From: Singulisphaera sp. GP187
Lineage (GTDB): Bacteria > Planctomycetota > Planctomycetia > Gemmatales > Gemmataceae
Assembly: GCA_945868575.1 (NCBI GenBank)
Contig: CAMBMH010000028.1
Coordinates: 1-32,454, forward strand
DNA: 32,454 bases
Direction: 5' to 3'
Made by a program: the position numbers and the translations under genes. The notes under the pieces are model-generated. The model was not told the origin of the DNA. It saw nothing but the letters and a program-made list of their open reading frames with translations, and did not search any database. Shown piece by piece: positions 1 to 32,454 of the stretch (within the stretch, counting starts at the first letter, position 1; each line of letters begins with the position of its first letter).

Positions 1-74
1 CAGAGAACACGCAAGGACTAGCATCTCAAGCATACACGATGGTTGTTCAGTAAATAAAGACTCAATTATCAAGG

Positions 75-114
75 AAAAAAATTAGCGCTCCAATAATTCC
101 TATTGGGGCGCTAA
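75..114 (-). terminator. Rho-independent terminator of trxA
   Basis: A 14-bp inverted repeat (82-95 with 101-114, one mismatch, 5-nt loop) lies 30 bases past the thioredoxin stop codon. On the minus strand it is followed by a run of seven T (75-81). Stem, loop and U-tract are in the right order for the minus strand, so it should end the NYN-trxA transcript. The remaining bases 1-74 show no gene. Confidence 0.9.
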
Positions 115-144
115 TGCAGTCATTCCATTTTTCAACCAACGCCA

Positions 145-471
145 CTAAACGCGATCAAGCGCCTTGCTGAATTCGGATTCGGGTTGGAGACCAACAAGCC
201 GGTTAACTTCCTTGCCACCCTTGAAGATGATAACACAAGGGATTCCGGAGATGTTAAACTTGGAAGCCAAACCTTGAGCATCGTCGGTATTGAGTTTGCC
301 AACCTTTACTTTGCCTTCGTATTTGGTGGCAAGCGCGTCGATGGTAGGAGCCAACCGGCGGCAGGGCCCACACCAAGGCGCCCAAAAATCCACCAACACA
401 GGAATGGCACTAGCATCAACCTCAGCTGCCCAGGTGGCCTCGGTCAGATTCACAACATTGGCTGCAGCCAT
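145..471 (-). CDS. trxA: Thioredoxin
   Basis: A 108-residue cytoplasmic thioredoxin, the usual length for the family. It holds the redox motif WCGPC at about residues 33-37 in the context VDFWAPWCGPCRRLAP, and the cis-proline loop GIPCVIIFKGG further on. It reduces disulfides in cellular proteins using electrons from thioredoxin reductase. The ATG at 471 has a good ribosome site (AAGGAG, 9 nt upstream). It lies 43 bp downstream of the NYN-domain gene on the same strand, so the two may be co-transcribed, and a strong terminator follows. One oddity is a third cysteine two residues from the conserved loop proline (IPC). Family assignment is certain. Confidence 0.97.
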   Translation of the reverse strand: MAAANVVNLTEATWAAEVDASAIPVLVDFWAPWCGPCRRLAPTIDALATKYEGKVKVGKLNTDDAQGLASKFNISGIPCVIIFKGGKEVNRLVGLQPESEFSKALDRV

Positions 472-514
472 CGAACAAATCTCCTTCTTCGGAATTCAAG
501 AGCTTATCTTATCA

Positions 515-1177
515 CTAGGCCATTGGCCGTGCAGACTCCTCTTCCTCATCTTCTTCGCGAATGGAATTAGGTTCGGAATATCTCGGCGCGGGAGGGAGGT
601 CCCCAGCCTGACGGAGGCTTTCAAATCGCATGAGAAGCGGTTTGAGATCAAGGATATTGCTCGCAGCTCCGCGAAGGTCCCCGCCCAAACCCGAATCAAG
701 CGCAGCAACTTCAACACGCATTCCCCGACGCCTAAGGCTAACAGCCAGATGAGCGAAATCGGGATCGTTGGTGACCAAAACAACGGTTTCGGGTCGGTAT
801 TGCTGAACGAGTTCCATACATTCTACAACCATCAACAAATCGACATCTGCTTTGTAATGCCCATCGCCTGAAGGCGCGCCATCTTTGGTTACAACGAGGA
901 ATCCATGGGTCTTGAGCCAATGGACAAATCGGAGCTTGCGAGCTCGTTGTTCCTGAAATTCTGGTACAAACACAGGAGGCAGGCCAATGTAAACTACAAC
1001 CTCACCGTGGCCACCGTTACTTTCATCGAGAAGGAAATCCTTGATGGAGAGCCAATCGAGACTCCGGTTGCATGATCGTGCCGCCGCCAAAAGATTGGAC
1101 TCGTCAATGAGTGCAAGAATTTTTTCAGACGGTGTAATTTCTTCCTTAGCCATGAATTCCCGATTCCTTTGTTTCAT
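515..1177 (-). CDS. NYN-domain (LabA/DUF88-like) putative ribonuclease
   Basis: A 220-residue protein with a PIN-like NYN domain in its N-terminal two thirds. Visible signatures are the first acidic motif LIDESNLL (residues ~22-29), the central KADVDLLMVVECM strand-helix with two Asp, and VTNDPDFAHLAVSLRRRGMRVEVAAL, which supplies the last conserved acidic pair. NYN proteins are metal-dependent nucleases thought to act on RNA; the substrate here cannot be told. The C-terminal ~40 residues are acidic and low complexity (EEDEEEE). An in-frame ATG at 1153 (MAKEEITP) is an alternative start with AAAGGA upstream, so the first eight residues are uncertain. It precedes trxA by 43 bp on the same strand. 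Confidence 0.8.
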   Translation of the reverse strand: MKQRNREFMAKEEITPSEKILALIDESNLLAAARSCNRSLDWLSIKDFLLDESNGGHGEVVVYIGLPPVFVPEFQEQRARKLRFVHWLKTHGFLVVTKDGAPSGDGHYKADVDLLMVVECMELVQQYRPETVVLVTNDPDFAHLAVSLRRRGMRVEVAALDSGLGGDLRGAASNILDLKPLLMRFESLRQAGDLPPAPRYSEPNSIREEDEEEESARPMA

Positions 1178-1544
1178 TTCCGGTTTCAGAGCGTTCTTTA
1201 CGACCAGAAAATCCGGACCAATTTCACGCGGACCAATTTATTCCGGCAGGGTTTTGTCCCCCCACCAGCTTTAACCACATCTTCATATTAGCAAGGTCAG
1301 CCAAGCTTTCGACTTGAAACTCATGAAAGGCATAACCAGCCGGGTCAAAAATTGCGGTCTGGGTAAGGATTTAGGCACGCAAAAAGATTCGGTTCCACGG
1401 AAGGCAAATGCCTTCGGATTTGGAGGGCAAACGCCTCCATCATTGGAAGCCAAACGCCCCCATCAAAAAAAAACAAAACCCGACTCAAAGGCCCACCCCC
1501 AAGGAAAAAACTCCTTCCCCTGGGGCCTAAACAACCTCACCAGA
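1178..1544 (-). other. Intergenic region, no gene seen
   Basis: This 367-bp stretch separates the mutarotase stop from the NYN start, both on the minus strand. It has A-rich blocks (1464-1473) and an imperfect inverted repeat around 1489-1528 (AGGCCC at one side, GGGGCCT at the other) just past the mutarotase stop. Read on the minus strand the T-run follows this structure, so it may be a weak terminator. The plus-strand ORF crossing the region runs antisense into the mutarotase gene and looks spurious. The part nearest 1178 should hold the NYN/trxA promoter, but I cannot point to convincing boxes. Confidence 0.4.
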
Positions 1545-2633
1545 TTACTTTGCCGTTACACGATAAACCGTGGTTTGGCGGTAAGTTTCCCCGGGTCGCA
1601 AAACCACCGAGGGAAATGCGGGTTGATTGATGGAGTCGGGAAAGTGTTGGGGCTCAAGACAGAAGCCGCCGTATTGCTTGTAAACAATTCCACCCTTGCC
1701 GGTGTTGGTCGCATCCAAAAAGTTGCCGGTATAAAACTGGACCCCGGGTTCGGTGGAAAGGACCTCAAGTTCGAGGCCACTATCGGCGGCCACCACAGCG
1801 GCAGACTTCAGGGACTTGTCCCCTTCTTCGCGATCAATTACAAAGTTGTGGTCATAGCCGACTGGATCCCCTTTCAAATCCTTTATCCGATCACCAATCT
1901 TCTTTGGTGAAGTGAAATCCAGCGGGGTGCCTTTTACGGGGTCGATTTTGCCCGTTGGAATCAGGGTGTCATCCACGGGAGTGTAACGCGAGGCGCCCAA
2001 TTTCACGGTGTGCCCAAGCACATTGCCGCTGTTGTGGCCGTTCAGGTTGAAATAGCTGTGGTGAGCCAAATTGATTGGGGTCGCTTTGTCAGTTGTGGCG
2101 TTGAATTCGAGCTTGAGGCCATTATCCTCCTCAAGGGTATAGGTCAGCGACACATCGAGGTTTCCGGGATACCCTTCCTCGCCATCGGGACTCCGGTATT
2201 TGAAATTGACCGCGTTTTTCCCTTCAACCGGAGTTCCCTTCCAAAAGACTTTGTCAAATCCCTTCAATCCACCGTGAAGGGCATTGGGCCCGTTATTGGC
2301 CGCAAGTTTATAGGTCTTTCCATCAAGGGTAAAAGTCGCTTTGGCGATCCGGTTGCCTACACGGCCTGCATTGGAACCGAAATAGGGATGCCCCTTGAGA
2401 TAGCCGTCAATACTATCAAACCCCAAAGCGATATCAATCAATTTGCCATTGGCAGCCGGAACAATCCAATCGGTGATAATCGCACCATAGTCCATTATCC
2501 GGACCGTTACACCATTTTTGTTTTTGAGGGTGTAACGCGTTACCTGGGCATCGCCAACTTTGCCAAAGGATTCACTAGATACCTGATTCATGCTTAATCC
2601 AATAAGAGATGCGGCGAACAATGCGGAAACCAT
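1545..2633 (-). CDS. galM: Aldose 1-epimerase (mutarotase), secreted
   Basis: A 362-residue galactose-mutarotase-fold enzyme interconverting alpha and beta anomers of aldoses. Conserved landmarks in order: FGSNAGRVGNRIA, the sugar-binding NALHGGLKGFDK, the catalytic-His segment NLAHHSYFNL, and the catalytic-Glu segment GFCLEPQHFPDSIN near the C-terminus. The N-terminus (MVSALFAASLIGLSMNQVSS) is a short hydrophobic stretch resembling a signal peptide, so it probably works in the periplasm, as in many Planctomycetes and Bacteroidetes homologues. The ATG at 2633 has AGGAG 8 nt upstream. It is transcribed divergently from the pseudokinase gene. It could feed sugar anomers to uptake, but nothing links it directly to the microcompartment operon. 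Confidence 0.93.
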   Translation of the reverse strand: MVSALFAASLIGLSMNQVSSESFGKVGDAQVTRYTLKNKNGVTVRIMDYGAIITDWIVPAANGKLIDIALGFDSIDGYLKGHPYFGSNAGRVGNRIAKATFTLDGKTYKLAANNGPNALHGGLKGFDKVFWKGTPVEGKNAVNFKYRSPDGEEGYPGNLDVSLTYTLEEDNGLKLEFNATTDKATPINLAHHSYFNLNGHNSGNVLGHTVKLGASRYTPVDDTLIPTGKIDPVKGTPLDFTSPKKIGDRIKDLKGDPVGYDHNFVIDREEGDKSLKSAAVVAADSGLELEVLSTEPGVQFYTGNFLDATNTGKGGIVYKQYGGFCLEPQHFPDSINQPAFPSVVLRPGETYRQTTVYRVTAK

Positions 2634-2969
2634 GGAAGAGGCTCCTGGGTGACGCCTATCCAGGTTTTGCCTGGCGTAGGAGAGGCTAATGGAGGGGAGA
2701 AAAACCTCTTTTTATTTTAGGTCCCCCCGGGAGGAGTGCAAAGGTATGGTTTGGCGGGATTCCCCAATTGGCCAAAACGATCGATCTCCACGCCATCCTA
2801 AACTTTCGCTAGTCGAAAGACCCAGGCACCTCACTTTTTTTCCTTCAACCGTTAGGCATTCCTGTTATTTCTTGTTTTTTTAATCTTTTGGTGTTAAGCT
2901 TCACAAAGTTTTCAATTTCCCGCCTCCATTTGATATTTTCGCCCTCCTTTTCGAATCGGGACAGATACC
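2634..2969. promoter_or_regulatory. Divergent intergenic region between galM and the pseudokinase gene
   Basis: This 336-bp gap lies between the divergent starts at 2633 (minus) and 2970 (plus), so it must carry promoters for both. It includes a T-rich segment at about 2860-2890 ahead of the plus-strand gene. I see no convincing -35/-10 pair, no operator repeat and no coding potential; the short ORF at 2689-2883 has no ribosome site or recognisable sequence. Confidence 0.4.
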
Positions 2970-4967
2970 ATGGCTACCATCCCTCCCAAGGTGTCCACGG
3001 ACGCCTCGCCTGTAATCCTCCCCTCCGGTTGGTCCGTTTCGGGGGATTCGCTTTTTGATGGTTTAACCCAATCCTGGAAAGCAACCCACGACGAATTTGG
3101 ACAAGGGCTACTTAAGCACTATCGGGGTTGGGCCTTGGCCCCGGATGAAATCGGGGAATTCAACGAGTGGTTTTCCAAGCGAAGGATTCATCACCCCGGT
3201 TGGCCGAATGAATACGCATCTGGAATTTGCAAAGGGGTGCCTTGGGTCATTGAACATTCCCGCAACGGTGAAACCCTTGGCCAAAGGATGACCCGTTTCG
3301 GGCGCCCTCCAATAGCAGATACCATCAATCTTGGGATTCAATTGGCGCAAATCCTCGAGGTCGCCCACCAAAATCAGTTGGCCCATGGTGTTTTGTCTCC
3401 GGAATTGGTCCTTTTTCAGGAAAACCCAACGGAACCTTTTCTGCTACTGGAAATCGGGGTCCTTCCCCATGTGGTCCAGGGTGGAATAGACCGCCTCAAG
3501 GCCGTCGTTTCCCAAATGGATCCATTCCGGTTCATGGCACCTGAAACCCTTCAGGGAAGGGGTGTGACGAATTTTTCCGACATATTTTCGCTGGGAGCTC
3601 TCCTTTATTGGTCCCTTACAGGGGAGGCTCCCTTTACAGGCGACACCCCTGAGGAAGTTTTTGCCAACCAACCTCAAAAACCCCCGCGCACTCCACCCGA
3701 ACTTCGCATGGGGGTTCCCCAGGGACTATCCCAACTGGTTATGAGGATGCTTACAATTCAGCCCGGACACAGGCTAAAATCGATGGCGGAAGTCGCCTCG
3801 ACCCTCGAGCGAATCGCCAAGCTTGGCAATCAAAATCCGCTGGAAGGTTACGATGTGTCCCAAGGTAAGGGGCGCCCTGCCCCCGGGTCTGCTGGCGCCC
3901 TCCAGGAAGAGTTGGACCTTCTGGAAAAACACTTGTTTCAACATCCAGCGGATGAGACCTCGCTTTACAAAAAAGCTCAAAGTCTATTCAAACTTGGCTG
4001 TTTTGCAAAAGCGGTGAAAGCTTGCGAAACCGCGATCGATCATAACCCGCGTCTGGGACATGTCTGGCAACTCAAGGGGCAGTGTCTTTTGGACATGGAC
4101 GAGCCGAAAAAGGCGTTGGAGATCTGGAACCGCCTCTCAAAAGCGATACCCGGCAACGCCAAATTTCATATTCGCCGCGCCCAGGCCCATATCCGCCTCC
4201 ACGAACTCGATCAGGCTTCAGCCGCGCTCAAAGCCGCGGAAAAATGTGAACAAATCTCCGACGGGGAACAAATCGAAATTCCGATTGCCCGAGCAGATAT
4301 TTTGAAAGTTCAAAAACACTTTGATACCGCGCTCCATGAACTTGACACCTTTCTGAAAGCCCACCCCCATAATGCGGATGCACTTTGCCTTAGGCACGAG
4401 GTCAAAGTTCGACTCAAGGATCCAATGGGCGCGCTTGAGGACCTGACAGAAGCAGTTCGCTCACACCCCTCGCACATCCCCTCCCGATCTGCCAAAGCCC
4501 GATTGCTCTTGGCAAAAAACCGCGCCGAAGAGGCGACAGAGGATGTCGATCAACTGGTCGACCGACAGCCAAATTGCCTGGATCACCGACTGTTGAGAAT
4601 CCAGCAGCGCCTGAGTATAGGCGATCCGGCAACCGCTTTGGAAGACGCGAACCACATGGCCAAAGACGCTTTGCCCGGGGATGAAATTCTCCGACATCAG
4701 GCGTGGCTTTTGGCCTGCATAGGTGATGGGGAGTTGCGGGATCCAAAAGAAGCGCTCGAAATCGCCCGGCAGGGGTGTGATGCGACGGGCGGTTCCGACC
4801 CGGATTGGCTGGAAACTCTCGCCGCGGCCTGGGCTTCACTTAATCAGTTCGAAGGCGCCATCGGCTGGCAGACAAAAGCTTTACAAATCCTCGACGATTG
4901 CGCGCTTCCCGAGCAACAATCCAGATTGGAACTATACAAAGCGCATAAGCCCTTCAGGCTCAAGTAG
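2970..4967 (+). CDS. Pseudokinase-TPR protein
   Basis: A 665-residue protein. Residues ~20-285 have the fold signature of a Hanks-type Ser/Thr kinase: the APE-like FMAPET (~188-193), the F-helix SDIFSLGALLYWSLTGEAPF and the late GHR arginine are all there. The catalytic residues are not. The HRD motif reads HGV (139-141), the DFG motif reads EIG (161-163), and no glycine loop or VAIK lysine is evident. It is therefore likely a pseudokinase acting as a scaffold. Residues ~310-660 are tetratricopeptide repeats (for example LGCFAKAVKACETAIDHNP, HFDTALHELDTFLKAHP), which bind other proteins. No signal peptide or membrane segment is visible. The ATG at 2970 is preceded by a weak GGGACAG. Partners are unknown. 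Confidence 0.8.
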   Translation: MATIPPKVSTDASPVILPSGWSVSGDSLFDGLTQSWKATHDEFGQGLLKHYRGWALAPDEIGEFNEWFSKRRIHHPGWPNEYASGICKGVPWVIEHSRNGETLGQRMTRFGRPPIADTINLGIQLAQILEVAHQNQLAHGVLSPELVLFQENPTEPFLLLEIGVLPHVVQGGIDRLKAVVSQMDPFRFMAPETLQGRGVTNFSDIFSLGALLYWSLTGEAPFTGDTPEEVFANQPQKPPRTPPELRMGVPQGLSQLVMRMLTIQPGHRLKSMAEVASTLERIAKLGNQNPLEGYDVSQGKGRPAPGSAGALQEELDLLEKHLFQHPADETSLYKKAQSLFKLGCFAKAVKACETAIDHNPRLGHVWQLKGQCLLDMDEPKKALEIWNRLSKAIPGNAKFHIRRAQAHIRLHELDQASAALKAAEKCEQISDGEQIEIPIARADILKVQKHFDTALHELDTFLKAHPHNADALCLRHEVKVRLKDPMGALEDLTEAVRSHPSHIPSRSAKARLLLAKNRAEEATEDVDQLVDRQPNCLDHRLLRIQQRLSIGDPATALEDANHMAKDALPGDEILRHQAWLLACIGDGELRDPKEALEIARQGCDATGGSDPDWLETLAAAWASLNQFEGAIGWQTKALQILDDCALPEQQSRLELYKAHKPFRLK

Positions 4968-5135
4968 TAATCAAGTGCCGATGGGTCATAACCACACACA
5001 TCCGATACGCAACGCTTTGGGATTTTTGTGGATAAATTGGTTGGTATTTTGCCCAATTCTCCGGACAACATTTGTGGGCAGTTTATCCGCAATGTTCAAC
5101 GAAAAAAACTCCCAAAGGATATCAGGCCAATCGAC

Positions 5136-6374
5136 TCAATCGCTAACCAAATCGCCCGCAGGCCGGTCGCCCGAATTCCCCAGAACACAATCGTTTTTGT
5201 TGAGACCGGCTTTTTTGCAATAATCCTGACTGAGGAAGATGTCATCGCCGCCTGGACCGGCTTTGCGGTCCATTCGGAAACGGACATGCCCACCACCAAA
5301 AAGAACATTTTGACCTCGCCCGGAATGATTGGGGCTGTTGTGACAAGCGCGGTCGTGTCCCGAGTCGGCCATTAACGGACGATTATCCAAACCGGTTCGC
5401 TGCTCAAATCCGACAAGTTGTCCCTTGGCGACATGGCCCATGGAATAGCTATAGGTTCCGCCCACTTCATCCGTCGCCGCTCTCCACTGTTCCCGGTCAC
5501 GGGCATAAAGCTCATCAAGATTTTTCAGAGAGAGAATATCCCGTTTGGGATACGCCGCAATTTCCGATGGGCAATCCAGATGAATGGTTTCGGGGAGGAT
5601 ATGGCCGCTGTCCTTGAGGACAGGCGCGTAAACCCCGGCAAATGAGCGGGGACCGGAAAGGTCGGGTTTGGGATATTGGTTCTTGTTGAAACTTGCGTAT
5701 GTAGTCAATCCCCGCCAAATCTGGGCCAGATTGTATTGGCACTCGAGATCCTTTTGGGTTTGGCGTTGCCTGTGAAGTGCCGGCCAAATCACCCCGCCAA
5801 ACATGATCAAAAGCCCCGCAGCGGCCATCAGGTCTGTCCTGAGCCCCCAAGTTCGTCGCGCTCCGGGATCGTATTCCCGGTTGAGTGGAGGAGCCGCCGG
5901 CATAGTCCGGGTGATGCTCGACCGAACATGAAGAATCGTCTTGCGAGCAAGGCCACCGGGAGCGCGAATCGGTTTTCTTTCCAAATGGAGAACTCGAACG
6001 ACATGCGTAAACCGCGTCCACATTTTCTTTGCCAGGGGGTTATTTTCGATTTCTTCTTCTGCGCGCGATTTTTCTGACTCTTCAAGGGCTTTTATGGCAA
6101 GTCCGGCAAGGTCTGCCTCGACTGCGGCTTCAACTTGGGCGGCCCGGATTCGGGATATGGCTTTTTGGGCAAGCCCACCAGGAGCGGAGAGAGGCTTTCG
6201 GTCCGCTTCAAGCGGGGAAAGGAGTCGTTTGGTCCGTTTCAGGAGGACTTGGCAGGTCGCGTCCTGTTCGATTTGGACTTTGACCTCCAGCGATTCTGAT
6301 TCCTCCAGAATCCCTAGGGCGAAACCAACTATGTCAGGTTTCCGGGAGCCTTCTGTGCCATTCATGGGAATCAT
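5136..6374 (-). CDS. Anti-sigma-like membrane protein with DUF1559-like C-terminus
   Basis: A 412-residue protein starting 20 bp after the ECF sigma gene stop, so almost certainly its operon partner. Residues ~15-80 and ~87-152 are two copies of one cytoplasmic module, each with a LEES helix, a charged helix and a closing RKP-APGGLA-K-I motif. This resembles anti-sigma (zf-HC2-type) domains, but the zinc ligands are lost apart from one Cys (41). A single transmembrane helix follows (~183-200). The outer part (~205-412) resembles the DUF1559/type II pseudopilin-like proteins abundant in Planctomycetes, with the motif NVLFGGGHVRFR where the family often has NVLFADGHV. I infer that it holds the sigma factor at the membrane and senses an outside signal; this is not shown by sequence alone. 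Confidence 0.75.
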   Translation of the reverse strand: MIPMNGTEGSRKPDIVGFALGILEESESLEVKVQIEQDATCQVLLKRTKRLLSPLEADRKPLSAPGGLAQKAISRIRAAQVEAAVEADLAGLAIKALEESEKSRAEEEIENNPLAKKMWTRFTHVVRVLHLERKPIRAPGGLARKTILHVRSSITRTMPAAPPLNREYDPGARRTWGLRTDLMAAAGLLIMFGGVIWPALHRQRQTQKDLECQYNLAQIWRGLTTYASFNKNQYPKPDLSGPRSFAGVYAPVLKDSGHILPETIHLDCPSEIAAYPKRDILSLKNLDELYARDREQWRAATDEVGGTYSYSMGHVAKGQLVGFEQRTGLDNRPLMADSGHDRACHNSPNHSGRGQNVLFGGGHVRFRMDRKAGPGGDDIFLSQDYCKKAGLNKNDCVLGNSGDRPAGDLVSD

Positions 6375-6394
6375 TCCGAGTAGGGTTAACCGGG

Positions 6395-7042
6395 TTACAG
6401 GCGCCCGGCGGCCACCTTTTCAGGGGCAAATCCAGGCAGATGTTCCTGAAGTTTCAAAAGCGCTGAGTGAAGTCGGCTTTTGACCGTGCCCACAGGCACA
6501 TCAAGAATTTCAGCGATCTCGCGGTATTTGAGACCCTGATAGTAAGCCAAAATCAAAACCTCGCGGAGATTGAGCGGAAGTCGATCCACCGCATGGCGAA
6601 CCGTTTCCTGCGCCTCGCTCCAATCGGAGGCTTCGGAGGGGTCCGCTTCGGAGCTTTCCAGCATTTCCAAAAGCCGACCGGTCTCCCCCTCACCATTGCC
6701 GTTGTTCCTTGATTCCTCAAGGCTCAGGGTGGTGTGGCGGTTTTGCTTGCGGAGGGCGTCAATCGCCTGGTTGGTTGCGATTGTGTAGAGCCAGGGACGA
6801 AACGACCGTCCCTCCTCAAACAGCTTTCCCTTGGTCCAAACCTGCAAGAATGTGTTTTGGAACACATCCTCAGCCAAAGCGGCATTGCCCGTGTAACGGC
6901 GAAGATACCCGAAAAGCTCATCTTCATAGCGATGAACCAAAGTATCAAACGCCCCGGAGTCGCCTTTGGCCATTCGCAAGGCTAGGTCCTCGTCGGTAAA
7001 GCGGGTGGTTCGTATCCACGAATCCGACACGAATCCCTCCAC
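6395..7042 (-). CDS. ECF (sigma-70 family) RNA polymerase sigma factor
   Basis: A 215-residue extracytoplasmic-function sigma factor. Region 2 covers residues ~25-95 (FDTLVHRYEDELFGYLRRYTGN, then AEDVFQNTFLQVWTK and FRPWLYTIATNQAIDALRK). Region 4 covers ~145-200, with the helix-turn-helix LREVLILAYYQGLKYREIAEILDVPVGTVKSRLHSALLKL. Region 3 is absent, as expected. The reading frame opens at a GTG (7042); a second in-frame GTG at 7030 follows a GGAGGG, so the first four residues are uncertain. The anti-sigma-like gene starts 20 bp downstream. The regulon is unknown. There is no reason to tie it to the microcompartment genes. Confidence 0.92.
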   Translation of the reverse strand: MEGFVSDSWIRTTRFTDEDLALRMAKGDSGAFDTLVHRYEDELFGYLRRYTGNAALAEDVFQNTFLQVWTKGKLFEEGRSFRPWLYTIATNQAIDALRKQNRHTTLSLEESRNNGNGEGETGRLLEMLESSEADPSEASDWSEAQETVRHAVDRLPLNLREVLILAYYQGLKYREIAEILDVPVGTVKSRLHSALLKLQEHLPGFAPEKVAAGRL

Positions 7043-7083
7043 TTCTTCCGTACGCTGACGGCATTCAAAAGGTTCGAAAAAAT

Positions 7084-8649
7084 TTATACTTCATCTTCCG
7101 CTTTTGCCTGAAGCCGTGGAAAGAGCGGCTTTACCTTCCCATTCTCCGTGGGAGCCAAAACCTTCAACTCTCCGGATAGCTGGGCAATCTGGGAAGCATG
7201 TCCAGAGGATATAGTATCCCAGACCTGCTCAAAACTGAAGCTTTGATATAGAGTTTCCGCCACTTTGGGCATGAATGGCTTGAGCAAAATGGAGGCGATC
7301 CGGATCGGTTCAATCAGATCACGAAGCACCACCGCAGATGCCGCCGGGTCGGTTTTCACCAAACTCCAGGGCGCCATCCGTTCCGCATGTTGGTTCGCAG
7401 GAACCAGAACTTCCGCCCAAATGAGCTGGAGCGCCTGGTTGTAGCGAAGCGCCTCCATGTGCCCCGACCAGATCGAAACGATCTCCGACGGGCTCATCAC
7501 CCCAGGCCAGGTGACCGGTTTGTCCGAAACGGGGAGCGCCCCAGCAAAATTTCGCCCGATCAGGCCGACAACCCGGCTGTAAAGGTTCCCCAGGTTATTG
7601 GCCAGATCGGAGTTATAGACCTCGATAAATCGCCTATACGAAAAATCACCATCCCCGGGAAACGGACATTCCCGGAGAAAGAAATAGCGAAACGCATCGG
7701 CGCCGACCTCTTTGAGGAGGTCCATCGGCTCGACGACATTGCCTATGGTTTTGGACATCTTTTCGCCTTTGTGATGGACGAAACCGTGCCCAAAGACCCG
7801 CTTGGGGGGAGCAATCCCGGCAGCCATACACATGGCAGGCCACAAGGCGCAGTGGAAACGGGTTATATCCTTGCCAATTACATGCAGATCCGCAGGCCAC
7901 CATTGGGCAAATCGGTCCGGATCGGTCCCGTAGCCTATCGCGGTGATGTAGTTAAGCAAGGCATCAAACCAGACATAAATGGTGAACTCGGGATCAAAAG
8001 GAACGCGGATCCCCCACGATTCGCCGCTTCGGGTGATGTTGACATCCTTGAGCTCCGTTTCGACAAGGCTAATCACCTCGTTGCGGCGGCTTTCGGGCTG
8101 GATGAAGTCGGGGTTTTCCTTGTAAAACTCAAGCAACTTGTCGCGAAACGCGCTCAGGGCGAAAAACCAGCACGGCTCCTGGCGCCTGAGGGCCGGGGCG
8201 TTGTGAACCGGGCAATGTTGCTTTTCATCCAGTTCGCGCTCGGACTTGAACGATTCGCACCCGTTGCAATACCACCCTTCGTAGCTCCCCTTGTAGATGT
8301 GGCCGTTGTCCTTGACCTTCTGGATGAAAGCCTGACAACCCTTATGGTGGCGCTCTTCGCTGGTCTGGATGAAATCGGAGAAGCTCAGGTCGAGGGCGCG
8401 CCAAACTTCCTTGAACTGCTCGGCCATATTGTCGCAGTAAGCCTTGGTTTCCTGACCCAACTCTTCGGCCCGGCGGGCGACCTTGACCGTGTTTTCATCA
8501 TTTCCCATGAGGAAAAAGACTTCATGGCCTTGCATACGCCGATAGCGCGCCTGGGCATCCGCCCCGATCTTTTCAAAAGCGGTGCCAATATGGGGGCGGC
8601 TGTTGGGGTAATCAATGGCCGTGGTCAGGAAAAAGCGCTTGGACATCAT
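7084..8649 (-). CDS. metG: Methionyl-tRNA synthetase
   Basis: A 521-residue class I aminoacyl-tRNA synthetase charging tRNA-Met. It has the HIGH-type motif HIGT at residues 20-23, the KMSKS-type motif KMSKT at 298-302, and a zinc-binding insert with CNGC (129-132) and CPVH (147-150). YVWFDALLNYITA and HVIGKDITRFHCALWPA are standard family blocks. The length matches the short form lacking the C-terminal tRNA-binding (EMAP-like) domain. Two tandem ATG codons (8649 and 8646) open the frame and the ribosome site is weak. It lies 570 bp downstream of the last microcompartment gene and is probably transcribed independently. Confidence 0.97.
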   Translation of the reverse strand: MMSKRFFLTTAIDYPNSRPHIGTAFEKIGADAQARYRRMQGHEVFFLMGNDENTVKVARRAEELGQETKAYCDNMAEQFKEVWRALDLSFSDFIQTSEERHHKGCQAFIQKVKDNGHIYKGSYEGWYCNGCESFKSERELDEKQHCPVHNAPALRRQEPCWFFALSAFRDKLLEFYKENPDFIQPESRRNEVISLVETELKDVNITRSGESWGIRVPFDPEFTIYVWFDALLNYITAIGYGTDPDRFAQWWPADLHVIGKDITRFHCALWPAMCMAAGIAPPKRVFGHGFVHHKGEKMSKTIGNVVEPMDLLKEVGADAFRYFFLRECPFPGDGDFSYRRFIEVYNSDLANNLGNLYSRVVGLIGRNFAGALPVSDKPVTWPGVMSPSEIVSIWSGHMEALRYNQALQLIWAEVLVPANQHAERMAPWSLVKTDPAASAVVLRDLIEPIRIASILLKPFMPKVAETLYQSFSFEQVWDTISSGHASQIAQLSGELKVLAPTENGKVKPLFPRLQAKAEDEV

Positions 8650-8789
8650 GCGGATCCGTTTGGGAGCAACCAGTTTGGGTTGTTTTTGGCTTATTCTAGG
8701 CGCAAAGGGGTGCTTGAAAACAGCTAAACCCGGCCAATGGGCCCAACCCTCCCCCGGACAATCGGCGTGGTCGAAAGCCTAATCCTTTA

Positions 8790-8828
8790 AACACCAAGTC
8801 GCCAAGCCACAAAGATCCACGCAAAGCC
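8790..8828. repeat. Degenerate CAAAG/CCAAG-type short tandem-like segment
   Basis: This segment reads as a chain of imperfect ~8-10-nt units built on CCAAG, CACAAAG and CGCAAAG. It looks like the degenerate 'accaccaagacacgaag' class of dispersed elements seen in intergenic regions of many bacterial genomes. This identification is from memory of the pattern, with only one copy visible in the window, so confidence is modest. Confidence 0.4.
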
Positions 8829-8883
8829 AAGCCGAGTTGTTTTAGGTCTTGGGTTTTCCTAGGCGAGACTGAATGGGCCATGC

Positions 8884-8930
8884 TTTTTTTCGTTAACCCC
8901 TCCAACTCCCCTTTGCCAAGGGGAGCGAAA
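8884..8930. repeat. 47-bp direct repeat, copy 1, with internal hairpin
   Basis: Identical over 47 bases to 9002-9048. It starts with seven T, then CGTTAACCCCTCCAACT, and ends in a perfect 8-bp hairpin (CTCCCCTT, loop TGCC, AAGGGGAG) at 8907-8926. It looks like a dispersed REP- or MITE-like intergenic element. On neither strand does a T-run follow the hairpin, so it is not a standard terminator. Confidence 0.85.
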
Positions 8931-9001
8931 GACAAGTGGCCCGGTTGGGGGGGGCTATATTGGGTTTGCTCGGGGGTATTTGCTGCTCAGCGTGAGCCAA
9001 G

Positions 9002-9048
9002 TTTTTTTCGTTAACCCCTCCAACTCCCCTTTGCCAAGGGGAGCGAAA
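9002..9048. repeat. 47-bp direct repeat, copy 2, with internal hairpin
   Basis: Exact second copy of 8884-8930, offset by 118 bp, including the 7-T start and the hairpin (at 9025-9044). Flanking bases differ, although both are preceded by a similar GAG/GGGCCA-type context. The pair could arise by local duplication or by two insertions of one element. Confidence 0.85.
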
Positions 9049-9217
9049 AACTAGCGAACAGCAGCGGTTGCTGGTTGGCTAGTTTGCTTTGTCATCCCAG
9101 TATTTCTGCGTGAGGAATCTTTCCGAAAGGAAAATGATTTCCAGACAACGGCGGGGAATACCGCTCGAAGGTGAAATATACGGCGAGATGCCGCTTCCAC
9201 GATAATCCCGAAGAGAC

Positions 9218-10495
9218 CTATTTCCCCAGGATGCGGTCCCAGCGGGCTTTTTGCCAGGCAACTTTTTCCGCGCTGGTCATTTTGGAGAAGTCCGGAGTCG
9301 CCTCGGGAACAATGTGCTTGGCAACACCCGAAAGCGTTTCGGGCTTGGGCGCGGATTTGGCCACGGCCGAAGCGACAGGCTTGGAGCTCGCCGCAACCAG
9401 AGTGGGCTTGGCGGGGGATTTGCCGGGGACATTTCCGGGCACGGTGACCATGGCCGGACCACCGCCATAGTTCATGATTCCCGTCGTGATCTCCATGTCT
9501 TCGCGCAAGGAGCGTTGCGGCTTGATGTTCAACTTGTCGAGGACGCCGTGGTAAGCCTTCACGGCCTCTTCCGCTGTGATTTCCCCATCGGCAATCAGCC
9601 TCAGGAAACGGATAAAAGCGAGTTGGTTTTCCGCATTGTTGATCTTGCGGCCAAAGAGCGCAACCCGGGCCCCATACTTTTTCGACTCGGACAACAACTT
9701 GAAAGCATCGTAGGTGGTTCCGGCCGATCCCCCGAGGATTCCCACCACAAGGTGGGGATCATAACGGACCAGCTCTTCCATGGCGCGGGCGCCATGATAG
9801 ACGATCTTGAGAAACACAGGGCGGCCCCGCGAGGTCACACCGCCCAGAGCCCGCACGATACAGTCGTTGACAAAGCCACCCAATTGGGCGGGATCCACCA
9901 TGCCAGCGACATTGGGATCAAACACTTCCAGGAAGTGGCGGAAACCCTTGATTTCGGCCTCGATGCGAAACTGCTTGTACTCTTCGAGAGCGATGCGGTC
10001 CCGTTCGGAATCGTTGGCAAATGTGATGCTGTAGAGGCCCAGGTCCGGACCCAAATGCTTGACGCCCGGTTCACACTCGGCTTTGCCACACATGATGTGG
10101 TCGAGGGTGGCCGTGCGGAAAGGGAGCGAAGGTTGACCGGGGTAGCGTGAACCACGGACAATGTGGATATCGGTTGTATCGTTGGCGCGAGCGGCCGGGG
10201 TGACCTTGCTATTTTCGAAAAGGCGCTTTTCCATGCATAGGACTTCGGCGGTGGAGGCCGACATCAGCATGATGTCCACCAGACCCTGGTGGACGATTTC
10301 GGTGATCTGCTCGCGGAACTCGGCGAGGGTCTTGTGTTTCATCTCCCCATCAGGCCATCGCTCGGGAGAGCGGCCGGGAGCCCCGATGGAAAGCGCCATG
10401 TCCGCATCCTTGGCATCGGCAAGGATGTAGTCGTTGCCTCCATGGGGGTTGGCATGAATACGCGCAAGGCGCTCTTCGAGGGTTTTGATTGCCAT
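9218..10495 (-). CDS. TIM-barrel class I aldolase-like protein with C-terminal encapsulation-type tail
   Basis: A 425-residue protein and the last gene of the microcompartment operon. Residues ~60-325 read as a (beta/alpha)8 barrel of the DeoC/FbaB/LacD aldolase type: FLEVFDP (~188-194), FLKIVYHG with a candidate Schiff-base lysine (Lys230), LVVGILGGSAGTTYDAF (249-265, phosphate-binding-like) and GARVALFGRKI (275-285). After ~350 comes a Pro/Ala/Lys/Val-rich linker, then a final helix (FSKMTSAEKVAWQKARWDRI, ~403-422), the arrangement of known compartment-targeting peptides. It may be a second aldolase acting on DHAP or a deoxy sugar phosphate. The reaction is not known to me and the lysine is only a proposal. 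The ATG at 10495 has GGGGAAC just upstream. Confidence 0.7.
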   Translation of the reverse strand: MAIKTLEERLARIHANPHGGNDYILADAKDADMALSIGAPGRSPERWPDGEMKHKTLAEFREQITEIVHQGLVDIMLMSASTAEVLCMEKRLFENSKVTPAARANDTTDIHIVRGSRYPGQPSLPFRTATLDHIMCGKAECEPGVKHLGPDLGLYSITFANDSERDRIALEEYKQFRIEAEIKGFRHFLEVFDPNVAGMVDPAQLGGFVNDCIVRALGGVTSRGRPVFLKIVYHGARAMEELVRYDPHLVVGILGGSAGTTYDAFKLLSESKKYGARVALFGRKINNAENQLAFIRFLRLIADGEITAEEAVKAYHGVLDKLNIKPQRSLREDMEITTGIMNYGGGPAMVTVPGNVPGKSPAKPTLVAASSKPVASAVAKSAPKPETLSGVAKHIVPEATPDFSKMTSAEKVAWQKARWDRILGK

Positions 10496-10571
10496 AATGT
10501 TCCCCGCCTGGGTGTGTTAGCTTTTGAAAATTGACCTTTGGAGACCCATGGTTTCCACAAAGATCAGAAAA

Positions 10572-10826
10572 TCATTCGTCGTCGGGATTTTCGAAATCGG
10601 CGCCAAGTTTTTGTTTGTGGCGCTGCTCGACAAAGAATTCAGCCGCTTTGCTGGCCAATTTGAAGCTTTTCTCGCGAAACTCCGCCTCGCCATCCTTGCC
10701 GGGGGTTTCGTACTCGACGATGTAGGAATCCTCGTCGAGACGACACACCGCCAAACCGTGTCCAAGGCGAATCTCGTATCCGGCGACCAGCCCCAGCACT
10801 GTTGCCAGGGTTTCAGCTTCACTCAT
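10572..10826 (-). CDS. Uncharacterised 84-aa protein of the microcompartment operon
   Basis: A small acidic protein I do not recognise. It starts with a helix (SEAETLATVLGLVAGY), continues with short beta-strand-like segments (YEIRLGHGLAVCRLDEDSYIVEYETPG) and ends with a charged helix and an acidic tail (ADFENPDDE). There is no signal peptide, membrane segment or metal motif. The start is well supported: ATG at 10826 with GGGGAGG about 8 nt upstream. It sits 52 bp after the dehydrogenase gene and 76 bp before the TIM-barrel gene, all on the minus strand, so it is part of the same transcript. The size and fold pattern would suit a chaperone, shell-cargo adaptor or enzyme accessory subunit, but this is a guess from position only. 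Confidence 0.7.
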   Translation of the reverse strand: MSEAETLATVLGLVAGYEIRLGHGLAVCRLDEDSYIVEYETPGKDGEAEFREKSFKLASKAAEFFVEQRHKQKLGADFENPDDE

Positions 10827-10878
10827 GACCCAAGCCTCCCCGTTAAGGATCTATTTCCACATTTCTTATCCGAAAATT

Positions 10879-12003
10879 TTAGGCTCCGCGATTCCAGGAT
10901 GCGCGATTGACGGCAGTACGAACCTGAACCGGAGGATGGCCGATTGGCTTGGCGTCACTTGCAGGCCCAATAGCAGCCATCGAAGCAGCCACCGGAGCAG
11001 GCGCAGCAACTGGGGCCGAAGACGCAGCAGCAGGAGCTGGGGCGGCAGGAGCTGCGGCGGCGGGTCCCTTTGCGAGACGGGCTTCGACCTGGTCGATAAT
11101 TCCGCGAAGAACCCGAGCCGAATTTTGCAGTCCGATTTTTTCCTTGGAAGTCAAAGACAATTCGTATTGTTTGCGGGCACCACCCGTGCCGACTTCGGTG
11201 GGCACCGAGATACACACATCGCGCAAATCGTAGAGCCCCTGTTGAAGGGTGCTTACTGGGAGAATCTTGCGGCTGTCGAGAAGGATCGATTCGACGACTT
11301 CGCGGATCGAAACGCCCACGGCAAAGCCGGATCCACCCTTGAGGGAGATCATTTTGGCGCCGGCGGTTTTGGTTTCCTCAAAGGTTTCCGCCGCGGCTTG
11401 CGCGTTCCAGCCTGGCCATTGATCAAGGGAAAGCCCCCCGACTGTGGCGGATGACCAGATAGGAACCATCGAGTCGCCATGCTCGCCCAAAAGGAGCGCC
11501 TTCACCTGGGTGGTGGGGACCTGGAGACGGCGGGCGATATGGGAACAGAAACGGGCGGTGTCGAGCTGGGTGCCCAGACCGATCACCCGGCGCCAGTCGA
11601 GGCCCGAGCGCTTGACCGCGAGATGGGTCAGCACATCAACCGGATTGCTGACCACGACAAGGTGGGAGTCAGGACGAAGCCCGGCCTTTTTGGCATCTGC
11701 CAAAAGAGCCAGGAAAAGATCCACATTGCGATTGATGAGGTCAAGGCGCGATTCATCGGGTTTGCGACGGAGCCCCGCGGTGATCACCACCACATCGCTA
11801 TCGGCCACGCCGGACATGTCCTCGGCGACAATCCGCTGATCGGCGATGAGGGACGCCCCCTGGAGGAGGTCGAGGGCAACGCCCTCCGCGACCTGCTTAT
11901 TGGCATCGATGATGGAGATATGGCTCGCAACTTTTCCCATTTGAAGGGCAAAAGCCGCCATGCTGCCTACCAGGCCGCCGCCTCCGATTACGCTCACCTT
12001 CAT
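10879..12003 (-). CDS. Lactate/malate-type NAD dehydrogenase with Ala/Pro-rich C-terminal tail
   Basis: A 374-residue NAD-dependent 2-hydroxyacid dehydrogenase of the LDH/MDH family. It shows the Rossmann start VIGGGGLVGS (5-14), SNPVDVLTHLA (~119-129), the catalytic pair Asp148/Arg151 in LDTARF, and the catalytic His175 in GEHGDS. The active-site loop reads LRRKPDESR; its Arg80 aligns with position 102, where Arg marks malate and Gln marks lactate specificity. The catalytic domain ends near 312 and is followed by ~45 residues of Ala/Pro/Ser and a short basic tail. In PVM compartments this enzyme is proposed to recycle NADH, possibly by reducing lactaldehyde to propanediol. The ATG at 12003 (GGAGAG upstream) falls 3 bp after the preceding gene. 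Confidence 0.88.
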   Translation of the reverse strand: MKVSVIGGGGLVGSMAAFALQMGKVASHISIIDANKQVAEGVALDLLQGASLIADQRIVAEDMSGVADSDVVVITAGLRRKPDESRLDLINRNVDLFLALLADAKKAGLRPDSHLVVVSNPVDVLTHLAVKRSGLDWRRVIGLGTQLDTARFCSHIARRLQVPTTQVKALLLGEHGDSMVPIWSSATVGGLSLDQWPGWNAQAAAETFEETKTAGAKMISLKGGSGFAVGVSIREVVESILLDSRKILPVSTLQQGLYDLRDVCISVPTEVGTGGARKQYELSLTSKEKIGLQNSARVLRGIIDQVEARLAKGPAAAAPAAPAPAAASSAPVAAPAPVAASMAAIGPASDAKPIGHPPVQVRTAVNRASWNRGA

Positions 12004-12005
12004 GA

Positions 12006-12287
12006 TTAGCTCTCCACCTTGTTTTGTTCTTCGCGTTTCAACTGTTCCCGTTTACGAACCATCCAGGTGCGGTAAATTGCAATACGGACGATCACCGTCA
12101 CCATGGAAAGGACCCACCAGGCAATGATGACTCCCTTGAAAGCAATGCTGTAAGGCTCCCAGTCCCCCTGATAAGTCGCAAGTACAACCAATACGATCAG
12201 GGAAATTGCCGCGCTGAGAAAAATCCCCAGCAAGATCCAAGTGGTTAAAAATCCAGTCTTGTCCTTGCTCCAATTGATCCGAAACAT
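12006..12287 (-). CDS. Small two-helix membrane protein of the microcompartment operon
   Basis: A 93-residue protein with two predicted transmembrane helices (about residues 13-37, LTTWILLGIFLSAAISLIVL, and 52-75, FKGVIIAWWVLSMVTVIVRI) and a strongly charged cytoplasmic tail (RKREQLKREEQNK). The start at 12287 is preferred over the upstream ATG at 12329 because GGGAGGG lies 8 nt before it. It has no family I can name. It ends 2 bp before the dehydrogenase start, so the two are translationally close. A membrane protein in a compartment operon could anchor the shell or move a small solute such as propanediol or lactate, but nothing in the sequence shows this. Confidence 0.75.
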   Translation of the reverse strand: MFRINWSKDKTGFLTTWILLGIFLSAAISLIVLVVLATYQGDWEPYSIAFKGVIIAWWVLSMVTVIVRIAIYRTWMVRKREQLKREEQNKVES

Positions 12288-12467
12288 CTGAGTTCCCTCC
12301 CGGGGAATTGGGCCTCGGGGCTTAACCACGAGACCAGGAAACCTTGGGCACCCTCATTTTATTCCTGGGTACAACGGTTCCCGTTCAAATCAGGGCCCAT
12401 GTGGCAATTCCAGAAGAATCGGAAGCACCACCGGTTTTTTGGCCTTAAAAAGTGGGCTGAACTTCTA

Positions 12468-12491
12468 GCGGCTTTGTGCCACCTCAGCCGC
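12468..12491 (-). terminator. Hairpin after the class II aldolase gene, possible partial terminator
   Basis: A 6-bp GC-rich stem (GCGGCT at 12468-12473, AGCCGC at 12486-12491, 12-nt loop) lies 25 bases past the aldolase stop codon. It is not followed directly by a T-run on the minus strand, though a TTTTT occurs ~16 nt on. The gap to the next gene (12288-12515) is the largest inside the operon, so a break or attenuation of the transcript here is plausible. Confidence 0.3.
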
Positions 12492-12515
12492 ACCTTATAT
12501 CAACCGGACTTCCTG

Positions 12516-13433
12516 TTAACCGCCCATCGCGCCTAGCACCTGGTTGGTAATGGTTTGAACCAGTTTTTCAAAGTCCGCTTCCGACCGCGGCTGTTGAACA
12601 CCTTGGGGAACCCGGGTAACACCGCCACAGGTAGACACCTGGCTGGAAGTTTTGCATTGGCATTCACCCACACCGGCGGGTTCGTTTTCGCGACGAAACG
12701 CGAACGGGCGGGGAACGAATTGGGAGTATTCGTTGTCGAAGGAGCTTTCGCCACACATGGGCGCGCCTGAATTGTGGAAGCGAACATCGTCATAGCCAAG
12801 GCGTTTTTTCAGGTCGAGGAGTTCCTTGGTCTGCTGGTCGCTGAAGTAATTCACACGGCCAAGTTGGCGGGAAAGAATCAGGATGCGGCAATAAGCATCG
12901 ATGATTTCGGTGTTGAAATAAGCGTTTTCCAGGTCTGGCCCAAAAGTGATGGTGCCGTGGTTGGCAAGAAGGATGGTGTTGCAATCCTTGACATAGGGGC
13001 GGATTGTGTCGGCGAACTTTTGGCCACCGGGGGTCTCATAGACCGCGATCGGCACTTCCCCCAGAAACACTTCCACCTCGGGAAGTACGCATTTGGGGAT
13101 TGGCTCATGCGCCACAGCAAAAGCGGTCGCATGCGGTGGATGGCAGTGGACGACCGCATTGATGTCGGGCCGCTCGCTGTAAACCGACAGGTGCAACAGG
13201 ACCTCGGAGGAGCGTTTGCGCTTGCCTGCGATCTGAACGCCCTGGTTGTCGATCTTGCAGATATCATCAGGAGTCATGAACCCCTTGGATACCATGGTCG
13301 GGGTGCAGAGGAGTTCACGCTCGTTTAGGCGGACGGTGATGTTTCCATCGTTGGCCGCGGCGAATTGCCTGTCGTAGAGCCTGCGACCGATTTCGCAGAT
13401 GAATTCCTTAAGGTCTTGTTCGTTCGCGCTCAT
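12516..13433 (-). CDS. Class II (zinc) aldolase, L-fuculose/L-rhamnulose-1-phosphate type, with encapsulation peptide
   Basis: A 305-residue enzyme cleaving a 6-deoxyketose 1-phosphate into L-lactaldehyde and dihydroxyacetone phosphate. Zinc ligands His96 and His98 (VVHCHPPH) and His159 (LLANHGT) are present, as is the catalytic acidic residue Glu77 in RSSEVLLHLS. The catalytic domain ends near 215. A linker (~222-283) with four cysteines (227, 258, 260, 269) follows, then a terminal amphipathic helix (EADFEKLVQTITNQVLGAM, 285-303) typical of compartment-targeting peptides. The start at 13433 is fixed by an ATGA overlap with the preceding BMC-P stop and a GGAGG site, not by the upstream in-frame start at 13475. 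This is the signature enzyme that generates the toxic aldehyde inside the shell. Confidence 0.93.
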   Translation of the reverse strand: MSANEQDLKEFICEIGRRLYDRQFAAANDGNITVRLNERELLCTPTMVSKGFMTPDDICKIDNQGVQIAGKRKRSSEVLLHLSVYSERPDINAVVHCHPPHATAFAVAHEPIPKCVLPEVEVFLGEVPIAVYETPGGQKFADTIRPYVKDCNTILLANHGTITFGPDLENAYFNTEIIDAYCRILILSRQLGRVNYFSDQQTKELLDLKKRLGYDDVRFHNSGAPMCGESSFDNEYSQFVPRPFAFRRENEPAGVGECQCKTSSQVSTCGGVTRVPQGVQQPRSEADFEKLVQTITNQVLGAMGG

Positions 13434-13735
13434 TTTCTGTCCTCCAAGACAACCTTGTCCAAAAGAAGCCCGCAATAGGCATCCACCGGCTTTTTGCCGG
13501 GATGAAAGGGCGCAGCCGCCTCGCCCCCCTCGCTGAAAGCGATCATCTGTCCGATGCCCGCGCCCAGCTCGTCATACACCACCAGGTCCTCACCATCGCC
13601 TACGGGCTCCCCCTCGGCGACAGAAGTCTTCAAAGCGGCAAGGCTCATGGGCTGGACGATGATCCAACGGACTCCCGTGAGTGACGGATGCACCCGCTTG
13701 AGAGACACGCTGCCGATCACCGCACCCAATCTCAC
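13430..13735 (-). CDS. BMC-P shell pentamer protein (EutN/CcmL family), third copy
   Basis: A 101-residue vertex protein. The family pattern is clear: an opening strand LGAVIGSVSLKRVHP, the central VRWIIVQPMSL, then EDLVVYDELGAGIGQMIAFSEG and the closing VDAYCGLLLDKVVL. Pentamers of this fold cap the twelve vertices of the icosahedral shell. It begins at a GTG with AAGGAGG 7 nt upstream, overlaps the RpiB-like gene by four bases (GTGA) and overlaps the aldolase start by four (ATGA). It has a longer middle section (EGEPVGDGEDLVV) than the second copy. It is one of three non-identical BMC-P genes in the operon, which points to vertex specialisation. Confidence 0.95.
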   Translation of the reverse strand: MRLGAVIGSVSLKRVHPSLTGVRWIIVQPMSLAALKTSVAEGEPVGDGEDLVVYDELGAGIGQMIAFSEGGEAAAPFHPGKKPVDAYCGLLLDKVVLEDRK

Positions 13736-14205
13736 TTTGCCGCCTCCTTCAAATGTCTTTGGCCCACAACTTCAGGCCCTTTGTTTACCAACTCCCTATG
13801 TGCCTCCCAGAGGTCGGCCCCATAGCGAATGATTTCGTAAAGCGTCGCGCTATGGCACTCGGCCACCAAAACCTGGGGGCAGAGGGTTTGCAAGGCCCGG
13901 TTCATTCCATCGACGCGGTGCACATGGGCCGCGCGAACTCCTTCGAGTCGGTTAAACCCGGCCGATTCCCATTCAGGATGATCGGTAAGCCGAAGCATGC
14001 ACCATGCCAACCCCGCCGAAACAAGCTCGGCAGCGACGGAAATTACCGCCGCAGGTTCCGCACAGATTTCCTCGACCGGGATGCCCCGCCTTCTCCAAGA
14101 AAGACGGGCAGCCTCAAGGATCTCACGGGGTCCCAGGTCGCCATGAAGTGCCAAAACCAGTGGAAATTGCCAGTTTTCGGCATGGACTGTGTCGGAATCG
14201 GGCAT
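13732..14205 (-). CDS. RpiB/LacAB-like protein, degenerate sugar-phosphate isomerase fold
   Basis: A 157-residue protein between two BMC-P genes. Its C-terminal part recalls RpiB/LacA/LacB isomerases: GLAWCMLRLTDH aligns with the ILICGTGIG region and keeps a cysteine, GVRAAHVHRVDGMNRAL aligns with the VRAALCHD helix, and LVAECHSATLYEIIR aligns with the closing segment. The glycine-rich phosphate loop and the usual N-terminal GSDHAG are missing, so classical isomerase activity is doubtful. The ATG at 14205 (GGGAGG 6 nt upstream) overlaps the preceding stop by one base (TGATG); a GTG at 14208 is an alternative. Stop/start overlaps on both sides show tight coupling to shell proteins. A role in binding a phosphosugar is inferred. 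Confidence 0.65.
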   Translation of the reverse strand: MPDSDTVHAENWQFPLVLALHGDLGPREILEAARLSWRRRGIPVEEICAEPAAVISVAAELVSAGLAWCMLRLTDHPEWESAGFNRLEGVRAAHVHRVDGMNRALQTLCPQVLVAECHSATLYEIIRYGADLWEAHRELVNKGPEVVGQRHLKEAAK

Positions 14206-14471
14206 CACGCCCCTCCCACATCACAAATTCCCATAACCATCCACCGGACGGGTGAGCTTTTGTCGCCCACCATTTTCCTGGCCCCCACGCCGTCACTTGA
14301 GAGGATAACCCGGTCCCCCCTGGATGCGCCAAGCTGGTCAATCACCAGGAGAGGTTCACCCTCATCGGCACCGCGAATATCCAGCGGTTGAACAACGAGA
14401 AGGCGAACGCCGGTGAAGCTTTTGTGCTTGACCGTGGAGATCGCCATCCCTTCCACCCGCCCGATTTGCAC
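14205..14471 (-). CDS. BMC-P shell pentamer protein (EutN/CcmL family), second copy
   Basis: An 88-residue vertex protein of standard family length. It shows IGRVEGMAISTVKHKSF, the conserved GVRLLVVQPLD, LLVIDQLGASRGDRVILSSDG and a closing RWMVMGICDVG. It starts at a GTG (14471) with GGAGG 7 nt upstream and ends in a TGA that overlaps the RpiB-like start. It follows the PduP stop by 58 bp. Sequence identity with the other two BMC-P proteins is limited to the fold core, so these are old paralogues and not a recent duplication. Confidence 0.95.
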   Translation of the reverse strand: MQIGRVEGMAISTVKHKSFTGVRLLVVQPLDIRGADEGEPLLVIDQLGASRGDRVILSSDGVGARKMVGDKSSPVRWMVMGICDVGGA

Positions 14472-14529
14472 CAGCCAACCTCCAAAATTATCTCGTCCAG
14501 GTCAAAAACTCCCGGTGAATCACCAGGAA

Positions 14530-15963
14530 CTAGAGAACCCGCATTGCCTTTACCGTGGTCGAGCGCCTTTGGCGCGTGAAGGTCAGCGGAGTGGTGACGC
14601 CTTCGCCGGTGGGTGTGGCAATGGAGAAACTCAGATACCCTTCCCCGCCCGAACCAAGTCCGGCCGTGCTGGGGCCGTTCTGGATATAGAGCGTGGTGTC
14701 CATCTCGCGACCCATCCGGGTGATCGTGTCGATGTTGCGGCTATGAATCACTGCCGTGTGGCGGTAGCCATGTTCGTACTTCTTGGCCAAAGCGATCGCT
14801 TCATCCACATCCCTCGCGCGAACGAAGGGAACGAAGGGCATCATCTGCTCGTGGTCTACAAAAGGGTTGTCAACACCGGTTTCGGCGAAAAGAAGTTCGG
14901 TCTTTTCAGGGACCGAGAATCCGGCGGCCCGGGCAAGAAAGATCGGGTCCTTGCCAATCAAGTCCTTGTTGAGAACAACTTTGCCACCTTCGCCTGGCTG
15001 GAAAGCCACCCGGGTAAGGGCATCCGTTTGGGCCCGGTCAAGACGAACGGCCCCCGCGTTGGTCATCTCTGTCATAAGTTCTTCAAAGATGGAACCGACC
15101 GCAAAAACCTCTTTTTCCCCTATACAAAGGAGGTTATTGTCGTAGGCTGCCCCTGCGATTATAGAGATGGCCGCGTTTTTCAGGTCGGCGGTTTCATCCA
15201 CCACAACAGGAGGATTACCCGGTCCGGCGACGATGGCGCGCTTGGGGCTGCGGAGTGCCGCGCGGGCAACAGCAGGACCACCGGTCACACAGATCAGCTT
15301 CACTTCGCGGTGATCGAAAAGCTGCTGGGCGGTTTCGAGGGTTGGTGTCTCGACAATTGTTAGAAGATTGTCAATCCCGATCACTTCGCGAATGGCGCGG
15401 TTGAAAAGGCGAACGCCCTTGTTGGCGATTTTGGCGCCCGATGGGTGGGCATTAAAAACCACCGCGTTACCCGAAGCCAACATGTTGATGGCATTGCAGG
15501 CAAGCGTGGGAAGAGAGTGGGTTACGGGAGTGATGGCGCCAATCACACCAAAAGGAGCATATTCCTGAAGGGTGATGCCGTTGCCACCGGAGAATGCATC
15601 GGTCTTGAGAAACTCGGTGCCAGGAATCCGGTCGGCAACAATCCGCAGTTTTTCCACCTTGTGAACCAGCCGGCCAATTTTGGTCTCGTCAAATTCCTCC
15701 CGGCCTAGAGCTTCGGCCTGGTCGGTGCAGATGCGACGAATTCGGGCAATGGCGAGGGCGCGGTCCTCGACGCCACGACGGGCAAATTCCTTTTGGGCGG
15801 CTGCGGCGGCATTTGCAGCCTGATCGATGGTGGAGAAAACGCCGTCGCCAGAGGCGGACGAGGCTTGTGCAAGGTTGGGTAGCGCGGCGCCGGGGCCCCG
15901 AAGTTCTGTCAAGACCTGTTGGATCACTCCACGGATCACATCGTCGCTAAATTTGGCCGTCAT
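14530..15963 (-). CDS. pduP: CoA-acylating aldehyde dehydrogenase, PduP type
   Basis: A 477-residue enzyme converting an aldehyde, here expected to be lactaldehyde, with NAD and CoA to the acyl-CoA. The catalytic Cys280 sits in DNNLLCIGEKE. CVTGGPAVARAAL and AGPGNPPVVVDETAD are nucleotide and active-site blocks, and PSTAGLGSGGEG is near the C-terminus. Residues 1-22 form an amphipathic helix (FSDDVIRGVIQQVLTEL) followed by a flexible Ala/Ser/Gly linker, the known N-terminal encapsulation peptide layout of PduP. The ATG at 15963 has only a weak ribosome site (GTGAGATA). It follows the first BMC-P gene by 39 bp. Confidence 0.96.
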   Translation of the reverse strand: MTAKFSDDVIRGVIQQVLTELRGPGAALPNLAQASSASGDGVFSTIDQAANAAAAAQKEFARRGVEDRALAIARIRRICTDQAEALGREEFDETKIGRLVHKVEKLRIVADRIPGTEFLKTDAFSGGNGITLQEYAPFGVIGAITPVTHSLPTLACNAINMLASGNAVVFNAHPSGAKIANKGVRLFNRAIREVIGIDNLLTIVETPTLETAQQLFDHREVKLICVTGGPAVARAALRSPKRAIVAGPGNPPVVVDETADLKNAAISIIAGAAYDNNLLCIGEKEVFAVGSIFEELMTEMTNAGAVRLDRAQTDALTRVAFQPGEGGKVVLNKDLIGKDPIFLARAAGFSVPEKTELLFAETGVDNPFVDHEQMMPFVPFVRARDVDEAIALAKKYEHGYRHTAVIHSRNIDTITRMGREMDTTLYIQNGPSTAGLGSGGEGYLSFSIATPTGEGVTTPLTFTRQRRSTTVKAMRVL

Positions 15964-16002
15964 GGTTTGTTATCTCACTTGAGGTTCTGGTTATATTTCG
16001 GT

Positions 16003-16323
16003 TCAGGAGACCTGGGTCTCATCGGGGATGATGATCGTGTCGCCCACACGCACTTCATCCACCAGTCCAATTACCGCGGCATCGATGGGAAGCTTGTCGG
16101 TTTCGGGCATGAGCCTGGCGCTGGAGCCCTGAACCATGAGGATAACCTGACCCTGGCCTGCGCCAAGGGGATCCACCGCGATCAGGCTGCGGCCGGTGCC
16201 GATCAGCCTGTCCCGCGATTGGGGATCGACCCGAAGCGGTTCCACAAGCAGGAGCTTGTGCCCCGTCATGGCCGCCGCCTTTTGCGTCGAAACAACCACG
16301 CCGGTCACTCGGGCCAGGAACAT
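16003..16323 (-). CDS. BMC-P shell pentamer protein (EutN/CcmL family), first copy
   Basis: A 106-residue vertex protein with FLARVTGVVVSTQKAAA, then HKLLLVEPLRVD, LIAVDPLGAGQGQVILMVQGSSAR and VIGLVDEV, all standard for the family. It ends with an additional ~12-residue segment (VGDTIIIPDETQVS). The start at 16323 is preferred over 16359 because it sits a few nt after GGGGGAGTGGAGAG and aligns with family starts. It lies between the selenoprotein gene (59 bp upstream) and pduP (39 bp downstream). Confidence 0.95.
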   Translation of the reverse strand: MFLARVTGVVVSTQKAAAMTGHKLLLVEPLRVDPQSRDRLIGTGRSLIAVDPLGAGQGQVILMVQGSSARLMPETDKLPIDAAVIGLVDEVRVGDTIIIPDETQVS

Positions 16324-16367
16324 CTCTCCACTCCCCCGGGGAATACCCCGCTTGTTCAACCGTTTAA

Positions 16368-16384
16368 AACACCGCGAGGGTGTT
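16368..16384 (-). other. Small hairpin overlapping the selenoprotein gene stop codon
   Basis: AACACC (16368-16373) pairs with GGTGTT (16379-16384) around a 5-nt loop. On the minus strand it begins within the TAA stop of the selenoprotein gene and is followed by TTAAAC. It is short; it could act as a weak attenuator or an mRNA-stabilising end, or mean nothing. Confidence 0.3.
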
Positions 16385-16613
16385 ACTTTTTGGCAGCAAT
16401 CATGGCAAGGATTTCATCGTTGCCGGGGAATCGGCCGGTATCAAATTTCCGGTATACCTTTTCCCCATCGATCGCCACATCAAACACACCGCCTGATCCC
16501 ATGTGCACATTGGTTTCAACCGTGTCGCCATGGGTCTTCCGGATTGCTGCCACCAAACTGGTGGCAAATTGCCGGTAGCCTCAGGATGTGCAGTAGGTGA
16601 TGTCCACCTTCAT
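16383..16613 (-). CDS. SelW/Rdx-family selenoprotein (Sec at codon 11, TGA readthrough)
   Basis: A 76-residue protein with one in-frame TGA at codon 11 (16583-16581). The start reads MKVDITYCTS, then U, then GYRQFATSLV; this matches the YCxxU-GY motif of selenoprotein W and the Rdx thioredoxin-like family. The rest (VETNVHMGSGGVFDVAIDG and KVYRKFDTGRFPGNDEILAMI) fits that family's short alpha/beta fold and its length. The ATG at 16613 has AAAGGAG exactly 7 nt upstream (16621-16627). A hairpin fitting a bacterial SECIS follows the TGA. TGA is an ordinary stop in neighbouring genes, including four-base overlaps. The gene lies 51 bp after ackA and 59 bp before a BMC-P gene. The substrate is unknown; redox control of compartment enzymes is an inference. 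The alternative is a recent nonsense mutation of a CxxC protein, which I judge much less likely. Confidence 0.88.
16548..16566 (-). promoter_or_regulatory. Candidate bacterial SECIS element
   Basis: On the minus strand TGCCACCA and TGGTGGCA form a perfect 8-bp stem around the tri-loop GTT. The loop G is the 23rd base after the TGA. Known bacterial SECIS elements lie inside the reading frame just after the TGA, with a conserved G in the apical loop about 16-37 nt downstream and a stable stem beneath it. All three points are met. SelB bound to Sec-tRNA would recognise this loop. Confidence 0.8.
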
Positions 16614-16664
16614 AATCGGTCTCCTTTATCCTAAACTCCGGATGGTTTCCAACACCCGGATTCG

Positions 16665-17876
16665 TTATTGGGCCAGCAACAGGTCCCTCGACTGCCGGGC
16701 CACCATGAGCTCTTCGTTGGTCGGCATGGTCCAAAGCTGGACTTTGCTACCTTTTTCGTGAAAGGATGCCTCGCCTTTGGCGGTCTGGTTGGCCTTGGGA
16801 TCGATCTCGATACCCAAAAAACCAAGATTGGCGCACACGGCTTCGCGCATGAGGGTCGAGTTTTCACCGATGCCCCCCGTGAAGACGATTGCGTCCGCCC
16901 CACCAAGTGCAACCATATAGGATCCCAAATAGTGGCGAACTGCCTCGATGAAGACATCCAAGGCAAGCTTGGACCTGGGCTCGCCACGGGCGGCGGCGGC
17001 CTCGATATCGCGAAGGTCGTTGTGACCCGAAATCCCTTCAAGCCCGGAGCGGTTGGCCAGATCGGAAAGGACTTCCTCAAGGCTCTTGCCGGTGCCGCGC
17101 ATGATCACAGGAAGCGCGAAGGGATCAAAGTCGCCCACGCGATTGTTGTGCGGAAGTCCGGTTTGGGGACTCATTCCAAGGCTGTTGGCGACGGATTTGC
17201 CCGCATCAATCGCGCAAAGTGAACTCGACCCACCAAGGTGGCAGGAAATCACTTTGAGGTCGTTTTTTCCGAGGACCTCGGCGGTGCGTTGACCAATGTA
17301 TCGGTGGGATGCCCCGTGAAAACCCCAGCGCTTGACGCCATAGGATTCCGTCCAGGCCAGTGGAATCGCATAGATTTTTCGGCTTTCGGGAATGGTCTGG
17401 TGAAAGCCAGTCTCGAACGCGGCCACCAGGGGAATCTGGGGAAGTTCGCGGCTGAGAAGCCTCATTGCCGCGACATAGGGAGGGTTGTGCGCGGGAGCCA
17501 CATCATTGAAGTCTTCCATCGCGCGAAGGACGCGGTCGTCCACAACCCGCACACCACTGACCCCACGGGCATGTACAGCCTTGAAGCCGATAGCGCCAAG
17601 TTCCGACGCGTCCTTCAGGCAACCCCTGGCAGGATCGGAAAGTTGGGACAGGCAAAGTCGGACGGCGGCGGCGTGATCGCGCGCCTCGATAACAAGGTCT
17701 TCCCGTTTGCCATTCGCTTCTACGAAAGCTTTGGAACTTTCGGAACCAATGCGTTCGACGCCACCCTTAGCGATCATTTTTTCGCCTAGGGAGGTGGTAG
17801 CACCAACAGCATCCGGAAGCTCATAGAGCTTGTATTTGAAGCTGGTGCTTCCGAGATTGGCAACAAGGATTTTCAT
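16665..17876 (-). CDS. ackA: Acetate kinase-family enzyme, likely lactate-forming
   Basis: A 403-residue acetate/propionate kinase making ATP from an acyl phosphate, here expected to be lactoyl-phosphate produced by PduL. Family blocks are ANLGSTSFKYKLYELP (6-21), RWGFHGASHRYIG with His187, NNRVGDFDP with Arg246, FTGGIGENS and PTNEEL. Three positions that are nearly invariant in classical AckA differ: the HRxVHGG arginine is Lys99 (FKAVHAR), the FDTAFHQ aspartate is Glu155 (FETGFHQ), and the HLGNG asparagine is Gly (HLGGSSS). This hints at a changed acyl substrate. No targeting peptide is visible, consistent with a cytosolic final step. The ATG at 17876 lacks a clear ribosome site and follows a stable hairpin. 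Confidence 0.93.
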   Translation of the reverse strand: MKILVANLGSTSFKYKLYELPDAVGATTSLGEKMIAKGGVERIGSESSKAFVEANGKREDLVIEARDHAAAVRLCLSQLSDPARGCLKDASELGAIGFKAVHARGVSGVRVVDDRVLRAMEDFNDVAPAHNPPYVAAMRLLSRELPQIPLVAAFETGFHQTIPESRKIYAIPLAWTESYGVKRWGFHGASHRYIGQRTAEVLGKNDLKVISCHLGGSSSLCAIDAGKSVANSLGMSPQTGLPHNNRVGDFDPFALPVIMRGTGKSLEEVLSDLANRSGLEGISGHNDLRDIEAAAARGEPRSKLALDVFIEAVRHYLGSYMVALGGADAIVFTGGIGENSTLMREAVCANLGFLGIEIDPKANQTAKGEASFHEKGSKVQLWTMPTNEELMVARQSRDLLLAQ

Positions 17877-17915
17877 GGCTTGTTCGTTGGGTGGAGGGAA
17901 AATCGTTCGGCTGCT

Positions 17916-17949
17916 GCGGACGACCCGAACCTCGGGTCGCCCGATCCGC
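17916..17949 (-). promoter_or_regulatory. Stable hairpin between shell and kinase genes
   Basis: A perfect 8-bp GC-rich stem (CGACCCGA at 17921-17928, TCGGGTCG at 17932-17939) with a 3-nt loop, extended by GCGGA (17916-17920) pairing with TCCGC (17945-17949) across a 5-nt bulge. It sits in the 81-bp gap after the second BMC-H gene. No T-run follows on the minus strand, so it looks like an mRNA processing or 3'-end-stabilising structure that could keep shell mRNA more abundant than the downstream enzyme mRNA. Confidence 0.5.
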
Positions 17950-17957
17950 CACCTTGG

Positions 17958-18239
17958 TTAGTTGCCCAGGAATACCGCCAAAACGGCGGGATCGGGACGG
18001 GGAATCACATGGGCGCTGACAAGCTCCCCGTGTTCCGAGGCGGCTTTGCCGCCTGCGTCTACCGCAGCGCGAACGCTGCCTACATCGCCACGAACAAAAG
18101 TCGCGACGAAAGCATTGCCAATCTGAACCTGTCCGGCGTAGCTGACATTCGCTGCCTTGCACATGGCGTCCGTTGCGGCAATAGCCGAAATCAGACCTTT
18201 AACTTCCACGATACCCAAGGCTTCGGGCCTGGTTGCCAT
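17958..18239 (-). CDS. BMC-H shell hexamer protein, QIGNA pore type
   Basis: A 93-residue single-BMC-domain protein that builds the flat facets of the shell as hexamers. It opens with EALGIVEVKGLISAIAATDAMCKAANV and continues with GDVGSVRAAVDAGGKAA and VSAHVIPRPDP, all typical. The pore loop reads VQIGNAFV where many BMC-H proteins have KIGSG, so its pore is likely uncharged and different from its neighbour's. The ATG at 18239 is preferred over 18245 because AGGAG then has the usual 7-8 nt spacing. It starts 39 bp after the other BMC-H gene. Confidence 0.97.
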   Translation of the reverse strand: MATRPEALGIVEVKGLISAIAATDAMCKAANVSYAGQVQIGNAFVATFVRGDVGSVRAAVDAGGKAASEHGELVSAHVIPRPDPAVLAVFLGN

Positions 18240-18278
18240 GATCATTTCTCCTGGTTTGAGGGTGTTTTGGGTTAGGGT

Positions 18279-18569
18279 TTAGACCACAGGGGCCTTGGGG
18301 AGAATTGCTTGAAGGTCGCCGTGGGGGCGAGGAATCACCTGGATTCCTACAACCTCACCGACCCGAGCTGCGGCGGCGGAGCCGGCATCCACAGCAGCCT
18401 TGACCGCGGCAACATCGCCCACCACCATGGCGGTGACAAGTCCGCTGCCGATTTTTTGCCATCCAAGAAGCTGCACATTGGCAGCCTTGAGCATCGCGTC
18501 ACTGGCTTCGACCAGCGCGGTTAGTCCCCGGGTTTCAATCATTCCCAGGGCTTCCAAAGATCCCGCCAT
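18279..18569 (-). CDS. BMC-H shell hexamer protein, KIGSG pore type
   Basis: A 96-residue BMC-domain protein: [29 protein letters not shown], the pore segment [16 protein letters not shown], then [15 protein letters not shown] and [11 protein letters not shown]. The KIGSG pore is the canonical PduA-like one. A C-terminal extension ([10 protein letters not shown]) follows. The start at 18569 is chosen over the in-frame start at 18602 because AAAGGGGG lies just upstream and because it matches the family start. The 116-bp gap to pduL holds small inverted repeats (GGCCC/GGGCC at 18595-18608 and the palindrome CCGCAATTGCGG at 18673-18684). Confidence 0.97.
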
Positions 18570-18685
18570 AGCGAACCCCCTTTCACAGGTGTTTGGCCCC
18601 AATGGGCCGTCTCAATCAAAGGTCACAAATCAAAAAACCATCGCCTCCCACCCCGACACAAAGCCCCGCAGACCGCAATTGCGGA

Positions 18686-19381
18686 CTAGCGGAAAAGCTC
18701 CATGTGGGTTGCCTTGGCGAGATTGCAGGCATTTCCCTCGTCGGTATCAATGTGAGCCTCCAATTTGGCCCCCTTTGATACACGGACCAAAAGGTTCTCT
18801 AGCACCGCTGCGCAATCACTCTTGACGCGCAGGTGCATCCTGTCCCCATCCTGGACCCCAAAGTGCGCAGCCTCGTCGGCGGCCATGTGAACATGGCGTT
18901 CGTGGCGGATCACACCTTTTTCCATGTGGATCATCCCCTTGGGCCCAATAAGGTAGCACCCGGGGGAATCGCGGTGGTCGCCACTTTTGCGAACCGGAGG
19001 GTCAATTCCAAGGAGGATGGCATCGGTAAATGCCAACTCGACCTGGCTATGATCCCGGCAAGGGCCGAGAATTCTCAGATTGGAAATGATCCGCTGGCGG
19101 GGACCGACAATGGTGAGCGTTTCTTCAGCGGCGAAAAAGCCATCCTGATATAGCATCTTATAAGGGGTAAGCTTGTGACCCTTTCCAAATAGACGCTCCA
19201 GATCCTCCTGGGTCACATGGGCATGTCTTGCGGAGACATTGACCATCAACTTTGGGGCGGCCGATTTGGTGGCAACAGGAGGATGCCCTGCGGGGTTCAT
19301 CCCACGCAAAAGGCTCTCGCGGACCATCTTTTCCACCAAAGCGCGGTCCAGGTTTCGTCGGTTAGCCGTCATGGTGCTCAT
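18686..19381 (-). CDS. pduL: Phosphate acyltransferase PduL
   Basis: A 231-residue phosphotransacylase of the PduL type, converting acyl-CoA and phosphate to acyl phosphate and free CoA, which lets CoA be recycled within the shell. Two PduL domains are visible with their metal-binding histidines: NVSARHAHVTQEDL (His53/His55), RHVHMAADEAAHFGVQDGD (His163/His165) and HIDTDEGNACN (His210). Residues ~10-28 (NLDRALVEKMVRESLLRGM) form an amphipathic N-terminal helix, joined by a Pro/Ala linker, matching known PduL encapsulation peptides. The ATG at 19381 overlaps the DeoR stop as ATGA, with GGAGG 9 nt upstream. Confidence 0.96.
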   Translation of the reverse strand: MSTMTANRRNLDRALVEKMVRESLLRGMNPAGHPPVATKSAAPKLMVNVSARHAHVTQEDLERLFGKGHKLTPYKMLYQDGFFAAEETLTIVGPRQRIISNLRILGPCRDHSQVELAFTDAILLGIDPPVRKSGDHRDSPGCYLIGPKGMIHMEKGVIRHERHVHMAADEAAHFGVQDGDRMHLRVKSDCAAVLENLLVRVSKGAKLEAHIDTDEGNACNLAKATHMELFR

Positions 19382-20217
19382 GCTCCAAATCCTCCGGGTT
19401 CCCCGGCCACAATCAGCCGGACACCCGCCTCTGTGATCGTTTTGCGGGCGTCACTCTGGATTGCGGGGTCCACCACAAGGGTATCCACCTCACGCAAGTC
19501 ACAAAGCCACGCCAACCCTTGCCGACCGATCTTGGTGTGGTCCGCCACCACCAATACCTCATCGGCACGCCGCATCATCGCCCTTTCGGTTTCCACCAAA
19601 AGAAGATTGCCATTGAACAAACCTTTGTCCGTAATTCCCGCCACACCCATTACCATCAGCCTTACATGCAGATCTTCGAGCATGCGAATGGTCAGAGGCC
19701 CCAAGGCAACGCCGGTTTTTGGGTACACATATCCACCCAGTAGGACCAGGTCGGTGTCCCGACACCCGGAATAGAGCTGGGCGATGGGAATACTATTGGT
19801 GACAACCTGAACCGAACGGCCGACCAAAAGCCTTGCCAGTTCGAGGGTTGTGGTTCCTCCATCGAGGAGGACAGTATCCCCGTCATGAATGAGATCGGCG
19901 ACGGCTCTGGCGATTAATTTCTTTTCTTCCAGCTGGCGGCTAAATCGCTCTTCCAAGGTGGGAAGTGGAATTGCATCAGCAACAAATACCGCCCCCCCAT
20001 GGGTCCGACGCACCAGGCCCCTATTGTGCCAGTGGTCCAAATCACGCCGAAGTGTGGATTCCGAAGCACCCAATTCACGGGAAAGGTCGCCAAGAGAGAC
20101 AAATCCCTTGGAACTGATCAAATCCAACACCCGTTGACGGCGCTCTTCAACTAGCACGCGGAAGTCTCCGGAAGGGGGAGAAACAGATCTTGGGGTCAAT
20201 CCTGCAGAAATCACCAA
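19378..20217 (-). CDS. DeoR-family transcriptional regulator of the microcompartment operon
   Basis: A 279-residue repressor-type regulator. Residues ~24-80 form the winged helix-turn-helix (RRQRVLDLISSKGFVSLGDLSRELGASESTLRRDLDHWHNRGLVRRTHGG). Residues ~95-260 form the DeoRC sugar-phosphate sensor (DGDTVLLDGGTTTLELARLL, VVTNSIPIAQ, LLGGYVYPKTGVALGP, VADHTKIGR). DeoR proteins usually release DNA on binding a phosphorylated sugar, here plausibly fuculose- or rhamnulose-phosphate or DHAP. The frame opens at TTG (20217) or GTG (20214), both placed after AAGGAG; no nearby ATG fits. As first gene, overlapping pduL by four bases, it likely controls the whole operon and itself. Confidence 0.94.
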   Translation of the reverse strand: MVISAGLTPRSVSPPSGDFRVLVEERRQRVLDLISSKGFVSLGDLSRELGASESTLRRDLDHWHNRGLVRRTHGGAVFVADAIPLPTLEERFSRQLEEKKLIARAVADLIHDGDTVLLDGGTTTLELARLLVGRSVQVVTNSIPIAQLYSGCRDTDLVLLGGYVYPKTGVALGPLTIRMLEDLHVRLMVMGVAGITDKGLFNGNLLLVETERAMMRRADEVLVVADHTKIGRQGLAWLCDLREVDTLVVDPAIQSDARKTITEAGVRLIVAGEPGGFGA

Positions 20218-20281
20218 AAGCCTTCTCCTTCCATCAGTATACTACCGAAATCTCCCTGAGGTCGGCCATCTCTTTTCGATT

Positions 20282-20315
20282 TTTCTGGAAGATTTTGAAA
20301 GATTTCCTTCAGAAA
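20282..20315. promoter_or_regulatory. Imperfect palindrome upstream of the DeoR gene, possible operator
   Basis: TTTCTG at 20282-20287 is mirrored by CAGAAA at 20310-20315, with an inner GAAG/CTTC-like pairing and a repeated GATTT (20291 and 20301). It lies 65-98 bp upstream of the operon start, in the 205-bp gap shared with the divergent EF-hand gene. Placement suits a DeoR operator, but the match is imperfect and no consensus is known to me. Confidence 0.35.
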
Positions 20316-20422
20316 TCCACCAACTGAGCCGACGAACCCTGATCCAACCACCTAATTCTTTAAAATCTCATCGCCTATTCATGGATTTGATGGCATTAAT
20401 TATGGAGGGAGGGTGTATATTC

Positions 20423-21688
20423 ATGCGTCGTTTAGCTTTTGCTGTTTTTGCGGGTTCACTTGTTGCCTGCTCCGTCGTGAACACAGCTTCCGCTCAATTT
20501 CGAATGGAATTCCAGGCCTCGCCTCAAGGAGGACCTCCTGGAGGCTTTGGGGGGCCCCCTGGCGGTTTTGGTGGTGGACAGGGAGGCTTTAGCGGCCGAG
20601 GCGATCGTGGTGGGCCTGGCGGCGGAGGCAACTTTGGCCGTGGCGGCTTTGACATGGGAATGATGTTTGATCGCATTTCAAACGGCAAACCAACCATTGA
20701 TGTAAGCACCTATTCGAGCCCTTTCGATCCACAAGCCGGCCAAAAACTCAAAGATTTTATGGCAAAAAAGGGGATCTCCGGGTCTCAAATCAACCGTGCG
20801 CAATTCACCGAGTATATGAACGAACAGATGGCGGCCCGGATGGCATCACGAGGCGGCGCACCTGGTGGTTTTGGTGGTCCTGGAGCTCCTGGTGGCCCCG
20901 GCGGGCCTCCGGTAATGATGGGTTTTGGCCCAGGTCGTGGAGGCGAGGGAATGGTTCCGGCCGCTCCACAGATTAATCCTGAAGAGTTGGCCCGCGAACG
21001 GTTCAAGCAATTTGACAAAAATGCTGACGGCATCCTCCAACCCGAGGAGCAACCCGACTTTATCAAAGGGGAACTCGCAAAGTTTGATGCAAACAAGAAC
21101 GGAAGCGTCGAATTCGAAGAGTACAAAGAATTCTTCAAAACCCAGGTCGCCACGATGGAAGCCCAAGGGGCACTTCCCGGCGGAGGTGGGCCTGGAACCA
21201 TTGAGGATGAGCTGGAAAAGCGTCCAACAATGTTCCGTGCGGGCAAACTTCCAAAGGACCTCCCTTCCTGGTTCGAAAAACTCGACAAGGACAAGGATGG
21301 GCAAGTCGGGCTTTACGAATGGAAGGCCGATTCCCGGACTTTTGAAGAATTCCGCCAACTGGATTTTAATGGCGACGGTTTTATCACCATTGATGAATGT
21401 CTTCGAAACAACCGCATTCTTGCGAAAAAAGCAGGGGTTCCTGTGGGCATAAGCCCCGTTTCCATCACCACTCCCCCCCCTGCTGGAATGGAGAAAAAAG
21501 ATGGGGCCAATCCATGGGCAAACTTTTTCAAGGGTCGGGGAGACAAGGGTGCCGGAAGTGTAGCCGGAGCCGGAACGGGAGACAAACCGGAAAAGCCTGG
21601 GCGAGGGACAGGCGAACGGCCGGATCGTGGTAACCGTGGTGGAGCGGATCGTTCCGACCGGGGCAACAAAAACCGCGGCGGTATCTAG
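20423..21688 (+). CDS. Secreted glycine-rich EF-hand calcium-binding protein
   Basis: A 421-residue exported protein. The N-terminus is a signal peptide (MRRLAFAVFAGSLVACSVV, then TASA before Gln25); an LVAC lipobox-like stretch is also present. Gly/Pro/Arg-rich low-complexity segments surround two EF-hand pairs. The calcium loops begin at about residues 198 (DKNADGILQPEE), 222 (DANKNGSVEFEE), 288 (DKDKDGQVGLYEW) and 314 (DFNGDGFITIDE), and all keep acidic ligands at positions 1, 3, 5 and 12 or close substitutes. The C-terminal ~70 residues are Gly/Arg/Lys/Asp-rich and disordered. The ATG at 20423 has GGAGGGAGGG upstream, so the earlier start at 20381 is not used. A function in the cell surface is plausible; none is known. 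Confidence 0.88.
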   Translation: MRRLAFAVFAGSLVACSVVNTASAQFRMEFQASPQGGPPGGFGGPPGGFGGGQGGFSGRGDRGGPGGGGNFGRGGFDMGMMFDRISNGKPTIDVSTYSSPFDPQAGQKLKDFMAKKGISGSQINRAQFTEYMNEQMAARMASRGGAPGGFGGPGAPGGPGGPPVMMGFGPGRGGEGMVPAAPQINPEELARERFKQFDKNADGILQPEEQPDFIKGELAKFDANKNGSVEFEEYKEFFKTQVATMEAQGALPGGGGPGTIEDELEKRPTMFRAGKLPKDLPSWFEKLDKDKDGQVGLYEWKADSRTFEEFRQLDFNGDGFITIDECLRNNRILAKKAGVPVGISPVSITTPPPAGMEKKDGANPWANFFKGRGDKGAGSVAGAGTGDKPEKPGRGTGERPDRGNRGGADRSDRGNKNRGGI

Positions 21689-21718
21689 GCCCACCTCTTA
21701 CTCACAACGATTTTTGAT

Positions 21719-21750
21719 CCCCGCAGTTGCACTTCAGCTGCGGGGTTTTT
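21719..21750 (+). terminator. Rho-independent terminator of the EF-hand gene
   Basis: An 11-bp stem with one G-U wobble (CCCCGCAGTTG with CAGCTGCGGGG, loop CACTT) ends in five T at 21746-21750. It lies 30 bp after the EF-hand stop codon. This is a strong canonical terminator and separates the gene from the kinase gene at 21877. Confidence 0.93.
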
Positions 21751-21876
21751 CGTTGGGTTACGCTCGTTTCACCCCGTTCTTTTTTGCTTAATATGCCCCC
21801 CCTCCCCCCAATCCCAACCCCTATCGTGTAAAATAACCGATATTGAATTTTTTCATTCTCAGCGGAATCGACTTCC

Positions 21877-23829
21877 ATGGTCCTTAGGTCTTCCCAGTGG
21901 GATGAGCTCATTCAAAACGGCCTGATCACCTCGGCCGCCAAAGCAGATTCCAACTCCTTGGAGGACCTTATCAATAAGGGGCTGCTTACCCCATTTCAGG
22001 TTTCAAAAATCAATGAGGGAAAAATCTCCGATTTGCTTATCGGAAGCTATGTGCTTCTTGACAAATTAGGTGCTGGGGGGATGGGGTCGGTATTTAAGGC
22101 AAAACATCGCAAAATGCGGCGAATTGCCGCGATTAAAATCCTCTCCGCCGAATTATTAAATTCCGAAGAGGGCCAACTCAGGTTTCAGCGCGAAATTGAA
22201 GTGGTCGCCAGGCTATGCCATCCCAATGTGGTGCAGGCCTACGATGCCGGTGAGTGTGCTGCCGGGCAATACCTCATTATGGAGTTTGTTGACGGGACCG
22301 ATCTTCATCATCTCGTTTCCCGCATGGGGCCACTAAGCTGGAATGAAGCAATTGGCTATTTCCGCGATGCGGCCAAAGGCCTGGCTTACATTCACAAACA
22401 GGGTCTTACTCACCGGGACATCAAGCCTGCAAACCTGCTCAAATCCAACATGGGTGGTATCAAGGTCACCGACCTTGGGCTTGTCCGCCTTCAAGGTTCA
22501 GAGGATTCCCCATCCAAGCAGGAGGATGCTTCCGCCTCGCCGCTAACCATGGGCATTTCGGGAACCTTTGACTACATGGCCCCCGAACAAGCGGAAGACA
22601 CCAGTGGCGCCGACCACCGGGCAGACATCTATAGCCTTGGTTGCACACTTTGGTTCCTTTTGTCCGGCCAGCACCTATACACGGAACGGACCCTTGTAGC
22701 GAAAGTCAAAGCGCATGCCAACAAACCGATCCCCAAACTTGGCCAATTCCTATCGGGCCACGGCGAGAAGCTGGAGCATTGGTGGAACCGGATGGTGGCG
22801 AAACAGCCTGAAAATCGCCATCCGGATCTTGACACGGCCTTATTGGAACTGGACCAGTTACTGGGAATTTCCAGCTCGGCACCCCAGCCAACACCGGAAC
22901 CAATCGTTGCCCCAAAGCCACCCATAACCCCTTCGGTTCGGCCCAACTACACACCCGAAGAGGCCCCCACCGTGGTTGGTGGCGCGCTCGACCTCTCGCC
23001 TCCATCGGTTCTGATCGTTGAGCCGTCCGGATTCCAGCAGGGGATGATTGTGAAACAGCTTGCGGAAATCGGACACAAGGAAATATTTAAAGCCCGATGC
23101 CTGGCTAACGCTCTGGAGGCCTATTTCGATTCCAAACCGAAAATTGTGGTGACCTCATTTGTCCTTCCGGATGGTAGCGGATTACAGCTTTTCGAACGGA
23201 TAATCAACGAGGGAGATTCTGCCGCCCCCGCATTCGTACTGATTACCTCTGAAGCAGATCGGGAATCTCTCCAGAGCCAGGCGGGATCCGGAATCACCAT
23301 CCTTGCAAAGCCATTTACCAAGGAAAGCCTCGCCGAAGCCATTGAAACCGCTTGCCACAATCGTTCAGTCCCCGAAGGGGGCTCAACAATTATGGATTCA
23401 AAAAATCCCGTTGTCGAATCTGTGTCAGAATGGGCGCACGCCCGGGTGCTCGTGGTCGATGACAGTGGCTTTGCCCGCAAAAGAAGGGGCGGAATTTTTA
23501 AAGCCCTGGGCGTTCAGGATATCACCGAGGCGGCGGATGGCGCTGATGCCTGGACTATACTGCAAAAGCAAACCTTTGACTTCATCAGCACCGATTGCCA
23601 AATGCCAAACATGTCAGGCGATGAATTGGTAGTGAAAATCCGTTCCGATGCCCGTCACAACCATACTGGGCTGGTGATGATCACAGGCGAGACGGACCCC
23701 GAACTACTTAGTCGGGTCAGATCCTCAGGCGCGGATGATGTCCTTGGAAAAACCGTCTCGGATTCAGCATTCAAAGGGGTTTTTCAAAAAATTCGGCCGA
23801 AATGGTCCGCAATCGAAAATGCACGATAA
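21877..23829 (+). CDS. Ser/Thr protein kinase fused to two receiver domains
   Basis: A 650-residue hybrid signalling protein. Residues ~57-325 are a Hanks-type kinase with the glycine loop GAGGMGSVF (65-73), Lys87 (AIKIL), HRDIKPANLL (179-188), DLG in place of DFG (199-201) and MAPEQ (234-238), so it is probably active. A Pro-rich linker (~333-365) leads to receiver domain 1 (~376-495). This is degenerate: the phospho-acceptor Asp is Ser427 and only one acidic residue of the pair remains. Receiver domain 2 (~521-640) is intact, with DD (528-529), Asp573 in TDCQMPNMSG and Lys625. A short helical region (~1-50, WDELIQNGLITSA) precedes the kinase. No membrane segment is seen. Histidine-kinase input may therefore control Ser/Thr phosphorylation. 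The start has a weak ribosome site. Confidence 0.9.
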   Translation: MVLRSSQWDELIQNGLITSAAKADSNSLEDLINKGLLTPFQVSKINEGKISDLLIGSYVLLDKLGAGGMGSVFKAKHRKMRRIAAIKILSAELLNSEEGQLRFQREIEVVARLCHPNVVQAYDAGECAAGQYLIMEFVDGTDLHHLVSRMGPLSWNEAIGYFRDAAKGLAYIHKQGLTHRDIKPANLLKSNMGGIKVTDLGLVRLQGSEDSPSKQEDASASPLTMGISGTFDYMAPEQAEDTSGADHRADIYSLGCTLWFLLSGQHLYTERTLVAKVKAHANKPIPKLGQFLSGHGEKLEHWWNRMVAKQPENRHPDLDTALLELDQLLGISSSAPQPTPEPIVAPKPPITPSVRPNYTPEEAPTVVGGALDLSPPSVLIVEPSGFQQGMIVKQLAEIGHKEIFKARCLANALEAYFDSKPKIVVTSFVLPDGSGLQLFERIINEGDSAAPAFVLITSEADRESLQSQAGSGITILAKPFTKESLAEAIETACHNRSVPEGGSTIMDSKNPVVESVSEWAHARVLVVDDSGFARKRRGGIFKALGVQDITEAADGADAWTILQKQTFDFISTDCQMPNMSGDELVVKIRSDARHNHTGLVMITGETDPELLSRVRSSGADDVLGKTVSDSAFKGVFQKIRPKWSAIENAR

Positions 23830-24086
23830 TTCCTTTTTTTTCTTTGATGGTAGGTATTGTTGTATCAAAACGGGCTTGCCCCCCCACGAATGGAATGTTT
23901 CGTCCGAACGACTAAAACATTGACTTTGTCGAAAGGCCAAACCCCACCGGTTGTATTTACTGTTTGGTCGAACGGTATTGGCCAGACATGTGTGCCATGA
24001 ACCTTGAAAAATGTGCCGAAATACAGAGAATTTTCAATTGATCCATCACTTGATTGAGCATCCGTTTTTCCGGGGCGAGTCCATCC

Positions 24087-26867
24087 ATGCCGAGCTACCT
24101 TCCCGCGTCCATTGAGCCCAAATGGCAGGCGCACTGGGTTTCGAACAAGATCTTCAAAACCGTCACCGACACCTCCAAACCGAAATACTACATTCTGGAT
24201 ATGTTCCCCTATCCGAGCGGATCGGGCCTCCATGTGGGACATCCCGAGGGGTACACGGCAACGGATATCCTGGCCCGCTACAAGCGCATGGCGGGGTTCA
24301 ATGTCCTCCATCCCATGGGTTGGGACGCGTTTGGTCTTCCCGCCGAACAATTCGCCATCCAGACGGGGACCCATCCCCGTGTGACGACCGAAACCAACAT
24401 CAATAATTTCCGCCGCCAGATCCAATCGCTTGGATTCAGCTACGACTGGGACCGGGAAGTCGACACGACCGATCCGCACTATTACAAATGGACCCAGTGG
24501 ATCTTTTTGCTCCTCTATGGCACCTGGTACGATGCCCAGGCCAAAAAAGGTCGCCCCATCGCCGAACTCCCCATCCCCGCCGAAACTGCCGCCGCCGGGG
24601 ACAACGCTATCCGCGAATACACCGATTCCAAACGACTCGCCTTCCAGGCCGAAATCCCCGTCAACTGGTGCGCCACCCTTGGAACCGTCCTTGCCAATGA
24701 GGAAGTCATTGACGGGAAATCCGAACGGGGCAATCATCCTGTCGTCCGTATTCCTCTCAAACAGTGGCAACTGCGGATCACCGAATACGCCGAACGACTG
24801 ATCGACGACCTCGACATGGTCGAATGGCCCGACTCGGTCAAAAAGATGCAGCGCGAATGGATCGGAAAAAGCGAAGGAGCCGAAGTCGACTTCACCGCCG
24901 AGCTCCCTTCCGGTGGCCGCGAAGCCCTTCGCGTTTTCACCACCCGCCCTGATACGCTTTTTGGCGCGACCTACATGGTCCTTTCGCCTGAGCATCAACT
25001 TGTGGACGCGTTGACCACGGCGCCCCAAAAGGATGCGGTTGCCACCTATCGCGAATTGACCTCGCGCAAAAGCGATCTGGAACGGACCGACCTGGCAAAA
25101 ACCAAGACCGGCGTGTTCACCGGGTCTTTTGCGATCAATCCCGTCAGTGGCGGCAAAATCCCGATCTGGATCGCCGATTATGTCCTTTCCGGATACGGAA
25201 CAGGCGCAATCATGGCCGTTCCTGCACACGATGAACGCGACTTTGAATTCGCCAAGACCTTTGACCTCCCCATCATCACGGTCGTGAAACCGACCGACGC
25301 ATGGCTGGCCAAGACGGGCTCCACTTTGGACGCCCTTACGGAAGCCTATTCCGAAACCGGCGAAGTGATTCACTCGGGGGATTTCAACGGACTCGATTCC
25401 CTTGTCTGCAAGGCAAAGATCACCGAGTGGCTTGCCGCCAGGGGCTTGGGCAAAAAACGGATCAACTACAAGCTGCGCGATTGGCTCTTCAGCCGCCAGC
25501 GCTACTGGGGCGAACCCTTCCCCCTGCTTCATGAACTGGACGAGGCGGGCAACCCGACCGGACGCATCGAACCCCTGGAAGTCACCGATCTTCCCCTCAT
25601 GCTTCCCAAACTGGAAGATTACAAGCCTTCGGGCCGCCCCGAACCCCCGTTGGGTAAGGCGACCGAATGGGCCACCGTCAAAAAGAATGGCAAGACCTAT
25701 CGGCGCGAACTCAACACGATGCCCCAATGGGCCGGCTCGTGCTGGTACTACCTCCGCTATATCGATCCGAAAAATCCGAACGCGTTCCTGGATCCGGCGG
25801 AGGAAAACCGCTGGATGCCTGTCGACCTTTATGTCGGCGGCGCCGAACACGCCGTGCTTCACCTTCTATATTCAAGGTTTTGGCACAAGGTACTTTTCGA
25901 CCGGGGTCATGTCAGCCAGGCGGAACCATTCCAAAAACTGGTCAACCAGGGAATGATCCTGGGGGAAATGGAATACACCGGGTTCAAGGATAGCAACGCT
26001 TGGGTTTCCGCAAAGGATGTCGAATTTGATGGCGGCACACCCCGCCTTAAAAAAGGACAAAAAGAGATCGAAAAGGTAACTCTGACTGAGGAACTGATCG
26101 AAAAGAAGGGGGAATTCTTTGTCCTCCGGGAAAAACCCGAAATCCGGGTCGACTCCCGCGCTTACAAAATGTCCAAGAGTCGAGGCAATGTCATCAACCC
26201 CGATGATGTCGTGGAACAATTCGGCGCGGACAGTCTCAGGCTGTATGAGATGTTCATGGGGCCGCTTGAGGCGACCAAACCCTGGTCGATGCGTGGCGTT
26301 GAAGGCGTGTTTCGGTTCCTGGGCCGTGTGTGGCGCCTGTTTATCGAGGATCGCGCGGAGGCTGTCGCTCTGTCTCCCGCGGTGACCAACGATCCCGCCG
26401 ACAAGGAGACCTTGCGCCTGCTTCACAAGACCATCCAAAAAGTCACGGACGATCTGGACGGTATGCGCTTCAACACCGCCATTTCGGCGATGATGGAATA
26501 TGCGAATCACCTCACGCCCATGGCGACCAAGCCCAAGGAGGCTCTGGAACCTTTTGTCCTGATTTTGGCTCCCTTTGCTCCCCACCTTGCCGAGGAACTT
26601 TGGAGCCTGCTTGGGCAGACCAAAACATTGGCTTACGAACCTTGGCCCAAGGCTGATCCCGCCCTGTTGGTAGCGGATTCGATTGAGATTCCGGTCCAGA
26701 TCGCCGGAAAAGTACGCGCCCGTATCACCGTGCCCGCAGGACTCTCACAAGAGGCGCTTCAGGCCGCCGCCTTGGCCGATCCCAAAGTGCAGGCCCAACT
26801 CGAAGGAAAGACTATAAAGAAGGCAATCATCGTCCCCGACAAGATGGTCAACCTTGTGATAGGATAA
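24087..26867 (+). CDS. leuS: Leucyl-tRNA synthetase
   Basis: A 926-residue class I synthetase charging tRNA-Leu, full length for bacteria. The HIGH-type motif is HVGH (49-52) after PYPSGSGL. The editing (CP1) domain shows [15 protein letters not shown] and [16 protein letters not shown]. The catalytic KMSKS is at 694-698 within [17 protein letters not shown], and the tRNA-binding C-terminal domain ends in [16 protein letters not shown]. The ATG at 24087 (MPSYLPAS) is the natural start, matching family starts; the upstream TTG at 24054 is unlikely. The 257-bp region before it holds T-rich sequence after the kinase stop and no gene. Confidence 0.97.
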
Positions 26868-26999
26868 TCAAACGGTTTTATTGATCCGTTATTGGGCTTT
26901 TGCCGCTTTGGGAAAGGCCCTTTGTGCTGTGAACGATTTTTTTCGCATGGGCGGTTTTCAAAATTCGAACCGCCGGGGAACAAGTCCCCCAATCGATCG

Positions 27000-27911
27000 C
27001 TATTTCCAACCCAATACGGCTGTCACCGCGAAATGATCGGAGGGCGTTCGCCCCTCTTTTTGGGTTCGGTCGATCCGGGCATCCCCGATAATCCAATCAC
27101 GGGTACACCCGATCCAATCGATCCGGGAGCCCCGCGTTTCCTTGGCGGAAAACAATGAGAAGGTCCCCTCTTCGGATTCCCGTTGAGGATGTTTAGACCG
27201 AAAAGTATCAACCAAAGACGATGGCTTTCCTTCAAGGTCCCCAAACAGTGCGGCATAGGGGGGCTCGTCGTCCCCGGCGTTAAAATCGCCTGTGAGGATG
27301 ATCGGCCCTCCCTTGGCAAGTTCAACTGCTTTGGACCGGATCAGCTTCGCGGATTCTTCACGGGCGATCTTCCCCCTGTGATCGAAATGGGTGTTGAGAA
27401 AAAGAAGTGGAGGAGTTTCATCAGGACGCAATTTGTCCTTGAGCCTTACCCAGCTCACCATGCGGGTCAGGGATGTGTCCCAACTTTTGCTGCCAGGCTT
27501 TTCCGGGGTTTTGCTTAGCCAGAAATGGCCCCCTTCGATTTTCTCAAAGCGATTCATGCGATAAAACAGAGCGGTCATTTCCCCTTTATCATTTCCTTCA
27601 TCGCGTCCAACTCCAAACGCATCATAGCCGGAAAGTTTCGTTGCAAGGAAATCCTTTTGAAATGCGAGGGTCTCTTGCGTCCCGAGGAGATCTGGACGAA
27701 AAGCCTCGATCGTTTCGACCATCCAATCTTTTCGGAGTTTCCAGTGATTGGGGCCATCGTCTGCGGTGCCATAACGGATGTTGTAACTCATCACCCGAAT
27801 TTCCCGCGTTTCTTTTCTTTGCGCGGGCCCTACCTCCGTTTGTGAAAAAACTCCCGTCAAACATCCAAAAATTGCCAGGAGTACCCAAAATGCATTCAGA
27901 AATAATCGCAT
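27000..27911 (-). CDS. Secreted endonuclease/exonuclease/phosphatase-fold protein
   Basis: A 303-residue metal-dependent hydrolase of the EEP superfamily. All fold motifs are present in order: MSYNIRYG, LGTQE, LNTHFDHRG, LTGDFNAG, RIDWIG and the terminal SDHFAVTA with the catalytic His. Close relatives in Planctomycetes and Bacteroidetes are exported hydrolases of phosphodiesters or sugar phosphates; the substrate cannot be read from the sequence. The N-terminus (MRLFLNAFWVLLAIFGCLTGVFS) is a signal peptide with a possible, imperfect lipobox around the Cys. The start at 27911 is chosen over 27926 because the hydrophobic signal begins there. It lies 44 bp after the PQQ-repeat gene on the same strand, so they likely form an operon. 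Confidence 0.9.
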   Translation of the reverse strand: MRLFLNAFWVLLAIFGCLTGVFSQTEVGPAQRKETREIRVMSYNIRYGTADDGPNHWKLRKDWMVETIEAFRPDLLGTQETLAFQKDFLATKLSGYDAFGVGRDEGNDKGEMTALFYRMNRFEKIEGGHFWLSKTPEKPGSKSWDTSLTRMVSWVRLKDKLRPDETPPLLFLNTHFDHRGKIAREESAKLIRSKAVELAKGGPIILTGDFNAGDDEPPYAALFGDLEGKPSSLVDTFRSKHPQRESEEGTFSLFSAKETRGSRIDWIGCTRDWIIGDARIDRTQKEGRTPSDHFAVTAVLGWK

Positions 27912-27955
27912 TATCAATCCACCCAATCAGTCATATAAATGATTTCAGAAATACC

Positions 27956-29227
27956 CTATTTCGCCTTTACATCGTAGCAAAAGAGGTTTTCCTGATCGCG
28001 GATATAGAGTTTTCCATTAGCGATCACCGGATGAGGCCAGGCGGGAAGCCCGGTCTTGGCGGTCGGCTCGAAGCGCCCTTTTTCAACATAAACCGACTTG
28101 TTGACCTCCACCAAATGGATTGGGCCACTTTCGTTTCGGTAATAGAGCATTCCCTCGGCGGCGGTAATTGATCCCTTTCCGGCTTTGCGTTCGCGCCATG
28201 CTTCTTTTCCTGTGGCGAAATCGAGGCAACTCAAATTACCACTCCCTTCCCCGTAGAGGAAACCATCAATAAGAACGAGACCGCCATGGTGGTTTTCGTT
28301 TCGTTTGTTGAAATAGACCTCGGTCGCCTGGAATTTGTCACCTGTTTTGGTGATTTTTGCAGCGCCCCCACCCTTGCCATAGGCGGCTGCGGCATAGACG
28401 ATTCCATCCTTAAAAATCGGGGTGGAGCAATTGATCCCGGCGGAAGGGGCGGAATATCTCCACAGGAATTGCCCATCTTTCGCATCCAATCCAACAACTC
28501 CGCCACTCAAAAACTGGATGTATTGGGGAACTCCCTCGACTTCGATTTTTGACATCGAGGCATAAGCAGCGGCTTCTCCACCCGCCAGGGCCTTGGCCCA
28601 TTCCACCGTGCCATCCTTTTTCTTGAGACAAAGCACCGTGGCCTTGTTCCCACCGGGACTCACCAAAAGGCGGGCACCATCAATCAGAGGCGATTCCGCA
28701 TATCCCCAGTTTCCTGGTGACCCTGCAAAATCTTTCTGGATGTCGATTTTCCAAACAGGTTCGCCATTATTTACTTTCAGACAGACAAGGTCTCCACCCA
28801 GGCCAAGTGCATAAAGGACATCCCCTTCGACTGTTGGGCTGCAACGGGGCCCGGGATATCCTCCATGGTTTTCACGCTGTGGCCCTGTCTTGTAAGCCCA
28901 TAGCTCCTTGCCATCCCCCTCGTTAAGCGCAATGACATATTCCGCCCCATCACGATTGCCCATCGTGAAAATCCGCCCCGCCGCGATCGTTGGCGTGGAG
29001 TATCCCGCACCCAGTGTCTTGATGTGCCAAAGCTCGGTGGGGCCTTCCTTGGGCCAGGATTTCAGCAACCCGGTCTCCCTCGATATTGCAGAGCGATCCG
29101 GCCCCTGCCACTGGGGCCAATCAAAGAGGCCAGCCTTGCCTGGCTCGGTGGCAATGGCGCCAAAGGTGGAACCAAAATAGATCCCAAAGGCCATCGCAAA
29201 AGTCGTCCACTTGGCATCGGTTCTCAT
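27956..29227 (-). CDS. Exported PQQ-like beta-propeller repeat protein
   Basis: A 423-residue secreted protein. A signal peptide (residues ~1-28, ending FGAIATEPG) is followed by a WPQWQGPDRSAISRETGLLKSWP opening that is characteristic of planctomycete PQQ-like propeller proteins. Beta-propeller blades repeat the pattern G-x-ExxWAYKTG / GKELWAYK / GEPVWKID / DGQFLWRYS / GKEAWRERK, usually after an ALN or CLD segment. Such proteins either bind quinone or act as scaffolds; no calcium/PQQ catalytic aspartate can be assigned here. The start at 29227, with AAGGAAAGA upstream, replaces the earlier in-frame codon at 29296. The EEP-fold gene follows. Confidence 0.88.
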   Translation of the reverse strand: MRTDAKWTTFAMAFGIYFGSTFGAIATEPGKAGLFDWPQWQGPDRSAISRETGLLKSWPKEGPTELWHIKTLGAGYSTPTIAAGRIFTMGNRDGAEYVIALNEGDGKELWAYKTGPQRENHGGYPGPRCSPTVEGDVLYALGLGGDLVCLKVNNGEPVWKIDIQKDFAGSPGNWGYAESPLIDGARLLVSPGGNKATVLCLKKKDGTVEWAKALAGGEAAAYASMSKIEVEGVPQYIQFLSGGVVGLDAKDGQFLWRYSAPSAGINCSTPIFKDGIVYAAAAYGKGGGAAKITKTGDKFQATEVYFNKRNENHHGGLVLIDGFLYGEGSGNLSCLDFATGKEAWRERKAGKGSITAAEGMLYYRNESGPIHLVEVNKSVYVEKGRFEPTAKTGLPAWPHPVIANGKLYIRDQENLFCYDVKAK

Positions 29228-29637
29228 GATCTTCTTTCCTTGGAGGGTCTGCAATTGGGGGAAAAATCTTAAGAGCTTTTTGGGCGCCCCACCCATTTAT
29301 CAAATCGGACCTGACGGATTTGTAAGCGGGTTTGGGGAAATCGATTTCTAAATTTCTAGATGAATTTGACACTCCCACCAAGAACAAAACGGAGGCCACA
29401 TTAAGGAACCACCAGAACCATCAAAAGGAATCGGCAGAGGGAACTCCAACATGAATGAGCAAAAAGGGTAATGACCAAACAGCACGCAACTCACTAGGAT
29501 GCCATAATGGGTTGTTCCATTGGGGCTGTTTCGCGCCTTTTCCGGCTGTCGTCACCCCCCTTTATTCACACGGGTACCCCACCCGACCTCTTTGGTCCAT
29601 TCCCTTTTTAACTTTTCTGTCTGTGGAGAAACCTCTC
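29228..29637. promoter_or_regulatory. Divergent intergenic region between the PQQ-repeat and esterase genes
   Basis: A 410-bp gap between divergent starts. The plus-strand frame extends open from 29455 but the signal peptide and ribosome site place the esterase start at 29638, so the upstream part is probably leader. A TTGACA at 29366-29371 has no matching -10 at the usual spacing. No repeat, RNA gene or convincing promoter is seen. Confidence 0.4.
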
Positions 29638-31068
29638 ATGAATTGGATCCGATCCAGCCTGCTGCTTGCAGGCGTTTGGTGCTGCGGGTTGACCCCCTCG
29701 GCCAACGCCGAAACCAAGCTTCCCAAAGTATTCAGCAGCCACATGGTCCTTCAGCGTGATCGGGAAATCCCGGTTTGGGGCTGGGATACTCCTGGTACCG
29801 ATGTTACCGTCACCTTGGGCGATTCCAGCGTTTCCACCAAAGCGGACGACAAGGGAAAATGGTCCGTAAAGCTCCCCGCCCGCAAAGTGGGCACCCCCCT
29901 TACCCTTACCGCCAAGGGCACTTCCACCGTCAAATTTGATGATGTCCTTATGGGCGAAGTTTGGCTCTGCTCGGGCCAATCCAACATGGAATGGACCGTC
30001 AACATTTCCAACTACGCCTCTTCCGAAATCGCTATGGGAAATCACCCTCGTATTCGCCACATCAAAATTCCCCACAACCCCCAGGACAAGCCCCAGGATG
30101 ATGTGAACACCTCGGGTTGGGAAACTTGTACACCCAAGACCGTGGGGAACTTTACCGCGGTTGGTTACTATTTCGCCCTGACCATTCAAAAAGAACTGGA
30201 TGTGCCCGTTGGCCTGATCGGCTCCAACTGGGGCGGCACCCGCATCGAACCCTGGACCACACCTGAAGGTTTCAAAGGTGTTCCCGCCCTCAAGGACATC
30301 GCGGATAACCTCGAAAAATTCCCCTCCAAAAATGACAAAGGCCAAATCAACCACCAGACCCCTTTAGCCCTTTATAACGGCATGATCGCCCCCGTTGCCC
30401 CTTATGCCATCCGCGGGGCCCTCTGGTATCAGGGTGAATCCAACAACGGCGAAGGAATGCTTTATTTCGAAAAGAAAAAAGCCTTGATCGAAGGGTGGCG
30501 CAAGCTTTGGAACGACAACGACATGCCTTTCCTCTTTGTTCAACTTGCCCCATATGACTACACCGGCAACCCAACCTCCACCAGTGGCCTCCCTTACATC
30601 TGGGAAGCGCAAACCGCGACCCTGAAGATCCCCAACACCGGCATGGCCGTGACCACCGACATCAGCGCTCTCAAGGACATCCACCCCCGCAACAAGCAGG
30701 ATGTAGGCAAGCGCCTTGCCCTTTGGGCCCTCGCCAACACCTATGGCAAGACCGGCTTCCTCTACTCCGGCCCCCTTTACAAATCCATGACCAAGGAAGG
30801 CGATAGCATCAAAATCTCCTTTGATCATGTCGGCAACGGCCTCATTAGCCGGGATGGCAAGCCTCTCAATCACTTCACCATCGCCGGAACCGACAAAAAG
30901 TTCGTTCCCGCAACCGCCCAGATCCGCGGCAAGGAAGTTATTGTCAAGGCCCAAGGGGTAAGCGACCCGGTTGCGGTCCGTTTCGGTTGGCACGAGGAAG
31001 CCGAACCCAACCTCGCCAACACCGATGCCCTCCCCGCATCCCCCTTCCGCACCGACGACTGGAAGTAA
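29638..31068 (+). CDS. Sialate O-acetylesterase-type SGNH hydrolase, secreted
   Basis: A 476-residue carbohydrate esterase of the sialate O-acetylesterase family (SGNH fold). The signal peptide (residues 1-24, MNWIRSSLLLAGVWCCG...ANA) is followed by a beta-domain starting LPKVFSSHMVLQRDREIPVWGW. The nucleophile block is VWLCSGQSNMEW (Ser115 in GQSN), the oxyanion blocks are LIGSNWGGTRIEPW and GALWYQGESNN, and the catalytic Asp/His block is DIHPRNKQDVGKRLALWAL (~347-366). These enzymes remove acetyl groups from sialic acids or other polysaccharides. The ATG at 29638 has GGAG 9 nt upstream. It probably works on host or algal glycans and stands before an MFS transporter gene on the same strand. 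Confidence 0.92.
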   Translation: MNWIRSSLLLAGVWCCGLTPSANAETKLPKVFSSHMVLQRDREIPVWGWDTPGTDVTVTLGDSSVSTKADDKGKWSVKLPARKVGTPLTLTAKGTSTVKFDDVLMGEVWLCSGQSNMEWTVNISNYASSEIAMGNHPRIRHIKIPHNPQDKPQDDVNTSGWETCTPKTVGNFTAVGYYFALTIQKELDVPVGLIGSNWGGTRIEPWTTPEGFKGVPALKDIADNLEKFPSKNDKGQINHQTPLALYNGMIAPVAPYAIRGALWYQGESNNGEGMLYFEKKKALIEGWRKLWNDNDMPFLFVQLAPYDYTGNPTSTSGLPYIWEAQTATLKIPNTGMAVTTDISALKDIHPRNKQDVGKRLALWALANTYGKTGFLYSGPLYKSMTKEGDSIKISFDHVGNGLISRDGKPLNHFTIAGTDKKFVPATAQIRGKEVIVKAQGVSDPVAVRFGWHEEAEPNLANTDALPASPFRTDDWK

Positions 31069-31079
31069 TTGTTCTCCAT

Positions 31080-31112
31080 ATCGCAAGACTGGCAAACGCC
31101 TTTTCTTGCGAT
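31080..31112 (+). terminator. Hairpin after the esterase gene
   Basis: ATCGCAAGA (31080-31088) pairs perfectly with TCTTGCGAT (31104-31112), with an inner GGC-AAAC-GCC mini-stem in the loop. It begins 11 bp after the esterase stop. No T-run follows, so it may be a Rho-assisted end or an mRNA-stabilising structure and not a standard terminator. Confidence 0.45.
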
Positions 31113-31225
31113 AATACACACTCCCATTGTCCGCTGAATAACCCAATCACGGACAGTGGTTGTGCTTATGTGTCGCCATTGCGGACCCTCCACGATTCCT
31201 CAATTATTGGGTGAGGATGAATCGC

Positions 31226-32454
31226 ATGATGGTCGAAAAGCCAGCCGTTCTTCCCGCCTCCAAAGCCCGATATGTTTTGGCCCTTTGGCTTTGCGGACTC
31301 ACCGGGGTCCTTTATCTCGATCGCATTTGCATGGCCCAGGCCATCGTCCCCATGCAAAAAGATTTGAATCTCAGCAATACCCAGCTTAGTTGGATTGGCA
31401 TCGCGTTTAGCCTCGCTTATGGACTGTTTGAGATCCCCTCGGGGCGCTGGGGGGACCGATTTGGCTCGCGGCTGGTTCTGACCCGAATTGTTCTCTGGTG
31501 GTCTGCCTTCACCGCACTTACCGGTGTTTGCACAGGGTTTTACTCCCTGTTTCTGGTTCGATTCCTCTTTGGCGTTGGAGAAGCCGGGGCATTCCCCAAC
31601 GCGGCCCGGGTGATCACGCGCTGGTTCCCCTCCAATGAACGGGGTCGGGTTCAGGGGTTTATGCTGGCGGCGGCTCAAATGGGAGCGGTTTTGGCTCCTG
31701 CCGCCACCGCCCAACTCATTGAAAAGATTGGTTGGCAGGGATCTTTTTTTGTGTTTGGTGCGATGGGGATTGTCTGGGTTTTGGGATTCTGGTGGTGGTT
31801 TCGTGATGATCCCGCTTTGCACCCCTCGGTAAATGCAACGGAGCTGGCCCACTTGCGGGATGGGGAAACCTCAACGGCCGAAGTGGTCCACGCACCCATT
31901 CCCTGGAAAGATGCCCTGACCAATCGGGGAATTCTTACCCTTTGCGCCATCATGATTCTTGGGGCGTTTTACACCTATCTGATCTATGTCTGGTTTCCCA
32001 AATATCTGCAAAACGCCCGTGGTGTCGACAATATCAAAGCTGGCTATCTCACCAGCCTGGTGATCGGTGGTTCGGCATTGGGAATGCTTTTGGGTGGATG
32101 GCTGGGCGACAGGATCCCCCACTGGACCAAAGACCCGATTCGGGGGCGAAGATATTTGGCTATGGGGTGTTACCTTTTCGCGGCAGCGTTCCTGTTTGTC
32201 GGAACAAGGTTGGATGACCCATTGAGCTTTGCCATTTTTTGGGGACTCTCGTTTTTCTCGATGCACATCACCCTGCCCAACTGGTGGCTGATTGCCATGC
32301 CCCAGTGTGGCGCCCATGTCGGATCGCTTTCGGGTCTGATGAACGGGATTGGATTTATCGGCGCAATGGGTTCGCAGTGGTTCGTCGGTTTTTACACCGA
32401 TAGCCGCAAGGAAGCAGGATTTGTCGGCCGGGATCAGTGGGATCCGATGTTTGA
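31226..32454 (+). CDS. MFS transporter, anion:cation symporter (ACS)-like, partial
   Basis: An open frame running off the window edge after 409 codons. It has several hydrophobic helices, the MFS loop signature GRWGDRFGSRLVL after helix 2, and LDRICMAQAIVPMQKDLNLSNTQLSWIGIAFSLAYGLFEIPSG, which is typical of the ACS family (galactonate, hexuronate, tartrate transporters). The opening ARYVLALWLCGLTGVLYLDR begins transmembrane helix 1. GVGEAGAFPNAARVITRWFP and a second-half GGWLGDRIP are also present. The 31226 ATG (GAGG ~10 nt before) is preferred; 31217 is also possible. Its substrate is likely a sugar acid. The C-terminus is missing. Confidence 0.88.
   Translation, partial: MMVEKPAVLPASKARYVLALWLCGLTGVLYLDRICMAQAIVPMQKDLNLSNTQLSWIGIAFSLAYGLFEIPSGRWGDRFGSRLVLTRIVLWWSAFTALTGVCTGFYSLFLVRFLFGVGEAGAFPNAARVITRWFPSNERGRVQGFMLAAAQMGAVLAPAATAQLIEKIGWQGSFFVFGAMGIVWVLGFWWWFRDDPALHPSVNATELAHLRDGETSTAEVVHAPIPWKDALTNRGILTLCAIMILGAFYTYLIYVWFPKYLQNARGVDNIKAGYLTSLVIGGSALGMLLGGWLGDRIPHWTKDPIRGRRYLAMGCYLFAAAFLFVGTRLDDPLSFAIFWGLSFFSMHITLPNWWLIAMPQCGAHVGSLSGLMNGIGFIGAMGSQWFVGFYTDSRKEAGFVGRDQWDPMF

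Follow-up and report, generated by a model that had tools for sequence, protein, structure and literature searches.

The window analysed here, a 32,454-nucleotide stretch of a planctomycete genome (Singulisphaera sp. GP187, contig CAMBMH010000028.1), carries a gene for a predicted selenocysteine-containing protein of the SelW/Rdx family inside a bacterial microcompartment (BMC) operon of the Planctomycetes/Verrucomicrobia (PVM) type, and the product probably serves the microcompartment as a thiol reductase. The gene lies on the minus strand at 16383..16613, with its ATG at 16613 and its TAA at the low end, and comprises 76 codons and the stop codon, with a single in-frame TGA at codon 11 (16581..16583). 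The original prediction had these coordinates right and left the strand unstated: the plus strand of this interval gives an unrelated reading, and the minus strand gives the Rdx/SelW product, MKVDITYCTSUGYRQFATSLVAAIRKTHGDTVETNVHMGSGGVFDVAIDGEKVYRKFDTGRFPGNDEILAMIAAKK, in which the TGA is read as selenocysteine (U) and forms the CxxU motif CTSU in the context YCTSUGY. The good ribosome-binding site claimed for the gene is the minus-strand sequence AAGGAG (16621..16626), recognised from the sequence and located 7 nt before the ATG.

As had been proposed, reading through the one TGA yields a 76-residue protein that scores above cut-off with both the Pfam Rdx profile (PF10262; 63.7 bits versus 22.6) and the NCBIfam profile TIGR02174 (59.8 bits versus 34.2), and that misses the threshold of the narrower NF041051, a Campylobacter equivalog (66.6 versus 88). 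It is the sole Rdx match in its own genome. An AlphaFold model of the protein (pLDDT 94) has the order beta-alpha-beta-beta-beta-alpha, and its top Foldseek matches are the SelW-related proteins 2fa8, 2obk and 2ojl (TM up to 0.95), with mouse SelW (2npb) at rank 29; as modelled, the protein has a CxxU redox motif (CTSU) and a thioredoxin-like fold. The CxxU motif following the first strand, the thioredoxin-like fold and the length are shared with the known SelW/Rdx family (PF10262, TIGR02174, mouse SelW 2NPB), which contains selenocysteine in many bacteria, as predicted for the window protein, and in the family table of an ocean survey SelW-like is the family with the largest number of selenoproteins (PMC2398784). 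Assignment of the window gene to the Rdx/SelW-family selenoproteins is supported by its sequence, its selenocysteine content being predicted.

Alignment located a hairpin resembling a bacterial SECIS element downstream of the TGA, GCCACC-AGUUU-GGUGGC (16549..16565, minus strand), Rfam having given no SECIS match (four hits in the stretch, all with E-values of 1.5 or worse). According to the legend of Figure 2 in PMC13188914, bacterial SECIS elements have a loop of 3-9 nt and a stem of 4-16 bp, and further rules from the same source place a G within the first two loop positions, set the distance from the UGA at 16-37 nt and the folding energy at -7.5 kcal/mol or lower. The window hairpin conforms to these published rules, with its AGUUU loop, 6-bp stem, distance of 21 nt from the UGA to the apical loop and folding energy of -20.3 kcal/mol (UGA plus 45 nt of the window; z -2.81). 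Across the BMC-linked genes the hairpin follows the consensus CC(A/G)CC-AGUUU-GG(U/C)GG, with U as fourth stem base in one genome. Five of the six stem pairs hold in all 13 distinct BMC-linked sequences and the outer pair fails in five, and the middle pair is altered on both sides in 5 of the 13. Three of five covariation measures computed on these 13 sequences (cells paired, cells changed on both sides and the covariation score) beat all 500 shuffles, and the other two (pairs changed on both sides and further pair types) do not rise above them. A larger set comprised 62 distinct sequences, 11 from BMC-linked genes and 51 from other loci, with slid partners as the control: 294 of 310 stem cells pair, and sliding the partners by 1-3 bases leaves no more than 178 of 310 paired. 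All 15 BMC-linked genes keep the loop codons AGT for serine and TTG for leucine; average use in the same operons is 9% of serine codons for AGT and 20% of leucine codons for TTG.

The free-standing SelW genes of this planctomycete family share the CxxU motif and have SECIS hairpins of the same type, their loops reading AGUUU, AGUCU or GGUCU. They differ from the window protein in sequence (28-35% identity where a match scored), in forming a separate clade and, unlike the BMC form, in having no BMC neighbours at the loci looked at. The shared hairpin bears on the idea that the TGA acts as a selenium-gated switch, whereby lack of selenium would stop translation at codon 11 and lower expression of the downstream shell and PduP genes. 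The position of the gene in mid-operon, before BMC-P1 and PduP, the UGA at codon 11 and the stability of the hairpin are all compatible with such a switch; because the same kind of hairpin also serves free SelW genes, no extra role is required of it here, and we regard the switch as improbable.

A search of the window's genome for selA, selB, selC and selD, put forward as a check by the original prediction, found all four. The tRNA-Sec scores 67.4 bits against a cut-off of 47, with a second program giving the anticodon TCA, and selB scores 354 bits. Beginning 2 nt past the selB stop codon, selA is represented by its first 215 residues, a partial match of 263.5 bits against a cut-off of 267.9 that ends with the fetched stretch. 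The selD gene is split over two overlapping contig ends (L267 and L268; G000:C106 and C203). Judged from these genes, the genome appears able to make selenocysteine. Among the 15 genomes bearing the BMC-linked Rdx gene, selB is above cut-off in 12, and the other three are 79, 88 and 59% complete. The selD gene of the window's genome itself bears an in-frame TGA (SCAGU).

The TGA stands at codon 11 in 15 of the 15 family genomes with the BMC-linked form, the window's included. Downstream of it, dN is lower than dS in 105 of 105 pairs among the 15 sequences (dS being saturated in some pairs), and the median dN/dS is 0.234 over the 80 of 105 pairs with finite dS above 0.05; this part of the gene is under purifying selection. 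The original prediction had named a read error at the TGA as one of the cases that would undo it, and the window does come from a draft assembly of 302 contigs; the recurrence of the TGA at the same codon in all 15 genomes and the low median dN/dS refute both a read error and a pseudogene. The alternation between selenocysteine and cysteine that had been suggested as a further check was found in limited form, frame and context being conserved in the 15 genomes with one Cys form in the clade. This form, P0003, is a full-length metagenomic database relative from a 565-bp contig that has Cys at the Sec column and nests within the BMC clade on a long branch in a 41-row tree (supports around it of 98/93 for 15 rows, and of 100/98 for seven rows with the window's genus and g22).

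It had also been claimed that automated calling misses the gene and sees two fragments. The gene is indeed cut at the TGA, and the database holds one fragment rather than two: P0019, a 56-aa entry that begins after the TGA and is identical to the window, with no entry seen for the 10 codons upstream. Database entries of relatives are likewise fragments of 58-60 aa past the TGA, several of them named SelT/SelW/SelH family protein. Such entries are what would be expected if the true product were a short protein of 56-60 aa starting after the TGA and devoid of selenocysteine. That product would be without the first beta strand and the active-site motif, and it would leave the conservation of the codons upstream of the TGA and of the CxxU motif in 15 of 15 sequences, the conserved hairpin with its rare loop codons, and the stretch resembling a ribosome-binding site before the ATG in all 14 sequences with upstream DNA (the contig of G020 ends there) to be accounted for; we consider it very improbable. 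Full-length BMC-linked selenoproteins, as we read them, are all 76-80 codons long and, but for a few residues at the C-terminus, consist of the Rdx core (15 sequences).

The window gene belongs to a row of genes that share its strand and are closely spaced, from which a single operon is inferred: DeoR, PduL, BMC-H, BMC-H, AckA, Rdx, BMC-P, PduP, BMC-P, a gene without family, BMC-P, class II aldolase, a 107-aa frame, lactate/malate dehydrogenase, an 84-aa gene and a 425-aa gene. At the head of the row (all coordinates on the minus strand) are a DeoR-family regulator (19378..20217; PF00455, PF08220), a PduL phosphotransacylase (18686..19381; PF06130, 234.4 bits) and two BMC-H shell genes (18279..18602 and 17958..18245; PF00936, 96.2 and 83.3 bits). 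The acetate/propionate kinase gene ackA (16665..17876; PF00871, 341 bits) lies directly upstream of Rdx and the shell gene BMC-P1 (16003..16359; EutN/CcmL, PF03319, 91.3 bits) directly downstream, and the tight placing predicted between them corresponds to 51 nt between ackA and Rdx and 23 nt between Rdx and the BMC-P frame. These are followed by a PduP-type CoA-acylating aldehyde dehydrogenase, the likely client (14530..15963; NF011927, 597.6 bits; PF00171), in which we take residue 280, by its motif, to be the catalytic Cys, and by the second and third BMC-P shell genes (14205..14471 and 13430..13735; PF03319, 85.8 and 62.1 bits). The row continues with a class II aldolase, the PVM signature enzyme (12516..13475; PF00596, 161.2 bits), a member of the lactate/malate dehydrogenase family (10879..12003; PF00056/PF02866) and an 84-aa gene with no function assigned (10572..10826; present in 14 of 95 family genomes). 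Between BMC-P2 and BMC-P3 lies a gene with no Pfam or NCBIfam match (13732..14208), which tblastn recognises only in the window's genus among the loci compared.

The joint presence of class II aldolase, PduP, PduL, AckA, BMC-H and BMC-P bears out the assignment to a PVM-type operon. As described in PMC4207490, the PVM type has in common with the window operon the class II aldolase, PduL, PduP and AckA, together with two BMC-H and three BMC-P genes, lactate/malate dehydrogenase and the DeoR regulator, and the same gene set is ascribed to the breakdown of fucose and rhamnose (PMC4207490, PMC8857213). The window operon differs from it in two additions, the selenoprotein gene between ackA and BMC-P1 and the 84-aa gene, which mark one lineage in the family.

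To establish how closely the selenoprotein gene is tied to the microcompartment, we examined 95 genomes of the window's family, 76 of which have some Rdx and 42 of which have BMC-P. With a profile built from the BMC-linked form, exactly 15 genomes from five genera score 129-143 bits and the others at most 55.6 bits, and these 15 fall among the 42 genomes with BMC-P, as opposed to none of the 53 without. All 15 BMC-linked Rdx genes adjoin BMC-P1, and ackA is on the other side in 14, the contig of the remaining locus (L089) ending before it. The spacing from ackA to BMC-P1, taken from aligned gene ends, is 267-339 nt in those 14 Rdx-bearing loci where it can be measured, versus 2-123 nt, with no room for a gene, in 13 Rdx-less BMC loci compared from the 27 such genomes. 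Since those 27 of the 42 BMC-bearing genomes are without the gene, the organelle there works without a BMC selenoprotein. Beyond the family count, a TGA-motif scan of named genomes returned at least 120 stretches; of the 120 listed, nine have BMC genes, and all nine have the same Rdx type. A further 68 Rdx loci, taken with short flanks, had BMC genes in only four cases, all counted before. Outside the family, 32 of the genomes searched have both Rdx and BMC-P, and in none of the 30 with both positions are the two adjacent (read by eye, with the best BMC-P place only). In an even phylum draw of 392 genomes, the high-scoring type appears in the window's genome only (134.8 bits, the next being 80.3), this genome being the only family member among the matches listed.

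In a tree of joined BMC proteins from 27 of 28 loci (L089 was too incomplete and was left out), the Rdx-bearing loci form one group with support 0.988, which indicates one acquisition in one lineage. The Rdx tree agrees, placing the BMC form in one clade of 14 rows (100/95; the bootstrap had not fully settled), and a single acquisition implies that the operon linkage has been retained and not gained repeatedly. For the Rdx tree, identical rows were merged (14 BMC rows from 15) and nine named stretches repeating BMC loci were omitted; the near-identical L092 is omitted from A1 and A2, which give 14 of the 15. The origin of the BMC clade among other SelW proteins falls at deep forks with little support in both the Rdx tree and the 41-row tree.

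A further possibility is that this SelW is a general antioxidant whose gene hitchhikes among the BMC genes, unconnected in any special way to the chemistry of the organelle. In the three genomes of the window's genus the BMC form is the only SelW match, so that it could also do a general cellular job there; this would favour a hitchhiker, as would the points on targeting and partner cysteines given below. However, 12 of the 15 genomes with the BMC form keep a second, free SelW of the other clade, and free copies often lie beside selD; the BMC form is a clade of its own that occurs in none of the 53 genomes without a BMC-P match; and two g19 genomes without a BMC-P match, G046 (94% complete) and G078 (73%), retain the free copy and not the BMC one. 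A hitchhiker seems unlikely to us, and a BMC-dedicated selenoprotein is well supported. A third g19 genome, G082, was dropped as an example lacking both BMC and the BMC-type Rdx: one of its contigs, 3.1 kb long, carries the 84-aa gene together with aldolase and dehydrogenase genes, and its BMC locus is therefore probably just unassembled.

Both the protein family and the organelle type were already known, and what appears new against the literature searched is a SelW clade fixed in a BMC operon. The window form departs from the rest of the SelW/Rdx family in its distinct clade (100/95) and in this fixed operon place, the neighbours named for SelW-like genes in PMC2398784 and PMC13188914 being other redox genes such as Prx. 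No BMC selenoprotein was found in the literature searched, including PMC8217296, PMC4207490, PMC8857213, PMC12628686 and PMC13188914, a scope outside which the founding PVM paper (PMC3993161) falls. If the assignment is true, microcompartments would gain their first assigned selenoprotein, and BMC surveys based on called genes could miss a component whose gene is split at a TGA. The finding also raises the question of how BMC enzymes with a catalytic thiol remain reduced. We know of no cellular role for bacterial SelW beyond its redox fold, and a SelW fixed in an operon whose chemistry is known offers a defined set of possible partners.

In the mechanism that we propose, the ribosome would decode the UGA as selenocysteine by means of SelB, tRNA-Sec and the hairpin, and the product would fold into a thioredoxin-like domain in which the selenol and Cys8 (C-T-S-U) could form a selenenylsulfide pair. 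We infer this selenol/thiol redox function because the confident thioredoxin-like model is closest to SelW-related structures. SelW would then reduce oxidised or thiol-blocked cysteines of the enzymes made with it. The operon is taken to make lactaldehyde, which passes to the CoA-acylating dehydrogenase (as outlined in PMC8857213). The most likely client would be this CoA-acylating lactaldehyde dehydrogenase (PduP), or CoA-linked thiols around it, and its thioester chemistry would stop if the catalytic Cys became oxidised during aerobic fucose or rhamnose breakdown. CoA-acylating dehydrogenases need a free catalytic cysteine. Selenocysteine withstands over-oxidation better than cysteine, and may have been retained for this greater resistance. 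An encapsulation peptide was looked for by inspection of the 15 sequences, none of which has a helix-sized extension beyond the Rdx core; given no visible encapsulation tag, we propose that SelW would do its work in the cytosol, either ahead of shell closure or while the shell closes, and the same observation is compatible with a hitchhiking antioxidant.

Partner cysteines were sought in ten BMC proteins by comparing 15 Rdx-bearing with 13 Rdx-less family loci (10 to 15 versus 11 to 13 sequences per protein), the columns listed being those with at least three Cys in one of the groups. No listed cysteine column was universal in the Rdx-bearing and absent from the Rdx-less loci; as no column separates the groups in the expected way, no client is singled out, a result that again leans towards the hitchhiker. 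The Cys-rich aldolase linker, originally suggested as a target, is not singled out either, 13 of the 14 listed aldolase Cys columns being as common or commoner in loci without Rdx. At PduP column 170, all 12 Rdx-less loci have Cys and none of the 14 Rdx-bearing loci does, a difference that may reflect lineage only.

A bolder form of the proposal is that of a selenium-dependent organelle, in which the dedicated SelW, acquired once in the lineage that also has the 84-aa gene, would recharge dehydrogenase or shell thiols and so let the aldehyde pathway proceed in air; we hold this to be conceivable, at slightly below an even chance. Within the 95 family genomes the 84-aa gene occurs in 13 of the 15 Rdx-bearing genomes and in G082 only, that is, in one lineage. 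The model of its protein (pLDDT 84.5) gave no convincing match in Foldseek (best E 0.12).

Several minor features of the surrounding genes were also recorded. A thioredoxin gene (145-471, minus strand; PF00085, 103.7 bits) lies at the end of the window, outside the operon. Among the 72 Rdx loci looked at (with some overlap, and four of them BMC-linked), 30 lie beside selD, for example L127-L130 and L134-L138, and the frequent placing of free SelW beside selD suggests a SelW-selD operon. The free SelW of L142 (G007:C172) reads FCSVGNY, with Gly at the active-site column in place of either Sec or Cys. Three free Rdx genes contain two TGA codons each (G015:C82 in L110, G056:C222 and G066:C121), and in that of G015 the cysteine of the CxxU motif is itself encoded as TGA (YUSMU).
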